Shown here: piece by piece, positions 1-64,000 of the stretch
Layout: every line of letters starts with the position of its first letter
How positions within the stretch are numbered: the first letter of the stretch is position 1
NCBI RefSeq assembly: GCF_014083985.1
Contig: NZ_CP046907.1
Location: 5,094,501 to 5,158,500 of the forward strand
Reading direction: 5' to 3'
DNA length: 64,000 nucleotides
Source: Streptomyces sp. SCUT-3
Lineage (GTDB): Bacteria > Actinomycetota > Actinomycetes > Streptomycetales > Streptomycetaceae
The notes under the pieces: generated by a model
The model's database searches: none
Seen by the model: the letters and a program-made list of their open reading frames with translations, nothing else
Told to the model about the DNA's origin: nothing
Program-made: the position numbers and the translations under genes

Positions 1-5
1 GCACC

Positions 6-806
6 GTGCAGGCAGATCAGCAGGAGACACCGGCCGCCCCGCCGTTCCCGGCCACCGGGCGGAGGGTGCTGGTCAGCGGCGCCTCGCGCGGCATCGGCCG
101 CGCGGTGGCGCGGGCGTTCGCGGCCAACGGCGACCGGGTGGCCGTGCACTGGGCCAGCCGCCGCGAGGACGCCGAGGCCACCCTGGCCGGACTGCCCGGG
201 ACGGGGCACGTGCTGCTGGGCGCCGACCTGGCGGACCCCGACGGGGCGGCCCGGCTGGCGGAGGAGGCGACCGCCGCACTCGGGGGCATCGACGTCCTGG
301 TCAACAACGCGGCCGTCAACACCGCGCACCCGCCGGCCGGCACCGCCTACGCCGACTGGACGGCGGCCTGGCGGCAGCACGTCTCCGTCAACCTCCTCGG
401 CACGGCCAACCTCAGCCACCTCGCGGCGGACCGGATGATCGCGCAGGGCACGGGCGGGCGCATCGTCAACGTCGGTTCGCGCGGGGCCTTCCGCGGCGAG
501 CCGGACCACCCCGCCTACGGGGCGACCAAGGCGGCGGTGCACGCACTCGGACAGTCCCTCGCCGTCGCGCTCGCCCCGTACGGCATCGCCGTGACCTCCG
601 TCGCGCCGGGGTTCGTCGAGACCGACCGGGTCGCCCACCGGCTGGCGGGGGAGCAGGGCGCGGCGATCCGCGCCCAGAGCCCCTTCGGCCGCGTCGCCGC
701 GCCCGAGGAGATCGCGTCCGCCGTGCTGTGGCTGGCCTCGCCGGAGGCGCTGTGGGCCTCCGGCACCGTCGTCGACCTCAACGGGGCCTCCCACCTGAGG
801 ACCTGA
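6..806 (+). CDS. SDR family oxidoreductase (3-oxoacyl-ACP reductase type)
   Basis: A 266-residue classical short-chain dehydrogenase/reductase, a cytoplasmic NAD(P)(H)-dependent oxidoreductase. Visible motifs are the Rossmann glycine motif SGASRGIG near residues 24-31, NNAA near residue 99, the active-site serine in NVGSRGAF and the catalytic YGATK (Tyr-x3-Lys), followed by the usual APGFVETD segment. This set is typical of FabG-like enzymes, but the substrate cannot be read from sequence. The GTG at position 6 is used; because the window starts here, a further upstream start cannot be excluded. It is followed at 78 bp by a Nudix gene on the same strand. Confidence 0.85.
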   Translation: MQADQQETPAAPPFPATGRRVLVSGASRGIGRAVARAFAANGDRVAVHWASRREDAEATLAGLPGTGHVLLGADLADPDGAARLAEEATAALGGIDVLVNNAAVNTAHPPAGTAYADWTAAWRQHVSVNLLGTANLSHLAADRMIAQGTGGRIVNVGSRGAFRGEPDHPAYGATKAAVHALGQSLAVALAPYGIAVTSVAPGFVETDRVAHRLAGEQGAAIRAQSPFGRVAAPEEIASAVLWLASPEALWASGTVVDLNGASHLRT

Positions 807-883
807 GAGTCTGAGGGCCCGGGGGCCCGGGGCGGTTTCGTGCGGTCCGTGGCAGGTGCCGCGGACAGAAGGGACAGGAAGCA

Positions 884-1285
884 GTGGCAGGAATCATCGA
901 CAAGGTCGCCTGGATCCGGGTCGAGGAGGGCAAGGTCCTCAGCACCCGGTCCCGGGGGAAGGACGCGTACTACTTCCCCGGCGGCAAGCGCGAGGCGGGC
1001 GAGAGCGACCTGCAGACCCTGGTCCGGGAGGCGGCGGAGGAGCTCACGGTGGAGGTGCTCCCGGAGACCGCCTCCCTCATGGGCGTCTACGAGGCGCAGG
1101 CGCACGGCCGCGCCGACGGCGTCCTCGTCCGCATGACCTGCATGACCGCCGACTACCGCGGCACGTTGACGCCCAGCAGCGAGATCGAGGAAGTGGTCTG
1201 GCTGACGTACGCGGACCGCGACCGGGTCTCCCCGGTCGACCGGTTGATCCTCGACGACCTCAGGGCGTCGGGCCGGCTGCTCTGA
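884..1285 (+). CDS. Nudix hydrolase
   Basis: A 133-residue single-domain Nudix protein that probably hydrolyses a nucleoside diphosphate linked to another moiety. The Nudix box GGKREAGE...REAAEEL is present around residues 37-60, with the metal-binding glutamates; the usual Gly near the end of the box is replaced by Thr. The GTG start at 884 follows a GGACAGGA Shine-Dalgarno-like sequence. It may be co-transcribed with the SDR gene before it. Nothing in the sequence fixes the substrate. Confidence 0.85.
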   Translation: MAGIIDKVAWIRVEEGKVLSTRSRGKDAYYFPGGKREAGESDLQTLVREAAEELTVEVLPETASLMGVYEAQAHGRADGVLVRMTCMTADYRGTLTPSSEIEEVVWLTYADRDRVSPVDRLILDDLRASGRLL

Positions 1286-1410
1286 CCGCGGGACGGCGAA
1301 GGACGCGGGCAAGGGCGCCGACGCCCTCGGGGGTGCCGGGCACGCCCCTCCCGGACGGCGGCCTGGCGCACAATGAGTGCGACAACGCCGTGCCCGTGGG
1401 GAGAACCGCC

Positions 1411-1800
1411 GTGAGCCTGAAGATCACCATCGATCCCGAGTCCGCCGTCGCGCCGTTCGAGCAGGTGCGGTCCCAGGTCTCGGAGCAGGCGCGGGACGGA
1501 CGCCTGCCGGTGGGCCACCGGATGCCGACGGTGCGGGGGCTCGCGGCGGAACTCGGCCTGGCGGCGAACACGGTGGCCAAGGCGTACCGGGCGCTGGAGG
1601 GCGACGGGGTGATCGAGACCCGCGGCCGCAACGGCACGTTCGTCGCCGCGGCCGGTGACGCCGCCGACCGGGAGGCCGCGGCTGCGGCCGCCACCTACGC
1701 CGAGCGGGTGCGGCGGCTCGGGCTGGACCGGGCCGCCGCCCTCGCCGCGGTGGACGAGGCGGTCCGCGCGGCGTACGGGGACGCGGAACCGCAGCGCTGA
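1411..1800 (+). CDS. GntR family transcriptional regulator, YtrA type
   Basis: A 129-residue regulator with a GntR winged helix over residues 10-75 (core VGHRMPTVRGLAAELGLAAN, then TVAKAYRALEGDGVIETRGRNGTFV) and only a short helical tail. That small size is typical of the YtrA subfamily, which often controls adjacent transporter genes. The open frame extends upstream, but the GTG at 1411, preceded by GTGGGGAG, matches the usual N-terminus. It converges with the APC permease gene (stop at 1857). The ligand is unknown. Confidence 0.85.
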   Translation: MSLKITIDPESAVAPFEQVRSQVSEQARDGRLPVGHRMPTVRGLAAELGLAANTVAKAYRALEGDGVIETRGRNGTFVAAAGDAADREAAAAAATYAERVRRLGLDRAAALAAVDEAVRAAYGDAEPQR

Positions 1801-1856
1801 GCCGCAGGCGCCGTGTCCGCGCGGTCCACGCGCCGTGCGGTCCGTGCGGCGCGGGA

Positions 1857-3266
1857 TCAGTGCCGCAGGGCGCGGCGGATCCCGTAGGCGGCCGCGCCGG
1901 CGGCGAGGACGGCGGCCCCGGAGACCACGGAGGTCGCCGGGAGGGCCAGGGCCAGGGCGGCGCAGCCGGCCAGGCCGACGACCGGGACGATCCGCGGCGC
2001 GCGGCCCTCGTCGCGGCGCAGGGTCAGCGCGCTCGCGTTGGCCACCGCGTAGTACGCCAGCACGCCGAACGAGGAGAAGCCGATCGCGCCGCGCACGTCG
2101 GCGGTGGCCGCCAGGACCGCGACCACGACGCCGACCGCCGCCCCCGCGCGGTGCGGGACGTGGAAGCGCGGGTGCACCGCGCCCAGGGCGCGCGGCAGGT
2201 GGCCGTCGCGGGCCATCGCGGAGGCGGTGCGGGAGACGCCCAGGATCAGGGCGAGGAGCGAGCCGAGGGCGGCCACCGCCGCTCCGACGCGCACCACGGG
2301 CGCCAGCCGGCCGGCCCCCGCCGCCTCCACCGCGCGGGCCAGCGGGTCGGCGGCGGCGGCCACGCCGTCCGGGCCCAGGGCGGCCAGGAGCGCGACGGCC
2401 ACGCAGGCGTAGACCGCCAGGGCGATTCCCAGGGCGATCGGGATCGCCCTGGGAATGGTCCGGGAGGGGTCGCGGACCTCCGAGCCGAGGGTGGCGATGC
2501 GGGCGTACCCTGCGAAGGCGAAGAACAGCAGGCCGGCGGCCTGGAGCAGGCCGCCGGCGGTGAGGTCCGCCGCGGAGCCGAGGAGGCCGGACGCTCCGGT
2601 CCCGCCGACGCGTTCGCCGGTCGCGCAGGCCACGACCACCGCGGCCAGGACGGCCAGTACCGTCGCGACGATCGCCCGGGTGAGCCACGCGGCCTTCTGG
2701 ACGCCGACGTGGTTGACGGCGGTGAGCGCCACCACGGCGGCCACCGCCACTGCGTGCGCGTGCTCCGGCCAGGCGTAGGCGCCCACGGTCAGCGCCATCG
2801 CCGCGCAACTGGCGGTCTTGCCGACCACGAACGCCCAGCCGGCCAGGTAGCCCCACAGCTCTCCCAGCCGTTCGCGGCCGTACACGTACGTCCCGCCGGA
2901 GGCGGGGTACAGGGCGGCGAGGCGGGCCGAGGAGGTGGTGTTGCAGTAGGCGACGACGGCGGCGAGCGCGAGCGCGAGGAGAAGGCCGGTCCCGGACCCC
3001 GCGGCGGCGGCAGCGGGCGCGAAGGCCGCGAAGACCCCGGCTCCGATCATGGCGCCCAGGCCGACGACCACGGCGTCGAACGTGCCGAGGCGGCGTGCCG
3101 GGGGAACCGGCACCGCGCCGGACGGGCCGGCGCCGGACGGGTTGGTGCCGGGCACGGCGTCGGGAACGCCGCCCGGGGTGCCGCCGGCGCGGCCGGCGCC
3201 GCCCCCGCCCGCGGGAGAGGCCCCCGAGTCCGGCGGTGTCGCGTCTGTGCCAGTGCCCATGCCCAT
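1857..3266 (-). CDS. APC family amino acid/amine permease
   Basis: A 469-residue integral membrane permease of the amino acid-polyamine-organocation superfamily. After a disordered Gly/Pro-rich leader of about 50 residues it has the family signature GLGAMIGAGVFAAFAPA in the first membrane segment, about twelve hydrophobic helices, and the conserved loop YARIATLGSEVRDPSRTIPRAIP. It probably imports an amino acid or related amine by proton symport. The ATG at 3266 is chosen because it is the first Met before the leader; much longer in-frame extension upstream is shadow sequence. The specificity is not readable. Confidence 0.85.
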   Translation of the reverse strand: MGMGTGTDATPPDSGASPAGGGGAGRAGGTPGGVPDAVPGTNPSGAGPSGAVPVPPARRLGTFDAVVVGLGAMIGAGVFAAFAPAAAAAGSGTGLLLALALAAVVAYCNTTSSARLAALYPASGGTYVYGRERLGELWGYLAGWAFVVGKTASCAAMALTVGAYAWPEHAHAVAVAAVVALTAVNHVGVQKAAWLTRAIVATVLAVLAAVVVACATGERVGGTGASGLLGSAADLTAGGLLQAAGLLFFAFAGYARIATLGSEVRDPSRTIPRAIPIALGIALAVYACVAVALLAALGPDGVAAAADPLARAVEAAGAGRLAPVVRVGAAVAALGSLLALILGVSRTASAMARDGHLPRALGAVHPRFHVPHRAGAAVGVVVAVLAATADVRGAIGFSSFGVLAYYAVANASALTLRRDEGRAPRIVPVVGLAGCAALALALPATSVVSGAAVLAAGAAAYGIRRALRH

Positions 3267-3475
3267 GTCCCGTGCGCTCCGAGTCGTCCGAGGTGATCGG
3301 TCCGATGCAGCGCCGACCCTACAACGGCCGCCCGGGGCGGAACGGGCCCCCGGACGCGGTCCTCCTCCCGCTCCCGCCCTCCCCGCCCCCGCCCTGTTCC
3401 CGCCCTGTTCCCGCCCACCGGCCCCGGTCCGCGCGGCCGGCCGGAACCGGCGGGCCGGAGCGGCCGGGGCGCGGG

Positions 3476-4624
3476 TCACAGGTACAGGCCGTCTGCGGCC
3501 TCGACGGGTGCGGTCGGCATGTCCGGGCCTCCCCGCCGCATCGCGAACAGTTCGGCGAGGGTGGCGCCCGAGGGGCCGACGGACGCCGCGGCCGGGTGGC
3601 CCCGGCCCAGCCAGCCCAGGGCCTCGGCGCGGGTGAGCGGCCCGACCTCGATCCGGGCCAGGCACCGGCCCGGCCGGACCACGGCGGGGTGGAGGCGTTC
3701 GAGGTCCTCGTTGGTGGTGATGCCGACCAGGACGTTGCGGCCCTGGCCGAGCAGGCCGTCGGTGAGGTTGAGCAGGCGGGACAGTGCCTGGCCGGCCGCG
3801 TGCTTGGCCTCGCCGCGGATCAGTTCGTCGCAGTCCTCCAGGAGCAGCAGCCGCCACTTCCCGCTGCCGCCGTCGCCGTCCTCCTCGCCGATGCTGATGT
3901 CCATCAGGTAGCCGGGGTCGTTGAACAGCCGTTCCGGGTCGAGCACGCAGTCCACCCGGCACCAGTCCTGCCAGGAGCGGGCGAGGGTGCGCAGGGCCGA
4001 GGTCTTGCCCGTGCCGGGCGGGCCGTGGAGCAGGAGGAGGCGGCCGGTGACGTCGTCGGGGGTGAGCTTCATCAGGCGGTCCACGGCCTCCGCGACGGGG
4101 GCCGAGTAGTTGGGGCGGACCTCCTCCCAGGGCGAGGCGCCGATCCGCCGCCGGGTGCGGTGGGGACCGCGCCGCGGGGACAGGTGCCAGAAGCCCATCT
4201 CCACGTCGTCGGGCTGGGGTTCGGGTTCCAGTTCGGCGCCCTCGACGGCCCGGGCCAGGACCTGCTCGGCCAGTTCGTCGTCGACGGCGACGACCGTCAC
4301 CTGCGCGCCCCGCCTCCAGCGCTCGGCCTCGACGGTGAAGCCCTCGCCCTCGGCCAGCACGGTGCTGCGGTCGCTGTCCCGGAAGGAGTACAGGACGGTG
4401 GCGTCCTCGGGGAGCAGGCCGGCCTCCGGCCGCACCTGCTGCAGCGAGGCGGCGCGCGCGAACGGCTGCTCCCCGGAGGCGAACCGGCGCAGGAGCAGCG
4501 CGTCCAGGGCGGTGTGCAGGGTGCTGTCGTCGGAGAGGCCGAGGCGGAGGGGCAGGGGGGAGTGCGGCGGCGGTGAGTCGTTCGTGGCCTGCTCCCGGGG
4601 GAGGAAGGGGTGCGCGGAAGGCAT
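3476..4624 (-). CDS. AAA family ATPase with DUF5925-like N-terminal domain
   Basis: A 382-residue protein. Residues 1-150 form a domain that I recognise from memory as DUF5925, found only in actinomycetes; it ends in the conserved stretch MGFWHLSPRRGPHRT. Residues 175-345 form an AAA ATPase core with Walker A GPPGTGKTSA, Walker B LLLLEDCDEL, sensor ITTNEDLERLHPAVVRPGR and the arginine-finger region. The role is unknown; the fold suggests a chaperone-like or remodelling ATPase. The start at 4624 (MPSAHPF) fits homologues; an ATG three codons upstream (4633) is an alternative, and neither has a strong Shine-Dalgarno. Confidence 0.8.
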   Translation of the reverse strand: MPSAHPFLPREQATNDSPPPHSPLPLRLGLSDDSTLHTALDALLLRRFASGEQPFARAASLQQVRPEAGLLPEDATVLYSFRDSDRSTVLAEGEGFTVEAERWRRGAQVTVVAVDDELAEQVLARAVEGAELEPEPQPDDVEMGFWHLSPRRGPHRTRRRIGASPWEEVRPNYSAPVAEAVDRLMKLTPDDVTGRLLLLHGPPGTGKTSALRTLARSWQDWCRVDCVLDPERLFNDPGYLMDISIGEEDGDGGSGKWRLLLLEDCDELIRGEAKHAAGQALSRLLNLTDGLLGQGRNVLVGITTNEDLERLHPAVVRPGRCLARIEVGPLTRAEALGWLGRGHPAAASVGPSGATLAELFAMRRGGPDMPTAPVEAADGLYL

Positions 4625-4780
4625 GCGCCACATGATCCGGCACCGGTGGGGCCCGGGCACGTGGTTTTCCGGGACGCGCGGTTCTCCGGCCCGCACCGCC
4701 TGCCGTCGGGCCCGCTCCGGCCGCCTGCGCGCCCCGGCCGTGTGCGCGCCCCGCCCGTACGCGCGCCCCGCCCGTATGCG

Positions 4781-4821
4781 CGCGTACGCCGCGGGCCCGG
4801 GGAGGGTCCGCGGCGTACGCG
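4781..4821 (-). terminator. Stem-loop terminator after the secreted protease gene
   Basis: An 18-bp inverted repeat (arms 4781-4798 and 4804-4821, one G-T wobble, 5-nt loop) lies 42 bp beyond the stop codon of the protease gene on the minus strand. Stem stability fits a Streptomyces-type terminator without a long U tract. Confidence 0.6.
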
Positions 4822-4862
4822 TGTCACCGTCTGCGGTCACCGGCCGGAACGGCCGGGCCGGA

Positions 4863-6068
<1,206 letters not shown>

Positions 6069-6328
6069 GAGGGGTTTTCCTCCGGTTTGGGACGTGGGGG
6101 TGTCCGTGGGGTGGACAACGCCGATGCGCGTAGACGTGGGGTGAAGCTCTCCGCTACCGACGGGTGAAAGGTTGGTGCATTGGCGTGTTCAAATCAAGAG
6201 TGCTGAGGCATTGTCATATCCGTGACACACCGCGGCAATCAGAAGCCGGACAAGTCCGAACTTTTTCTTGAACGGCCCAAGGGCGCTGCTTCCGGACAAG
6301 TGGCAGAGATCCTGCTACAGGAGGACCC
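6069..6328. promoter_or_regulatory. Divergent regulatory region between two exoenzyme genes
   Basis: This 260-bp region is less GC-rich than its surroundings and serves both the protease (minus) and the SGNH hydrolase (plus). It contains the inverted repeat TGTCA-N6-TGACA at 6212-6227, and a 10-bp direct repeat CCGGACAAGT at 6246-6255 and 6292-6301. No clear -35/-10 pair could be fixed. These are candidate operator sites for joint control. Confidence 0.45.
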
Positions 6329-7123
6329 ATGAGACTGTTCCGCCGTACCGCCTCGGCGCTCGCCGCCGTTCTCCTCGCCTCGGCAGGCGTTCTGACGGGC
6401 GCTTCGCAGGCCGCCGCCGCCACCCCCGCCTACGTCGCCCTCGGCGACAGCTACTCCTCCGGCACCGGTGCCGGGGACTACGGCGACAGCGGCAGCTGCA
6501 AGCGCAGCGCCAACTCCTACCCGGCGCTGTGGGCCGCCGCCAACGCGCCCTCCTCCTTCTCCTTCACCGCCTGCTCGGGCGCGACGACCAGCACCGTCAC
6601 CAGCGGGCAGCTGGCGCCGCTGAACTCCTCCACCGGCCTGGTCAGCGTCAGTGCCGGCGGCAACGACGTCGGCTTCGCCGACGTCATGACCACCTGCGTC
6701 CTGCAGAACGAGAGCGCCTGCCTGTCGGCCGTGGCCACCGCCCGCTCACAGATGGACAGCATGCTCCCGGGCCGGCTGAACACCATGTACTCGGCGATCC
6801 GCAGCAAGGCCCCCAACGCCAAGGTCGTCGTCCTGGGCTACCCGCGCCTGTACAAGCTCAACGGCACCTGCATCGCCGGCCTGCGCGAGAGCGAGCGCGC
6901 CGCGCTCAACGACGCCTCCGACCACCTCAACAGCGTGATCTCCGCCCGCGCCGCGGCCCACGGCTACACCTTCGGCGACGTGCGCGGCACCTTCACCGGC
7001 CACGAGATCTGCTCCGGCGACTCCTGGATCCACAGCGTCACCTTCCCCATCGTCAACTCCTACCACCCCAACAAGAAGGGCCAGGCCGGCGGCTACCTGC
7101 CCGTCCTCAGCGCCAAGGCCTGA
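6329..7123 (+). CDS. Secreted SGNH/GDSL hydrolase (lipase/esterase)
   Basis: A 264-residue secreted esterase or lipase. Residues 1-30 are a Sec signal peptide with AQAAAA-type ending. SGNH block I is ALGDSYSSG with nucleophile Ser41; the oxyanion residues are in block III GGNDVGF (Asn112); block V is SYHPNKKG with His246. Six cysteines (57, 82, 123, 131, 181, 228) fit the three disulphides of Streptomyces enzymes such as the S. rimosus lipase. The ATG at 6329 follows a strong AGGAGG. The gene diverges from the secreted protease, suggesting joint exoenzyme production. Confidence 0.92.
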   Translation: MRLFRRTASALAAVLLASAGVLTGASQAAAATPAYVALGDSYSSGTGAGDYGDSGSCKRSANSYPALWAAANAPSSFSFTACSGATTSTVTSGQLAPLNSSTGLVSVSAGGNDVGFADVMTTCVLQNESACLSAVATARSQMDSMLPGRLNTMYSAIRSKAPNAKVVVLGYPRLYKLNGTCIAGLRESERAALNDASDHLNSVISARAAAHGYTFGDVRGTFTGHEICSGDSWIHSVTFPIVNSYHPNKKGQAGGYLPVLSAKA

Positions 7124-7722
7124 CCGCTCCCGCACCACTTCCTCCGGCGGGCCGCGACCCGGTCCCGCCGCCCGGCCCGGCCGACCGGTGACGACGTCCC
7201 ACCCCGTGGACACCGGCCGGCCGGACCGCCGAAACCGGGGCAGGGCATCACCGAACATCAATTCCTGTTGCACATAACGTGCCGAACAGTCAGACTCGTG
7301 CGGCGCCGGACGTTGTGGAAGGCGTCCTTCCGGCGCTGCCCCTCCCGGTGCGCCGGACCGGCGGGGGAGCCGTGGCCGTCGGGGGAGGGCATCGTACGCG
7401 CGCACCGCGGGGGATCTGCGGCGGGCGGCCGGTGCCCAAGGCCACGGCGCCGCCCGTGGGAACAGGCCCGCCGGGACTCCCGGCGGGCCTGATGCGTCGG
7501 GGCCGCCGTGCCGGGACGTCACGACCGGGGACACCGCAGCCGGGAACGTCACGGCGAGGACGCGGCGATCGTGTACGCGGCCGGAGGCATGTGCGCCGGG
7601 CCCGTGCTCCCGGGCACCCCTGCTGTGATTCCCCTTGCGGGGCCGGAAATACGCTTCTGGCGAAAGGGAGTTGTAGGGTTACCCTGCCCGGGCCGGGTGC
7701 CCTCGTACGGGTGGGGAGTGTC
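7124..7722. other. 600-bp intergenic region with hairpin and operator-like palindrome
   Basis: I see no convincing gene here: the open frames on both strands are Arg/Pro/Gly-rich shadows. There is a relatively AT-rich patch at 7255-7285, a 12-bp perfect hairpin with a 3-nt loop at 7464-7490 that could be a terminator, and a short palindrome AGGGT-T-ACCCT at 7675-7685, about 40 bp before the next start codon, which may be an operator for that gene. Confidence 0.4.
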
Positions 7723-7989
7723 ATGGACCAGATAACGATGCGCAACAGGGCCCGAGTCCCTGCGATCAACTGCGGCGGAAGTGCGTCGAGCGCACGGCTC
7801 GACCGGCACCTGTCCGTGCTCGGGGGGCCGGCCGTCCCCTCCCGCGAGACGGAAGAGGCCGCCCGCCTGATGCGCGAGCTGACCACGCGTGACCCCGCCC
7901 GCGCGAACGCCGCACGCGGAAGCCACGTCTCGCTGTTCGCCCCGCTGCGGCGGCTGCGCCGCTCGCTCCTCGGCGGACACGGCCACTGA
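7723..7989 (+). CDS. Conserved small hypothetical protein
   Basis: An 88-residue basic protein with no recognised domain. It begins MDQITMRNRARVPAINCGGS and ends in an Arg/Leu-rich segment. The ATG at 7723 is preceded by GTGGGGAG at good spacing, and the codon third positions are G/C throughout, which supports real coding; the same frame upstream of 7723 loses that pattern. I believe similar short proteins occur in other Streptomyces, but no function is known. A three-copy tandem repeat follows the stop. Confidence 0.6.
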   Translation: MDQITMRNRARVPAINCGGSASSARLDRHLSVLGGPAVPSRETEEAARLMRELTTRDPARANAARGSHVSLFAPLRRLRRSLLGGHGH

Positions 7990-8008
7990 CGGGCCGGAGC
8001 ACGTCACC

Positions 8009-8065
8009 GCACCGGCCTCCTGAGCCCGCACCGGCCTCCTGAGCCCGCACCGGCCTCCTGAGCCC
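8009..8065. repeat. 19-bp tandem repeat, three perfect copies
   Basis: Three identical head-to-tail copies of GCACCGGCCTCCTGAGCCC lie between two convergent genes, 20 bp after the stop of the small hypothetical gene. Each unit contains an in-frame-independent TGA. Perfect identity suggests recent slippage expansion. Confidence 0.9.
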
Positions 8066-8172
8066 GTGCCCCGGCCGGCGCAGGGCACGTTCCCCCGCCG
8101 CCCGCCCGGGGAGGGGACCCGGGAAGGGGGTGCCCAGGGCGGGGACGCCCCGGGCGGAGGCGGCCCGACGGC

Positions 8173-9477
8173 TCACAGCAGGGCGAACTGGCCGCCCGGG
8201 CCCTCCTCCTGGTGGTCCAGGACGGAGGCGGGCCGGCGTGCACGGGGCAGTACGGGGAGGACGCCCGAGCGGTGCAGGTCGGCGACGGTGATCGCGGCGG
8301 ATTCCGCGTGCAGCCGGGCGGCGAGGGCGCGCTGCGCCGGGCGCAGGCCGTCCAGGAGGGCCAGGACCGTGACCAGTTCGAGGAGTTCGGAGGTCCACGT
8401 CTGCGGCCAGGAGGCCGGCCGGACACGGGCCAGCTCGTCGGCGCCGGAGTCCTCGCCCCCGCCCGCGGGGAGGGGGGAGCGGGCGGCGAACCAGGTCTCC
8501 AGCACCCGTGTCCCGGCCGCGTGGAAGTCCCATGCGCCCTGCGGCACCGGGGCGATGCGGCCGTCCCCGAGGTGCAGCGCCTGCTCGCCGGGATCGTAGT
8601 GCACGGAGGCGGGGAAGCCCGCGGGCCCGGAGGGGACGGCGGCGCGGACGAACGGGCGCTGCCCCCCGGGCATCCGCGGCCGCCCGGAGGGCCGGTCGCG
8701 GGCCGGGTCGGCGCAGCGGTCGCCCCGGGTGTGCAGCCAGACCATCCGGCGGCCGGTCTCCACGCCCTCCCGCCACAGCCCGGGGGACGCGGTGAGCGGC
8801 ACGCCGCAGCCGCCGGCCCCGTGCCGGGCGGTCGCGGTCGCCCAGGCGAGGAAGTCCTCGGCGGTGACGTCGGCGCCCAGGCGGTCCGAGAGGAGGCCGA
8901 GCAGTCCGGGGGCGAGGTTGGGCTCGGCCCCGCCCGGGCGGCGGTACAGGGGCCGGATGCGGCCGGGGCGGCCGGCCGGCGAGCGGCCGTCGGGCAGCAG
9001 GGCCGAGGGGACCAGCGGCGGCCCGGGCGCGTCGGGGACGCGCGGCTGCTCGACGGCGAAGAGCTGCCGGTCGTCGGCGACGCGCCACAGTTCCGGGCGG
9101 GCCCGGTCGATCAGGCGGTGGTCCGGGATCAGCCACTGGTGGTCGAAGGCGCCGCGCAGGATCCGCACCGGGGCGGGGCAGGGGCCGTCGGCGTCGGCCA
9201 GGGGCCCGGTTCCGGCGGTGTGGCCGGGGAGCTGTGCGACGGCGGTGCGCAGGGAGCGTGCCCGGCTGGGGCGGAAGAGTTCGGCGGCCCGCTCCGGGGT
9301 GTCCGCGTCGAGCAGGCGCGTCCAGCGGGCCCTCAGCGACTCGGGGTCGGGGGCCGTGACCCAGGCGCGCCCCGTCTGCAGCGGCGGCACCGACCACGGC
9401 ATGAGGTCGGCCAGCAGAGGTGTCCCGGAGGCGTGCGGTCCGTCGCCGGACCGGCCCCCGGACCCGATCGCCCCCAC
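8173..9477 (-). CDS. Type ISP restriction enzyme C-terminal specificity-domain protein, stand-alone
   Basis: A 434-residue protein that I recognise as the family annotated in Streptomyces as type ISP restriction/modification enzyme. It corresponds only to the C-terminal DNA-specificity part of single-polypeptide type ISP enzymes (LlaGI/LlaBIII). Recognisable stretches are [14 protein letters not shown] at the start, [14 protein letters not shown] in the middle, [33 protein letters not shown] and the end [16 protein letters not shown]. No nuclease, helicase or methyltransferase motif is present and no partner gene is adjacent, so restriction activity is unlikely. The GTG at 9477 follows GGAAGGGG with 5-nt spacing. 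Confidence 0.7.
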
Positions 9478-9631
9478 CCGGTCCCCTTCCTCTTCCTCAC
9501 GAAGCGGCGGTCGGCCCCTACTGTACTGGGGCCCCGCCCGGCGGGGCGGTGCGACAGGCACGGGCCCGCCGGGCCCGCGGGGGTTCCGCGCGGGCCCCGG
9601 AGGACCGCCTCCGGGCCCCCGCAGGGAGACC

Positions 9632-9643
9632 TACCGGTCGGTA
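9632..9643. promoter_or_regulatory. TACCG-N2-CGGTA palindrome, TetR-type half-sites
   Basis: The 12-bp sequence TACCGGTCGGTA has perfect 5-bp arms. The half-sites are the same as those in the palindrome upstream of the TetR gene at 24055 (TACCGCTCGGTA), so the same regulator may bind. It lies 155 bp upstream of the type ISP-like gene and 260 bp upstream of the ALDH gene. Confidence 0.35.
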
Positions 9644-9848
9644 CGATGCGGGGCGCGGCCGACGTGCCGTCCGCCGCGCCGCCCGCCCGCCCGCCCCGGG
9701 GCCGACGTCGACCGGCTGCCGGGCGGAGGCCGGCCGGACCCGCTGCCCGGCGCCGCCGTCCTCGGCACCGTCCCCGTCCGGGCGGCCCGGGCGCGGGCGG
9801 CCGGAACGCCGTGACCCACGGCACATCCTCCCCGTTCTGGCGCGCCCC

Positions 9849-9865
9849 AACTAGCGCCGCTAGTT
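9849..9865. promoter_or_regulatory. Perfect 17-bp palindrome, candidate operator of ALDH/ADH genes
   Basis: AACTAGCG-C-CGCTAGTT is a perfect inverted repeat with 8-bp arms, unusually AT-rich for this DNA, 38 bp before the aldehyde dehydrogenase GTG. It is a good candidate operator; the TetR at 12659-13336 (end of the same locus) is the nearest unassigned regulator. Confidence 0.6.
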
Positions 9866-9903
9866 TGGACGTGCACCGTACCCGGACCACGAAGGACGAC
9901 GAC

Positions 9904-11325
9904 GTGACGAAGGCCCGCGACGCGCTCTACATCGACGGTGCTTGGCGGCCGTCCGGCAGCAGCGACGTGATCGAGGTGGTCGACCCGGCCGACGAGCAGG
10001 TGATCGGCACCGTGCCGGCCGGCACCGCGGACGACGTGGACGCCGCGGTGCGCGCCGCGCGCGCCGCCCTCCCCGGCTGGGCCGCGACCCCGCCGGCCGA
10101 GCGCGCCGCCCGGCTGGCCGCGCTGCGCGACGGCCTGGCCGCCCGCCGCGACGAGGTCGCGGACACGATCACCGCCGAGCTGGGCGCACCCCTCGGCGTG
10201 AGCCGGAAGGTCCACGCGGCCGTACCGGTCGCCGTGGCCGGCTCCTACGCCGACATGCTGGAGACCTTCTCCTTCGAGGAGAAGGTCGGCAACTCCACCG
10301 TGCTCCTGGAGCCGGTGGGCGTGGTGGGCGCCATCACCCCGTGGAACTACCCGCTGCACCAGATCGTGGCCAAGGCGGCCCCGGCCCTGGCGGCCGGCTG
10401 CACCGTGGTGCTCAAGCCGGCCGAGGACACCCCGCTCACCGCGCAGCTGTTCACCGAGGTGGTGCACGAGGCCGGCGTCCCGGCGGGCGTGTTCAACCTG
10501 GTCACCGGTCTGGGCCCGGTCGCCGGCCAGGCACTGGCCGAGCACGACGGGGTGGACCTGGTCTCCTTCACCGGCTCCACGGCGGTCGGCAGGCTCGTCG
10601 GCGCCACCGCGGGGAGGGCCGTCAAGCGCGTCGCCCTGGAACTGGGCGGCAAGTCGGCGAACGTGATCCTGCCCGACGCGGACCTGGCCCTGGCGGTCAA
10701 GGTCGGCGTGGGCAACGTCTTCACCAACTCCGGCCAGACCTGCAGCGCCTGGACCCGGGTGCTGGTCCGCGACGACCAGTACGACGAGGCGGTGGAGCTG
10801 GCGGTGAAGGCCGCCGCCAGGTACACCGTCGGCGACCCCCGCGACGAGGCGTCCCGCCTGGGCCCGGTGGTCAACGCGAAGCAGCGCGACCGGGTCCGCG
10901 GCTACATCGAGCAGGGCGTCGCCGAGGGCGCCAGGATCGTCGCGGGCGGCCCGGAGGCCCCCGAGGGCCTCGAGCGCGGCTACTACGTCCGCCCGACCGT
11001 CTTCGCCGACGTCACCGAGGACATGACGATCGCCCGGGAGGAGATCTTCGGCCCGGTGATCTCCTTCATCCGCTACCGGGACGAGGAGGACGCGCTGCGC
11101 ATCGCCAACAACACCGTCTACGGCCTGGCCGGCGCGGTGTGGTCGGCGGACCCGGCGCGCGCGGAGGCGTTCGCCCGCCGGATGGAGACCGGCCAGGTCG
11201 ACATCAACGGCGGCCGGTTCAACCCGCTGGCGCCCTTCGGCGGTTACAAGCAGTCCGGGGTGGGCCGGGAGCTGGGCTCCCACGGCCTCGCCGAGTACCT
11301 GCAGACCAAGTCCCTCCAGTTCTGA
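9904..11325 (+). CDS. Aldehyde dehydrogenase family protein
   Basis: A 473-residue NAD(P)-dependent aldehyde dehydrogenase that oxidises an aldehyde to a carboxylate in the cytoplasm. Visible motifs are PWNYPL (Asn of the oxyanion hole), FTGSTAVG, the general-base Glu in [12 protein letters not shown], the catalytic Cys in [15 protein letters not shown] and the C-terminal PFGGYKQSG. Full length for the family. The GTG at 9904 follows GAAGGA at 7-nt spacing; the long open frame upstream is shadow. It is followed by a Zn-dependent alcohol dehydrogenase, so the pair may turn an alcohol into an acid via the aldehyde. Confidence 0.95.
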
Positions 11326-11330
11326 ACCCG

Positions 11331-11410
11331 GTGGTTCGCCGACCGGGCGGTTCGCGAGCCGAGTGGTTCGCCGACCGGGCGGTTCGCGAGCCGAGTGGTT
11401 CGTGAGCCCG
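11331..11410. repeat. 16-bp tandem repeat, about five copies
   Basis: Five consecutive 16-bp units alternate between GTGGTTCGCCGACCGG and GCGGTTCGCGAGCCGA, so the array also reads as a 32-bp repeat in two identical copies (11331-11362 and 11363-11394) plus a divergent fifth unit. It starts 6 bp after the ALDH stop and lies between ALDH and ADH. Each unit is partly self-complementary, so the transcript could form serial hairpins. Confidence 0.85.
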
Positions 11411-11471
11411 GTGCAGGCCCGCCCGCGGGCCTGCACCCCCCTTCCCGCCACGCCGAGAACCGAGGAGAACC

Positions 11472-12557
11472 GTGGTCCGCGCCGTCGTACTGCCCGCCGT
11501 CGGAGCACCGCCGGAGATCGTGGAGATCGACCTCCCCGAGCCCGGCCCGGGCCGGGTGAGGATCCGCCTGGCCGCCGCCGGGGTGTGCCACTCCGACCTG
11601 TCCCTGACCAACGGCGTGCTCTCCCATCCCGTGCCGCTGGTACTGGGCCACGAGGGCGCGGGCACGGTCACCGCCGTCGGCGAGGGCGTCACCGCCGTCG
11701 CCCCCGGCGACAGGGTCGTCATCAACTGGGCCCCCTCGTGCGGGGCGTGCCACTTCTGCGGGCTCGGCGAGCCCTGGCTGTGCGCCAACGCCATGGCCGG
11801 CTGCGCCGTGCCGTACGCCAGGCGCCGCGACGACGGCTCCGACCTCCACCCGGGGCTGGGCACGGGGGCCTTCGCGGAGGAGACCGTGGTCCCCGAGCGG
11901 GCCGTGCTGCCCCTGCCGGACGGCGTGCCGCCGGACGACGCGGCGCTCCTGGGCTGCGCGGTGCTGACCGGCTACGGCGCGGTGCACAACGCGGCCCGGG
12001 TGCGCGAGGGCGAGTCGGTCGCCGTCCTCGGCGTCGGCGGCGTCGGCCTGGCGGTGCTGCAGTCGGCGCGCATCGCCGGGGCGGGGCCGATCGTCGCGGT
12101 CGACGTCTCCCCGGAGAAGGAGGAGCTGGCCCGGGCCGCCGGGGCCACGGACTTCGTGCTCGCCGCGGACGAGCCCGCCCGCCGCATCCGGAAGATCACC
12201 GGAGGGATCGGCGCCGACCACGCCGTCGAGTGCGTGGGGCGGGCGGAGACGATCCGCGCGGCCTGGTCCTCCACCCGGCGCGGCGGCCGCACCACCGTCG
12301 TCGGCATCGGCGGCAAGGAGCAGAAGGTCTCGTTCTCGGCCATCGAGATCTTCCACTTCGCACGCACCCTCTCCGGCTGCGTCTACGGCAACAGCGACCC
12401 GGCCCGGGACCTGCCGGTCCTGGCCGAGCACGTGCTGGCCGGCCGGCTGGACCTGTCCGGCATGGTCACCGAGCGCATCGGGCTGGACGGCGTCCCGGCT
12501 GCCTTCGACAACATGCGCGCCGGCCGCGGCGGCCGCGCCCTGGTCGTCTTTCCCTGA
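11472..12557 (+). CDS. Zinc-dependent alcohol dehydrogenase (MDR superfamily)
   Basis: A 361-residue medium-chain dehydrogenase. Catalytic-zinc ligands are visible in GVCHSD (Cys, residues 36-40) and GHEGAGTV (His), and the four structural-zinc cysteines in CGACHFCGLGEPWLC. The Rossmann motif is VLGVGGVGLAVLQSA near residue 180. This class (Zn-ADH class III-like or mycothiol-dependent type) oxidises alcohols with NAD(P). GTG at 11472 follows CGAGGAG. It is probably co-transcribed with the upstream ALDH across the tandem repeat; S. coelicolor has a similar ADH/ALDH pairing, from memory. Confidence 0.93.
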   Translation: MVRAVVLPAVGAPPEIVEIDLPEPGPGRVRIRLAAAGVCHSDLSLTNGVLSHPVPLVLGHEGAGTVTAVGEGVTAVAPGDRVVINWAPSCGACHFCGLGEPWLCANAMAGCAVPYARRRDDGSDLHPGLGTGAFAEETVVPERAVLPLPDGVPPDDAALLGCAVLTGYGAVHNAARVREGESVAVLGVGGVGLAVLQSARIAGAGPIVAVDVSPEKEELARAAGATDFVLAADEPARRIRKITGGIGADHAVECVGRAETIRAAWSSTRRGGRTTVVGIGGKEQKVSFSAIEIFHFARTLSGCVYGNSDPARDLPVLAEHVLAGRLDLSGMVTERIGLDGVPAAFDNMRAGRGGRALVVFP

Positions 12558-12658
12558 CGGCCCGCCGCCCGCCCGTCCGTTCGTCTGCCTGCCGCCCGCC
12601 GTCGCCCCGCCCCGGCCTTGTCCGGGCCTGTTCGGGCCTGCCCGGGCCCGCACCGGTC

Positions 12659-13336
12659 TCAGCCGGGCAGGTCGCGGGTGAGGGGGCGGGCGGTGGCGGG
12701 CGGTGCGGCGCCCACCGCCGTGTCGTACTGGAGGGCGAGCCCGTCCACCAGGGCCCGCAGGCCCGTCTCGAAGGCCCCCTCGTCGACCCTTTCCCGGTGG
12801 TCGGCGAGCAGGTGCGCCTGGCCCAGGTGCGGGTACGAGCCCTCGTAGACCCCGGGGTCGTCCAGGAAGCCGCGGGCGAACGAGCCCAGGGCGGACCCGG
12901 CGATGAAGTAGCGCATGAGCGCGCCGATGCGGGTGGCGTGGGCGGGCGGCCAGCCCGCTCCGGTCAGGCAGCCGAAGACGGCGTCGGCCATCGCCAGCGA
13001 GGCGGGCCGCCGCCCGGGTCCCCGGGGGACGACCGGGACGATGTTGGGGTGGGCGGCCAGTGCCGCCCGGTAGGAGCGGGCCCAGCGCACCAGGGCCTCC
13101 TGCCAGTCGCAGGTGCCGAACATCGACAGGTCGGCCTCGCCGACCACCCGGTCGGCCACGGCGTCGAGGATGTCGTCCTTGGACGCGAAGTGGTTGTAGA
13201 GGGACGGCCCGCTGACTCCCAGTTCGGCGGCGAGCCGGCGGGTGGACAGCGCGGACAGGCCCTCGGCGTCGACCACGGCCAGCGCGGCGTCGACGATGCG
13301 CTCGCGGCTGAGCAGGGGTTTGCTGGGGCGGGCCAT
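12659..13336 (-). CDS. TetR/AcrR family transcriptional regulator
   Basis: A 225-residue repressor. The N-terminal HTH at residues 10-55 is RIVDAALAVVDAEGLSALST then RRLAAELGVSGPSLYNHFASKDDI; the C-terminal two-thirds is a helical ligand-binding domain. The ATG at 13336 lacks a clear Shine-Dalgarno, so the transcript may be leaderless. It converges with the ADH gene and is divergent from another TetR at 13477, so the 140-bp region between may serve both. Likely targets are the ALDH/ADH genes or the operator next door; neither is proved. Confidence 0.88.
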   Translation of the reverse strand: MARPSKPLLSRERIVDAALAVVDAEGLSALSTRRLAAELGVSGPSLYNHFASKDDILDAVADRVVGEADLSMFGTCDWQEALVRWARSYRAALAAHPNIVPVVPRGPGRRPASLAMADAVFGCLTGAGWPPAHATRIGALMRYFIAGSALGSFARGFLDDPGVYEGSYPHLGQAHLLADHRERVDEGAFETGLRALVDGLALQYDTAVGAAPPATARPLTRDLPG

Positions 13337-13413
13337 GGGGTCGATTATGGCCCCGGAGGAGCCTGGGGACGGTGCCCGGGGTGTCCGGGGACGGGCCGGC
13401 GGAACCCTGTGGG

Positions 13414-13429
13414 CTAAGCGCTTGCTCAG
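13414..13429. promoter_or_regulatory. Operator CTAAGCGCTTGCTCAG (second TetR motif)
   Basis: A 16-bp site 48 bp upstream of the TetR gene at 13477. The same sequence, with one or two changes, occurs upstream of the MaoC operon (15492) and the two-subunit ACAD operon (41262). The match in three intergenic regions makes a shared TetR operator likely. Confidence 0.65.
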
Positions 13430-13476
13430 TGGTGAGGTACGGTATTCGTCCTGGCCACGGGAGAGCGGAGCGTGCG

Positions 13477-14199
13477 ATGGGTGCGGGTGCTGGTGCGGAA
13501 GCCGGAACGGGCGCGGGGGCGGACGGGCCGGAGGCGGACGCTCCCGGGGAGCAGGCCCCGGAGGGCGACGGCGGGGGCCTGCCGGACCCCGGCGACGCCT
13601 GGGCCGACGTGACCCCGGACGCGGCGCGGCGCCTGCTCGTCGCCGCGATCGAGGCCTTCGCCGAACGCGGCTACCACGCCACCACCACCCGCGACATCGC
13701 GAGCCGTGCCGGCATGAGTCCCGCGGCACTCTACATCCACTACCGCACCAAGGAAGAACTGCTCTTCCAGATCAGCAAGGTCGGCCATCAGCGGGCCCTC
13801 GCCCTGCTGGAGAGCGCGGCCGGGGCCGGCGCGGGCGACGCGTCCCCCGCCGAGCGGCTGGGCGCGCTGGTGCGGGCCTTCGTCCGCTGGCACGCCGAGC
13901 GCCACACCACCGCCAGGGTCGTGCAGTACGAGCTGCACGCGCTCAGCGAGGAGCACTACGCCGAGGTCGCCGGGCTGCGGAGGGCCACCGAGCAGGTCGT
14001 GCGGCAGGTCATCGAGGACGGGGTGGCGGCCGGGGACTTCGACGTCGCCGACGTGCCCGGCGCGGCGCTCGCGGTGCTGTCCCTGTGCATCGACGTGGCC
14101 CGCTGGTTCAACGTGGGGGGCCGCCGGACCCCGGAGGAGGTCGGAGACCTCTACGCGGACCTGGTGCTGCGCATGGTGCGCCCGGAGAGGGCCGGCTGA
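13477..14199 (+). CDS. TetR family regulator, probable controller of acyl-CoA genes
   Basis: A 240-residue TetR with a Gly/Ala/Pro-rich leader of about 45 residues, then HTH (RRLLVAAIEAFAERGYHATT, TRDIASRAGMSPAALYIHYRTKEELLF) and a helical effector domain resembling the KstR/FadR-like group that binds acyl-CoAs. ATG 13477 follows GGAG at 6-nt spacing. Its own promoter carries the CTAAGCGCTTGCTCAG palindrome, which is repeated upstream of MaoC and ACAD genes; I infer autoregulation and control of those operons. The long leader is unusual and may be partly non-coding if a later start is used. Confidence 0.88.
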   Translation: MGAGAGAEAGTGAGADGPEADAPGEQAPEGDGGGLPDPGDAWADVTPDAARRLLVAAIEAFAERGYHATTTRDIASRAGMSPAALYIHYRTKEELLFQISKVGHQRALALLESAAGAGAGDASPAERLGALVRAFVRWHAERHTTARVVQYELHALSEEHYAEVAGLRRATEQVVRQVIEDGVAAGDFDVADVPGAALAVLSLCIDVARWFNVGGRRTPEEVGDLYADLVLRMVRPERAG

Positions 14200-14220
14200 C
14201 GCCCGCCCGGCGGGCCGGGC

Positions 14221-14253
14221 GCCCGTCCCGGCCCTCGGCCTCTCGGGACGGGC
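14221..14253. terminator. Stem-loop between convergent genes
   Basis: A 10-bp inverted repeat GCCCGTCCCG/CGGGACGGGC (14221-14230, 14244-14253) sits between the convergent stops of the TetR and the alpha/beta hydrolase genes and could act in both directions. Confidence 0.45.
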
Positions 14254-14280
14254 TCGGCGGCCCGTCCCGTTCGCGGGGGC

Positions 14281-14967
14281 TCAGGAAGCGGCCAGGAACG
14301 CCCGCACGGCGGCGGTGAACTCCGCGGGCAGGGCGTCGTGCACCAGGTGGCCGGCGATCATGGTGACCAGCCGGGCGTCCGGGATCTCCTCGGCCAGCCG
14401 GGCCAGCAGCTGCTGCGGGACGTGGCTGGCGGCACCGCCGGCGACGACCAGCGTCGGCGCGGTGATCTTCTTCAGCGCGTCCCGCCAGGACGGGTCCGGA
14501 TTCCTGAGCTGGTCCTTGATCGCCGGCACCACCGGCCAGTCGAACGGCAGCTCCCCGGCGGGGCGCACCGCCGGGAGCGGCTCGCAGGGCCACGGCGGGG
14601 CGGGCTCCTCCAGGACCAGCCTGCCGACCCGGTCGGGCTGCTCCTGCGCGAGCAGGAGGGCGACGGTGCCGCCCATCGAGTGGCCGACCAGGTCGACCCG
14701 TTCCAGGCCCAGGGTGTCGAGGAACGCGAGCACGTCGTCGCGCATGAGCTCGAACGAGTACGTGCCCGGCCAGTCGCTGTTCCCGTGCCCGCGCAGCTCG
14801 AGCACGTGCACCCGGTGCTCCTCGGACAGGGGACCGGCCACGTCGTCCCAGCTCGCGGCGGTGCCGCCCAGCCCGTGCAGCAGGACGACGGGCGGCGCGT
14901 CCTGGGCGCCCAGCACCCGGTGGGCCAGCCTGATGCGGCCGGTGTCGGCCGTGAGGTGATCATCCAT
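14281..14967 (-). CDS. Alpha/beta hydrolase
   Basis: A 228-residue cytoplasmic alpha/beta hydrolase, short for the family. The oxyanion motif is LLHGLGGTAASWD, the nucleophile elbow GHSMGGT, and the C-terminal histidine lies in MIAGHLVHD; the acid residue is less clear (the usual GxxD position reads VVAGGAAS), so activity should be verified. It is 38 bp downstream of the MaoC gene on the same strand and probably in one operon under the 15492 operator. In that setting it may be a thioesterase or lactonase for an acyl-CoA pathway, which is inference. Confidence 0.85.
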   Translation of the reverse strand: MDDHLTADTGRIRLAHRVLGAQDAPPVVLLHGLGGTAASWDDVAGPLSEEHRVHVLELRGHGNSDWPGTYSFELMRDDVLAFLDTLGLERVDLVGHSMGGTVALLLAQEQPDRVGRLVLEEPAPPWPCEPLPAVRPAGELPFDWPVVPAIKDQLRNPDPSWRDALKKITAPTLVVAGGAASHVPQQLLARLAEEIPDARLVTMIAGHLVHDALPAEFTAAVRAFLAAS

Positions 14968-15005
14968 CCGCCGAACCTACCGGCTGCACGGGCCGGCCGA
15001 GGTGA

Positions 15006-15467
15006 TCAGGCGTAGTAACGGACGACGGTTTCGGCCACGCACACCGGCTTGTCGCCGCCCTCGCGCTCGACGGTCACGTGCAGCACCATCTGCACGCCGC
15101 CGCCCGCCTCGGAGACCTCGCCCAGCCGGGCGGTGGCGCGCAGCCGGGACCCGACCGGCACGGGGGCGGGGAAGCGGACCTTGTTGACCCCGTAGTTGAC
15201 GCCCATCCTCACGCCCTCGACGTTCATCAGCTGCGGCATGAAGGCGGGGATCAGGGACAGGGTGAGGTAGCCGTGGGCGATGGTGGAGCCGAACGGGCCG
15301 CTCTCGGCCTTCTCCGGGTCGACGTGGATCCACTGGTGGTCCCCGGTCGCGTCGGCGAACAGGTCGATCCGCTTCTGGTCGATCTCGAGCCAGTCCGAGG
15401 TGCCCAGCTGCTCGCCCACGCTGCTGCGGAGCTCCTCCAGCGAAGCGAAGGTCCTGACCTGTGCCAT
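15006..15467 (-). CDS. MaoC family dehydratase ((R)-specific enoyl-CoA hydratase type)
   Basis: A 153-residue hot-dog-fold hydratase. The catalytic signature FADATGDHQWIHVDPEKA (Asp and His of the hydratase-2 motif) and the following GPFGSTIAHGYLTLSLIP are intact. It should add water to an enoyl-CoA. The ATG at 15467 follows GGGAGG at 7-nt spacing. It is first in a likely two-gene operon with the alpha/beta hydrolase, and its promoter region holds the CTAAGCGCTCGCTCAG operator shared with the TetR at 13477. Confidence 0.92.
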   Translation of the reverse strand: MAQVRTFASLEELRSSVGEQLGTSDWLEIDQKRIDLFADATGDHQWIHVDPEKAESGPFGSTIAHGYLTLSLIPAFMPQLMNVEGVRMGVNYGVNKVRFPAPVPVGSRLRATARLGEVSEAGGGVQMVLHVTVEREGGDKPVCVAETVVRYYA

Positions 15468-15491
15468 GTTCGTGCCTCCCGACAGAGATGA

Positions 15492-15507
15492 CTAAGCGCT
15501 CGCTCAG
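15492..15507. promoter_or_regulatory. Operator CTAAGCGCTCGCTCAG upstream of MaoC
   Basis: Differs at one base from the site at 13414 (C for T at position 10). It ends 40 bp upstream of the MaoC start, in the expected promoter region. Confidence 0.65.
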
Positions 15508-15616
15508 CATGCTTTTCCCGGCCGGGGATGTCAACGCCGGGCGCGCCGCTTCCCGCACGCCCCCGCCGTCCCGCCGTCCGCCCGGTAACCGGGTGCGATC
15601 ACGCTAGGCTGCCTGT

Positions 15617-16090
15617 GTGACGCAGACGCCGACCGTCCACCGCGAACTCACCGTGGGCCAGCTCGCCGCGCGCAGCGGCGCCGCCGTCTCCGCCCTGCAC
15701 TTCTACGAGAAGCAGGGACTGATCCGCAGCCGCCGCACCGCGGGCAACCAGCGCCGCTACACCCGGGACGCGTTGCGCAGGGTCGCCTTCATCCGCGCCT
15801 CCCAGCGGGTGGGCATCCCGCTGTCCGTCATCAAGGAGGCGCTCGAGAGCCTCCCCGACGGCCGCACCCCGAACCGGGAGGACTGGGCCAGGCTGTCCGC
15901 CCGCTGGCGCGCCGAGCTCGACTTCCGCATCGACCAGCTGACCCGCCTGCGCGACGACCTCACCGACTGCATCGGCTGCGGCTGCCTGTCCCTGGACCGC
16001 TGCGTCCTGTCCAACCCCGCGGACCAGCTCTCCGCGGAGGGGCCCGGGCCCCGCCGCCACCTCGCCGCCCAGCGGCCCCCGCGGCGCTGA
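15617..16090 (+). CDS. soxR: Redox-sensitive transcriptional activator SoxR
   Basis: A 157-residue MerR-family protein. The N-terminal HTH is LTVGQLAARSGAAVSALHFYEKQGL, followed by a dimerisation helix, and the [2Fe-2S] ligand set CIGCGCLSLDRC (C-x2-C-x-C-x5-C) that defines SoxR. In Streptomyces SoxR senses redox-active metabolites such as actinorhodin rather than superoxide. The GTG at 15617 has no Shine-Dalgarno, but a TAGGCT hexamer at 15605-15610 lies seven bases before it, which fits a leaderless transcript. I saw no obvious SoxR box in the neighbouring intergenic DNA. Confidence 0.95.
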   Translation: MTQTPTVHRELTVGQLAARSGAAVSALHFYEKQGLIRSRRTAGNQRRYTRDALRRVAFIRASQRVGIPLSVIKEALESLPDGRTPNREDWARLSARWRAELDFRIDQLTRLRDDLTDCIGCGCLSLDRCVLSNPADQLSAEGPGPRRHLAAQRPPRR

Positions 16091-16361
16091 CCCTCCCGGG
16101 CGGGGACGGGGCGGCCTCCGCCCGGCGCCGCCCCGCCGCAGCCACCCGTCCGCCGGCGCCCCGTCCGCCAGCGCCCCGTCCTCCCGTGCCCGTTCCCCTG
16201 CACCGCCGCCGCGTCCGGCTCCCGCCGCGTCCGGCCCTTCGTGTCGGAGGCGGCGCGCTGTCCGCAACTGCCCCCGCTTCCGGCCGAATTGACGGTCGGT
16301 CGTCTTCCGTCCGACTCGTACCGGCGGTAACCTCCGGCCGTCGCCTTCCGGAGGAGCTGGA

Positions 16362-19286
16362 ATGCACCCTCGCTCACGCACGCGTCCCCCCACCCCCACC
16401 GCGCGCCGGGTCAGGAGCACGGCCGCCGCAGCCCTGCTGGGGCTCGGGCTGGCCATGACGGCCCCGCTTCCCCCCGCCGCCGCCGCCCCCGGGACGGAGG
16501 AACCCGTCCGGGCCGCCGCGGCCGCCGACCACTGCGGCAGCCAGTGCCACGACATCCTGCCGCCCGGCCAGAACGGCAACGCCACCCTCGCCGGGATCCT
16601 GGCCCACCGGACCCTGGGCACCTACCCCAAGCACAGCCGGGACCAGCTCGCACGCTACGACTCGCTGGTCCAGGGCCACACCTCCCTCACCGACGGGCAG
16701 TTGGGAGAGTTCTTCAACGATTCCTCCTTCGGCGTCCCGGCGGACCGGGTCGAGTCCGTGGAGAAGCCCCGCGAGGACGTGACGATCACCCGGGACGAGC
16801 GCACCGGAGTGCCGCACATCCAGGGCACCACCCGCGAGGGCACCGAGTTCGGAGCCGGCTGGGCCGCCGCGCAGGACCGGCTGTGGCTGATGGACCTGTT
16901 CCGCCACATCGGCCGGGGCGAGCTGACCCCCTTCGCCGGCGGCGCGGCGGGCAACCAGGGCCTGGAGCAGCAGTTCTGGCCCTCCGCCCCGTACACCGAG
17001 GCGGACCTGCGGGCGCAGGTCGACCGGATAGCCGCCGGCAACGGCGAGCGCGGCCGTCAGGCACTGGCGGACGTGACCGCCTACGTCGCGGGGATCAACG
17101 CCTACATCGCCAAGGCCAAGAAGGACCGGGTCTTCCCCGGCGAGTACGTGCTGACCGGACACGTGGACGCCGTCACCAACGCCGGCGAGATCGAGCCGTT
17201 CGAGCTCACCGACATCGTCGCGCTCGCCTCGGTGATCGGCGCCCTCTTCGGCTCCGGCGGCGGGGGCGAGGTGGAGGCGGCGCTCTCCCTGCTGGCCGCG
17301 CAGGAGAAGTACGGCACGGCCGAGGGCACGAAGGTGTGGGAGTCGTTCCGGATGCGCGACGACTCCGAGGCGGTCCTCACCCTGCACGAGGGCGAGACCT
17401 TCCCCTACGCGACCAGGCCGGAGGACCCCAGGGGGACCGCGCTGCCCGACGCGGGCTCGGTCACCGCCGAACCCCTGGTGCACGACCGCACCGGCGGCGC
17501 GGTGTCCGCGACCGGGGAGGGGGCCGCGAAGCCGTCCGGCAAGCCCGGGCGGGCCCCCGGGAAGGCCACGAAGAAGACGCCGGGGAAGGCGCCGGGCAAG
17601 GTCCCGGAGAAGCTCGAGCCGCTGCGGGGGATCTTCGACGACGGGGTGCTCCCCGCGGACCTGTTCTCCACCCGCAAGGGCATGTCCAACGCCCTGACGG
17701 TCTCCGGCGAGCACACCGCGAGCGGCAACCCGGTCGCCGTCTTCGGCCCCCAGACCGGCTACTTCGCGCCCCAGCTGCTGATGGTCCAGGAGATCCAGGG
17801 CCCCGGCATCAGCGCCCGGGGCGCGTCCTTCGCGGGCCTGAGCTTCTACGTCCAGCTCGGCCGCGGCCAGGACTACGCCTGGAGCGCCACCTCCGCCAAC
17901 CAGGACGTCACCGACACCTACGCCGTCGAACTGTGCGACCCCGCCGGCGGCCCCCCCTCCCGCGACGCACTGCACTACCTCCACCGGGGCCGGTGCGTGG
18001 CGATGGAGACCCTGGAGAAGAAGAACTCCTGGTCCCCGACGCTCGCGGACTCCACCGCGGCCGGCTCCTACCGGATGGTGGTGCACCGGACCGCGTACGG
18101 GCCGGTCACGCACCGCGCCACCGTCGGCGGCAAGCCCGTCGCCTACACCTCGCTGCGCAGTTCCTACGGGCACGAGGCCGACTCCATCATCGGCTTCCAG
18201 ATGTTCAACGACCCCTCGTACGTCAAGGACGCGGCGACGTTCCAGCAGGCGGCCGAGCGGATCAACTACACCTTCAACTGGTTCTACGCCGACTCCCGGC
18301 AGACCGCCTACTACAACTCCGGGAGCAACCCGGTCCGGGCCGCCGGGGTGGACCCCTCCCTGCCGGTGAAGGCCGAACCGGCCTACGAGTGGAGCGGGTT
18401 CGACCCGTCGGACAACAGCGCCGACCACACCCCCTCCGCCGAGCACCCGCAGTCGGTCGGCCAGGACTACTACGTCTCCTGGAACAACAAGCAGGCGAAG
18501 GGGTACGACTCGGCCCGCTTCGGCAACGGCTCCGTGCACCGCGGCGACCTGCTCGACGACCGGGTGAAGGCGCTCGTCGGGCGGGGCGGGGTCACCCGTG
18601 CCGCCCTCACCCGCGCCATGGCCGAGGCCGCGGTGGCCGACCTGCGGGGCGAGCAGGTGCTGCCCGAGCTGCTGCGGGTGCTCCGCAGCGCCCCGGTGAC
18701 CGACCCCGAGGCCGCCGCCGCCGTGCAGAAGCTGGAGAGCTGGGCCGCGGCCGGCGCGCTGCGCAAGGAGACCTCGCGGGGCAGCGGCACCTACGCCCAC
18801 GCCGACGCGGTCCGCACCATGGACGCCTGGTGGCCGCTGCTGGTGCGGGCCCAGTTCGAGCCCGGCCTGGGCGGGAAGCTGTACGGGGCGCTGAAGGCCA
18901 ACCTGGCCGTCGACGAGGCGCCCGGCGCCGGCCACGGGCCCACCGGCGGCCACGCCGGGTCGGCCTTCCAGTACGGCTGGTGGTCCTACGTGGACAAGGA
19001 CCTGCGCGCCGTCCTCGGGGAGAAGGTGGACAGCCCGCTGGGGAGGACCTTCTGCGGCGGCGGTGACCTGTCCGCCTGCCGGGACGTGCTGCTGACCACC
19101 CTGAAGGCCGCCGCGGCCACCCCGGCCGCCGAGGTCTACCCCGGCGACGAGCACTGCGCGGCCGGCGACCAGTGGTGCGCCGACAGCATCGTCCAGCGGG
19201 CGGTCGGCGGCATCACGCACGACCCGGTCCACTGGCAGAACCGCCCGACCTACCAGCAGGTGGTGGAGTTCCCCTCCCACCGCTGA
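16362..19286 (+). CDS. Secreted penicillin acylase family amidase (Ntn hydrolase)
   Basis: A 974-residue secreted proenzyme. Residues 1-42 are a signal peptide (hydrophobic AAAALLGLGLAMTAPLPPAAAA). The alpha-chain region has the typical GVPHIQGTTREGTEFGAGWAAAQDRLWLMD. A Lys/Pro/Gly-rich spacer at about 385-415 precedes the cleavage site, and Ser442 in KGMSNALTVSG should become the N-terminal nucleophile of the beta chain, followed by FGPQTGYFAPQLL. Family members cleave amides such as penicillins or acyl-homoserine lactones; the substrate here is not known. ATG 16362 follows GGAGGAG. Monocistronic, with a strong terminator. Confidence 0.93.
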   Translation: MHPRSRTRPPTPTARRVRSTAAAALLGLGLAMTAPLPPAAAAPGTEEPVRAAAAADHCGSQCHDILPPGQNGNATLAGILAHRTLGTYPKHSRDQLARYDSLVQGHTSLTDGQLGEFFNDSSFGVPADRVESVEKPREDVTITRDERTGVPHIQGTTREGTEFGAGWAAAQDRLWLMDLFRHIGRGELTPFAGGAAGNQGLEQQFWPSAPYTEADLRAQVDRIAAGNGERGRQALADVTAYVAGINAYIAKAKKDRVFPGEYVLTGHVDAVTNAGEIEPFELTDIVALASVIGALFGSGGGGEVEAALSLLAAQEKYGTAEGTKVWESFRMRDDSEAVLTLHEGETFPYATRPEDPRGTALPDAGSVTAEPLVHDRTGGAVSATGEGAAKPSGKPGRAPGKATKKTPGKAPGKVPEKLEPLRGIFDDGVLPADLFSTRKGMSNALTVSGEHTASGNPVAVFGPQTGYFAPQLLMVQEIQGPGISARGASFAGLSFYVQLGRGQDYAWSATSANQDVTDTYAVELCDPAGGPPSRDALHYLHRGRCVAMETLEKKNSWSPTLADSTAAGSYRMVVHRTAYGPVTHRATVGGKPVAYTSLRSSYGHEADSIIGFQMFNDPSYVKDAATFQQAAERINYTFNWFYADSRQTAYYNSGSNPVRAAGVDPSLPVKAEPAYEWSGFDPSDNSADHTPSAEHPQSVGQDYYVSWNNKQAKGYDSARFGNGSVHRGDLLDDRVKALVGRGGVTRAALTRAMAEAAVADLRGEQVLPELLRVLRSAPVTDPEAAAAVQKLESWAAAGALRKETSRGSGTYAHADAVRTMDAWWPLLVRAQFEPGLGGKLYGALKANLAVDEAPGAGHGPTGGHAGSAFQYGWWSYVDKDLRAVLGEKVDSPLGRTFCGGGDLSACRDVLLTTLKAAAATPAAEVYPGDEHCAAGDQWCADSIVQRAVGGITHDPVHWQNRPTYQQVVEFPSHR

Positions 19287-19320
19287 GCGGACGCCCCCGC
19301 GAGGGGCCGTTTCCGGCCGC

Positions 19321-19361
19321 GGCGTGCCCCGCGGACCCCCACCGGGTCCGCGGGGCACGCC
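19321..19361 (+). terminator. Strong stem-loop terminator after the acylase gene
   Basis: A perfect 18-bp inverted repeat with a 5-nt loop (arms 19321-19338 and 19344-19361) 34 bp after the acylase stop. Confidence 0.75.
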
Positions 19362-19409
19362 GTGTTCCGCCTCCCGCCCGGAGGAGCCGGCGGATCCCTT
19401 TCTCCGACG

Positions 19410-19429
19410 CATACCGACTGGTTAGTATG
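19410..19429. promoter_or_regulatory. TetR-type operator CATACCGACTGGTTAGTATG
   Basis: A 20-bp palindrome with arms CATACCGAC/GTTAGTATG, 46 bp upstream of the SDR/ligase operon. It agrees at 16 of 20 positions with the consensus CATACCGACCAGTCGGTATG seen at 24766, 28940 and 37978. Confidence 0.65.
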
Positions 19430-19474
19430 CCGGGCACGGGGCGGAGCCGCCCCGCGAGGCGGAGGGATGCCGGC

Positions 19475-20302
19475 GTGGAATCGAGTACGGACTTCAAGGA
19501 CGCGGCCGTCGTGGTGACGGGGGCGGGCGCCGGCATCGGCGCGGCACTGGCCCGGCGGTTCGCGGCCCTGGGCGCGCGGGTCGTGGTCAACGACCTGGAC
19601 GCCGACGCCGCGCACGCCGTCGCAGAGGAGATCGGCGGCACGGCGGTCCCCGGGGACGCCGCGGGGGAGCAGGGCGTCGCCGAGCTGATCGAGCGGTCGC
19701 GCGCCGCCCTCGGCGGGCGCGTCGACGTCTACTGCGCCAACGCCGGGATCGCCGCGAAGGGCGGGGCCGACGCGCCCGAGGACGCCTGGTCCGCCTCCTG
19801 GGACGTGAACGTGATGGCACACGTGCGGGCGGCCCGCGCGCTGCTGCCGGAGTGGCTGGAGCGCGGCGGCGGACGGTTCGTCTCCACGGTCTCCGCGGCC
19901 GGGCTGCTGACCATGGTGGGCACCGCCCCGTACTCGGTGACCAAGCACGCCGCCCACGCGTTCGCCGAGTGGCTCTCCCTGACCTACCGCCACCGCGGCG
20001 TCTCGGTGCACGCGATCTGCCCGCAGGGTGTGCGCACCAGGATGGTCGAGGAGTCCGGCGCCGCCGGCGACCTGGTGCTCAGGCCCACCGCGATCTCCCC
20101 CGAGGCGGTCGCGGACGCACTGCTGGACGCCGTCGCGGAGAACCGCTTCCTCGTCCTCCCGCACCCGGAGGTCGGCCAGATGTACGCGGGCCGCGCCGCC
20201 GACCCGGAGCGCTGGCTGCGCGGCATGAACAAGGTGCAGCGGGCCCTGGAGGCGGTCGAGCGGGAGGCCGGAGGGCCCGCGGGGCAGCAGACCCGCGCCT
20301 GA
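19475..20302 (+). CDS. SDR family oxidoreductase
   Basis: A 275-residue classical SDR. Motifs are VVTGAGAGIGAALA (cofactor), DLDAD after beta-2 (acidic residue, favouring NAD), CANAG, the catalytic Ser in STVSAAG and YSVTK. GTG at 19475 follows GGAGGG at 8-nt spacing. It lies 126 bp before a fatty-acid-CoA-ligase-like gene on the same strand and shares its operator, so it probably oxidises or reduces a hydroxyacyl/ketoacyl intermediate or an alcohol in the same acyl-CoA pathway. That assignment is inferred from context. Confidence 0.9.
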   Translation: MESSTDFKDAAVVVTGAGAGIGAALARRFAALGARVVVNDLDADAAHAVAEEIGGTAVPGDAAGEQGVAELIERSRAALGGRVDVYCANAGIAAKGGADAPEDAWSASWDVNVMAHVRAARALLPEWLERGGGRFVSTVSAAGLLTMVGTAPYSVTKHAAHAFAEWLSLTYRHRGVSVHAICPQGVRTRMVEESGAAGDLVLRPTAISPEAVADALLDAVAENRFLVLPHPEVGQMYAGRAADPERWLRGMNKVQRALEAVEREAGGPAGQQTRA

Positions 20303-20341
20303 CCGGGCAGCCCCCGCCCGCGCCTGACCGGGCAGCCCCCG
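20292..20341. repeat. 25-bp perfect direct repeat spanning the SDR stop codon
   Basis: Two adjacent 25-bp copies (20292-20316 and 20317-20341). The first copy contains the last codons and the TGA of the SDR gene, so the duplication has copied the gene's 3' end. Confidence 0.85.
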
Positions 20342-20428
20342 CACTCCGCCGCGCACCCGTCACGGGACGGCGGGCGCGCGGCGCGCACACCACCCCCACC
20401 GACACACACGAAGAAGGACCGCACCCGT

Positions 20429-22081
20429 ATGAGCTGGTACCGCAGCAAGCCCTGGCTGGGTCAGTACGACGACGCGCTGCGCGCCGAGCCCGCGCCGCCG
20501 CCCAGCGTGCTGCACGGCTTCCGCGCCTCGGCCGCCGAGACGCCGGAGCGCACCGCGCTGGCCTACTTCGACGCGCGGCTGTCCTACCGCGAGACCGATG
20601 AACTGTCCGACGGCCTCGCCGCCCACCTGGCCGCCCGCGGCTTCCGCCCAGGCGACCGGCTGGCGATCGTGCTGCAGAACGTCCCGCAGTTCGTCGTCGC
20701 CCTGCTGGGCGCCTGGAAGGCCGGCGGCGTGGTCGTCCCGGTCAACCCCATGTACCGGGAGCGGGAGCTGGCGCACGTCCTGCACGACGCCGAGGCCGCG
20801 GCCGTGCTCTGCCACGAGGGCGCCTGGCACGACTTCGTCCGGGAGACGGTCGTCGGCTCCCCGGTGCGCATCTGCCTGATCGCGAACGAGCACGACCTGC
20901 AGACCCGCAACGACCCGCGGGTGCTCCCCGCCGCCGGCGGACCCGCCGCGGAGGGCGCCGACGATGTCCTGGCCGCCGCCCGCGCGGCCCTGGCCCAGGG
21001 GCTGCCGGTGCCCGCCGCGGCCGGCCCCGGCCCGGGGGCCACGGCCCTGATCAGCTACACCTCCGGCACCAGCGGGACGCCCAAGGGCGCCACCAACACC
21101 CACGGCAACCTGGCCTTCAACGCCGAGGGCCAGCGCCGCCTGGCGGGCCTGCCCGGGGAGGGCACGGTCTTCGTGCTGGCACCGCTGTTCCACATCACCG
21201 GCATGGTCTGCCAGCTGGCCAGTGCGCTGTGCAACCGGCTCACCCTGGCCATGGCGCACCGCTTCGAGCCGGGCGTGGTGCTGGACGCGTTCGCCGAGCA
21301 CCGCCCGGTGTTCACGGTCGGCCCCTCCACCGCCTACATGGCGCTGATGGCCCATCCGCTGATGGACCGCGAGCGCTTCTCCTCCTTCACCGCCCTGTAC
21401 TCCGGCGGAGCGCCCCTGCCGCCGGCCGTGGTGGAGCGGTTCCGCGAGGCCTCCGGGCAGTACCTGCACAACGGCTACGGCCTGACCGAGACCTCCGCGC
21501 CGTGCGTGGTCGTGCCCCGCGGGCGCGAGGCTCCGGTGGAGCCGGCCTCGGGCACCCTGTCCATCGGGGTGCCGGTGCCCGGGGCCGTGGTCCGCATCCT
21601 CGACGAGAAGGGCGCCGAGCTGCCGCCGGGGGAGGCCGGCGAGATTGCGGTGAGCGGGCCGATGGTGGTGCCCGGCTACTGGCGCCGGCCCGAGGAGAGC
21701 GCGGCCGCCCTGCCCGGCGGCGAGCTGCTCACCGGCGACGTCGGCCTCATGGACGCCGACGGCTGGGTGTACGTGGTCGACCGCAAGAAGGACATGATCA
21801 ACGCCTCGGGCTTCAAGGTGTGGCCCCGCGAGGTCGAGGACGTGCTGTACACCCACCCCGCGGTGCGGGAGGCGGCCGTGGTGGGCATTCCGGACGAGTA
21901 CCGGGGCGAGACCGTCAAGGCGTTCGTGAGCCTGCGCCCGGGGAAGGGCGCCGAGCCCGGGGAACTGGTGGCGTACTGCAAGGAGCGGCTCGCGGCCTAC
22001 AAGTACCCGCGGGCGGTGGAGATCGTGGAGGAGCTGCCGAAGACCACCAGCGGCAAGATCCTGCGCCGCGAACTGCGCTGA
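20429..22081 (+). CDS. AMP-binding acyl-CoA ligase (long-chain-fatty-acid-CoA ligase type)
   Basis: A 550-residue adenylate-forming enzyme that activates a carboxylic acid to its CoA thioester via an acyl-AMP. The signatures are complete: P-loop YTSGTSGTPKGATNTHGN, GYGLTETSA, the hinge DRKKDMINASGFKVWPREVEDVL and the C-terminal lysine in LPKTTSGKILRREL. ATG 20429 follows GAAGAAGGA. It is the second gene of a likely operon with the SDR under the 19410 operator, and would supply the acyl-CoA for the dehydrogenases elsewhere in the window. Chain length and acid type are not readable. Confidence 0.93.
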   Translation: MSWYRSKPWLGQYDDALRAEPAPPPSVLHGFRASAAETPERTALAYFDARLSYRETDELSDGLAAHLAARGFRPGDRLAIVLQNVPQFVVALLGAWKAGGVVVPVNPMYRERELAHVLHDAEAAAVLCHEGAWHDFVRETVVGSPVRICLIANEHDLQTRNDPRVLPAAGGPAAEGADDVLAAARAALAQGLPVPAAAGPGPGATALISYTSGTSGTPKGATNTHGNLAFNAEGQRRLAGLPGEGTVFVLAPLFHITGMVCQLASALCNRLTLAMAHRFEPGVVLDAFAEHRPVFTVGPSTAYMALMAHPLMDRERFSSFTALYSGGAPLPPAVVERFREASGQYLHNGYGLTETSAPCVVVPRGREAPVEPASGTLSIGVPVPGAVVRILDEKGAELPPGEAGEIAVSGPMVVPGYWRRPEESAAALPGGELLTGDVGLMDADGWVYVVDRKKDMINASGFKVWPREVEDVLYTHPAVREAAVVGIPDEYRGETVKAFVSLRPGKGAEPGELVAYCKERLAAYKYPRAVEIVEELPKTTSGKILRRELR

Positions 22082-22086
22082 CCGCC

Positions 22087-22130
22087 CGGCTCCCGGCCGT
22101 GCGGCCGTGCGGCCGTCCGGCCGGGAGCCG
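22087..22130. terminator. Stem-loop between convergent ligase and AsnC genes
   Basis: A 12-bp perfect inverted repeat CGGCTCCCGGCC/GGCCGGGAGCCG with a 20-nt loop that itself contains GTGCGGCC repeats. It starts 5 bp after the ligase stop. Confidence 0.55.
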
Positions 22131-22157
22131 CCGCAGCTGCCACGGCGCGCCCCGGCC

Positions 22158-22619
22158 TCAGTCGACCGGCAGGCCCTCCGCCTGCTTGATCGTCCGCATG
22201 ATCATCTGCGAGTTGAGCTCCCTGACCCCCGGAAGGGCGGTGAGGCGCTCGATCCACAGCCGCTCGTAGGCGGTGCCGTCCGCCACGGCGATCCGCAGCA
22301 GGCAGCCGGGGGCGCCGTAGAGCCGGTGGGCCTCGACCACGTCGGGGATCCGCTCCACCTCGGCCTCGAAGGCCTCGACGGCACGGCGGTCGCGGTGCAC
22401 CTCCACCGAGGCGAGGATCTCGAAGCCGCGGCCGACCGCGTCCGGGCCCACCACGGCCCGGTAGCCGCGGATCACGCCCTCCTCCTCCAGCCTGCGCACC
22501 CGGCGCAAGCAGGGCGAGGGGGTGAGCCCGACCCGGGCGGCCAGCTCCTGGTTGGTCAGCCGGCCGTCGGCCTGGAGCTCGCGCAATATTCGTCTGTCAA
22601 TCTCGTCAAGAGGGGTCAT
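22158..22619 (-). CDS. Lrp/AsnC family transcriptional regulator
   Basis: A 153-residue feast/famine regulator. The AsnC-type HTH lies at residues 5-60 (LDEIDRRILRELQADGRLTN, QELAARVGLTPSPCLRRVRRLEEEGVIRGY) and the RAM effector domain follows. It is divergent from an asparaginase gene across 135 bp, so it very probably controls that gene in response to an amino acid, and itself. The ATG at 22619 has no Shine-Dalgarno; TTG at 22628 is a less likely alternative. Confidence 0.9.
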   Translation of the reverse strand: MTPLDEIDRRILRELQADGRLTNQELAARVGLTPSPCLRRVRRLEEEGVIRGYRAVVGPDAVGRGFEILASVEVHRDRRAVEAFEAEVERIPDVVEAHRLYGAPGCLLRIAVADGTAYERLWIERLTALPGVRELNSQMIMRTIKQAEGLPVD

Positions 22620-22632
22620 GGATGCCAATGTA

Positions 22633-22670
22633 ACGCGCGTAGCGCGTGGATTTCGCAAGCATATTGTGCG
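22633..22670. promoter_or_regulatory. Candidate AsnC operators in the divergent region
   Basis: Two inverted repeats: ACGCGC-GTA-GCGCGT at 22633-22647, 14 bp before the AsnC start, and CGCA-N9-TGCG at 22654-22670. The area is AT-rich for this genome, as expected for Lrp-type sites. Confidence 0.45.
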
Positions 22671-22754
22671 GTTCTCTCGATATTCTCGACGTCTGTAAAG
22701 AATCTGTGGACGCAGTGGACACAAAGGGTCTGTGAGCACAAAGGGGAGGACAGC

Positions 22755-23801
22755 GTGCGCCGGGTCGTCGTCATCAGCACCGGGGGGACCATCGCCAGCC
22801 GCTGGCAGGGCGAGGGCTACGCGGCCCAGGCCGACGGGAGCGAGGTACTCGCCTCGGCGCCCGTGCCCGAAGGACTGGACGTCCGGGTCGTCGACCTCTT
22901 CACGGTCAACAGCTCCCGGATCACCACCGCCCACCAGCTGGAACTGCTGCGCACGGTCCGGGAGGTCCTGACCGACCCCGAGGTCGCCGGCGTCGTCGTC
23001 ACCCACGGCACGGACACCCTCGAGGAGTCCGCCTACCTGCTGAGCCTGTTCCACGACGACCCGCGCCCGGTCGTCTTCACCGGCGCGCAGCAGCCCCTGG
23101 AGGTCGCCGACGGCGACGCCCCGGGCAACCTCTACGACGCGCTGCTGACCGCCTCCTGCGGGCGGGACACCGGGGTGGTGATCGTCTTCGCCGGCCTGGT
23201 CCACGAGGCCCGGGGGACCGTCAAGGTCCACACCCTCGCCCCGCAGGCCTTCGCCGACCCCTGCGGCAGCCCCCTCGGCCGCGTCGAGTTCGGCCGGGTC
23301 ACCTGGCTGCGCAGGCCCGACCGCACGCCCGCCCTCGAACTCAGACTGCCCGGCCCCGGCGGCCGGCTGCCCCGCGTGGACATCGTCATGCACCACACGG
23401 GCGCCGACACCCTCCTCCTCGACGCCGTCCTGGCCGCGGGGGCCGAGGGCGTCGTGCTGGTGGGCACCGGTGCGGGCAACGCCACGCCCGACATCGCCGC
23501 CGCGGTGGCCCGTGCCGTGGACTCCGGGGTCCTGGTCGCCCTGAGCACGCGGGTCCAGACCGGTCCCGTCGCCGCGCTCTACACCGGCGGAGGGGCCGTC
23601 GACCTCGCCGCGGCCGGCGCCCTGCTCTCCGGATCCCTGCGGGCCGGCCAGACCCGCATCGCGGTGCTCGCCTCGCTGCTGTCGGCGGGCCCCGCCGCCA
23701 CGGCCGCCGAACGCACCGACGTGCTGCGCCGGGTCCTGGACGGCGCGGCCGTCGAGCCCCCTCTCTCGGCCCCCGCGGGCTCCCGCCGCAGCGCCGCCTG
23801 A
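22755..23801 (+). CDS. Asparaginase
   Basis: A 348-residue L-asparaginase-family amidohydrolase, releasing ammonia from asparagine. Both catalytic threonine motifs are present: VISTGGTIAS at the N-terminus and VVTHGTDTLEESAY at about residue 80-93, with the catalytic Lys region FTGAQQPLE after it. No signal peptide, so cytoplasmic. GTG 22755 follows GGGGAGGA. The divergent AsnC-family gene is its likely regulator. The C-terminal 25 residues are Pro/Ser/Ala-rich and outside the family fold. Confidence 0.92.
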   Translation: MRRVVVISTGGTIASRWQGEGYAAQADGSEVLASAPVPEGLDVRVVDLFTVNSSRITTAHQLELLRTVREVLTDPEVAGVVVTHGTDTLEESAYLLSLFHDDPRPVVFTGAQQPLEVADGDAPGNLYDALLTASCGRDTGVVIVFAGLVHEARGTVKVHTLAPQAFADPCGSPLGRVEFGRVTWLRRPDRTPALELRLPGPGGRLPRVDIVMHHTGADTLLLDAVLAAGAEGVVLVGTGAGNATPDIAAAVARAVDSGVLVALSTRVQTGPVAALYTGGGAVDLAAAGALLSGSLRAGQTRIAVLASLLSAGPAATAAERTDVLRRVLDGAAVEPPLSAPAGSRRSAA

Positions 23802-23912
23802 CCTCTTCCCGGGCCGGATCCGGGCCCGGCCCGCGCCCGGCACTCCACCCCTGTGCCCCGCCCCGGCACTCCGCCCCGGAGGGCGGCTCCGGACCCGGAC
23901 ATTCCCCTTCCC

Positions 23913-23930
23913 GCATACCGCTCGGTATGC
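23913..23930. promoter_or_regulatory. TetR autoregulatory operator GCATACCGCTCGGTATGC
   Basis: A perfect palindrome with 8-bp arms and 2-nt centre. It contains the same CATACCG/CGGTATG half-sites as the 20-bp operators but with 2 rather than 6 bases between them. It lies 124 bp upstream of the TetR start. Confidence 0.65.
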
Positions 23931-24054
23931 TGGCGGGCGCGTCCGGGGCGGTCGAGGTGCCGGGCGGGCCGGACCACCACCGGCGGGCACGGCCGGTGCG
24001 GCCGGTGCGGCGACACGCGGCCTCTCCGGCTCGCGCGACGGAGAGGAGCGGGTC

Positions 24055-24684
24055 ATGGCGTTGGAGAACCCGGCGGACCGCGGCACGGCGGGCCGCGGCA
24101 CGGCGGACCCGGAAGTCGCGCAGGTGCCCCGGCGGCTGCTGGAGGCCGCCACCCGGCTGTTCGCGCAGGAGGGCTTCGACCGCACCCCGGTGCGGCGGAT
24201 CGTGGAGGAGGCGGGCGTCACCAAGGGCGCCCTCTACCACTACTTCGACTCCAAGGACGACCTGCTCCACGAGATATACGCCCGGGTGCTGCGGCTGCAG
24301 ACCGAGAACCTGGAGCGGATCGCGGCGACCGGCGCCCCCGTCGAGCAGCGGCTGCGGGCCGCGGCCGCGGACGTCGTCGTCACCAGCATCGCCAACCTCG
24401 ACGACTCCAAGATCTTCTTCCGGTCCATGCACCAGCTCGGCGAGGAGAAGCAGAAGGAGGTGCGGGCCGAGCGCCGCCGCTACCACGAGCGGTTCCGCGC
24501 CCTGATCGAGGAGGGGCAGCGCGGCGGCGTCCTGCGGGACGGCGTCCGGGCCGACCTCGTCGTCGACTTCTACTTCGGCTCGGTCCACCACCTGGGCACC
24601 TGGTACCGCGAGGGCGGCCCCCTCGCCGCGGAGACGGTCGCCGAGCACTTCGCCGACCTGCTGATGACCTCGCTGCGCCCCTGA
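24055..24684 (+). CDS. TetR family regulator (paralogue of the TetR at 38087)
   Basis: A 209-residue TetR. HTH: LLEAATRLFAQEGFDRTPVR then EEAGVTKGALYHYFDSKDDLL. From about residue 25 to the end it is closely similar to the product of 38087-38698, with an identical recognition helix TKGALYHYF and long shared stretches such as RAERRRYHERFRALIEEGQR and DFYFGSVHHLGTWYR. ATG 24055 follows GGAGAGGAG. A palindrome upstream suggests autoregulation. It is next to a Zn-oxidoreductase gene whose promoter carries the related 20-bp site. Likely effector: an acyl-CoA (inference). Confidence 0.92.
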   Translation: MALENPADRGTAGRGTADPEVAQVPRRLLEAATRLFAQEGFDRTPVRRIVEEAGVTKGALYHYFDSKDDLLHEIYARVLRLQTENLERIAATGAPVEQRLRAAAADVVVTSIANLDDSKIFFRSMHQLGEEKQKEVRAERRRYHERFRALIEEGQRGGVLRDGVRADLVVDFYFGSVHHLGTWYREGGPLAAETVAEHFADLLMTSLRP

Positions 24685-24765
24685 CCGGGCCCCTGGGAGG
24701 CAACTCACCCCGGCCGGGGCTTCTCAATCCGCACCGGGCGTGGCACCGTGTCCCTCCGTACTGTC

Positions 24766-24785
24766 CATACCGACCAGTCGGGATG
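24766..24785. promoter_or_regulatory. TetR-type operator CATACCGACCAGTCGGGATG
   Basis: Matches the 20-bp consensus at 19 of 20 positions. It ends only 14 bp before the ATG of the oxidoreductase, so a bound repressor would cover the transcription start. Confidence 0.75.
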
Positions 24786-24799
24786 ACGAGAGGGGCGCC

Positions 24800-25786
24800 A
24801 TGAGGGCCTGGCGAGTGCACGAGAACGGCGAGCCGCGCGAGGCGATGCGGCTGGACGAGGTGGAGCGGCCGGCCCCCGGACCGGGGCAGGTCCTGCTGAA
24901 GGTGCGCGCGGCCAACATCAACTTCCCCGACGCCCTGCTGTGCCGCGGCCACTACCAGGTGCGTCCCCCGCTGCCCTTCACGCCCGGCGTGGAGATGTGC
25001 GGCGAGGTCGTCGAGGCGGGGGAGGGCGTCACCGGCCTCGCCCCCGGGACCCGGGTGATGGCCCAGCCCGCCCTGCCCGGCGGCGCGTTCGCCGAGTACG
25101 CCGTCGCCGACGCAGCGGCCGTCGCGCCCGCCCCCGAGGCGCTCGACGACGCCGAGGCCGCCGCGCTGCACATCGGCTACCAGACCGGCTGGTTCGGCCT
25201 GCACCGCAGGGCGCGCCTGCAGCCCGGCGAGACCCTGCTGGTGCACGCCGCGGCCGGCGGCGTGGGCAGCGCGGCGATCCAGCTGGGCAAGGCGGCCGGC
25301 GCCACCGTGATCGGCGTGGTCGGCGGCCCCGAGAAGGCGAAGGCGGCCCGCGATCTCGGTGCGGACGTCGTGGTCGACCGCCGCAGCGAGGACTTCGTGT
25401 CCGTCGTCAAGGAGGTCACCGGCGGACGCGGCGCCGACGTGGTCTACGACCCGGTCGGCGGGGACGCCTACACCGGCTCCACCAAGTGCATCGCCTTCGA
25501 GGGCCGCATCGTGGTCGTCGGCTTCGCCGGGGGCACGATCCCCGCCCCGGGCCTGAACCACGCGCTGGTGAAGAACTACTCGATCCTGGGCCTGCACTGG
25601 GGGCTGTACAACGCCAAGGACCCGGCCGCGGTGCGCGCCTGCCACGAGGAGCTGACCCGGCTCGCCGCCGAGGGCGTCGTCAAGCCGCTGGTCAGCGAGC
25701 GCGTCCCCCTGGACGGCGCCGCCGACGCGGTCCAGCGCGTCGCCGACGGCACCACCACCGGCCGCGTGGTCGTCGTCAACCCCTGA
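24800..25786 (+). CDS. NADPH:quinone oxidoreductase family (zinc-free MDR) protein
   Basis: A 328-residue medium-chain reductase of the quinone oxidoreductase/enoyl reductase group. The GroES-like domain (residues 1-115) lacks the zinc cysteines; the cofactor motif is LVHAAAGGVGSAAIQLGK at about residue 150. Such proteins reduce quinones, enones or enoyl-CoAs with NADPH. The ATG at 24800 follows GAGAGGGG. It lies downstream of the TetR gene at 24055 and its promoter overlaps an operator of the shared motif, so it is a likely target. The adjacent kinase/ACAD operon has the same operator. Confidence 0.92.
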   Translation: MRAWRVHENGEPREAMRLDEVERPAPGPGQVLLKVRAANINFPDALLCRGHYQVRPPLPFTPGVEMCGEVVEAGEGVTGLAPGTRVMAQPALPGGAFAEYAVADAAAVAPAPEALDDAEAAALHIGYQTGWFGLHRRARLQPGETLLVHAAAGGVGSAAIQLGKAAGATVIGVVGGPEKAKAARDLGADVVVDRRSEDFVSVVKEVTGGRGADVVYDPVGGDAYTGSTKCIAFEGRIVVVGFAGGTIPAPGLNHALVKNYSILGLHWGLYNAKDPAAVRACHEELTRLAAEGVVKPLVSERVPLDGAADAVQRVADGTTTGRVVVVNP

Positions 25787-25876
25787 CCCCGGTGCGGGGA
25801 GCGCCCGCTCCCCGCACCCGCGCCGCACCGCGCCGCGCACGGCGCCCCCGCGGGAGCGGCTCCTGCACTGCCCCCT

Positions 25877-26278
25877 GTGGAAACGGACTGGAGCGGGGTG
25901 CGGGAGCGCGTCCTCGAGGCGTACGGCGCACGCACCGGACGGGGACGCTCCCGCGACGCACCCCGGCCCCCGCCGACCGAGAGCCAGGTGCGCGAGGCGG
26001 AGGAGCAGTTCGGCATCGCCTTCCCCTCCGACTACCGCGGCTTCCTCCTGCGGGTCGGGGCCGGGGGATTCCTGGTGCACGCCCTGCACCGGGGGCCGGA
26101 CGGCTGGGCCTGGGAAGGGGATCCGAGCACGGACCGCACCCGCCTCGCCACCCCCTTCCCCGACCCCGCCTCCCACCGGGCCCTGACGGAGGAGCTCGAC
26201 CTGCGCTGGAACGACACCGAAGTCGAACCGCGCCTGCTCGACGCACTGGCGCGACGCGGCTGCGTCGTCCTGAGGTAG
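25877..26278 (+). CDS. SMI1/KNR4 family protein, probably truncated
   Basis: A 133-residue protein with the start of an SMI1/KNR4 domain (TESQVREAEEQFGIAFPSDYRGFLLRVGAGGF, residues 34-65), a fold used as immunity proteins against contact toxins and as generic adaptors. Streptomyces homologues are usually 180-250 residues; here the frame stops early after WNDTEVEPRLLDALARRG. In another frame 40-90 bp later the sequence DEDGLVIVVPVHGSEPGRARF resembles the family's C-terminal strand, so the gene may be frameshifted or decayed. No toxin gene is adjacent. The start codon may be the GTG/ATG pair near 25877. Confidence 0.55.
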   Translation: METDWSGVRERVLEAYGARTGRGRSRDAPRPPPTESQVREAEEQFGIAFPSDYRGFLLRVGAGGFLVHALHRGPDGWAWEGDPSTDRTRLATPFPDPASHRALTEELDLRWNDTEVEPRLLDALARRGCVVLR

Positions 26279-26659
26279 CGGCTCGTCCCCCACCGGGAGC
26301 GGACGAGGACGGGCTCGTGATCGTGGTCCCCGTGCATGGGAGTGAGCCTGGCCGGGCCCGTTTCCGGCGGGCAGGGCACGGGGCGGCCGCTGCCCCTGCG
26401 GGTCCGGGCGCCTGACGGCCGGTGAGGTCGGGGCCGCCACCGCGCACAGGGCGCCGACGGCGACCCGGACCGTGTCGTAGGAGCCGAACGCGTCCCGTGC
26501 CACGCCCCCGGGGAGGCAGGCGTCCCGGCGCCCACCCGGCGAAGCATGGCCCGCCGGGCACGGGAACGGCGGTCGTCGCCGCGCCGGCCGCCGGCGGGGA
26601 TGCCGGGCGGCCGGCGCGGCGGCGACCGCCGCCGGGGGCGCAGCGCCCCTACGCGTGCT
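26279..26659. other. Gene-free region with a 25-bp stem terminator
   Basis: Between the convergent SMI1 and ACAD genes. The first 130 bp may be decayed SMI1 coding sequence. The rest holds a very long hairpin: arms 26568-26592 and 26606-26630, 25 bp with one G-T wobble and a 13-nt loop, which should terminate transcription in both directions. I see no other gene. Confidence 0.6.
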
Positions 26660-27868
<1,209 letters not shown>

Positions 27869-27873
27869 GGCTG

Positions 27874-28899
27874 TCAACCCTTCCTGACGGTGTCGAGGCC
27901 GCGCTCGACGAGGCCGGGGACCAGCGCGCCGATCCGGTCGAAGCCGGAGCCGACGGTCTGCCCCTTGGTGTAGCGGAGGTGGATGCCCTCCAGGATCACG
28001 GCGAGCTTGAAGCAGGCGAACGCCGTGTACCAGTTGATCCCCGAGACGTCGCGGCCGGAGCGTTCGGCGTAGCGCTCGATCAGCTCCTGCACGGCCGGGT
28101 GGCCGGGCGCGGCGCCGGTGTTGGCGACGGGGGAGTCGTCCCCGGCCGGGCGGTCGCTGTACATCACCAGCAGGCCCAGGTCGGTGAGCGGGTCGCCCAG
28201 GGTGGACATCTCCCAGTCCAGGATCGCCCTGATCCGGTCGCCGGAGTCCACCAGGACGTTGTCCAGGCGGTAGTCGCCGTGCACCACGGCCGGGGCCGGG
28301 GAGGCCGGCAGGCGGGCGCCCAGCTCGGCGTGCAGCTCGTCGATGCCGGCCAGCTCCCGGCTGCGCGACGCCTCCAGCTGCTTGCCCCAGCGGCGCAGCT
28401 GCCGCTCCAGGAAGCCCTCGGGGCGCCCGAAGTCCGCCAGGCCGACCTCGGCCGGGTCGACCGAGTGCAGGGCGGCGAGGGTGTCCACCAGCTCCAGGAC
28501 CACCGCGCGGGTGCGCTGCGGGCCGAGGGCGGACAGCTCCTTCGCCGTACGGTACGGGGTGCCCTCGACGAACTGCATCACGTAGAACGGCGCGCCCAGC
28601 ACCTCCTCGTCCTCGCACAGCAGGACCGGCTCGGGCACGGGCACGGAGGTCGGGTGCAGTGCGCTGATCACGCGGTGCTCCCGGGCCATGTCGTGCGCGG
28701 TGGCCAGCACGTGCCCCAGCGGGGGGCGGCGCACCACCCAGCGCCTCGTCCTGTCGGTGACGGCGTACGTCAGGTTGGACCTGCCGCCTTCGATCAGCTC
28801 GCCGGTCAGCTCTCCCGCCACCAGGCCCGGACGCTCACGGTCCAGGTAGGCGCGCAAGCGCTGCGGATCCAGCCCGGGCGGATTCTGCCCTGCACCCAT
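27874..28899 (-). CDS. Phosphotransferase family protein (ACAD10/11-type hydroxyacyl kinase)
   Basis: A 341-residue kinase of the aminoglycoside phosphotransferase/choline kinase fold. Brenner-type catalytic loop [13 protein letters not shown] and metal motif [17 protein letters not shown] are intact, and the N-lobe has [10 protein letters not shown] and the Lys/Arg strand RRWVVRRPP. The closest recognised relatives are the kinase domain of ACAD10/11 and LvaA, which phosphorylate 4-hydroxyacyl-CoAs so that a partner ACAD can eliminate phosphate. The ATG at 28899 follows ACGAGGAG. First gene of the operon, under the 28940 operator. Antibiotic resistance is unlikely. Confidence 0.9.
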
Positions 28900-28939
28900 C
28901 TACTGCTCCTCGTCACCGATGCTTCGGGTCGGAAGCCAT

Positions 28940-28959
28940 CATGCCGACCAGTCGGTATG
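28940..28959. promoter_or_regulatory. TetR-type operator CATGCCGACCAGTCGGTATG
   Basis: Matches the consensus at 19 of 20 positions, 41 bp upstream of the kinase start on the minus strand. Confidence 0.75.
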
Positions 28960-28980
28960 CAGTCCAGTGGAGGTGCTCAA

Positions 28981-29016
28981 CGGCACACCGCCGGGCCGGG
29001 GCCCGGCGGTGTGCCG
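28981..29016 (-). terminator. Stem-loop terminator after the first tandem paralogue
   Basis: A perfect 17-bp inverted repeat (28981-28997, 29000-29016) with a 2-nt apex, 7 bp beyond the stop codon of the gene at 29023. Confidence 0.7.
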
Positions 29017-29022
29017 CCGCGG

Positions 29023-31284
29023 TCACTTGCTCAGGTCGACCGCCGGAGCGACGGGCCCCTCCGACGAACCCGGGGCGGCGTCCCCGAGGCGCTCCTGCGC
29101 CCACTGCGCGACAGCCCCGACGCGCACGGCGGCGCCGGCGGACCACGCGAAGGGGCCGGGCAGCTCCTGGACGGGGACCAGCCTCCCGCCGGGCCCGCAC
29201 GGCAGGTGCAGCACCAGACGGGCGGTCGCGTTCGGGGCCGTGTTCAAGGAGGAGGCGCAGGCGGCGCACACCTGCACCGGCCTCTTCTCCCCCGAGGACG
29301 TCCCGGTCTTGCGGGAGCCCTGTGCGGAGCCGTGCAGCGGGTTGAGGCGGCAGGGCGTGTAACGCCGCTTCTTCTTCCCCTCGGATCCGTCGGCCCCGGC
29401 GGACCCCTTCGCCGTCAGCGCGGCCTTCCCCGCGTGGGCCAGGACGACCGCGCACACCAGCGCCACCGGGTCCGCCCCGCCGTTCCCGCCGCTCCCGCTT
29501 CCCCCGCGGGCCTCCAGCAGCGCGGTGGCGAGGCCGTGGTACCGCCGGGCGCGGGCCGCGGCCGGTTCCCCCTCCCCGGCACCCGCGGCCGCGTCCGCCC
29601 CCGGGCCGGCGGGACGCTCGGCCAGCAACCGTGCCAGGGCGGCCGTGCTCTTCCGGGCGGTGCGCCGCAGCAGCCCGGTGGTCGGCCGGTTGCGCGCGGA
29701 CGGGAAGGGGCCGCGCGCCGGGGCGCCCCGCAGCCAGTCGGCCACGAACAGCACACCGGCGACGACGCCGAGGAACGACACGGCCAGGAGCGGGCCGACG
29801 ACCGTCGCGCCGGGCGTGAGGTCCCCGGCGAACAGCGACTGGACGGCGTCCTCGTCCGCGGGGGCCAAGGGCGGGTCCGGGGCGTAGTACACCGAGGACT
29901 GCCCCCGCGGGGAGTCCTCGACGTACTGCAGCACCTCGTCCAGCACCCGGGCCAGGCCGTCGTCGCTCCCGGAGGAGCCGGGGCCGTCGAAGGAATCCGG
30001 CAGGTCGAAGGTGCCCAGCCCCGCGCGGTCGACCCCGAAGGGGACGATGTCGACCGTGCCGCTCCCGGTGTCGGCGACCACATAGACCGCGTCGCGGCCG
30101 ATGCGCCCGTGCAGGGAGTGGACGAGCACCTCCCCGTCGCCGGCGGACTCGTCGGCGTCCTGCATCGGCACCGCCGCGACGAGCACCGGCACGTCCATGC
30201 CCGCGATCCGCTCCCGCAGCCGGGCGCGGTCGCCGGGGGCGAGGGCCTCCGCGGTCTCGGGGTCCACGTACAGGGGCGAGCGCGCCAGGCCCTCGACGAC
30301 CCGCTCGACGCGGGCGCCCAGCTCGGCCCCGGTCGGCTGGGCGACGGGGCGCGGCGGCGGCGTGCCGAACACCGCCCAGCAGCCGGCCGTCACCGCCCCG
30401 GCCGTACTCGCGGCCGCGAGCAGCACCAGGCCGGTGCGCCGCCCGCTCCTGGGCCGCAGGGTCCCCCGGCGGCGGCGCACCAGCCGGACGGTCAGCAGCA
30501 CGGACAGCGGGACGCCGGTCGCCAGCGCACCGGTGAACAGGCTCCGGTCGTTCATCTCGTCGTCGGAGGGGTACATCCAATCCGGTTCCCAGCCGCGGGA
30601 CGCCTTCGCCTCGGCGGCCTCGGCGCGCTCCACGGCCCGGCCGGAGGCCAGAATCTCGACGAACCGCTGGAACAGCACCACCGGGCCCGCGTCGTGGGGG
30701 AGTTCGGTCTCGGCGGCACGCATGGCGGCCTCGGCCGCGAGCCCGTCCGGGCCGTCCGGCCCGCCCGCCCCGTGGACGCGGGCCTCGCCGCCGGACTCGG
30801 AGAGGCGGACGTAGAGGCCGTCCCGGCCGAGCCGGTCGTGCAGGTCGTCGAGGAAGCTCCCGCCCAGGGGGGCTCCGAGGCGGTCGGTGGCGGTGACGAC
30901 CACGTAGGTGGGCATCCCGGTGCGCTCCGCGGCCCGGGCGAGCAGCGGGGCCGCCGAGCGCGGCACCTCGCGCGGGACCTGGTCGCTGATCCAGACGGGG
31001 TTCTCGCGCAGGCCCTCGGCGATGTACGAGACGCTGTCGGTCGCCTCCGCCCCCGGAACCTTGCCCGCCCCGGGGGCCGTGTCCGTCTTGGACGCAGTGC
31101 CCGGGGCGGGAGTTGCCCCCGGCAGGGTTGTCGCCGCTTCCGCAGCCGTGCCCGGCCCCGGTCCGGGTCCGGCCGTGCCGGGGGACGCCCCCGGGGAGTC
31201 GCCGACCGCGGTCGCGCCCGGCAGGAGGGCCAGAGCCAGTGCGGCGGCCAGTACCGCCGCCGAGCGTCGCACCCGTATGAGCAT
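29023..31284 (-). CDS. Large membrane protein of unknown function, tandem paralogue A
   Basis: A 753-residue protein. Residues 1-27 are a signal peptide or anchor. The extracytoplasmic part contains a domain (about 87-200: YIAEGLRENPVWISDQVP...) that recurs after a membrane segment as a second copy (about 325-430: VVEGLARSPLYVDPETAEAL...ADESAGDGEVLVHSLHGRIGRDAVYVV). Membrane helices lie near 252, 283 and 497. The C-terminal cytoplasmic region has a zinc-ribbon-like set CRLNPLHG...CAAC. I do not recognise a named family. It is a tandem duplicate of the gene at 31513. TPM-like proteins share the general layout, but that is only a resemblance. Confidence 0.75.
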   Translation of the reverse strand: MLIRVRRSAAVLAAALALALLPGATAVGDSPGASPGTAGPGPGPGTAAEAATTLPGATPAPGTASKTDTAPGAGKVPGAEATDSVSYIAEGLRENPVWISDQVPREVPRSAAPLLARAAERTGMPTYVVVTATDRLGAPLGGSFLDDLHDRLGRDGLYVRLSESGGEARVHGAGGPDGPDGLAAEAAMRAAETELPHDAGPVVLFQRFVEILASGRAVERAEAAEAKASRGWEPDWMYPSDDEMNDRSLFTGALATGVPLSVLLTVRLVRRRRGTLRPRSGRRTGLVLLAAASTAGAVTAGCWAVFGTPPPRPVAQPTGAELGARVERVVEGLARSPLYVDPETAEALAPGDRARLRERIAGMDVPVLVAAVPMQDADESAGDGEVLVHSLHGRIGRDAVYVVADTGSGTVDIVPFGVDRAGLGTFDLPDSFDGPGSSGSDDGLARVLDEVLQYVEDSPRGQSSVYYAPDPPLAPADEDAVQSLFAGDLTPGATVVGPLLAVSFLGVVAGVLFVADWLRGAPARGPFPSARNRPTTGLLRRTARKSTAALARLLAERPAGPGADAAAGAGEGEPAAARARRYHGLATALLEARGGSGSGGNGGADPVALVCAVVLAHAGKAALTAKGSAGADGSEGKKKRRYTPCRLNPLHGSAQGSRKTGTSSGEKRPVQVCAACASSLNTAPNATARLVLHLPCGPGGRLVPVQELPGPFAWSAGAAVRVGAVAQWAQERLGDAAPGSSEGPVAPAVDLSK

Positions 31285-31330
31285 CCCCGTGCCCCGTCTC
31301 TCGTTCTCGTTCAGACATGTCTCCCTGCGG

Positions 31331-31351
31331 GAGCGCGGCCGACTCTACTGG
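31331..31351 (-). promoter_or_regulatory. Duplicated promoter block upstream of paralogue A
   Basis: A 21-bp block identical to 33758-33778 lies 47 bp upstream of the paralogue A start and 50 bp upstream of the paralogue B start. On the minus strand it contains TAGAGT, a plausible -10 hexamer. Between the genes there is also a 10-bp repeat GAGTCCGCCG in three copies (31416-31445). Confidence 0.5.
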
Positions 31352-31512
31352 CAAGGAGGACCGGGGAGTTCGGGGGCGGAAGGCGATTTCGCCCCAGGAA
31401 GCCCTCCGACGGCCTGAGTCCGCCGGAGTCCGCCGGAGTCCGCCGGAGCCGGCTCCCGGTCGGGGCGGCGGGCGTCACACCGCCGGACCGGGGCGGACCT
31501 TCTGCAGCCGCG

Positions 31513-33708
31513 TCACTTGTGCAGGTCGACCGCCGGAGCCCCGGGCTCCGCAGGGCTCGGCCCGGCGTCCCCGAGCCGCTCCTGCACCCACTGCGCGACG
31601 GCGTCGGGACGCACCGCGGAACCGGGCCACGTGAAGGGGCCGGGCACCTCCTGGTGCGGGACCAGTTCGCCTCGGGGGCCGAGCGGCAGGTGCAGCAGCA
31701 GGCGGGGGCCGTTCGCCGAAGCGGTCGCCGGGGAGGCGGCGCAGGCGGCGCACACCCGCGCCGAACGCCTGCTCCCCGAGGGCGTGGGGACCCTGAGGGA
31801 CTGGAGGGCGGGGCCGTGCAGCGGGTTGAGGCGGCACGGCTCGTACTGCGGTCGGGCTCCCGCGGAGCTCCCCGGGGCCTTCGCCCCCGCCTTTCCCGCA
31901 GCCCCCACGGCGACCCGCGGGTCCTCCTCCAGCACCGCCCGTCCCGCACGGGCCAGGACGGCCGCGCACAGCAGCTCCAGCGGGCCGTCCCCGCCGTCCC
32001 CGCCGTCCCCGCCGTCCCCGCGGGACGGCTCCAGCAGTTCGGTTGCGAGGCGGTGGAAGTGCCGGGCGCGGACCGCGGCGGCGTCGCCCTCCTCGTCGCC
32101 CGCACCCCGGCCCACCGCGCGGCCGTCCAAGAGTTCGGACAGGAGCGCGGCCTCCCGCCGGGCGGTGCGCCGCAGCAGCCCGGTGGACGGCCGGTTGCGT
32201 GCGTACGGGAGGGGGCCGGGCGTCGCGGTGCGGTGCTGCAGGCGGTCGAAGGAGGCCAGTGCGCCGGCGACGAGGCCCATCCCCAGCAGCGCGGCGGCCG
32301 GGCCCGTGAACATCGCTCCGGCCCAGAAGTCACCGGCGAACAGCGACGGCAGGGCGTCCTCGTCGGCCGGTGCCGGGGGCAGTTCCGGCGGCAGGGGCGG
32401 GCCGGGCCGCCCCTGCGGGGTGGTCCCGATGTACCGGAGCACCTCGTCCAGCGTTCCGGCCAGGTCGGTGTCCTCCCCGTAGGAGCCGAGTCCGCGGGCG
32501 ACGGCGGGCAGGTAGTAGGACTCCAGTCCCGCGCGGTCGACCCCGAAGGAGGCGATGTCGACCGTGCCGCTCGCGGTGTCGGCGACCACGTGGACCGCGT
32601 CGCGGCCGATGCGCCCGTGCAGGGAGTGGGCGAGCACCTCCCCGTCGCCGGCGGACTCGTCGGCGTCCTGCATCGGCACCGCCGCGACGAGCACCGGCAC
32701 GTCCATGCCCGCGATCCGCTCCCGCAGCCGGGCGCGGTCGCCGGGGGCGAGGGCCTCCGCGGTCTCGGGGTCCACGTACAGCGGGGAGCGCTCCAGGCCC
32801 TCGACGACCCGCTCGACGCGCGCGGCCATCTCGGGGCCGGTCGGCTGGGCGACGGGGCGCGGCGGCACCGTGCCGAGCAGCAGCCAGCAGCCGGCCGCCA
32901 CCGCCCCGCCCGCGCCCGCGGTCCCGAGCACCACCAGGACGGCGCGCCGCCTGCTCGCGGGCCGCTCGGTGCCCCGGCGGCGGCGCACCAGGGCCGTGGT
33001 CGTCAGGACGAGCAGGGGCAGGCCGGTCACCAGCGTGCCGGTGACGGCGCCCCGGTTCTCCATGTCCGTTACGGAGGGGTGGAGACGGTCCGGGGTGTCG
33101 TGCCCGGCGACCCTCGCGCCGGCGGTCCCCGCGCGCTCCTCCGCCCGGCCGGAGGCGAGGATCTCCGTGAACCGGTCGAACTCCAGCACCGGTCCCGCGT
33201 CGTAGGGCAGTTCGAGATCGGCGAGGAGCATGGCCCGTTCGGCGACGGCGTCGGTGAGGTCGGCGGTGCCGTGGACGCGGACCGCGCCGGTGGCGGCGTC
33301 CTTGTCGTAGTGGACGTACAGCCCGTCCCGGCCCGTCCGCTCGTGCAACTCGTCGAGGAGTTCCACGCCCGCCGGGCCCGGCGGGCCCTCCGCGGCGGTC
33401 ACGACCACGTAGGTGGGCACCCCGGTGCGCTCCGCGGCACGCTCGAACAGCCGGGCCGCGGAACGGGGCACGTCCCGGGGGATCTGGTCGCTGATCCAGA
33501 CGGGGTTCTCGCGCAGGCCCTCGGCGATGTACGAGGCGCTGTCGGCGGGCTCCGCCCCGGCGGCCGTGTCCGGAGACGCGCCGCTCCCGGTGCCGGCCGT
33601 GCCGGGGGGCCTTCCGGGGGAGTCGCCGGCCGCGGTGGCCCCCGGCAGGAGGGCGAGAGCCAGCGCGGCGGCCAGTGCTGCGGCCGGACGCCGTATTCGT
33701 GTGCGCAC
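31513..33708 (-). CDS. Large membrane protein of unknown function, tandem paralogue B
   Basis: A 731-residue paralogue of the product of 29023-31284 with the same order: signal peptide (LAAALALALLPGATA), domain copy 1 (YIAEGLRENPVWISDQIPRD), membrane helices, domain copy 2 (VVEGLERSPLYVDPETAEAL), membrane helices, Ala/Gly-rich cytoplasmic region, and zinc-ribbon-like CRLNPLHG...CAAC. The two genes diverge in many places, yet 151 bp in domain copy 2 are identical (32631-32781 and 30123-30273), which suggests gene conversion. A low-complexity GDGGDGGDGGDG run lies near residue 575. Function unknown. Confidence 0.75.
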   Translation of the reverse strand: MRTRIRRPAAALAAALALALLPGATAAGDSPGRPPGTAGTGSGASPDTAAGAEPADSASYIAEGLRENPVWISDQIPRDVPRSAARLFERAAERTGVPTYVVVTAAEGPPGPAGVELLDELHERTGRDGLYVHYDKDAATGAVRVHGTADLTDAVAERAMLLADLELPYDAGPVLEFDRFTEILASGRAEERAGTAGARVAGHDTPDRLHPSVTDMENRGAVTGTLVTGLPLLVLTTTALVRRRRGTERPASRRRAVLVVLGTAGAGGAVAAGCWLLLGTVPPRPVAQPTGPEMAARVERVVEGLERSPLYVDPETAEALAPGDRARLRERIAGMDVPVLVAAVPMQDADESAGDGEVLAHSLHGRIGRDAVHVVADTASGTVDIASFGVDRAGLESYYLPAVARGLGSYGEDTDLAGTLDEVLRYIGTTPQGRPGPPLPPELPPAPADEDALPSLFAGDFWAGAMFTGPAAALLGMGLVAGALASFDRLQHRTATPGPLPYARNRPSTGLLRRTARREAALLSELLDGRAVGRGAGDEEGDAAAVRARHFHRLATELLEPSRGDGGDGGDGGDGPLELLCAAVLARAGRAVLEEDPRVAVGAAGKAGAKAPGSSAGARPQYEPCRLNPLHGPALQSLRVPTPSGSRRSARVCAACAASPATASANGPRLLLHLPLGPRGELVPHQEVPGPFTWPGSAVRPDAVAQWVQERLGDAGPSPAEPGAPAVDLHK

Positions 33709-33837
33709 CCCTGTGCCCCGTTTCCCGTTCGACGCGCTCCTCCCCGGGACCCCCGGAGAGCGCGGCCGACTCTACTGGTGGGCGTGGCCGGAGCGGAACG
33801 CCGTACCGCAGGGCCGTCGGGCGGGGCCCGCGCGGGG

Positions 33838-34359
33838 TCAGCTGCCGGAGGGGGCGGGCAGGGCGGCCAGGGCCCGGTCCGTGACCTCCCCGGCATCGCC
33901 CTCGACGCCGACGACCGCCCCGCGCTCGTCCGCGCCGAGCGGTTCGAGGGCGTCGAACTGCGACCGCAGCAGGGAGGGGGGCATGAAGTGCCCCTCGCGG
34001 CGGGCCACGCGCCCGGCGATCAGGTCGAAGTCGCCGTCCAGGTGCAGGAAGAACAGGCCGGGGGCGTTCTCGCGGAGCCGGTCGCGGTAGCGGCGCGCGA
34101 GCGCCGAGCAGGAGACCACGCCTCCCCGGGAGCCGCGGTCGCGGGCCCAGGCGGCGATCGCGTCCAGCCAGGGGCGGCGGTCCTCGTCGTCGAGGGGGAC
34201 GCCGGCCGACATCTTGGCGATGTTGGCCGGCGGGTGGAAGTCGTCGGCCTCCGCGTAGGGGACGCCGAGCCGGTCGGCGAGCAGGCCGCCGACGGTCGTC
34301 TTGCCCGAACCGGAGACCCCCATCACCACGACCACCGGAGGGTGCTGATCCGCCGCCAC
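33838..34359 (-). CDS. gntK: Gluconokinase
   Basis: A 173-residue P-loop kinase that phosphorylates D-gluconate to 6-phosphogluconate (pentose phosphate/Entner-Doudoroff entry). Walker A VMGVSGSGKTTVG, the family signature DDFHPPANIAKMSAGVPLDDEDRRPWL and the lid region CSALARRYRDRLR are all present, and the length is normal. GTG at 34359 is used, with GGGAAGG 13 nt upstream. It is not next to a gluconate permease here. S. coelicolor has gluconokinase in a similar chromosomal position, from memory. Confidence 0.93.
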   Translation of the reverse strand: MAADQHPPVVVVMGVSGSGKTTVGGLLADRLGVPYAEADDFHPPANIAKMSAGVPLDDEDRRPWLDAIAAWARDRGSRGGVVSCSALARRYRDRLRENAPGLFFLHLDGDFDLIAGRVARREGHFMPPSLLRSQFDALEPLGADERGAVVGVEGDAGEVTDRALAALPAPSGS

Positions 34360-34430
34360 GCGCTGCCACCGCCTTCCCGCTCCACCGCTGCCGGACCGGT
34401 GAACGGTACCCGACGCGCCCCGGCGGGGGA

Positions 34431-34475
34431 TCGGGGACGTCCGGGCCGGGGACGTCCGGTCCGGGGACGTCCGGG
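34431..34475. repeat. 15-bp tandem repeat, three copies
   Basis: Units of CCGGGGACGTCCGGG (first begins T, second ends T) at 34431-34445, 34446-34460 and 34461-34475, in the divergent gap between gluconokinase and the oxidoreductase. Each contains the palindrome GGACGTCC, so it could bind a regulator. Confidence 0.8.
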
Positions 34476-34591
34476 CCGGGAACGGCGTCGGGGTGCGGTT
34501 TGGAATAGCGTCGGGAGGTCAGGCGAGCCCGGGGCACCCCGGCGCCCGCACCCGAACGCACCCGACCGCACCACGTTGAGGAGACGCACCC

Positions 34592-35518
34592 GTGAAGGCT
34601 GTCGCATACCGCGCCTACGGCGGACCCGAGGTCCTGGAGTACACCGACCTGCCCGAGCCGAAGGTCGGCCCCGACAAGGTCCTGGTCCGGGTCCGCGCCG
34701 CCGCCGTCAACCCGGTGGACTGGAAGGTCCAGGCCGGCTACCTCGACGCGGTGATGGACGTGCAGTTCCCCGTCGTCCCCGGCTGGGACGTCTCCGGCAC
34801 GGTGGTCCGCGCGGGAGCGGACGCGCACGAGTTCTCCGAGGGCGACGAGGTGATCGGCTACGTCCGCCAGGACTGGGTGTCCAACGGCACCTTCGCCGAG
34901 TACGTGGCGGCCCCCGTGCGCACGCTCGCGAAGAAGCCGGCGAACCTCTCCTTCGAGCAGGCCGCGGGCCTGCCGCTGACCGGCCTGACCGCCTACCAGA
35001 GCCTGGTGCACGCCCTGCGGCTCGGCAAGGGGGAGACGCTCGTCGTGCACGCCGCGGCCGGCGGTGTCGGCTCGATGGCCGTGCAGATCGCCCGGCACCT
35101 GGGCGCCCGGGTCATCGGCACCGCGAGCGAGCGCAACCACGACTACCTGCGCTCCCTGGGCGCCGAGCCCGTCACCTACGGGGAGGGGCTGGCCGACCGG
35201 ATCCGGTCCCTGGCGCCCGACGGGGTGGACGCGATGTTCGACGCGGTCGGCGGCGGAGTGGTCGAGGAGACCGCCGGCGTCATGGCCGCCGGCGGCAGGA
35301 CGGTGTCCATCGCCGACATGGGCGTCACCGAACTGGGCGGCCGCTACCTGTTCGTCCGCCCCGACCCGGCCGACCTCGCCGCGCTGAGCGACCTCGCCGA
35401 GCGGGGCGAGCTGACCGTCGAGGTCGCCGAGACCTTCCCGCTGGAGCGCGCGGCCGACGCGCAGCGGCTCAGCGCCGAGGGGCACACCCGCGGCAAGATC
35501 GTCGTCACGGTCGCCTGA
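34592..35518 (+). CDS. NADP-dependent oxidoreductase (quinone oxidoreductase family)
   Basis: A 308-residue zinc-free medium-chain reductase. GroES-like N-domain (AAAVNPVDWKVQAGY, VVPGWDVSGTV), then cofactor motif LVVHAAAGGVGSMAVQIARHLG near residue 148, and C-terminal AADAQRLSAEGHTRGKIVV typical of the family. It reduces quinones or enones with NADPH. GTG 34592 follows TTGAGGAG. Divergent from gluconokinase across 230 bp with a tandem repeat. No pathway partner is adjacent. Confidence 0.92.
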   Translation: MKAVAYRAYGGPEVLEYTDLPEPKVGPDKVLVRVRAAAVNPVDWKVQAGYLDAVMDVQFPVVPGWDVSGTVVRAGADAHEFSEGDEVIGYVRQDWVSNGTFAEYVAAPVRTLAKKPANLSFEQAAGLPLTGLTAYQSLVHALRLGKGETLVVHAAAGGVGSMAVQIARHLGARVIGTASERNHDYLRSLGAEPVTYGEGLADRIRSLAPDGVDAMFDAVGGGVVEETAGVMAAGGRTVSIADMGVTELGGRYLFVRPDPADLAALSDLAERGELTVEVAETFPLERAADAQRLSAEGHTRGKIVVTVA

Positions 35519-35596
35519 CGTCCGGGGCCCGTGCCGGAGGGCGGGCGTGCGCGGAAGGGCCCGGCGGTGCGGGACGGCCGCCGCCGGGCCGAGCCT

Positions 35597-35658
35597 CGGA
35601 ACAGGGCCACGGAACAAGGCCCCGGAGCAGGGTCCCGGAGCAGGGCCTCAGAACAGGG
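35597..35658. repeat. Degenerate 13-14-bp tandem repeat
   Basis: About five imperfect units of the type CGGAACAGGGCC run from the intergenic space into the last codons of the DUF202 gene on the minus strand. Between convergent genes. Confidence 0.6.
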
Positions 35659-35977
35659 CGGTGACGGCGCCCACCGCCGCCAGCGCCACCGTGCAGACGG
35701 TCACCGCCGCCGCCGTCCGCGGCGACATCGCCGCGGGCCGGGCCGGGGCGACTTCCCGCACCCTGCGCTGTGTCACGGCGAAGAACACCGCCCACACCAG
35801 GGTCACGGCGGCGATCACGGCCACCTCCTCCGGTACGGGCCGGCCCCCGGCCAGCGCCTGCCGGACGGCCAGGAGGGCCACCACGCCGCAGGACAGCACG
35901 GTGCGCCGCCAGGCCAGGTGGGTCCGCTCCGGCTGCCGCGCCGGGTCGCGCTCGTCGGGGCCGGCGCCGGAACTCAC
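35648..35977 (-). CDS. DUF202 domain-containing membrane protein (second of pair)
   Basis: A 109-residue membrane protein with the DUF202 signature PERTHLAWRRTVLSCGVVAL and three hydrophobic helices. The GTG start at 35977 overlaps the TGA of the preceding gene (GTGA), so translation is coupled. The paired occurrence of one longer and one shorter DUF202 protein is common in actinomycetes and suggests a heteromeric membrane complex; the function is unknown. Confidence 0.85.
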   Translation of the reverse strand: MSSGAGPDERDPARQPERTHLAWRRTVLSCGVVALLAVRQALAGGRPVPEEVAVIAAVTLVWAVFFAVTQRRVREVAPARPAAMSPRTAAAVTVCTVALAAVGAVTALF

Positions 35978-36378
35978 CGGGCGCTGCCCAGGGCGACCAG
36001 GACCAGCAGGGCCAGCGCGATCAGCACGACGGCCGAGGCGAGCAGGGCGGGGAACCGGCTGTACGCCATGTCCTCCTTGCGCCGCATGGCCAGTTCGCTG
36101 CGCGCCCAGTGGTTGATCGCCCGCACCGCGCACGCCACCCCGCCCAGCAGCAGGACCATCGCCAGCACGGTCCGCATGGGGGCCCAGCCCGTCTCGGGGA
36201 GGAACTGGTCGACGGCGAACCCTCCGCCGACCAGGGCGAAAGCGGTGCGGATCCAGGCCAGGAAGGTGCGTTCGTTGGCGAGGGAGAAGCGGTAGTCGGG
36301 CGTCTCGCCCTCCGCCTCCATCCGCTCCGGGGAGAACCACAGCCGCACCGTGGCCGTTGCGAGCTTGAACCTGTTCAC
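35974..36378 (-). CDS. YidH family DUF202 membrane protein (first of pair)
   Basis: A 134-residue YidH-type protein: DYRFSLANERTFLAWIRTAFALVGGGFAV is the family signature, followed by two more membrane helices (VLAMVLLLGGVACAV; LLASAVVLIALALLVLVAL). GTG at 36378. It overlaps the next DUF202 gene by four bases and ends only 10 bp after the Nudix gene stop, so all three may be one transcript. Confidence 0.88.
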   Translation of the reverse strand: MNRFKLATATVRLWFSPERMEAEGETPDYRFSLANERTFLAWIRTAFALVGGGFAVDQFLPETGWAPMRTVLAMVLLLGGVACAVRAINHWARSELAMRRKEDMAYSRFPALLASAVVLIALALLVLVALGSAR

Positions 36379-36388
36379 CCCCCAGACG

Positions 36389-36967
36389 CTACCCCTCGGC
36401 CCCGGACGCCCCGAGCGGGCCCGCGCCGGTGCCGTCGCGCCACGCGCGCAGCCGGCGGAACGCCTCGAGCCCGTCCGGCACCCACGGCCACTGCGGCAGC
36501 CGCCGGTCGATCTCCTCCTCGGTCAGGAAGGCGTGCCAGTCGATCTCCTCGGCCTGCGGGTGCACCCGCACCGGGCAGCGGACCTCGTAGACCGCCGACC
36601 ACCAGGTGTGCTCGGGGGAGTCGTACAGGAAGCGGAAGAGGGGGACGGGCGGCTCCGGGAGGGCCGCCCCCAGCTCCTCCTCGGCCTCCCGCAGGGCCGC
36701 GGTGTCGTAGGACTCGCCGGCGCCCACCACCCCGCCGACGAACATGTCGTAGTGGGAGGGGAAGAGCAGCTTGCCGGCGGTGCGCCGGTGCACGAACACC
36801 CGCCCCTCCCCGTCCCTGGCGCAGACGAAGACGCAGCGGTTCCGCAGGCGCCGGGCCGCGGCCTCCGCCCGCGGGGCCTGTCCGACCACCCGGTCGTGCT
36901 CGTCCACGATGTCCAGCAACTCGTCCGCGTCCCGCGGTGCCCGGGCTCCGTCGTCCATGGAGGCCAT
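36389..36967 (-). CDS. Nudix hydrolase, YfcD-like
   Basis: A 192-residue Nudix protein related to YfcD and isopentenyl-diphosphate isomerase. It begins with ELLDIVDEHDRVVGQAPRAEA and RCVFVCARDGEGRVFVHRR, followed by the Nudix box GGVVGAGESYDTAALREAEEELGA (metal-binding glutamates intact). YfcD proteins are poorly characterised. Start at 36967 or at 36958; neither has a clear Shine-Dalgarno. Upstream of the DUF202 pair on the same strand. Confidence 0.88.
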   Translation of the reverse strand: MASMDDGARAPRDADELLDIVDEHDRVVGQAPRAEAAARRLRNRCVFVCARDGEGRVFVHRRTAGKLLFPSHYDMFVGGVVGAGESYDTAALREAEEELGAALPEPPVPLFRFLYDSPEHTWWSAVYEVRCPVRVHPQAEEIDWHAFLTEEEIDRRLPQWPWVPDGLEAFRRLRAWRDGTGAGPLGASGAEG

Positions 36968-37046
36968 CCCACCACGCTGCCCGGGCGTTCCGCCACGGCG
37001 CCCCGCCCGCCCGCCGGGCGGTGCGGGACGCCGGGGCGGAGGGGTG

Positions 37047-37943
37047 TCAGGCGGCCGGCGCGGGGCCGCCGGCCGCGCGGGAGGCGTTGCGGGCGATCGC
37101 GTCGGCGATCGTCTCCTCCAGCTGTACCGGCAGGTCGTGGCCCATGCCGGGGAGCAGCAGCAGTTCCGCGCCGGGCACCGCGGCCGCGGTGGCCTCCCCG
37201 CCGCTGACGTGGATCAGCGGGTCCTCCTCGCCGTGGATCACCAGGGTCGGCACGGTCACCGAGCCCAGCGCCCCGGTGCGGTCGGGGGAGGCGATGATCG
37301 CCGCCAGTTGGCGGGCCGTCCCCGCGGGGCGGTACGAGCGGTCGAAGGCGTCGGCGGTCGTCCGGCGCAGGGCCTCCTCGTCGACCGGGTAGCGGGGGGA
37401 GCCGATGAGTTCCAGGGTCCGCACGTTCCAGTCGATCACGGCCTCCCGGTCGGGTGCGGGGGCGGAGAACAGCACGTGGGAGGCGACCTCCGGGTCGGCC
37501 CGGCCGACCGAGGGGGCGCCGGTGGTGGACATGATGGAGCACAGGCTGAGCACCCGTGAGGGGTGGTCCACCGCCAGCTGCTGGCAGATCATCCCGCCCA
37601 TCGACGCCCCGACCACGTGCGCGGCGGGGACGCCGAGGGCGTCCAGCAGGCCGGCCGAGTCGGCCGCCATGTCCTCGAGCAGGTAGGGGACGGTGGAGCG
37701 GTCCCCGGGGCGGACGGCGGAGAAGTCCACGGGCGGGGCGTCGTCGAAGGCGGTCGACAGCCCGGCGTCGCGGTTGTCGTGGCGCACGACGAAGAAGCCG
37801 CGCCCGGCCAGGGCCGTGCAGAACGACTCCTGCCAGGCGGTCATCTGCATGCCCAGGCCCATTACCAGCAGCAGCGCGGGGTCCGCCGGGTCCCCGAAGG
37901 TGTCGTACTCGAGTTCCGTGCCGTTCGCCCTCGCCCGTGCCAT
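37047..37943 (-). CDS. Alpha/beta hydrolase
   Basis: A 298-residue alpha/beta hydrolase with intact triad motifs: nucleophile VVGASMGGM, acid HGEEDPLIH and histidine GMGHDLP. The N-terminal LLLVMGLGMQMTAWQ and HDNRDAGLS are typical of a group often annotated as lipase or aclacinomycin methylesterase-like. The ATG at 37943 follows GGGAG at 7-nt spacing. It is divergent from the TetR at 38087 with a shared operator at 37978, so repression by that TetR is likely. In the regulon context it may be a thioesterase or esterase that supplies acids. Confidence 0.92.
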   Translation of the reverse strand: MARARANGTELEYDTFGDPADPALLLVMGLGMQMTAWQESFCTALAGRGFFVVRHDNRDAGLSTAFDDAPPVDFSAVRPGDRSTVPYLLEDMAADSAGLLDALGVPAAHVVGASMGGMICQQLAVDHPSRVLSLCSIMSTTGAPSVGRADPEVASHVLFSAPAPDREAVIDWNVRTLELIGSPRYPVDEEALRRTTADAFDRSYRPAGTARQLAAIIASPDRTGALGSVTVPTLVIHGEEDPLIHVSGGEATAAAVPGAELLLLPGMGHDLPVQLEETIADAIARNASRAAGGPAPAA

Positions 37944-37977
37944 CGTCCGACTCCCGTCGTGGAGGTTGCGCCGCGTA

Positions 37978-37997
37978 CGTACCGACCAGGCGGTACG
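37978..37997. promoter_or_regulatory. TetR-type operator CGTACCGACCAGGCGGTACG
   Basis: Matches the consensus at 17 of 20 positions and lies between the divergent hydrolase (37943) and TetR (38087) genes, 35 bp from the hydrolase start. Confidence 0.7.
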
Positions 37998-38086
37998 GTA
38001 GCGGGCCGGCGGCCCCGCGGACAGCCCCGTGCCGCCGCGGGCCGCGCCCCGGGTACGGCCCGCGGCGGGCTCGATATCCTGGAGCC

Positions 38087-38698
38087 GTGCCACGAACCAA
38101 CCGGGCAACCCCCGACCTCGGCGGAGCCGTTCCGCGGCGACTGCTGGCCGCAGCCACCAAGCTGTTCGCCAAGCACGGCTACGACCGCACCTCGGTCCAG
38201 GACATCGTCGACGCGGCGGGTGTGACCAAGGGCGCGCTCTACCACTACTTCGGCTCCAAGGACGACCTCCTCCACGAGATCTACGGCCGCGTGCTGCGGC
38301 TGCAGACCGAGCGGCTGGAGAAGTTCGCCGTCGGGGAGGAGAGCGCCCCGGAACGGCTGCGCGCGGCCGCCGCCGACGTGGTCGTCACCACCATCGCCAA
38401 CCTGGACGACACCAAGATCTTCTTCCAGGCGATGCACCAGCTGAGCCCCGACAAGCAGAGGGCGGTGCGGGCCGAGCGGCGCCGCTACCACGAGCGGTTC
38501 CGCGCCCTGATCGAGGAGGGGCAGCGGGCCGGCGCCTTCCGCGACGACATCTCGGCCGAGGTCGTCGTCGACTTCTACTTCGGTTCCGTGCACCACCTGG
38601 GCACCTGGTACCGCCGCGGCGGGCCCCTGACCGCACAGCAGCTCGGGGACGACTTCGCCGAACTCCTGCTGTCCTCCCTGCGGCCCGCGCAGGGCTGA
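38087..38698 (+). CDS. TetR family regulator (paralogue of the TetR at 24055)
   Basis: A 203-residue TetR whose HTH (RLLAAATKLFAKHGYDRTSV, DAAGVTKGALYHYFGSKDDLL) and C-terminal domain (VVTTIANLDDTKIFFQAMHQL, DFYFGSVHHLGTWYR) closely match the TetR at 24055. Divergent from the hydrolase with a shared operator. GTG at 38087; a TATCCT hexamer at 38075-38080 six bases before the start fits a leaderless transcript, and the nearby GGAG is too close to act as a normal Shine-Dalgarno. It converges with the ACAD operon. Confidence 0.92.
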   Translation: MPRTNRATPDLGGAVPRRLLAAATKLFAKHGYDRTSVQDIVDAAGVTKGALYHYFGSKDDLLHEIYGRVLRLQTERLEKFAVGEESAPERLRAAAADVVVTTIANLDDTKIFFQAMHQLSPDKQRAVRAERRRYHERFRALIEEGQRAGAFRDDISAEVVVDFYFGSVHHLGTWYRRGGPLTAQQLGDDFAELLLSSLRPAQG

Positions 38699-38751
38699 CG
38701 CCCGCACCCGGCCCGGTGGGCGGCGGACGGCAGGTATCAGGCGGCAGCCGA

Positions 38752-38787
38752 CGGGCCGCGGCGCCGGGGGCCCGGCGCCGCGGCCCG
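38752..38787. terminator. Bidirectional stem-loop between TetR and ACAD genes
   Basis: A perfect 17-bp inverted repeat (38752-38768, 38771-38787) with a tight GG apex, between convergent stops. Confidence 0.7.
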
Positions 38788-38820
38788 CTTCGGGGATGCG
38801 TCCTGCGGGTCCCGCGCCGC

Positions 38821-39999
38821 CTAAACGGGCGGGAGCCCGACCAGCCCCGCCAGGCGGGCGCGGTGGCGGCCCGGCGTGCCGAGGGCGATCTGGTCGGCCT
38901 TGGCCCGCTTGAGGTACAGGTGGGCCGGGTGCTCCCAGGTCATGCCGATGCCGCCGTGGAGCTGCACGCACTCCTCGGCCGCGTGCACCGCGACGTCCGC
39001 GCAGTACGACTGGGCGACGGCCACCGCGACGTCCGCGTCCGGGGCGTTCGAGGCCAGGGCGTCGGCGGCCGACCGGGCCGCCGCCCGCGCGGAGACCACC
39101 TCCAGCCACAGGTCGGCCAGCCGGTGCTTGAGCGCCTGGAAGGAACCGACGGGCCGCCCGAACTGGGTGCGCCCGCGCACGTGCCGGACCGTCTCCTCCA
39201 GGCACCACTCGGCCAGCCCCAGCTGCTCCGAGGCGAGCATCCCGGCGCCGGTCAGCAGCGCCCGTTCCAGCGCCGCCCGCGCCCGGTCCGGCCCGGCCAG
39301 CAGCCGGCCCGCGGCGCCGTCGAGGTCCAGGTGACCGATGCGGCGGGTCAGGTCCAGGGCGGGCGGAACGGCGGTGGACACCCCGGCCCCCGCGGCGTCG
39401 ACCGCGTACAGTCCCGGCCCGTCGGGGCCGATGGCCGGCACCAGCAGGACCTGCGCAGCCGGGGCGTCGGCGACCGCCGTCACCCGGCCCGTCAGCGCCC
39501 CGGCGTCGTCGGCGCGCACCGCGCAGGGGAACTCCGCCCCGGGCGCGGTGGAGAAGTCGACGGCCAGGGCGGCCGCGGTCGTCCCGGAGGCCACGCCGGC
39601 CAGCAGCTCCGCCGCCTCCTGCCGCCTCGGGTCGCAGCCGAGCAGCGCCGCGGCGGCCAGCACCGCGCTGCCGAGGAACGGCACCGGTGCCGCGCTGCGT
39701 CCCAGTTCCTCCATCACCACGGCGGTCTCGCGCCAGGAGGCGCCGTGGCCGCCGCGCTCCTCGGGCACGGCGAGCCCGGCCGCCCCGAGGTCGGCGGCCA
39801 GGGCGGACCACAGGGCGGGGTCGTGGGGCTCGTCGCCCTCGCAGCGTGCGAGGACCGCGGTGTGCGGGCAGCGGTCGGCGAGCAGGGCCCGCACGCTGGC
39901 GCGCAGGTCGTCCTCGACCTCGGAGTACAGCAGGTCCTGGTCGGTGGCCGCGGGCGCGGCGGTTCCGGCGGGCGCGGCGGTTCCGGCGGTGGTGGTCAT
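38821..39999 (-). CDS. Acyl-CoA dehydrogenase, second subunit of a heteromeric pair
   Basis: A 392-residue ACAD-family protein. N-terminal helical domain (AADLGAAGLAVPEERGGHGASWRETAVVMEELGRS), a shortened beta domain, and C-terminal GRTQFGRPVGSFQALKHRLADLW and CVQLHGGIGMTWEHPAHLYLKRA. Its ATG overlaps the TGA of the preceding ACAD gene (ATGA), so the two are made together. Such pairs (ChsE1/ChsE2, FadE28/29) form alpha2beta2 enzymes with half the usual FAD sites, typically acting on bulky side chains. The N-terminus has an APAGT repeat. Confidence 0.92.
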   Translation of the reverse strand: MTTTAGTAAPAGTAAPAATDQDLLYSEVEDDLRASVRALLADRCPHTAVLARCEGDEPHDPALWSALAADLGAAGLAVPEERGGHGASWRETAVVMEELGRSAAPVPFLGSAVLAAAALLGCDPRRQEAAELLAGVASGTTAAALAVDFSTAPGAEFPCAVRADDAGALTGRVTAVADAPAAQVLLVPAIGPDGPGLYAVDAAGAGVSTAVPPALDLTRRIGHLDLDGAAGRLLAGPDRARAALERALLTGAGMLASEQLGLAEWCLEETVRHVRGRTQFGRPVGSFQALKHRLADLWLEVVSARAAARSAADALASNAPDADVAVAVAQSYCADVAVHAAEECVQLHGGIGMTWEHPAHLYLKRAKADQIALGTPGRHRARLAGLVGLPPV

Positions 40000-41219
40000 C
40001 GGGGCAGGTCCTTCCAGGGCACGTCCTTGTCGGAGCGGGGCTCGGCGGGCAGGCCGAGGACGCGCTCGGCGATGATGTTGCGCAGGATTTCCGAGGTGCC
40101 GCCCTCGATGGAGTTGCCCTTGGCACGCAGGTAGCGGTACCCGGCCTCGCGGCCGGTGAAGTCCACGTGGTCGGGGCGGCGCATCGTCCAGTCGTCGTAC
40201 TCCAGCCCCTCGGCGCCCAGGAGTTCGACCTCCAGGCCGGACAGGGCCTGGCTCAGGCGGGCGAAGCCGAGCTTCATGCCCGCGCCCTCGGAGCCGACCC
40301 CGCCCGCGGCCAGCTGCTGGCGCAGCCGCTCGGCGGCCAGGCGCTGCGCCTCGGCCTCGACCCACAGGCGCATCAGCCGCGCGTGCAGTTCCGGCGTGCG
40401 GCCCTCCGGCCTGCCGCGCCAGGCGTCGGCGACCACGCCGGCCATGCCGCCCTCGCGCGGGGCGGGCCCGCCGCCGATGGCGACGCGCTCGTTCATCAAG
40501 GTGGTCTGGGCGACGCGCCAGCCCTCGCCGACGGCGCCCAGCCGGTGGGAGTCGGGGATGCGCACCCCGGTGAGGAAGACCTCGTTGAACTCGGCCTCGC
40601 CGGTGATCTGCCGCAGCGGGCGGACCTCGACCCCGGGGTCGGTCATGTCGCACACGAAGTAGGTGATGCCCCGGTGCTTGGGCAGGTCCGGGTCGGTGCG
40701 GGCGATGAGGATGGCCCAGCGGGCCAGGTGGGCGCTGGAGGTCCACACCTTCTGGCCGTCGACGACCCAGGTGCCGCCCGCGCCGTCCCCGTCCGGGCCC
40801 TTCTCCGGGACGGCGCGGGTGGCCAGGGCGGCGAGGTCGGACCCGGCGCCGGGCTCGCTGAACAGCTGGCACCACACCTCCTCGCCGGTCCACAGGGGGC
40901 GCAGCAGGCGCTGCTTGAGCTCCTCGCTGCCGTGGGCGAGGATCGTCGGGGCGGCCATGCCCAGCCCGATGCCGTTGCGGCGCGGGTCGTTGTCCGGGGC
41001 GCCTGCGGCGGCGAACTCCGCGTCGACCAGCGGCTGGAGGGTGCGCGGGGCGCCCAGGCCGCCGAGGCCGACCGGGTAGTGCACCCAGGCCAGGCCGGCG
41101 TCGAACCGGGCCCGCAGGAACTCGAGCCGGTCGGTGCCGGCCGGATCGTGCCCGGCCAGGAACTCCGCCACCCGGCGGCGCAGTTCCCCGGCGTCCACGG
41201 CCGTGGGATTGCTGGTCAC
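39996..41219 (-). CDS. Acyl-CoA dehydrogenase, first subunit of a heteromeric pair
   Basis: A 407-residue ACAD. FAD/substrate motif VWCQLFSEPGAGSDLAALAT, DGQKVWTSSAHLARWAILIARTD and the C-terminal GTSEILRNIIAERVLGLP are clear. The GTG at 41219 has only a weak Shine-Dalgarno. Followed by a four-base overlap with the second ACAD gene. The operator at 41262 (second TetR motif) lies 43 bp upstream and links it to the MaoC operon and the TetR at 13477. Steroid or branched-acid side-chain substrates are possible because of the heterodimer type; this is inference. Confidence 0.93.
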   Translation of the reverse strand: MTSNPTAVDAGELRRRVAEFLAGHDPAGTDRLEFLRARFDAGLAWVHYPVGLGGLGAPRTLQPLVDAEFAAAGAPDNDPRRNGIGLGMAAPTILAHGSEELKQRLLRPLWTGEEVWCQLFSEPGAGSDLAALATRAVPEKGPDGDGAGGTWVVDGQKVWTSSAHLARWAILIARTDPDLPKHRGITYFVCDMTDPGVEVRPLRQITGEAEFNEVFLTGVRIPDSHRLGAVGEGWRVAQTTLMNERVAIGGGPAPREGGMAGVVADAWRGRPEGRTPELHARLMRLWVEAEAQRLAAERLRQQLAAGGVGSEGAGMKLGFARLSQALSGLEVELLGAEGLEYDDWTMRRPDHVDFTGREAGYRYLRAKGNSIEGGTSEILRNIIAERVLGLPAEPRSDKDVPWKDLPR

Positions 41220-41261
41220 GCTTCACCCGCTTTCCGGTGCTGAAATCAACGTCCCACTCGA

Positions 41262-41277
41262 CTGAGCGAGCGCTTAC
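41262..41277. promoter_or_regulatory. Operator CTGAGCGAGCGCTTAC (second TetR motif)
   Basis: The reverse complement of the site at 15492 (CTGAGCGAGCGCTTAG) matched at 15 of 16 positions, 43 bp upstream of the ACAD operon start on the minus strand; TCAG follows directly. Confidence 0.65.
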
Positions 41278-41393
41278 TCAGCTGGGTCGGTGCGCCCAGC
41301 ATCTGCGGTCGCACAGGTGCTGTCAAGCCCTTCCGGCGGCGAGTCGTACCTACCGATGAGCAGGCACGAAACCGCTGGTGGAACGGCCGCGAA

Positions 41394-41413
41394 CACATAC
41401 TCGTCGGTATGTG
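41394..41413. promoter_or_regulatory. Palindrome CACATAC-N6-GTATGTG at an ORF start
   Basis: Perfect 7-bp arms around TCGTCG. Its right arm contains the ATG at 41409 of the unknown gene downstream. The half-site CGGTATG is that of the TetR operators; the left arm is not a full match. Confidence 0.45.
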
Positions 41414-41888
41414 GGCGGGGTCGCCGCCAGGGGTGGGGCCCTGCTCCGGGCCCGCGCCGGCCCTGGCCTGCTTCTGGTCCGTCTGCAGCCCCTTCCGCGA
41501 GGTGTCGGAGCTCGTCGTCGGCCCGTGCGGGGTCGGCATGAGGCGCGGTCACGAGGAGGCCGGGATCCCCTGGCGCCATCTGGAGGGGGTGCTGGTGTCG
41601 CTGGGGTCCGTCCCGCGCACGGTCACCCTCTTCTGCCGGTTCTGCCGGTTCTGCCGGTTCTGCCGGTTCGGCCGGGACGCGCCGGTCGACCCCGGCGGAC
41701 TGCCGGCCCGGAAGGTGTCCTCCGATCCGCCCGTCGTCACCTTCACGATGCTGGCGGTCGACCGCGCGGAGCGGAACGCCTCGTGCTCGGAGATCCACCG
41801 CGCCCTGAGCCGCTTCGCACCGGAGGGCACGTACCGTCCGCACCCGAAGGTGCTCAGGCGCCGCGCGTTGCGGGAGACGTCCCGCTGA
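41409..41888 (+). CDS. Hypothetical protein with Cys-Arg-Phe repeat
   Basis: A 159-residue protein without a recognised domain. Its codons have G/C in nearly every third position and normal amino acid mix (Trp, His, Phe), better than the overlapping minus-strand frames, which supports coding. A 9-bp tandem repeat encodes FCRFCRFCRFCRFGR near residue 75. The C-terminal part (ASCSEIHRALSRFAPEGTYRPHPKVLRRRALRETSR) looks like a small folded basic segment. The start is uncertain: ATG 41409 lies within a palindrome, and ATG 41538 is an alternative. It ends before the tRNA terminator. Confidence 0.5.
   Translation: MWAGSPPGVGPCSGPAPALACFWSVCSPFREVSELVVGPCGVGMRRGHEEAGIPWRHLEGVLVSLGSVPRTVTLFCRFCRFCRFCRFGRDAPVDPGGLPARKVSSDPPVVTFTMLAVDRAERNASCSEIHRALSRFAPEGTYRPHPKVLRRRALRETSR
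41631..41675 (+). repeat. 9-bp in-frame tandem repeat
   Basis: Four perfect TTCTGCCGG units and one TTCGGCCGG, in frame within the hypothetical gene. Adding or losing units would change the protein length without a frameshift. Confidence 0.9.
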
Positions 41889-42024
41889 CGCACTGCCGCC
41901 GAGGACCCCGTTTTGGACCTCGCGGGAGTGCGGGGCCGCGGCGCTCGCCGGGGCGGCGCGGCTCGGCTCGGAGGAAGGGCCGGGAAAGACCGCGGGGAAG
42001 GCCGGGAAGGGCCGGAAAACAGAA

Positions 42025-42047
42025 GAGCCCCAGATCGACTGGGGCTC
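42025..42047 (-). terminator. Terminator of the tRNA-Leu gene
   Basis: Hairpin with 9-bp arms GAGCCCCAG/CTGGGGCTC and a 5-nt loop, followed on the minus strand by TTCTGTTTTCC, a T-rich tail. It starts 4 bp beyond the tRNA CCA end. Confidence 0.85.
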
Positions 42048-42051
42048 CTGC

Positions 42052-42139
42052 TGGTGTCCGAGGGGGGACTTGAACCCCCACGCCCGATAAAGGGCACTAG
42101 CACCTCAAGCTAGCGCGTCTGCCATTCCGCCACCCGGAC
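42052..42139 (-). tRNA. tRNA-Leu(GAG)
   Basis: On the minus strand the sequence runs from GTCCGGG to CTCGGACACCA, giving a 7-bp acceptor stem (with one G-T pair) and an encoded CCA. The anticodon arm CTAGC-TTGAGGT-GCTAG gives anticodon GAG, the long variable arm GTGCCC...GGGCGT is that of a class II tRNA, and the T arm is GGGGGTTCAAGTCCCCC. It reads CUC/CUU leucine codons; CUC is frequent in this DNA. Confidence 0.97.
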
Positions 42140-42357
42140 CGGGTTTGTGCCGCTCGGGGGCGTTGCTCCCTTGCGACGCGGTAAACGATAGCAAAGATTG
42201 GCGGGTGCTCGATCACGCGCCCGCGCCCCGCCCGCGGAGCGGCGCGGGCGGGCGGGCCCCTTGGGCGCGGCCCGGCGACGGGGGAGGATGGCGGGTGGAC
42301 CACGCCGTCGTCCGGGCACCTGGGTCCGGCGGACGGCAGCGAGCGAGGAGGAGCAGC

Positions 42358-43683
42358 GTGAGCGATGCGAAGCCGCCCCGGAAGGTCTCCGGCGAGGACG
42401 AGGTCGTCGACCTGTGCCGCGACCTGATCCGGATCGACACCAGCAACTACGGGGATCATTCCGGTCCGGGGGAGCGTGCCGCCGCCGAGTACGTCGCGGA
42501 GAAGCTCGCCGAGGTCGGCCTCGAGCCGGAGATCCTGGAGTCGCACAAGGGGCGCGCCTCCACCGTCGCCCGGATCGAGGGGGAGGACCCGAGCCGGCCC
42601 GCGCTGCTGATCCACGGGCACCTCGACGCCGTCCCGGCCGACGCGGCCGACTGGACCCACCACCCGCTCTCCGGCGAGATCGCGGACGGGTGCGTGTGGG
42701 GCCGCGGCGCGGTCGACATGAAGGACATGGACGCGATGACGCTCGCCGTCGTCCGCGACCGGCTGCGCAGCGGCCGCAAACCGCCGCGCGACGTCGTGCT
42801 GGCGTTCCTGGCCGACGAGGAGGCCGGCGGTACCTACGGGGCGCGCTACCTGGTGGACCGGCACCCGCGGCTGTTCGAGGGAGTCACCGAGGCGATCGGC
42901 GAGGTGGGCGGCTTCTCGTTCACCGTCAACGAGCAGCTGCGGCTGTACCTGGTCGAGACGGCCGAGAAGGGCATGCACTGGATGCGCCTGACGGTCGACG
43001 GCACGGCCGGCCACGGCTCCATGACCAACGAGGACAACGCGATCACCGAGCTGTCCGAGGCGGTGGCGCGGCTGGGGCGGCACAAGTTCCCGGTGCGGGT
43101 GACCAAGACGGTCCGCTCCTTCCTCGACGAGCTCTCCGACGCGCTCGGCGTGGAGCTGGACCCCGAGGACATGGACGCCACCCTGGCCAGGCTGGGCGGC
43201 ATCGCCAAGATCATCGGGGCGACGCTGCGCAACACCGCCAACCCGACGATGCTGGGCGCCGGCTACAAGGTGAACGTGATCCCCGGGCAGGCCACCGCGC
43301 ACGTCGACGGTCGGTTCCTGCCCGGTTACGAAGAGGAGTTCCTGGCCGACCTCGACCGGGTGCTCGGCCCCAGGGTCCGGCGCGAGGACGTGCACGCGGA
43401 CAAGGCGTACGAGACCGGTTTCGACGGGGCCCTGGTCGAGGCGATGCAGTCGGCGCTGAAGGCGGAGGACCCGATCGCCCGGGCGGTGCCGTACTGCCTG
43501 TCGGGCGGAACGGACGCCAAGTCCTTCGACGACCTGGGCATCCGCTGCTTCGGCTTCGCCCCCCTGCAGCTCCCCCCGGAGCTGGACTTCGCCGGCATGT
43601 TCCACGGGGTGGACGAGCGGGTGCCGGTGGACGGGCTCAAGTTCGGGGTGCGGGTGCTCGACCGCTTCCTCGACCACTGCTGA
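42358..43683 (+). CDS. M20/M25/M40 family metallopeptidase
   Basis: A 441-residue zinc-dependent hydrolase of the ArgE/DapE/ACY1 group, cytoplasmic. Zinc and catalytic motifs are visible: LLIHGHLDAVPAD (His, Asp), WGRGAVDMKDMDA (bridging Asp), LADEEAGGTYGARYLV (Glu-Glu) and SGGTDAKSF near the C-terminus. It probably cleaves an N-acylated amino acid or dipeptide; exact substrate unknown. GTG 42358 follows GAGGAGGAG. It is divergent from the tRNA-Leu gene and seems monocistronic. Confidence 0.93.
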   Translation: MSDAKPPRKVSGEDEVVDLCRDLIRIDTSNYGDHSGPGERAAAEYVAEKLAEVGLEPEILESHKGRASTVARIEGEDPSRPALLIHGHLDAVPADAADWTHHPLSGEIADGCVWGRGAVDMKDMDAMTLAVVRDRLRSGRKPPRDVVLAFLADEEAGGTYGARYLVDRHPRLFEGVTEAIGEVGGFSFTVNEQLRLYLVETAEKGMHWMRLTVDGTAGHGSMTNEDNAITELSEAVARLGRHKFPVRVTKTVRSFLDELSDALGVELDPEDMDATLARLGGIAKIIGATLRNTANPTMLGAGYKVNVIPGQATAHVDGRFLPGYEEEFLADLDRVLGPRVRREDVHADKAYETGFDGALVEAMQSALKAEDPIARAVPYCLSGGTDAKSFDDLGIRCFGFAPLQLPPELDFAGMFHGVDERVPVDGLKFGVRVLDRFLDHC

Positions 43684-43835
43684 AAACCGCGGAAGTGATT
43701 CCCGGAATTCGCATGCATGGACCCTTTTCACTCGAAAGAGGGAATGCATGGGGCTGGTCGTATCCCTGTGCAGCACTCTTCGTTTCGTCATGTGCGGCCC
43801 GTGGTTAGGGTCGCATTGACTACGAGGAGGAAATA

Positions 43836-44078
43836 ATGCTGAAGAAGGTCGTCGCGGTTGCCGCCGCCACCGGTGGTCTCGTGCTCGCGGGTGCGGGTGT
43901 TGCCATGGCCGACGGCGGGGCCAACGCCGAGGGCGCCGCCATCGGCAGCCCGGGCGTGCTGTCCGGAAACGTCGTGCAGGCGCCGGTCAACGCGCCGGTC
44001 AACGTGTGCGACACCACCGTCAACCTCATCGGGTTCCTGAACCTGGACTACGGCGACACCGCCTGCATCAACGCCTGA
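43836..44078 (+). CDS. chpH: Short chaplin (surface-active coat protein)
   Basis: An 80-residue secreted protein: signal peptide to about residue 25 (ATGGLVLAGAGVAMADGG) and one chaplin domain, SPGVLSGNVVQAPVNAPVNVCDTTVNLIGFLNLDYGDTACINA, with the two cysteines of a short chaplin. Chaplins assemble as amyloid-like films that let aerial hyphae leave the water surface. The usual CGNT is CDTT here. ATG 43836 follows a strong GAGGAGG. The symbol rests on class and remembered synteny with ChpH; ChpE-type is an alternative. A long terminator follows. Confidence 0.93.
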   Translation: MLKKVVAVAAATGGLVLAGAGVAMADGGANAEGAAIGSPGVLSGNVVQAPVNAPVNVCDTTVNLIGFLNLDYGDTACINA

Positions 44079-44110
44079 CGCCGGTTTTCCCGAGCGCGTG
44101 AGGCGGGACC

Positions 44111-44157
44111 GGAGAACGGCCCCGGTGTGCAATTCCTGCACGCCGGGGCCGTTCTCC
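44111..44157 (+). terminator. Long stem-loop terminator of the chaplin gene
   Basis: A 21-bp stem with one G-T wobble (44111-44131, 44137-44157), 5-nt loop, followed by TTCTCGTTTCCC. Suits a highly expressed gene. Confidence 0.88.
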
Positions 44158-44315
44158 TTCTCGTTTCCCGAAAAACGTCTCGCTTTTCCTCGGCTTCCTC
44201 TTTTCCACGTGGGGCGGGCGCGGCGCGGGCCCCGCACCGGGACGCCGCCCGGCGCCGGGTCCGGCACCGGGCGTCTGCGGACGGCCGGCGGGCGGTCCTC
44301 CCGCCCGCCGGGACC

Positions 44316-44513
44316 TCACCAGGTGGCGCGCACCTGGCGGATGATCCTCCGCTTCAGCCGCACCCGGCGGCTTCCGTCGGGGTAGAGGCGCAGCCGGTCC
44401 AACTCCCAGTGACCGTACTCCGCGTGGTCCGTCAGCAGACGCCGCGTCGCGTTGCGGGAAACCCCCCGCGGCACATACAGATCTTGAAATTCGTACTCGA
44501 CCATCGAATCCAT
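44316..44513 (-). CDS. DUF5703 family protein
   Basis: A 65-residue basic protein: VEYEFQDLYVPRGVSRNATRRLLTDHAEYGHWELDRLRLYPDGSRRVRLKRRIIRQVRATW. I recognise it as the small actinomycete family DUF5703, conserved nearly end to end, function unknown. It starts at ATG 44513 or ATG 44504. It is divergent from the hypothetical gene at 44552 with only 38 bp between. Confidence 0.85.
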   Translation of the reverse strand: MDSMVEYEFQDLYVPRGVSRNATRRLLTDHAEYGHWELDRLRLYPDGSRRVRLKRRIIRQVRATW

Positions 44514-44551
44514 TGTGCGGGCAACGCCCCGGTACGGATAGCGTCTGCACC

Positions 44552-45160
44552 ATGTCTGATGCCGCGCAGCCCACCGTCGACGAGGTACGCGCCGCCGCCG
44601 AGGCGGTCAAGGCCGCCCTGGACCGCCACCTGGCGGCCGTGGAGAACCGCTCCGGGGCCAACGATCCGGCCGTGTACGCGGCTGCCGACGCCCTCGCCCG
44701 GGCCGTGGACGCCTACGACCAGGCGCTGGACGACGGCCACGGCGAACTGCTTCCCTTCGAGGTGCCCGTGGGGGAGACCCTGCCCGCCTACGCGGGGCCC
44801 GAGGAGCCGGAGGCGGTCAGCGTGCTGATCCGCCGCGACTACCTCGTCGCCGACCCCGACCGGCTCCTCGGCCGCGCCCGGCGCGTCGTCGAACCCACCG
44901 GAGGGCCGGTGGGGACGCTCAACGGCGCGCTCGGAGTGCTGTTCGGCGAGTACGAGCCCGACGAGATCGCCTCCCGCTGCGAGGAGTTCGGCCTGGAGGA
45001 GGGCGACTCCACGCTCTGGGTGACCGCCGCCGAGCCCCACGGGCCGGGGGAGTGGCTGCACGAGCCGTTCGAGGACGCGGACCCCGAGCTGATCATCTGC
45101 CGCTTCGACGTCAGTTCCGTCTACGACGACGAACTGGCGGTGCTCGACCCGGACCGGTGA
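44552..45160 (+). CDS. Conserved hypothetical protein
   Basis: A 202-residue acidic protein without a named domain. The N-terminal 60 residues are helical and alanine-rich (RAAAEAVKAALDRHLAAVENRSG); the rest includes SVLIRRDYLVADPDRLLGRAR and an acidic C-terminal half. ATG 44552 is preferred since it begins the well-formed frame. There is no Shine-Dalgarno, and TACGGATAGCGT lies just upstream, so a leaderless transcript is possible. It converges with the RecD2-like gene. Confidence 0.75.
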   Translation: MSDAAQPTVDEVRAAAEAVKAALDRHLAAVENRSGANDPAVYAAADALARAVDAYDQALDDGHGELLPFEVPVGETLPAYAGPEEPEAVSVLIRRDYLVADPDRLLGRARRVVEPTGGPVGTLNGALGVLFGEYEPDEIASRCEEFGLEEGDSTLWVTAAEPHGPGEWLHEPFEDADPELIICRFDVSSVYDDELAVLDPDR

Positions 45161-45208
45161 GGCGGGCCCGCCGGCCGGGGCCGGGGCGGGGGCGCAGGAA
45201 CGGGAACG

Positions 45209-45250
45209 GGGGCCGGTGCGGGACGTCCGCGGACGTCCCGCACCGGCCCC
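45209..45250. terminator. Near-perfect 42-bp palindrome terminator
   Basis: 20-bp perfect arms (45209-45228, 45231-45250) separated by GC, between convergent genes; bidirectional. Confidence 0.75.
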
Positions 45251-45254
45251 TCCG

Positions 45255-47702
45255 TCAGTACAGGTGCCCGGCCTGCTCGCGCAGGACCGTGCGCAGCCGG
45301 GTCGTCCGGGGCCGGGCCGGGACCTGCGCGACCGCGTGCTCCAGCGCCCGGTCCGCGCCGTGGACCACGGACAGGTGCCGCTCCCCGCGGCCGAAGGCCG
45401 TGTAGACCCACGCCCTGTCCAGCGCCCGGACCGCGTCCCCGGGCAGGACGACCACCACGGCGGGCCAGCGCATGCCGGCCGCCTGGTGCGCGGTGACCGC
45501 CCACCCGTGCCGCACCCGCCCCGCCTGCTCGCGGGGGACGACCACCTCGTGCCCGTCGCAGTCCAGGTGCAGGCCGTCCGCGTCGCCGGAGACCACCGTG
45601 CCCGGGAGAGTCCGCCCGGGAGCGGGCACGTACACCGCCAGGTCGCCCGGATCGAAGCCGCCGAACCGGCCGGGGCCGGGGTTCAGCCGGGCCTTGAGGG
45701 CGGCGTTGAGCACACGGGTGCCGGCGGCCCCGCCGTGGCCGGGCGTGACCACCCTGGTCCGCCCGGGCTCCACCCCGAACGCGCGGGGCACGGAGTCCGC
45801 CACCAGCTGCACCGTGCGGTGCACGGCCTCGCCCGCGTCCCGCACCGGGACGATCACGACCTCCCTGCCCGGCGCCTCGACCTGGTTCAGCTCCCCGATC
45901 CCGATGCCGGACACCAGCTCGCCGATCGGGCCGGGGTCGGGCGTGCGCGAGGCCACCTGCGGGCACACCCCGGACGCCAGCAGGTCGGCGAAGACCCGCC
46001 CGGCGCCGACCGACGCCAGCAGCGCGGGGTCGCCGCTGAACACCAGGTGCGCCCCGTCGGGGACGGACTCGACCAGGGTCGCGGCGGTCTCCACGTCCCA
46101 CTGCGGGGCGTCCACGACCACCAGCACGTCCAGCGCCAGGTTGCCGTCCTCGTCCCGGCCGGGGCCCTCGTGCCCGGACAGCAGCCCGCCCGCCGTCACC
46201 GCGGCACCGGCGTCGGCGCCCGCGGCGGACAGCAGGGCGGCCAGCCTGCGGCGGCTGTCCCCGGTGGCGGCCGCGGCCCACGCCCGCAGGCCCGCCGCGC
46301 GCGCCGCCGCGACCACCGCGACGGGCTCGGCACGGGCCGCGTCACCGCCGGTGTGCAGCACCACGCCGCTGCCGCCCACCGCCCGCAGCAGCTCGGACGC
46401 GGACGGCGTGCCCGCGGCGGAGGCCGCTTCCTCCCACGGCCCCGGATCCGGCTCGTGGGTGTTCAGCAGCCGCAGCAGGCCGTCGGCCAGGCTCTCCTCG
46501 GCGAGGGCGTAGCGGTCCAGCCCCACCAGGAGGCGGGTGGGGGGCTCCTCCTCGTCCTCCTCCCCGCCGTCACCGCCGGACGCGGAGCGGGCCGGGCGCC
46601 CGGAGGCCGGGCCGGTGGCCTCCAGCAGCTCGCGGAAGGCCAGCACCCGCCCGTTCTCCAGCGCGGCGCGCAGCGCCTCGTCCGGCTCGGGGACGGACCG
46701 CCGGCGCAGGGCGTCCAGCAGGGCCGGGGCCTCCAGCGCGGTGTGCCCGGCGAGGGCGGCCTGCTCCAGCAGCCACACGACGAGGGCATGCGCCCTGCGC
46801 GGGTCGTCGGGGCGGCAGTCGGCGCCCAGCAGCGCCCGGGCGAAGGCGTCGGCCTGCTCGGGCCGGACCTCCGGCACGGAGAGCAGGTGCCAAGGGTCCT
46901 CCTCCAGGACCGTCGCCGCACGCTCGCCCAGCGCGTCCACGGCCGGCCCGCCGAGGGCCTCCGGCGCGCCGCCGCGGGCGAGGAGCGCGGCGGCCCCGCG
47001 GACCGCCTCGCGGCGGGCGGCCTCCTCGTCCTCCGTGCGGCGCACGGGCCGGGGGACGGCGTCCGGGGCCGCGGGCGCAGGCGCGGGACGGGCCGGCGGA
47101 GCCGGCTGCGGCCGGTGCGCCGCCGTGCCGGGGCCGGCGGCGGGGTCGGTGCCGGTGCCGGTATCGGGGCGGTGGCCCGGCTCCTCCTCCGGTTCCTGCG
47201 TCGGCTCCTCCTGCGGCTCCTGCGGCTCCTGCGCGGTCCCGGTCTCCTCGGTTTCCTCGGGCGGGGCGCCTGCGGTGTCCGCGGCGGCGTTCTCGGCCTC
47301 CTCGCCGTTCTCCGCGGGGCCGGCGTCCCCGTTCTCCGCGGCGGCCCGGCGGGCCGCCTCCGCGGCGGCGGCCGGGCCCAGTTCCGCGGTGATCGCGGAG
47401 GTGCCCATGTCCCGGACGAACGCCGGGCGCTCGCCCCGCTCGACGGCCCGCACCGCGGCCAGCAGCTGCGCCGGGTCGGAGGGCGGAGCGACCTGGGCGG
47501 GGCGCCGCCGGGCGGCCCGGGCGGGACCGCCGGGGGCGGTGTTCCCGGGGGCGGCGGCGTCGGGTGCGGCGGTGCCGGGGTCTGCGGCTGCGTGCGGCGC
47601 GGCTCCGGGGGCGGCGGGTGCGTCCCCGCCCGGGGCCGGGCCGCCGGCGTGCCCGCCGGGGCCGCCCGTCGCGGCGTCCCGGTCCGTGCGGTCCGTGCTC
47701 AC
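45255..47702 (-). CDS. RecD2-like helicase-fold protein with degenerate Walker motifs
   Basis: An 815-residue protein with an N-terminal Ala/Pro/Glu-rich disordered region (to about 290), a helical region, then a RecD2/UvrD-like core. Conserved are the motif VFSGDPALLASVGAGRVFADLLASG (helicase motif III) and the UvrD_C_2 end GWAVTAHQAAGMRWPAVVVVL...VYTAFGRG. The Walker A position reads VVLHTGGDAARAEP instead of GGPGTGKT, and the Walker B DE reads VVVDAPQ. So ATP hydrolysis is doubtful. GTG 47702 overlaps the AKR gene stop by four bases. Confidence 0.8.
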   Translation of the reverse strand: MSTDRTDRDAATGGPGGHAGGPAPGGDAPAAPGAAPHAAADPGTAAPDAAAPGNTAPGGPARAARRRPAQVAPPSDPAQLLAAVRAVERGERPAFVRDMGTSAITAELGPAAAAEAARRAAAENGDAGPAENGEEAENAAADTAGAPPEETEETGTAQEPQEPQEEPTQEPEEEPGHRPDTGTGTDPAAGPGTAAHRPQPAPPARPAPAPAAPDAVPRPVRRTEDEEAARREAVRGAAALLARGGAPEALGGPAVDALGERAATVLEEDPWHLLSVPEVRPEQADAFARALLGADCRPDDPRRAHALVVWLLEQAALAGHTALEAPALLDALRRRSVPEPDEALRAALENGRVLAFRELLEATGPASGRPARSASGGDGGEEDEEEPPTRLLVGLDRYALAEESLADGLLRLLNTHEPDPGPWEEAASAAGTPSASELLRAVGGSGVVLHTGGDAARAEPVAVVAAARAAGLRAWAAAATGDSRRRLAALLSAAGADAGAAVTAGGLLSGHEGPGRDEDGNLALDVLVVVDAPQWDVETAATLVESVPDGAHLVFSGDPALLASVGAGRVFADLLASGVCPQVASRTPDPGPIGELVSGIGIGELNQVEAPGREVVIVPVRDAGEAVHRTVQLVADSVPRAFGVEPGRTRVVTPGHGGAAGTRVLNAALKARLNPGPGRFGGFDPGDLAVYVPAPGRTLPGTVVSGDADGLHLDCDGHEVVVPREQAGRVRHGWAVTAHQAAGMRWPAVVVVLPGDAVRALDRAWVYTAFGRGERHLSVVHGADRALEHAVAQVPARPRTTRLRTVLREQAGHLY

Positions 47703-48679
47703 AGCGTGCTCCAGTCGTGGTCGGGGTAGCGGTGCTCGGGCGCCGAGACGTCGTCGAGGGCCCGGCAGATCTCCACCGGAAGAGTAAGGTCCTCCACCGA
47801 CAGCGCCTCGGCCAGCTGTTCCGCCGTGCGCGCGCCGACGATCGGCGCGGTGACGCCGGGCCGGTCCCGCACCCAGGCCAGGGCGACCTGCAGCGGCGTG
47901 ACGGCCAGCCCGTCCGCGGCCGTGGCGACAGCGTCGACGACCCGGGCGGCCGCGTCGCCCAGGTAGGGCTCGACGAACCGGGCCAGGCGCTCCGAGGCGC
48001 CCCGCGAGTCCGCCGGGGTGCCCTTGCGGTACTTGCCGGTCAGCACCCCGCGCCCCAGCGGCGAGGAGGGCAGGAGCCCGACGCCCAGGTCGAGCGCCGC
48101 GGGCAGGACCTCCCGTTCGACGCCCCGCTGCAGCAGCGAGTACTCCATCTGCGTGCCCGCCAGCGGTGTCCGTCCCGGTCCGGCGAGCTGCCAGGCGGCG
48201 GCCTTGGCCAGCTGCCAGCCGCAGAAGCCGCAGACGCCGACGTAGCGGGCGCGCCCGGAGGAGACGGCGATGTCCAGGGCGTGGAGCGTCTCCTCCATGG
48301 GCGTGCCGGGATCGTAGGCGTGGACCTGCCACAGGTCGACGTGGTCGGTGCCCAGGCGGGCGAGCGAGGCGTCCAGGGCCGACAGCAGGTGGCCGCGGGA
48401 GGCGTCGTGGGGGCGTTCGGGGTCCGCCACGCTCCCGGCCTTGGTGGCCACCACCAGTTCGCCCCGGGGGACGAAGCCGTCGGTGAGCCGCCCGAGCAGG
48501 TACTCGGCGCGGCCGTCGCCGTAGACGTCGGCGGTGTCGACGAGGTCGCCGCCCGCGTCCAGGAACGCCTTCAGCTGCTCGGCGGCGTCCCGCTCGCTCG
48601 TGTCGCGCCCCCAGGTGAGCGTGCCGAGGCCGAGGCGGGAGACGCGCAGGCCGGTCCGTCCCAGGTGCCTTGTCTCCAT
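47699..48679 (-). CDS. Aldo/keto reductase
   Basis: A 326-residue NADPH-dependent reductase with TIM-barrel fold. The catalytic tetrad is visible: Asp in DTADVYGDG and Tyr within it, Lys in VVATKAGS, His in WQVHAYD. The motif VGVCGFCGWQL follows. It reduces an aldehyde or ketone; the substrate is unknown. The ATG at 48679 is used. Its stop overlaps the GTG of the RecD2-like gene, so the two genes are translationally coupled although functionally unlike. Confidence 0.93.
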   Translation of the reverse strand: METRHLGRTGLRVSRLGLGTLTWGRDTSERDAAEQLKAFLDAGGDLVDTADVYGDGRAEYLLGRLTDGFVPRGELVVATKAGSVADPERPHDASRGHLLSALDASLARLGTDHVDLWQVHAYDPGTPMEETLHALDIAVSSGRARYVGVCGFCGWQLAKAAAWQLAGPGRTPLAGTQMEYSLLQRGVEREVLPAALDLGVGLLPSSPLGRGVLTGKYRKGTPADSRGASERLARFVEPYLGDAAARVVDAVATAADGLAVTPLQVALAWVRDRPGVTAPIVGARTAEQLAEALSVEDLTLPVEICRALDDVSAPEHRYPDHDWSTL

Positions 48680-48802
48680 GCCCGCCGAGACTACCGACGC
48701 CGGGCCCGCGGCCGGGTGAAGCGGGACGGCGCGGCAGGACGTGACCGGACAGACAGGCTGAGCGCCCGCTTTCCTGCGCTACAGTCCGGGGAAACGTAGG
48801 CG

Positions 48803-48816
48803 TTACCGATCAGTAA
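48803..48816. promoter_or_regulatory. Palindrome TTACCGATCAGTAA upstream of the LLM gene
   Basis: A 14-bp near-perfect palindrome (arms TTACYGATC), 10 bp before the start codon of the LLM oxidoreductase and directly before its Shine-Dalgarno. The left half (ACCGA-CAGT) resembles the TetR consensus, but the spacing differs. Confidence 0.4.
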
Positions 48817-48826
48817 GGGGAGCGGC

Positions 48827-49879
48827 ATGCGGCTCGGGATCAACCTCGGTTACTGGGGTGCCGGGATGGACGCGGACAACCTCGCCGTCGCCCGGGAGGC
48901 GGACCGCCTGGGCTACTCGGTCTGCTGGGCCGCCGAGGCGTACGGCTCGGACGCGGCCACCGTGCTCGCCTGGGTCGCGGCGCAGACGGAGCGCATCGAC
49001 ATCGGCTCGGCGATCTTCCAGATCCCCGCGCGCACCCCCGCGATGACCGCGATGACCGCCGCCACCCTCGACACGCTCTCCGGCGGCCGGTTCCGGCTCG
49101 GCCTGGGCGTCTCCGGCCCGCAGGTCTCCGAGGGCTGGTACGGGGTCAAGTTCGACAAGCCCCTGGCCCGCACCCGCGAGTACGTGGAGATCGTCCGCAA
49201 GGCGATGTCCCGTGAGCGGCTGGTCCACGAGGGCGAGCACTGGACGCTCCCGCTGCCCGGCGGCCCCGGCAAGCCGCTCAAGCTGACCGTCCACCCGGTG
49301 CGCGAGCGCGTCCCCGTCTACATCGCCGCGATCGGCCCGAAGAACCTCGAGCAGACGGGCGAGATCGCCGACGGCGCCCTGCTCCTGTTCTTCGCCCCCG
49401 AGCAGGCGGAGGAGACCACGCTCGCCCCGCTGCGCGCCGGCCGCGAGAAGGCGGGGAAGACCCTCGATGGCTTCGACGTGGTGCCGACCGTGCCGATGGC
49501 GATCGGCGACGACGTCTCCGGGCTCGCCGACATGTTCCGCCCCTACACCGCGCTGTACGTGGGCGGCATGGGCAGCCGCAAGCAGAACTTCTACAACCGG
49601 CTCGCCGCCCGCATGGGCTACGAGAAGGAGGCCGCCGAGATCCAGGACAAGTACCTGGCCGGGGACAAGGACGGCGCCGCGGCCGCCGTGCCGCGCGAAC
49701 TGATCGACTCCACCTCCCTGCTGGGCCCGATGGAGCGGATCTCCGACCGCATGCAGGCCTACGCGCAGGCCGGCGTCACCACGCTGACGATCACCCCGGC
49801 CGGGTTCACCCTGGACGAGCGGATCGCCGCGCTGCGCACCGGCGTTGAGGCGCTGGAGCGGGCCGGCCTGGCCGAGTAG
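48827..49879 (+). CDS. LLM class F420-dependent oxidoreductase
   Basis: A 350-residue luciferase-fold (TIM-barrel) oxidoreductase. Beginning RLGINLGYWGAGMDADNLA, and with ARTPAMTAMTAATLDTLSGGRFRLGLGVSGPQVSEGWYG and VPVYIAAIGPKNLEQTGEIADG, it is the type that uses cofactor F420 in actinobacteria. The substrate is unknown. ATG 48827 follows AAGGGGAG. Monocistronic, with an upstream palindrome and a downstream hairpin. Confidence 0.92.
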   Translation: MRLGINLGYWGAGMDADNLAVAREADRLGYSVCWAAEAYGSDAATVLAWVAAQTERIDIGSAIFQIPARTPAMTAMTAATLDTLSGGRFRLGLGVSGPQVSEGWYGVKFDKPLARTREYVEIVRKAMSRERLVHEGEHWTLPLPGGPGKPLKLTVHPVRERVPVYIAAIGPKNLEQTGEIADGALLLFFAPEQAEETTLAPLRAGREKAGKTLDGFDVVPTVPMAIGDDVSGLADMFRPYTALYVGGMGSRKQNFYNRLAARMGYEKEAAEIQDKYLAGDKDGAAAAVPRELIDSTSLLGPMERISDRMQAYAQAGVTTLTITPAGFTLDERIAALRTGVEALERAGLAE

Positions 49880-49888
49880 CCGGGCGGC

Positions 49889-49917
49889 GGGCGCGCCGCG
49901 CGGTCCGCGGCGCGCCC
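49889..49917. terminator. Stem-loop between convergent genes
   Basis: A perfect 12-bp inverted repeat GGGCGCGCCGCG/CGCGGCGCGCCC with 5-nt loop, 10 bp after the LLM gene stop. Confidence 0.6.
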
Positions 49918-49959
49918 CGTACGGCCGGGCCCCGTACGGCCGGGCCCCGTACGGCCGGG
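49915..49959. repeat. 15-bp tandem repeat, three perfect copies
   Basis: Three units of CCCCGTACGGCCGGG between the convergent LLM and hypothetical genes. Each contains the palindrome CCGTACGG. Confidence 0.88.
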
Positions 49960-50024
49960 GCCGGCGAACCGGGCCCGTGAACCGGGCCGGGTGCCGGACG
50001 GCCCGGCTACGGGGTCCGGCCGGG

Positions 50025-50636
50025 TCAGTTCGGGACGAGCCGGCCCATCAGCCGGCCGAACTCGATCAGCCGCCTCACCTGCCCGGGCCCGCCGTCCTCC
50101 AGCGACTTGCTGAACCGGAACGCCTCGGGCCGGAAGCGCGCCCCGGAGACCGGGCCGTCGGGCTCGGCCGAGACCGCGCTGATCTCCTGCGGGGTGGCGG
50201 TGGCCAGCACCAGGTAGACCCCGCGGTCCACGCGCCGGCCCTGTTCGTCGCGGCCGACCAGCGTGCGCATCCCCACGTGCCCGATGGCGCTGAGCGGCAG
50301 CACCTGCACGGAGGAGTCCAGGACGGTGCCGCCGGGCGCCCCGGACTCCGACACCTCCTCGCTGTGCCACAGCACCAGCCGCCGGCCGTCGCACACCGCG
50401 GCCTCCTGCCACACCGAGGCGCCGGCCTCGGAGAGGTCGACCACCCGCTCCAGCGTGAAACCGCGCACCCGGCGGCGGTCGACGACCCCGAAGACCGCCT
50501 CGACGGCCACGTCGGCGTGGAGGAAGTAGGCGCGGGCGGCGTCCTCGAGGCGCTCGTAGGGCGACCAGTCCGAGCCCGCCGGACCGAGCCGCCGCGCCGA
50601 CGGCCTGCTCCTCGTGGCCTTGCTGAACATGTCCAC
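50025..50636 (-). CDS. Conserved hypothetical protein
   Basis: A 203-residue protein of alternating beta-strands with no family that I recognise. Notable stretches are RAYFLHADVAVEAVFGVVDRRRVRGFTLERVVDLSEAG and ARFRPEAFRFSKSLEDGG. The start is GTG 50636 or ATG 50630; the region upstream has AGGTGGAC. Transcribed toward the LLM gene. The compact, strand-rich layout suggests a small ligand-binding or sporulation-related protein, but that is speculation. Confidence 0.7.
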   Translation of the reverse strand: MDMFSKATRSRPSARRLGPAGSDWSPYERLEDAARAYFLHADVAVEAVFGVVDRRRVRGFTLERVVDLSEAGASVWQEAAVCDGRRLVLWHSEEVSESGAPGGTVLDSSVQVLPLSAIGHVGMRTLVGRDEQGRRVDRGVYLVLATATPQEISAVSAEPDGPVSGARFRPEAFRFSKSLEDGGPGQVRRLIEFGRLMGRLVPN

Positions 50637-50902
50637 CTGTCTCGCGTCCCCGTCCCGGCGTCCCCTCGTTCTGTCTTTGCACCTTACCCAGCGCCGTGCT
50701 GACGCGGTGTCGGAGGCGGGCGGCGGGAAGGGGGCCTGCGGGACGGAGGTGACGGCGGGGAAGTCCCGCGGCCGTGGTGGGGGCCCGGGGTGTCCTCCCC
50801 GCCACGGCCGTCGACACCGTCAACGCGCGGGCCCGCCGCGGGGTTACGGGGCGGGGGCCGCAGCGGGGGCGTGGGCGGGGGTGGAGGCGGGGGCGGGCGG
50901 GG

Positions 50903-51886
50903 TCACAGCCAGCCGCGCCGCTTGAGGAACCGGAAGAGGCCCAGGCACGCCGCGGCGATCACGGCCAGCACCGCCGGGTAGCCCCAGGGCGAGCGGAGTT
51001 CGGGCATGTGCTCGAAGTTCATCCCGTACAGGCCGGCGATCATCGTGGGGACCGCCGCCATGGCCGCCCAGGCCGAGATCTTGCGCATGTCGTCGTTCTG
51101 CCGTACCCCCAGCTGCGCCAGGTGCGCGCCCAGGATGTCGGACAGCAGCCGGTCCAGCCCCTCGACCTGCTCGTTCGCCCGGGTCAGGTGGTCGCCGACG
51201 TCCCGGAAGAACGGGTGCACGTCGGCCCCGACGAACGGCAGCCCGGGCCCGGACAGACGGGCCACCGGATCGGCCAGCGGCCCGGTGGCCCGGCGGAACT
51301 CCAGCACCTGGCGCTTGAACGAGTAGATCCGGCCCACCAGGTCCGCCCCGGTCCCCCCGCCGGGGGCGAAGACGTCGGCCTCCAGCTCCTCCAGGTCCAC
51401 CTGCAGCTCCGCCGCCACCTCCAGGTAGTCGTCGACGACGGCGTCCCCGATCGCGTACATCACGGCGGTCGGCCCGTGCCGGAGCACCTCGGGCTCCTGC
51501 TCCAGGCGCCGGCGGACCTCCGTCAGCGGGCTGCCCCCGCCGTGCCGGACGGTCACCACGAAGGAGTCGCCGAGGAACACCATCAGCTCGCCGGTGGTCA
51601 CCCTGGCCCGCCGGTCGTCGTACACCGCCGGTTTGAGCACCAGGAACAGCGAGTCGTCGTACACCTCCAGCTTCGGCCGCTGGTGCGCCCGCAGCGCGTC
51701 CTCCACGGCCAGCGGGTGCAGCCCGAACTCGCTGGTGATCAGGTCGAACTCCTCGGGGGTCGGCTCGTGCAGCCCCACCCACAGGAAGGCGCCGCCGTCG
51801 TCCCTGGCCTCGTCGAGGGCGTCCGAGAGGTCCCCGGGCCCCTCGGCCCGCCGGCCGTCCCGGTAGATGGCGCAGTCCACGATCAC
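50903..51886 (-). CDS. corA: CorA family magnesium/cobalt transporter
   Basis: A 327-residue CorA channel. The cytoplasmic domain (FLWVGLHEPTPEEFDLI..., HPLAVEDAL) and long helix precede two C-terminal membrane segments; the first ends in the pore signature YGMNFEHMPEL and the second is AVLAVIAAACLGLFRFL. It takes up Mg2+ (and Co2+). GTG at 51886 with GGAAG upstream; the next GTG, two codons on, is an alternative. Divergent from the phosphatase gene at 51968. Confidence 0.93.
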   Translation of the reverse strand: MIVDCAIYRDGRRAEGPGDLSDALDEARDDGGAFLWVGLHEPTPEEFDLITSEFGLHPLAVEDALRAHQRPKLEVYDDSLFLVLKPAVYDDRRARVTTGELMVFLGDSFVVTVRHGGGSPLTEVRRRLEQEPEVLRHGPTAVMYAIGDAVVDDYLEVAAELQVDLEELEADVFAPGGGTGADLVGRIYSFKRQVLEFRRATGPLADPVARLSGPGLPFVGADVHPFFRDVGDHLTRANEQVEGLDRLLSDILGAHLAQLGVRQNDDMRKISAWAAMAAVPTMIAGLYGMNFEHMPELRSPWGYPAVLAVIAAACLGLFRFLKRRGWL

Positions 51887-51967
51887 CCTGGCATTCTTCC
51901 GCCCCCCGCGGCGCTCACACATCCCGGCCCCGGCCGCCCGGGCCGGGAACGGCCTAAGGTGGTCCCC

Positions 51968-52675
51968 ATGCCCACCGTGCTGCTCCTTCGACACGGCCGT
52001 TCCACGGCCAACACCTCGGGAGTCCTGGCCGGCTGCGCCCCCGGGGTCGCCCTCGACGACCGGGGCCGGGAGCAGGCCGCGGCCCTCCCCGCCCGGCTCG
52101 CCGGACTGCCGCTCGCAGCGGTGGTCACCAGCCCCCTGCAGCGCTGCCGCGAGACCGTCCGGCCCCTGCTCGACACCCGCCCCGGCCTGCCCCTGCACAC
52201 GGAGGAGCGCCTGGGGGAGTGCCGCTACGGGGACTGGACCGGCCGCAAGCTGAGCGAGCTGGCGGACGAGCCCCTGTGGCGGACCGTGCAGCACCACCCC
52301 TCCGCGGCGGTCTTCCCCGGCCCCGACGGCGAGTCCGTGCGGGAGATGTCGGCCCGCGCGGTCGCCGCGGTGCGGGACTGGAACCTGAGCGTCGAGGAGG
52401 AGGCCGGGCCGGGCGCCCTGTACGCGGTGTGCACCCACGGCGACGTCATCAAGGCCCTGGTGGCCGACGCGCTGGGCATGCACCTGGACCTGTTCCAGCG
52501 GATCTCCGTCGACCCCTGCTCGGTCACCGCGATCCGCTACACCCCGCTGCGGCCGTTCCTGCTCAGGCTGGGCGACACCGGGGACCTGACCGGCCTGCTC
52601 CCGCCGCCGGCCGCCGCCGAGGACCCCACGGAGGCGGGCGACGCGGCAGTGGGCGGCGGTGCCGGCGCGCCGTGA
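51968..52675 (+). CDS. Histidine phosphatase family protein (MSMEG_4193 type)
   Basis: A 235-residue phosphoglycerate-mutase-like phosphatase with the RHG motif LLLRHGRSTANTSG, the second arginine in VVTSPLQRCRETV, and the second His in VCTHGDVIKAL. From memory it belongs to the MSMEG_4193 group, always upstream of DUF3090 and the SCO1664 family in actinobacteria. Its substrate is unknown. ATG 51968 follows AAGGTGG. First gene of the conserved block that ends in mshC and parJ. Confidence 0.93.
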   Translation: MPTVLLLRHGRSTANTSGVLAGCAPGVALDDRGREQAAALPARLAGLPLAAVVTSPLQRCRETVRPLLDTRPGLPLHTEERLGECRYGDWTGRKLSELADEPLWRTVQHHPSAAVFPGPDGESVREMSARAVAAVRDWNLSVEEEAGPGALYAVCTHGDVIKALVADALGMHLDLFQRISVDPCSVTAIRYTPLRPFLLRLGDTGDLTGLLPPPAAAEDPTEAGDAAVGGGAGAP

Positions 52676-52788
52676 TCAGCTTCCGCAGTAGGGTGGCGGG
52701 GCCGGGGTGCCCGGGCCGGTCGACGGCGCGCGGCCGCCGGCGACCGGGAAGTTGAACGAACCGACGTATCGAGCAATCGGAGCAGGAC

Positions 52789-53388
52789 GTGCCCCGTCAG
52801 GTCTTCTTCTACGACCCGCCGGACCGGTTCGTCGCCGGGACGGTGGGCCAGCCGGGCCAGCGCGCCTTCTACCTCCAGGCCAGCGGCGGCGGCCGCGTCA
52901 CGAGCGTGGCCCTGGAGAAGGCACAGGTCGAAGCGCTCGCCGAGCGCGTGGACGAACTGCTCGACGAGGTCGTGCGGCGCTCCGGCGGCACGTCCGCGGT
53001 GCCCGCCGTGGCACCGGCCGAGCTGGCCGACACCGCCCCGCTGCAGATGCCCGTCGACGAGGAGTTCCGCGTCGGCACCATGGCCCTGGCCTGGGACGGC
53101 GACAGCGAGAAGCTGATCGTCGAGGCGCAGGAGCTGGTGGAGATCGACCTCGGCGAGGAGGGGACCGCCGAGGACCTCGAGGAGGCCGAGGAGAGGCTCC
53201 TCGAGGACGACGAGAACGGCCCGTCGATGCTGCGCGTCACCCTCACCGGCGCCCAGGCCCGCTCCTTCGCCAAGCGCGCCCTCGACCTCGTCGCGGCCGG
53301 CCGCCCGCCGTGCCCCCTGTGCAGCCTGCCGCTCGATCCGGAAGGACACGTATGCCCGCGCCAGAACGGGTACCGGCGGGGGGCCTGA
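52789..53388 (+). CDS. DUF3090 family protein
   Basis: A 199-residue protein that begins RQVFFYDPPDRFVAGTVGQPGQRAFYLQA, the DUF3090 signature, and ends with a zinc-finger-like CPLCSLPLDPEGHVCPR. Function unknown; it always travels with the histidine phosphatase and SCO1664 genes. GTG 52789 follows GAGCAGGAC. It overlaps the next gene by 37 bp, so translation is coupled. Confidence 0.93.
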   Translation: MPRQVFFYDPPDRFVAGTVGQPGQRAFYLQASGGGRVTSVALEKAQVEALAERVDELLDEVVRRSGGTSAVPAVAPAELADTAPLQMPVDEEFRVGTMALAWDGDSEKLIVEAQELVEIDLGEEGTAEDLEEAEERLLEDDENGPSMLRVTLTGAQARSFAKRALDLVAAGRPPCPLCSLPLDPEGHVCPRQNGYRRGA

Positions 53389-54248
53389 CCCCCGCCGGCA
53401 CGGCCGCCGGGGCGGACCACGGCGCCGCCGCCCCGGGCGGGGAGCCCCGCGCCGCCGGTGGCACCGGCCCGGACCCGCACGAGCTGCTGCGCCGCGGAGA
53501 GCTGGAGGTGCGCGGCCGGCTGCACGCCTCCTCCAACTCCGCGCTGTACTGCGAGGCCCGGCTCGACGGCGCCGAGGCGGCCTGCGTCTACAAGCCGGTG
53601 GCGGGGGAGCGGCCCCTGTGGGACTTCCCCGACGGCACCCTGGCCCGCCGCGAGGTCGCCGCCCACCTGGTCTCCGAGGCCACCGGCTGGGACCTGATAC
53701 CCCCCACCGTGCTGCGCGACGGCCCCTACGGCGAGGGCATGTGCCAGCTGTGGATCGAGACCGACCCGCAGGCCGCGCTGCTCGCCCTCGTCGATGCCGA
53801 CGAACCCGGCCCCGGCTGGAAGGCCGTCGGCCTCGCCCAGGTCGACGCGGACCGCACCGCGCTGCTGGTGCACGCCGACGACCCGCGGCTGCGCCGCCTG
53901 GCGGTCCTCGACGCGGTGATCAACAACGCCGACCGCAAGGGCGGCCACCTGCTGCCCACCCCCGACGGCCGGCTGTACGCCATCGACCACGGCATCACCT
54001 TCGCAGTCGAGGACAAACTGCGCACCCTGCTGTGGGGATGGGCCGGCGAGCCCCTGCCCGGGGAGATCCGCGAGGTGCTGGAGAAGCTGCGCACCGAACT
54101 GGACGGGCCGCTGGGCGAACGGCTGGACGGGCTGCTCGCCCCGCAGGAGGTCGAGGCCACCCGGCGGCGCGTCGCGGAGCTGCTGCGCACCGGGCTGCAC
54201 CCCGGCCCGCCCGACGACCGCCCCGCGGTGCCCTGGCCGCCGGTCTGA
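53352..54248 (+). CDS. SCO1664 family protein (PI3/4-kinase-like fold)
   Basis: A 298-residue protein with a flexible first 40 residues and a kinase-like core: SSNSALYCEARLDGAEAACVYKPVAGERPLWDFP, DAVINNADRKGGHLL (catalytic-loop-like) and YAIDHGITFAVED (metal-motif-like). The family resembles phosphatidylinositol-3/4-kinases and protein kinases. The substrate is unknown. Overlaps DUF3090 by 37 bp. In most streptomycetes mshC follows directly; here a two-component system comes between. Confidence 0.92.
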   Translation: MPAPERVPAGGLTPAGTAAGADHGAAAPGGEPRAAGGTGPDPHELLRRGELEVRGRLHASSNSALYCEARLDGAEAACVYKPVAGERPLWDFPDGTLARREVAAHLVSEATGWDLIPPTVLRDGPYGEGMCQLWIETDPQAALLALVDADEPGPGWKAVGLAQVDADRTALLVHADDPRLRRLAVLDAVINNADRKGGHLLPTPDGRLYAIDHGITFAVEDKLRTLLWGWAGEPLPGEIREVLEKLRTELDGPLGERLDGLLAPQEVEATRRRVAELLRTGLHPGPPDDRPAVPWPPV

Positions 54249-54390
54249 CACCTCGCGCGGGCCCCGCACCGCTCCCGCCCCCGCCCGCGCCGGGCCCGTC
54301 CCCGCACGCGCACACGCCCGCGACCGGTACGGCGAGGACTGGACTTTCGGCAGTGTCGGCCGGACCCCTCCGGGCCCTACCGTCGCGTCC

Positions 54391-55884
54391 GTGGACGGAA
54401 CGAGGAACGACATCACGACCGGGGGAGGCGGCCCCGCTGCCCGCCGGGCGCGAGGGCTGCTGCGGAGGGCGGGGCAGGGGCTGCGGACGAACCTGCCCCT
54501 CGCGGCCGCGGCGTCGGCCGCCTGGCTGAGCCCGGTGAACACCTGGTGGGCGCTGCCCACCGCGGGCGCCGCCTTCCTGGCCGGACGCGGCCCCGGAAGC
54601 GCCCGCACGGCGGTCCGCTTCCCGGCGGCGCTCCTGGCGGCGGGCGCGGCGGTGGTGGCCGTGGTGCCCGAGGGGCACCTCCTGGCCAGCAGGTTCGTGG
54701 CGGTGCTGGTGGTCGCCGGGATGCTGCCGTGGTTCGCCGGCCGGTTCTGGCGGCAGTACCGGGAGCTGGTCCGCGCCGGGTGGGAACGGGCCGAGCAGCT
54801 CGAGCGCGAGCAGCGTCTGATCGCCGGGCAGGCCCGGCTGCGGGAGCGGGCCCGCATCGCCCAGGACATGCACGACGCGCTCGGCCACGACCTCAGCCTC
54901 CTCGCCCTGTCCGCCGGGGCGCTCAAGCTCGCCCCCGGCCTGGCGGAGCACCACCGGGCCGCGGCCGGGGAGATCAGGGCCAGGGCGTCGGCCGCGGTGG
55001 ACCGGCTGGGGGAGGTGGTCGGGGTCCTGCGCGAGGAGTCGTACGGAGCACCGGCGGCGCCGGCCGACTCCGGTGTCGAGCAGCTGGTCCGGGAGGCGTC
55101 CGCGTCCGGGCTCGACGTCGGGCTGCGCCTGGAGGGGGAGCCGGGGGAGCTCCACCCCGCGGTCGAGCGGGCCGTCCGCCGGGTGGTCCAGGAGGCGCTG
55201 ACCAACGTGGCCAGGCACGCTCCCGGAGCGGCCGCGGACGTCTGCGTGTCGTTTTGGGGCGACGGCGTGCGGGTCGAGGTCGTCAACGGCCCCGCCCCCG
55301 CCCCCGCCGCGGCCGCGGAGCGGCTCCGGGGCGGCGGGTACGGTCTCGTCGGCCTCGACGAGCGCGTGAGACTGGCGGGCGGCTCCCTGGAGCACGGCCC
55401 CCGGGACGGCGGCTTCGCGGTCGTCGCCCGGCTCCCGCGCACGCCCCCGGCGCAGCCGCCGCACCCGGCGGGCGCACTGCCGCACGGGCCGGCCGGCCAG
55501 GTGCCCCGGGCCCGCCGCAGGGCCCGCCGCCGCCTCGGCCGCACCCTTGCCGCGGCGGCGGTGCTCCCCCTGGTGACCGGGGCGGTGCTGACCGCCGCGC
55601 TCATGGGGTGGCACCTGGTCACCGCGCCGCGGACGGTGCTGGACCCGGCCGACTACGCCCGCCTGGAGGTGGGGCAGGATCGTTCCGCGGCGGCGGCCCT
55701 GCTGCCGGAGCACCAGACGCCCTACCTGCCGGCCGGGGCGCGGGCGACGGAGCCCGGAGGAGAGGGGACCTCGTGCGAGTACTACGCGATGACGGCCGAC
55801 CCGTTCGGCGACCGGTCCGGGGACGCGTACCGTCTGTGCTTCCGCAGGGGGACCCTGGTGTCCCTGGAGGTGCTGGTGCGGTGA
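54391..55884 (+). CDS. Sensor histidine kinase with C-terminal extracytoplasmic domain
   Basis: A 497-residue NarL-type sensor kinase. About four N-terminal membrane helices (30-120) are followed by the HisKA_3 phosphoacceptor RARIAQDMHDALGHDLSLLAL, and an ATPase domain with EALTNVARHA and GYGLVGLDERVRLAGGS. Unusually, after the ATPase (about 395-420) there is another membrane helix (LAAAAVLPLVTGAVLTAALMGW), then about 80 residues with two cysteines (TSCEYYAM, YRLCFRRG) that look like an extracytoplasmic SmpA/BLIP-like sensor domain. GTG 54391. Seven bases before the response regulator. Confidence 0.9.
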   Translation: MDGTRNDITTGGGGPAARRARGLLRRAGQGLRTNLPLAAAASAAWLSPVNTWWALPTAGAAFLAGRGPGSARTAVRFPAALLAAGAAVVAVVPEGHLLASRFVAVLVVAGMLPWFAGRFWRQYRELVRAGWERAEQLEREQRLIAGQARLRERARIAQDMHDALGHDLSLLALSAGALKLAPGLAEHHRAAAGEIRARASAAVDRLGEVVGVLREESYGAPAAPADSGVEQLVREASASGLDVGLRLEGEPGELHPAVERAVRRVVQEALTNVARHAPGAAADVCVSFWGDGVRVEVVNGPAPAPAAAAERLRGGGYGLVGLDERVRLAGGSLEHGPRDGGFAVVARLPRTPPAQPPHPAGALPHGPAGQVPRARRRARRRLGRTLAAAAVLPLVTGAVLTAALMGWHLVTAPRTVLDPADYARLEVGQDRSAAAALLPEHQTPYLPAGARATEPGGEGTSCEYYAMTADPFGDRSGDAYRLCFRRGTLVSLEVLVR

Positions 55885-55891
55885 GCGCCCT

Positions 55892-56575
55892 GTGATCCGG
55901 GTCCTGGTCGCCGACGACGAGGCGATGGTCAGGGCGGGAGTGCGGGCCGTGCTGTCCACCGCCGGCGACCTCGACGTCGTCGCCGAGGCCGCCGACGGAC
56001 GCGAGGCGGTGGAGCAGGCCCTGCGCCACCGCCCCGACGTGGCCGTGCTCGACGTGCGGATGCCGCGGCTCGACGGAATCGAGGCCGGTGCGCAGATCCG
56101 CAGGAACCTGCCGGCCACCGGCGTCGTCGTGCTGACCACGTTCGGCGAGGACGAGTACATCCTGCGGGCCCTGGGCGGCGGCGCCGCCGGCTTCCTGGTC
56201 AAGTCCGGCGAACCCGAGGAGCTGATCGCCGGGGTCCGCGCGGTCGCCGACGGCGCCGCCTACCTGTCACCGAAGGTCGCCGCCCGGGTGGTCGCCCACC
56301 TCTCGGCGACCGGCGCGGCCGCCCTGGCCGGCCGCCGCGCCGCCGCCCGGGAACGGGTCGGGGCGCTCACCGCCCGCGAACGGGAGGTGCTGGCCCACCT
56401 CGGCGGCGGGCTGTCCAACGGGCGGATCGCCCGCAGGCTGCACCTGGCCGAGGGGACGGTCAAGGCCCACGTCAGCTCGATCCTGGCCCGGCTGGGGGTG
56501 GACAACCGGGCCGCGGCCGCCGTCGTGGCCCACGAGGCCGGCATCGTGCCGCCCGTGCAGGCCCCGCCCCGGTGA
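55892..56575 (+). CDS. NarL/LuxR family response regulator
   Basis: A 227-residue response regulator. The receiver has the acidic pocket DDEA, phospho-acceptor Asp in VAVLDVRMPRLDG, and Lys in FLVKSGEPEEL; the C-terminus is a LuxR HTH (LTAREREVLAHLGGGLSNGR, RLHLAEGTVKAHVSSILARLG). Partner of the histidine kinase seven bases upstream. The stop region is overlapped on the other strand by the long PAP2 frame. Targets unknown; the adjacent PAP2 gene is a candidate. Confidence 0.93.
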   Translation: MIRVLVADDEAMVRAGVRAVLSTAGDLDVVAEAADGREAVEQALRHRPDVAVLDVRMPRLDGIEAGAQIRRNLPATGVVVLTTFGEDEYILRALGGGAAGFLVKSGEPEELIAGVRAVADGAAYLSPKVAARVVAHLSATGAAALAGRRAAARERVGALTAREREVLAHLGGGLSNGRIARRLHLAEGTVKAHVSSILARLGVDNRAAAAVVAHEAGIVPPVQAPPR

Positions 56576-57310
56576 CCGCAGCCGCAGGAGGGCGTCCGCC
56601 GCCCGCACGGCGGTCCGGGTGAACGCGAGCAGCACGGCCGCCGCCGCGGTGCCGCCCAGCACGAGGCCGGCCAGCACGTCGTGCGGGTAGTGGACCCCGA
56701 CGAGCACCCGCAGCAGCGCCGCGGCACCCGCCACCGGCAGCGCCACCGCGGCGGTCCGCGGCCGCAGCAGGGCCGTCCCGACCGCGAGCGCGGCGGCAAG
56801 GGTCGCGTGGTTGCTCGGGAACGACCAGTCCCCCGGCACGGGGCACGGTGCGACGGTCCCGACGCCGTGCAGCGCGCGGCAGGGGCGTTCCTCGTCCACC
56901 ACCAGCTTCAGCGCCTCGCTGACGGCGTAGGCGGCGACGGTGGCGACGCCCACCAGCACGCTTCCCGCCGTTGTGCGGGCGTCCCCGCGGCGGACCGCGG
57001 ACCACCAGGTCCACGCCAGGAGCAGCCCGAGGAGGACCAGGGTGCCCTCGGAGGCCGCCTCCAGGAGCACGTGCAGCCAGGCGGGCGTGTCCGCCGCGGC
57101 GTCGGCCACCTGCCGGTAGGCGGCCGCCGAGGCGCCCCCGGTGACCTCGACCGGACCGGCGACGCCCAGCCCGCCGGGCGCGAGCAGGGCGAGTGCCCCG
57201 GCGCCCGCGGCCGTCAGGGCCAGGGCGCCGGGCAGCCGGCCGCGCCGGGGAACCGGGCCGGGCCGGGGAGCCGGGCCGCGCCGGGGAGTGGGGTGCGCAT
57301 CTCTTTCCAT
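56267..57310 (-). CDS. Phosphatase PAP2 family membrane protein with unusual 3' extension
   Basis: A PAP2-type lipid phosphatase: membrane helices, then the three signatures KLVVDEERPCRAL, PSNHATLAAAL and VGVHYPHDVLAG with catalytic His. It may dephosphorylate undecaprenyl or phosphatidic-type lipids. The family domain ends near residue 250 at 56560; the frame then continues about 100 codons antisense through the response regulator gene to the first stop at 56267. This tail is low-complexity and probably not functional. ATG 57310 is preceded by TACGGT seven bases upstream (leaderless type). Confidence 0.75.
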   Translation of the reverse strand: MERDAHPTPRRGPAPRPGPVPRRGRLPGALALTAAGAGALALLAPGGLGVAGPVEVTGGASAAAYRQVADAAADTPAWLHVLLEAASEGTLVLLGLLLAWTWWSAVRRGDARTTAGSVLVGVATVAAYAVSEALKLVVDEERPCRALHGVGTVAPCPVPGDWSFPSNHATLAAALAVGTALLRPRTAAVALPVAGAAALLRVLVGVHYPHDVLAGLVLGGTAAAAVLLAFTRTAVRAADALLRLRSPGRGLHGRHDAGLVGHDGGRGPVVHPQPGQDRADVGLDRPLGQVQPAGDPPVGQPAAEVGQHLPFAGGERPDPFPGGGAAAGQGGRAGRREVGDHPGGDLR

Positions 57311-57578
57311 GGCGCCGACCGTAGGGACGGCGCCGCCGCGGGACCCGGCCCGAAAGGAGGCGGGGGAGCACGACGAACGTCGGGGTTGACACCCGGCGGC
57401 AGCACGGCCGGGGCGGCGGGAGCCCCCGCCCGGGGCGGGCCCGCGGGGCCGTCCCGGGAACGCCGCCCGGCGCACGCGCCCGATGCACGCGGGGGACCTT
57501 CCGTGCAAGAGGGCTGATCCGGACGTCCTGGCAGGGGGCGTTCGTGCGCGGTGCGTTCGTACGGTTACTCTCGTACCC

Positions 57579-58808
57579 ATGCATGCCTGGCCCGCTTCCG
57601 AGGTTCCCGCTCTTCCCGGCAAGGGCCGCGACCTCCGCATCCACGACACCTCCACCGGCGGTCCGCTGACGCTGACCCCCGGTGACGTGGCCCGGATCTA
57701 CGTCTGCGGCATCACGCCCTACGACGCCACCCACATGGGGCACGCGGCCACCTACACCGCGTTCGACCTCGTGCAGCGCGTGTGGCTCGACACCGGTCGC
57801 CAGGTCCACTACGTGCAGAACGTCACCGACGTCGACGACCCGCTGCTGGAGCGGGCCGAGGCCACCGGCGAGGACTGGACGGCGCTCGCCGAGCGCGAGA
57901 CCACCCTGTTCCGGGAGGACATGACGGCGCTGCGCATGCTCCCGCCGCAGCACTACGTCGGAGCGGTGGAGGCCATCCCCGGGATCGTCCCGCTGGTGGA
58001 GCGGCTGCGCGCGAGCGGCGCCGCCTACGAACTCGAGGGCGACACCTACTTCTCCGTGGACGCCGACCTGCACTTCGGCGAGGTCTCCCGCCTCGACGCC
58101 GCCACCATGCGCGTGCTGTCCGCCGAGCGCGGCGGCGACCCGGACCGCCCGGGCAAGAAGAACCCCCTGGACCCGATGCTGTGGATGGCCGCCCGCGAGG
58201 GCGAGCCCAGCTGGGACGGCGGCTCGCTCGGCCGCGGCCGGCCCGGCTGGCACATCGAGTGCGTCGCCATCGCCCTGGACCACCTCGGCATGGGCTTCGA
58301 CGTGCAGGGCGGCGGCTCCGACCTCGTCTTCCCCCACCACGAGATGGGCGCCTCCCACGCCCAGGCGCTCACCGGAGAGCACCCCTTCGCGAAGGCGTAC
58401 GTGCACGCGGGCATGGTCGCCCTGCACGGCGAGAAGATGTCCAAGTCCAAGGGCAACCTGGTCTTCGTCTCCAGGCTGCGCGCGGACGGCGTGGACCCCG
58501 GCGCGATACGCCTGGCGCTGCTCGCCCACCACTACCGCTCCGACTGGGAGTGGACGGACGACGTCCTGGACGAGGCCGTCGCCCGCCTGGGCCGCTGGCG
58601 CGCCGCGGTCTCCCGCCCCGACGGGCCGCCCGCCGAGGAGATGCTGGAGGAGGTGCGCGAGGCCCTCGCCGACGACCTCGACGCCCCCGCCGCGCTGGCC
58701 GCCGTGGACCGCTGGGCCGCCCGCCAGGAGGAGACCGGCGGGACCGACGCCGGCGCTCCCGGCCTGGTCTCCAGGACCGTCGACGCACTGCTGGGCGTCG
58801 CGCTCTGA
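57579..58808 (+). CDS. mshC: Cysteine--1-D-myo-inosityl 2-amino-2-deoxy-alpha-D-glucopyranoside ligase (MshC)
   Basis: A 409-residue ligase of the cysteinyl-tRNA synthetase type, EC 6.3.1.13, which joins cysteine to GlcN-Ins in mycothiol synthesis. Signatures: [19 protein letters not shown] (zinc Cys and HIGH-like), [34 protein letters not shown] and KMSKSKGN (KMSKS). The length is that of MshC, shorter than CysRS and without its anticodon domain. ATG 57579 has no Shine-Dalgarno; TACTCT at 57566-57571 lies seven bases upstream, fitting leaderless translation. Confidence 0.96.
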
Positions 58809-58834
58809 GCCGTCCGCACCGGCACTGACGGAAA

Positions 58835-58895
58835 CGACGACCGCGGGCCCCGGCCGCGACCCGGGAACGGGCGCGGCCGGGGCCCGCGGTCGTCG
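58835..58895. terminator. 24-bp perfect stem between mshC and parJ
   Basis: Arms 58835-58858 and 58872-58895 are perfectly complementary with a 13-nt loop. It lies between the convergent mshC and parJ stops and should work in both directions. Confidence 0.85.
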
Positions 58896-58934
58896 GGGCT
58901 TGCGGCCGTCGAGGACCGGGCCGGGGGAGCGGGG

Positions 58935-59936
58935 CTACTCGTCCTCGTCCGCCGGGTCGTCCCCGTCGGGCTTCCCGCCCTGCTCCTGGCCCTCGCCCCG
59001 GCCGGATGCCGCGGGCCGTCCGGACGAGGTGTCGCGCAGGTAGGGGCCGGCGGTGCCGGGATCCCGCGCCTCCAGGCCCGATTCGCTCGCGTGCCCGCCG
59101 TCCCGGCGCCGCAGGTAGCGCTCGAACTCCTTCGCGATGGCCTCGCCGGACGCCTCGGGCAGCTCGGCGGTGTCGCGGGCCTCCTCCAGCGTCTGCACGT
59201 AATCGGCGACCTCGCTGTCCTCGGCGGCCAGCTGGTCCACCCCCAGCTGCCAGGCGCGGGCGTCCTCGGGCAGGTCTCCCAGGGGGATGCGCAGGTCGAG
59301 CAGGTCCTCGAGGCGGTTGAGCAACGCCAGTGTCGCCTTGGGGTTCGGCGGCTGGGAGACGTAGTGCGGGACGGCCGCCCACAGGCTCACCGCGGGCACC
59401 CCGGCGTGCGTGCACGCCTCCTGCAGCACCCCCACGATCCCCGTGGGGCCCTCGTACCGGGACTCCTCCAGGTCCAGGGAGCCGGCCAGGTCGGGGTCGG
59501 AGGTCACTCCGGACACCGGTACCGGGCGGGTGTGCGGGGTGTCGCCGAGCAGCGCCCCCAGCACGACCACCATCTCCACGCCCAGCTCGTGGGCGTATCC
59601 GAGGATCTCGTTGCAGAAGGACCGCCAGCGCATGCTGGGCTCGATCCCGCGGACCAGGACCAGGTCGCGCTGTTTCGGCCCGCCGATGCGGGCCAGGGAC
59701 AGCCGGGTGGTCGGCCAGGTGATCCTGCGGACCCCGGCGTCCATCCAGACGGTGGGCCGGTTGACCTGGAAGTCGTAGTACTCCTCGGCGTCGAGCGCCG
59801 CGAACACCTCGCCCTTCCATTCCCGGTCCAGGTGTGCGACCGCGGTGGAGGCGGCGTCCCCGGCATCGTTCCAGCCCTCGAACGCGACCACCATGACCGG
59901 GTCGATCAGCTCGGGCACGCCCTCGAGCTCGATCAC
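58935..59936 (-). CDS. parJ: PAC2 family protein, ParA-partner ParJ
   Basis: A 333-residue PAC2-family (proteasome assembly chaperone-like) protein: PVMVVAFEGWNDAGDAASTAVAHL near the N-terminus, RPTVWMDAGVRRITWPTTRL, and GIEPSMRWRSFCNEILGYAHELGVE. The last 60 residues are acidic and disordered. Position next to mshC matches SCO1662 = ParJ, which binds ParA and aids chromosome segregation in sporulating hyphae (from memory of the S. coelicolor work). GTG 59936 follows GGAAGGAGG. Confidence 0.92.
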   Translation of the reverse strand: MIELEGVPELIDPVMVVAFEGWNDAGDAASTAVAHLDREWKGEVFAALDAEEYYDFQVNRPTVWMDAGVRRITWPTTRLSLARIGGPKQRDLVLVRGIEPSMRWRSFCNEILGYAHELGVEMVVVLGALLGDTPHTRPVPVSGVTSDPDLAGSLDLEESRYEGPTGIVGVLQEACTHAGVPAVSLWAAVPHYVSQPPNPKATLALLNRLEDLLDLRIPLGDLPEDARAWQLGVDQLAAEDSEVADYVQTLEEARDTAELPEASGEAIAKEFERYLRRRDGGHASESGLEARDPGTAGPYLRDTSSGRPAASGRGEGQEQGGKPDGDDPADEDE

Positions 59937-60316
59937 CCAGGGCCTCCTTCCGGCCGGTCAGGAACCGCGGGGGCCCCGTACCGGTTGCAGTTTCTTCACG
60001 TGCGGAACCAGCCTACGGCTTCCGGGGGGCCGGGCCGCAGCCCGCCGGCCAGAAGATCCGGAAGCTTTGCCGGGAGCGGGCCGGGGCGGGCCGGGGCGGG
60101 CCGGGGCGGGCGGGAGCGGGCCGTGCGGCGCGCCGGGGCCGGGGCCGGGACGCCCCCGGCGTGCCGCACGGACTGCGCGCCGACCCGACGGAGCGTCGTC
60201 CTGACGGTGCGGCAGGACGGTCCGCCGTCAGGACGGGCCCCCGGGCGGGCGGCCGGCACGCGGCCCGGGCGTCACCGGCCGGAGCGCGGCCCGGGCGCCG
60301 TCCCGGCGACGGCCCG
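59937..60316. other. 380-bp intergenic region with repeat and hairpin
   Basis: I see no gene. A 10-bp repeat CCGGGGCGGG in three copies lies at 60081-60110, and a 10-bp stem GTCCTGACGG/CCGTCAGGAC at 60198-60234 could terminate the minus-strand gene above. The rest is low-complexity GC. Confidence 0.45.
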
Positions 60317-60612
60317 TCAGGGGCCGCCCTCCTCCTTCTGCCGCCGCACCGCCTCGGGGTCGCCCGAGGCGGTGCGGTCCCCGGCACGTCGACCCCGGCC
60401 GGCGGGTGCCGGGGGCCGCGTTCGACCTCCTCGCCCGGCTGCAGGCCGGGTACCGGCCCTTCGGCGGTCTCCGGCTGCCGGACGCCGGCGCCGGCCACGC
60501 CGCCGGCGTCCCCCAGGCCGGTGCCCGACCCTTCCTCCGGCTCCGCGTCCCCGGGGAGCCGTCCGCCGTTCCCGGGGTCCTGCTGCTGCTCGTGCCCGCC
60601 GTCGTTCCGCAC
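60317..60612 (-). pseudogene. Possible frameshifted gene for an acidic disordered protein
   Basis: In one minus-strand frame from the GTG at 60612 the sequence is hydrophilic and coding-like (RNDGGHEQQQDPGNGG, RLPGDAEPEEGSGTGLGDAGG). Near 60375 that frame turns into Arg-rich shadow, while the neighbouring frame reads naturally to a stop at 60317 (TASGDPEAVRRQKEEGGP). A one-base shift between would join them into a protein of about 98 residues. A second start in the other frame (GTG 60622) has the better Shine-Dalgarno GAGGAAA. A real gene with an assembly or natural frameshift is my best reading; no function. Confidence 0.3.
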
Positions 60613-60797
60613 GGGTGCTCACCACTTTCCTCGCCGGCCGACGCCCCGGAGGGGCGCCGCCCGGCGGTTACCCGCAGTGCCCGGGGCGAAACGCTCTGAA
60701 TGGGGAGCCGGGGCGGGGGTAGCAGTGCCCATTGCCGAACCGGAGGCTCCTCTTCCGTTTTCCGGCGACCCGCGGCACCGACGCACCGGAGGACACC

Positions 60798-60992
60798 ATG
60801 GCCGCCATCAACCCCGTCGACCTGCAGAAGGCGCTCAAGGGCGCCGACTGCCCCGCCGACCGCGACGCGCTGGTCTCCCTCGCCGGGGACAACGGGGCCG
60901 ACAGCCAGCTCGTCGACCGGTTGGCCGAACTCGGCCAGGACAGTTTCGACGGTCCCGACCAGGTGCAGAAGGCCGTCTTCCACTCGAAGTGA
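60798..60992 (+). CDS. DUF2795 domain-containing protein
   Basis: A 64-residue protein beginning MAAINPVDLQKALKGADCPADRDALVSLAGDNGAD and ending FDGPDQVQKAVFHSK, the complete DUF2795 fold, function unknown but common in actinomycetes. ATG 60798 follows GGAGGACACC. It lies 41 bp before the UDP-sugar gene on the same strand and could be co-transcribed. Confidence 0.9.
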   Translation: MAAINPVDLQKALKGADCPADRDALVSLAGDNGADSQLVDRLAELGQDSFDGPDQVQKAVFHSK

Positions 60993-61033
60993 ACCGGGCG
61001 GCACACCGCGAGCGGCCACCCGAAGGAGGCCCT

Positions 61034-62008
61034 GTGGACACCACAGCCAGCAGCAACCGGAACACCCCCTGGAAGCAGGCCGTGGTCACCGGCGGGGCCG
61101 GCTTCGTCGGCTCGCACCTGTGCGCCGCGCTGCTCGACGCCGGCACGGCGGTCACCTGCGTGGACGACTTCTGCACCGGACGCCCGGGGAACGTGGCGCA
61201 CCTGACGGAGCGCCCCGGGTTCACCCTCCTGCGCGCCGACGTCACCGAGCCGTTCGACGTCGGCGCGCGGGCCGACCCGGTCCTGCACTTCGCCTCGCCG
61301 GCCTCGCCCGCCGACTACCTGCGCCTGCCGCTGCACACCCTGGAGACCGGCAGCCTGGGGACGCGCAACGCGCTCGCCCTCGCCCGTTCCCACGGCGCCC
61401 GCTTCGTCCTCGCCTCGACCTCCGAGGTCTACGGCGACCCCCGGCAGCACCCGCAGAACGAGCGCTACTGGGGCAACGTCAACCCGGTCGGGCCGCGCAG
61501 CGTCTACGACGAGGCCAAGCGCTTCGGCGAGGCGCTGACCACCGCCGAGGCGGCCGGACACGGCACCGACACCGGCATCGTCAGGCTGTTCAACACCTAC
61601 GGCCCGCGGATGCGCGGCCACGACGGCCGGGCCGTGCCGACCTTCGTCCGCCAGGCGCTGGCCGGCGAGCCGCTGACCGTCACCGGCGACGGCCGCCAGA
61701 CCCGGTCCCTGTGCTACGTCGACGACACCGTGCGCGGAATCCTCGCCATAGCCGCCTCCGACCTGCGCGGACCGGTCAACATCGGCAACCCCGACGAGAT
61801 CACCATGCTCGACCTGGCCCGCCTGGTCATCCGGATCACCGGCTCGGACTCCACCGTCCGGTTCGTCGAGCGGCCCACCGACGACCCGGCCGTGCGCCGC
61901 CCGGACATCACCCTCGCCCGGGGCAAGCTCGGCTGGGAACCGCGGACCGGGGCCGACGAGGGGCTGGCCCGCACCGTCGCCTGGTTCCGCGACCACGCGC
62001 CCGACTGA
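61034..62008 (+). CDS. NAD-dependent epimerase/dehydratase, UDP-glucuronate decarboxylase type
   Basis: A 324-residue extended SDR. NAD motif VVTGGAGFVGSHLC; active site STSEVYGDPRQHPQNE and Y-x3-K in SVYDEAKRFGEAL; VRLFNTYGPRMRGHDGRAVPTFVRQALAGEPLTVTGDG and SLCYVDDTVRGI. These point to UDP-xylose synthase (UXS), making UDP-xylose from UDP-glucuronate, with other 4,6-dehydratase or epimerase roles possible. GTG 61034 follows GAAGGAGG. First of the sugar genes feeding the carbamoyltransferase and glycosyltransferase behind it. Confidence 0.9.
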   Translation: MDTTASSNRNTPWKQAVVTGGAGFVGSHLCAALLDAGTAVTCVDDFCTGRPGNVAHLTERPGFTLLRADVTEPFDVGARADPVLHFASPASPADYLRLPLHTLETGSLGTRNALALARSHGARFVLASTSEVYGDPRQHPQNERYWGNVNPVGPRSVYDEAKRFGEALTTAEAAGHGTDTGIVRLFNTYGPRMRGHDGRAVPTFVRQALAGEPLTVTGDGRQTRSLCYVDDTVRGILAIAASDLRGPVNIGNPDEITMLDLARLVIRITGSDSTVRFVERPTDDPAVRRPDITLARGKLGWEPRTGADEGLARTVAWFRDHAPD

Positions 62009-62069
62009 CACCGGCGCCCCGGGCGGTCCGGCCCGAGCCCCCGCGCCCCCAGCCGAAAGGCCACCACCC

Positions 62070-63917
62070 ATGCGCATCCTCGGAATCAACGCCCTCTTCC
62101 ACGACCCCGCCGCCGCCCTCGTCGTCGACGGGCGCACCGTCGCCGCGGCCGAGGAGGAGCGGTTCTCCCGCCGCAAGCACGGCAAGCGGCCGGTGCCCTT
62201 CTCCGCCTGGGAGGTGCCGGAGAAGGCCGCGGCCTGGTGCCTGGAGCAGGCCGGGCTGCGCCCGCAGGACCTGGACGCCGTCGCCTACTCCTTCGACCCG
62301 TCCCTGGCCCGCCCCGCCGACGCGATGGGCCTGCACGACCCCTGGGACCACCTGCGCCTGGCCTACGCCCGCGAGGCGCCGAACTTCCTGGCCACCGCCC
62401 TGCCCGGGCTCGACCCGGCCATCGTGCGCTTCGTGCCCCACCACATGGCGCACGCGGCGTCCGGCGCCCTGGCCGCGCCCGGTGCCGGGAACTCCTCCGT
62501 GCTCGTCCTCGACGGCCGGGGCGAGGCCACCTCCCACCTGGCCGCCCGCCGCACCGGCGACCGCATCGAGCCCCTGTACGGCCAGGAACTGCCGCACTCC
62601 CTCGGCCTGGTCCACGAGGAGCTCACCGAGCACCTGGGCTTCCTGCGCTCCTCCGACGAGTACAAGGTGATGGCGCTCGCCTCCCACGGCCGCCCCCGGA
62701 TGCTCGCCGAGCTGCGCCGCCACGTGCACCCCACCGGGGACGGCGGCTTCCGGGCCGCCGGGGTGCCGTGGGCGGAGCTGAGCCGCCCCCGCCGCCCGGA
62801 CGAGGCGTGGACGCAGGAGCACGCCGACCTGGCCGCCAGCGCCCAGGCGTGCCTGGAGGAGACCCTGCTCGACCTCGCCCGCTGGCTGCACGGCCGCACC
62901 GGCGACCGGGTGCTCACCATGGCGGGGGGAGTGGCGCTCAACTGCGTGGCCAACTCCCGCATCGCCCGCGAGGGGCCCTTCGACCGGGTGTGGGTGCAGC
63001 CGGCCGCCGGCGACGCCGGCACCGCGCTCGGCGGCGCCCTGCTGCTGGCCGCCGCCGGCGGGGAGTCCCCGGAGCCGATGGCCGGGGCCGACCTGGGCCG
63101 CGGCTGGTCCGACGCCGAACTGGAGGCCTGGCTCAAGGCCGCCGCGGTGCCGTTCGACCGCCCGGTGGACATCGCCGAGACGGTCGCCGAGGCGCTGGCC
63201 CGCGACGAGATCGTCGCCTGGTTCCAGGGCCGCGCCGAGTACGGGCCGCGCGCCCTGGGCCACCGCTCCCTGCTCGCCCACCCGGGCCACTCCGGCAACC
63301 TCGAACGGCTCAACGACGTCAAGGGCCGCGAGCAGTTCCGCCCGGTGGCGCCGATGGTGCTCGCCGAGCGGGCCGCGGAGGTCTTCGACGGCCCCCTGCC
63401 CAGCCCCTACATGCTCTTCGTGCACGACGTGGCGCCGCAGTGGCGCGACCGCATCCCCGCCGTGGTCAACGTCGACGGCACCGCGCGCATCCAGACCGTC
63501 GACCCCGCGGCCGAGCCGCTGGTCGCCCGGATGCTCGGCCGCTTCGAACGGCTCACCGGACTGCCGGTGGTGGTCAACACCAGCCTGAACACGGCCGGGC
63601 GGCCCATGGTCGACGACCCCCGGGACGCGCTGGAGTGCTTCGGCTCGGCCCCCGTGGACATGCTGGCGATCGGGCCGTTCGCCGTCCGGCGCGCCGCGTT
63701 CTTCGCCGGCGGCCGGCCCGACGCGGTCACCGTGCGCGCCGGCCGCGCCCCTGCGCCCGGCACGCGCACCGCGACGGGCGGCCGCCGCCCGGCCGCGGGC
63801 CTGTCCGGCCTGGACGGCGGCATGGCCGGGCCCCCGGACGGGACGCCGGTCGTCCCGTACGTGGACGGCACCGCGGACGGCACCGTGAACGGCACCGCGG
63901 GGGAGGCCGGGCGATGA
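62070..63917 (+). CDS. Carbamoyltransferase (NodU/CmcH family)
   Basis: A 615-residue carbamoyltransferase that moves carbamoyl from carbamoyl phosphate to a sugar or other hydroxyl through a carbamoyl-adenylate. The YrdC/Kae1-like N-terminal half has LGINALFHDPAAALVVDG, EEERFSRRKHGKRP and the metal/ATP HHMAHAAS; later come GGVALNCVANSRI, GRAEYGPRALGHRSLLA and the NTSLN motif. The C-terminal 60 residues are Gly/Thr-rich and disordered. ATG 62070 follows CCGAAAGG. Overlaps the next gene by four bases (ATGA). Confidence 0.95.
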   Translation: MRILGINALFHDPAAALVVDGRTVAAAEEERFSRRKHGKRPVPFSAWEVPEKAAAWCLEQAGLRPQDLDAVAYSFDPSLARPADAMGLHDPWDHLRLAYAREAPNFLATALPGLDPAIVRFVPHHMAHAASGALAAPGAGNSSVLVLDGRGEATSHLAARRTGDRIEPLYGQELPHSLGLVHEELTEHLGFLRSSDEYKVMALASHGRPRMLAELRRHVHPTGDGGFRAAGVPWAELSRPRRPDEAWTQEHADLAASAQACLEETLLDLARWLHGRTGDRVLTMAGGVALNCVANSRIAREGPFDRVWVQPAAGDAGTALGGALLLAAAGGESPEPMAGADLGRGWSDAELEAWLKAAAVPFDRPVDIAETVAEALARDEIVAWFQGRAEYGPRALGHRSLLAHPGHSGNLERLNDVKGREQFRPVAPMVLAERAAEVFDGPLPSPYMLFVHDVAPQWRDRIPAVVNVDGTARIQTVDPAAEPLVARMLGRFERLTGLPVVVNTSLNTAGRPMVDDPRDALECFGSAPVDMLAIGPFAVRRAAFFAGGRPDAVTVRAGRAPAPGTRTATGGRRPAAGLSGLDGGMAGPPDGTPVVPYVDGTADGTVNGTAGEAGR

Positions 63918-64000
63918 GCACCCCCGCAGGCACCCCCGCGAGCACGCCCCCGTCCGGCGGCCCGGACTACGCGGTCGTCGTGCCCACCCTCGGCCGTCCC
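63914..64000 (+). CDS. Glycosyltransferase (partial, cut by window end)
   Basis: Only 29 residues are visible: a Ser/Thr/Pro-rich leader and then YAVVVPTLGRP, the start of a GT-A fold family 2 glycosyltransferase. ATG 63914 overlaps the carbamoyltransferase TGA, so coupled translation is likely. With the UDP-sugar decarboxylase it suggests a surface glycan or glycosylation cluster that continues past 64 kb. Confidence 0.75.
   Translation, partial: MSTPAGTPASTPPSGGPDYAVVVPTLGRP

Follow-up and report, generated by a model that had tools for sequence, protein, structure and literature searches.

Results

Two tandem paralogous genes and their anatomy

We have analyzed two neighboring genes, A and B, on the minus strand of a 64,000-nucleotide stretch of DNA from Streptomyces sp. 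SCUT-3 (the window). An earlier note, made from the letters alone, had described them as tandem paralogous membrane proteins, and the coordinates and reading frames are confirmed (Table 1). Both frames are open, the genes are separated by 228 bp, and the products share 60% identity over 769 alignment columns. A and B are the only copies of this long gene in the 6.08-Mb single-contig genome; there is no third. An antisense open frame of 2561 aa (window 27979-35664, plus strand) spans both genes, and most likely reflects extreme G+C codon bias rather than a gene.

Table 1. Features of the A/B locus, numbered from the first nucleotide of the window
Feature	Position	Strand	Description
Gene A	29023..31284	-	753 aa, ATG start; paralogue of B with the same architecture
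Gene B	31513..33708	-	731 aa, GTG start; predicted order: signal peptide, D1, TM hairpin, D2, TM, then a helical and zinc-ribbon-like tail in the cytosol
B domain D1	33133..33555	-	residues about 52-192; predicted TPM fold
B domain D2	32413..32847	-	residues about 288-432; second copy, by hhalign against D1; contains DESAGDGE
A domain D1	30628..31050	-	residues about 79-219; by alignment to B
A domain D2	29905..30339	-	residues about 316-460; by alignment to B
B TM1-TM2 hairpin	32875..33072	-	residues about 213-278; short Arg-rich loop, predicted cytosolic
B TM3	32227..32328	-	residues about 461-494
B zinc-ribbon-like motif	31741..31836	-	residues 625-656; C-x5-H ... C-x2-C
A zinc-ribbon-like motif	29257..29352	-	residues 645-676
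21-bp block upstream of B	33758..33778	-	CCAGTAGAGTCGGCCGCGCTC; core AGTAGAGT, -10-like
21-bp block upstream of A	31331..31351	-	identical to that upstream of B
Gene-conversion tract in B	32528..32866	-	339 nt with 14 mismatches against A; covers residues about 281-394 and so most of D2
Matching gene-conversion tract in A	30020..30358	-	

Hydropathy and charge suggest the same topology for both proteins: after a signal peptide, D1 lies outside, TM1 and TM2 flank an Arg-rich loop on the inside, D2 is again outside, and TM3 leads to a basic tail in the cytosol. B was also modeled with AlphaFold2 from an alignment of B with 56 further rows (A and 55 relatives), giving a mean pLDDT of 82.3 and pTM of 0.66. 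Helices and strands follow an identical order in D1 and D2 of the model. The extracytoplasmic placement of the repeated domain, as first proposed, is upheld as a prediction.

The comparison of D1 and D2 profiles by hhalign gave E = 3.7e-17, and at this level of comparison the internal repeat is beyond chance; the reversed controls, which covered only comparisons with profile S of the related one-domain proteins, gave E = 0.12 and 0.11. The earlier note had gone further, placing two copies of the pattern GLxxxPxYxD...DESAGDGE...GRDAVYVV in each protein. The repetition is real, but the full pattern does not occur twice. DESAGDGE is found once per protein, in D2 (position 378 in A, 350 in B), and GRDAVYVV occurs once in A, the corresponding sequence in B being GRDAVHVV. 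The D1 version reads GLRENPVWISD...GRDGLYV, and D1 is a diverged copy.

The tails of both proteins contain the expected CRLNPLHG and CAAC elements. The residues C625, H631, C653 and C656 of B are invariant in 57/57 aligned long proteins, and four invariant Cys/His ligands in two knuckles, as in a zinc ribbon, are present in the long proteins and in the short relatives described below. The tails of A and B probably bind zinc, judged from this conservation.

Searches for a named family

The view that the proteins belong to no named family has held: there is no match to a characterized family over the whole protein. Pfam searches of A and B at E up to 10 returned no family, and NCBIfam searches at the same level none at its cut-off, with a single sub-threshold match to a TM region. 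Membership of SepX/GlpR was rejected, since NF050099 scored 17.5 bits against a curated cut-off of 150. Among the relatives at E up to 1, the most recurrent Pfam family reached at most 3/57 long and 4/41 short proteins, and the most recurrent NCBIfam model, a sorting anchor, at most 5/41 short proteins. NCBIfam matches to a 77-residue piece of the core member (see below) were noise (E = 0.11 and 0.46), sequence searches of the PDB gave noise only, and a guessed DNA motif for the tail found no match. Our literature search, covering little subscription content, found no paper on this family.

The fold of the repeated domain

Does the repeated domain have a recognizable structure? The model answers this in a way that the earlier note had missed, for a known fold, TPM, emerges for D1. 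Photosystem II repair is the setting in which TPM proteins are best known. D1 of B aligned best with BA41 (5anp_B; VIA-align Z = 11.2, 127 residues aligned, rmsd 2.7), followed by 2kpt, 7tbr, 2kw7, 8c7i (Psb32), 3ptj and 3pvh (TLP18.3) at Z = 8.7 to 10.2. We take 2kpt and 2kw7 to be TPM proteins; Cg2496 and PG_0361 presumably carry the TPM label too. An accessory subunit of the mycobacterial supercomplex (6adq_J, 8hcr_J, 6hwh_O, 8ovc_a) came at Z = 7.1 to 8.4 in this list and in that of the short protein, and in the list for D1 the first entries belonging to neither group appeared at Z = 6.3. Foldseek gave a best E of 0.19 for B, at a probability of 0.99.

The short relatives gave a similar result. 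The model of a short protein (mean pLDDT 83.5, pTM 0.48) contains a domain that aligned with 5anp_B at Z = 11.6 (rmsd 2.8, 125 residues aligned) and with 3ptj at Z = 11.3; the first 14 entries comprised TPM proteins, the four entries of the supercomplex subunit, and LMTP1. With Foldseek E was 0.03. The two fold lists are populated by D1 of the long protein and the TPM domain of the short one. D1, D2 and the short domain are all homologous to one another (hhalign E = 1.3e-15 to 9.5e-20), as are the long and short tails (E = 3.4e-18), with reversed controls for the long-short comparisons at E = 0.066 to 0.12. D1 and the short domain thus appear to adopt the TPM fold, an assignment made at the level of fold from the models, and D2 appears to share it through its homology to D1.

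The TPM family profile PF04536 was seen in 3/57 long members, below significance (best E = 0.074), was absent from the 17 Pfam families listed for 41 short proteins, and was not found in 5 further members. It matched proteins in 13 of the 31 genomes searched; SCUT-3 itself had no match, and 1 of the 18 further genomes from its family had one. When two small sets of Pfam-TPM proteins were compared by hhalign, 5 of 6 runs were null and one gave E = 8.6e-5 at a probability of 60%; this test is weak because the two TPM sets fail to match each other.

A one-domain partner gene in most relatives

With B alone as query, relatives were found in 9/41 genomes including its own, and none in a scan of the contigs of named species. 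Scanning an alignment of the long relatives against such contigs gave 88 relatives, of which 80 were kept. These loci lie in Streptomyces, Kitasatospora, Streptantibioticus, Actinacidiphila and one actinomycete metagenome-assembled genome, nearly all Streptomycetaceae. In most of them the long gene is followed by a short paralogue encoding a single domain, one TM segment and a tail of the same type. Cys, His, Cys and Cys are invariant in 41/41 aligned short proteins; in one-domain members with a Gly-rich tail the last ligand position is Asp (CAAD).

The start of the short gene overlaps the stop of the long gene by 11 or 14 nt in 51/53 pairs. In 46 pairs, five of which have an additional start candidate further upstream, the short frame has an ATG or GTG 10 nt ahead of the final base of the long stop codon; in another 5 the distance is 13 nt. 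The two exceptions are one locus (L072) with no start candidate and one (L088) with a masked stretch. An overlap of 11 nt is found again in L149, from a distant actinomycete family. The overlaps make a good case for one translational unit and, by extension, for one complex: the two genes are apparently translationally coupled, and their products probably assemble together. In L149 (2-7504) the long-short pair adjoins two Ser/Thr protein kinase genes.

Among 75 loci with more than 1.5 kb downstream, 50 have both zinc-ribbon-like tail and short gene, 15 the tail only, 9 neither, and one a short gene without the tail; in this count L006 is misassigned (it has a short gene), a stretch of L088 is masked and the frame of L089 is broken. 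Tailed proteins with no short gene number 16, A and B included, and the long-short pair is therefore not obligate.

Some long proteins end after TM3 (L054, L060-L064, L067, L091 and L093). On a tree of 76 sequences (L023, L039, the second copy of L080, L088, L089 and L090 were left out first, and one more was removed by a length filter) the tail changes state three times. None of the 8 tail-less loci with more than 1.5 kb downstream has an adjacent short gene (L067, the ninth, falls outside this count). The association of tail loss with partner loss is not significant (3 independent pairs, median p = 0.5). The pattern fits a tail that serves the long-short pair, although three events prove nothing.

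Paralogues in tandem were also seen elsewhere. In Streptomyces sp. XM4193 (L080, 8149-16540) the whole long-short pair has seemingly been duplicated in tandem, and runs of family paralogues in two distant loci (L147, 5877-11105; L148, 5770-8417) show that tandem duplication is recurrent.

Across the Streptomycetaceae the long gene has no conserved context. In Streptomyces it is linked, in parts of the set, to genes for a weakly SAF-like protein, a T2SSF protein, a glycosyltransferase/deacetylase and a radical SAM protein. We rejected an assignment of function from these neighbors, since the linked families are found in only parts of the set.

Distribution in actinomycetes

A profile built from eight one-domain members matched 16 of 17 chosen Streptomycetaceae genomes, 15 at full length and one (G008) in the tail only; G002 gave no match. 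Six of these 17 genomes had supplied sequences to the profile; among the other 11, 10 match. Across the class 18/50 genomes match (15/47 outside the Streptomycetaceae), of which four (G053, G066, G071, G079) match in the tail only. By profile matching, the family is widespread in actinomycetes, well beyond this genome.

The core member, a one-domain gene, lies near a biotin carboxylase (acyl-CoA carboxylase) gene in 4/4 distant loci (L147, the reference, L150, L151 and L152), and genes for dihydrolipoyl dehydrogenase and purine nucleoside phosphorylase are close by in 3/4. None of these three genes was found in four core loci of Streptomycetaceae.

The upstream block

A shared 21-bp block with a possible -10 element had been noted before A and B. 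The block is identical at the two genes, lying 46 to 49 bp before each start, and no other match with 3 or fewer mismatches occurs in the genome (a reversed-block control gave 1). The proposal that the duplication took in the promoter block agrees with this identity. The -10 element gains support from the relatives, where the core AGTANAGT is present upstream of the long gene in 38/78 loci, the other 40 lacking it; the window itself has no clear match to a -35 element. In these loci there are 43 copies in 1.43 Mb on the same strand, 5 of them elsewhere, and the number expected upstream is 0.1; we quote no probability, since the loci are related and a Poisson value would treat them as independent. 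GTTTCGC stands about 17 bp upstream of TANAGT at 9/30 non-redundant sites, the window included. A further AGTACAGT occurs in the window at 9527 on the minus strand. A variant element, GGTA(A/G)AGTGACCGGCCG, was spotted by eye upstream of the long gene in L066, L068 and L095, which belong to a group lacking AGTANAGT.

The 80 loci contain 12 copies of the palindrome TTTCGC-N4-GCGAA, all of them upstream of the long gene; no TTTCGC or TTCGC palindrome was seen beside the two blocks of the window. In one group of Streptomyces a small lipoprotein family (VKRRxLPVAAAL...LTACG...KIAGAD) is encoded near the long gene (L047 at 13141, L024 at 17415, and others). TTCGC-N4-GCGAA lies within 110 bp upstream of 22/28 of these nearby lipoprotein genes, which were found by motif, and it is possibly an operator shared by one regulator. 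WhiJ/XRE regulation was rejected as the source of the palindrome: the WhiJ9 sites given in PMC10294661 are direct repeats CGXXCTCAAC and differ from it, and a word search of PMC6262351 turned up no such motif.

What sets this genome apart

A and B group together on the tree as closest relatives (SH-aLRT 100), and the 12 best-scoring relatives of each share 33 to 38% identity with it by BLAST. An unusual feature of the locus, overlooked at first, is that the one-domain partner gene present in most relatives is absent; no short gene adjoins A or B. Searching the genome with the short-family profile returned A, B, the core member (one domain with a Gly-rich tail, C1:5614563-5615789) and weak matches, and no partner gene. 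Two of the weak matches fall in a frame of 311 residues, near C1:4615548-4616039 (L123, L124), consisting of the helical and zinc-ribbon-like module only (CFYNPLHG...CARC; hhalign E = 4.3e-13 to the short tail), with no TPM domain. We infer that the short gene has been lost in this lineage.

Within D2 the genes share a tract of 96% identity, against 76% for A and B overall (Table 1). Its segment score is 241, compared with 79 for the best of 2000 codon shuffles, and the high identity bears the mark of recent gene conversion. Between the two genes dN = 0.29 and dS = 0.30. As dN is about equal to dS, constraint on each copy is not demonstrated, and the ratio is uninformative since dS is unreliable at this G+C content.

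Discussion

We suggest, with a probability of about 0.45, that A and B act as a membrane-spanning scaffold or chaperone for a complex of the cell envelope. Two TPM-fold domains would lie outside, held by three TM anchors, with the helical and C-H-C-C zinc-ribbon-like module in the cytosol. The TPM domains would bind a client membrane-protein complex on the outside, and the zinc-ribbon modules would bind each other or a cytosolic partner on the inside. The unit in most relatives is an operon of long two-domain and short one-domain, one-TM proteins, which probably form one complex. In SCUT-3, where the long gene is doubled and has no short gene beside it, A may instead pair with B.

The role of TPM proteins, as enzymes or as assembly factors, is disputed. 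PMC11237479 names two hypotheses, a phosphatase and a function in complex assembly, and supports the second, a chaperone-like part in the assembly of membrane-linked complexes. The Lipocone paper (PMC12419801) deems the phosphatase claim unlikely. Taken with the lack of an invariant acidic residue in D1, these sources favor a scaffold or chaperone, with a sensor next.

As a sensor, the protein would detect an envelope signal through its TPM domains and relay it through the zinc-ribbon module to a cytosolic regulator or kinase. The topology of one to three TM segments with separate outside and inside modules would suit such a role, as would the upstream element kept in part of the family, the palindrome core common to nearby lipoprotein genes in one Streptomyces group, and the two Ser/Thr kinase genes beside the distant long-short pair. 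However, those kinases occur in one of six distant stretches, where only ten neighbors were scanned, no regulator is linked among the neighbors scanned, and the tail-less group persists with no cytosolic module at all. We consider this role unlikely.

If instead the TPM domains hydrolyzed a phosphorylated substrate outside the membrane, as a secreted phosphatase or NTPase, one might look to the acidic residues. D2 keeps D313 invariant and E351 nearly so, and the short domain D86, with D49 and E124 nearly invariant; D1 has no invariant acid in 57 sequences, though D123 comes close. Titles in the reference lists of PMC13089150 and PMC11237479 refer to TLP18.3 as an acid phosphatase and to a cold-adapted TPM domain as an ATPase/ADPase. 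Given D1 and the verdict of the Lipocone paper, such hydrolysis seems distinctly improbable.

A narrower form of the assembly hypothesis would make the proteins assembly or accessory factors of the respiratory bcc:aa3 supercomplex in particular. The mycobacterial accessory subunit is among the best fold matches, and PMC11237479 cites a proposed TPM role in the assembly of respiratory complex III. The likeness is in fold only and ranks below the canonical TPM proteins, and a respiratory-complex subunit was found in 0 of roughly 22 neighbors scanned with Pfam, many of which matched no family; we regard this as very improbable. We give as little credence to A and B being redundant, drifting duplicates with no distinct function in this lineage, as dN close to dS and the missing partner might suggest, for both frames are intact over 2.2 kb, the CHCC residues, 21-bp block and topology are kept in both, and the D2 tract has been held alike through gene conversion.

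Returning to the scaffold or chaperone, we put forward a broader proposal with somewhat more hesitation: that these genes belong to an undescribed, class-wide actinomycete system in which paired TPM-fold proteins outside are coupled, via zinc-ribbon modules inside, to the assembly of envelope complexes or to signaling. The one-domain core member, which adjoins genes for acyl-CoA carboxylase and dihydrolipoyl dehydrogenase, would be an old part of it, and the two-domain pairs, tail losses and partner losses would be lineage-specific. The family extends the predicted fold to non-photosynthetic actinomycetes, where it stands in a transmembrane architecture that is new, joined to a zinc-ribbon-like module and accompanied by a coupled partner gene; tractable Streptomyces strains would permit testing of the disputed TPM role.

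Comparison with known systems places the family closest to the TPM proteins (PF04536: TLP18.3, Psb32, BA41/BA42, Rhom172_1776, Cg2496, PG_0361 and YdjH). D1 and the domain of the short protein have the same predicted fold as those proteins, and the extracytoplasmic location common to them is predicted for the A/B family. Psb32 consists of a single TPM domain with a TM segment, as does the TPM and membrane portion of the short protein. A and B differ from TPM proteins in their tandem TPM domains, their cytosolic helical and CHCC module and their lack of a Pfam profile match, and the family differs in its coupled long-short gene pair. SepX/GlpR (NF050099), of which they are not members, matches weakly in the TM region (B residues 185-286, E = 0.0031). 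The accessory subunit of the mycobacterial III2IV2 supercomplex shares the TPM-like fold, but at 142-145 residues its chain is too short to hold tandem domains and a tail of the A/B type.
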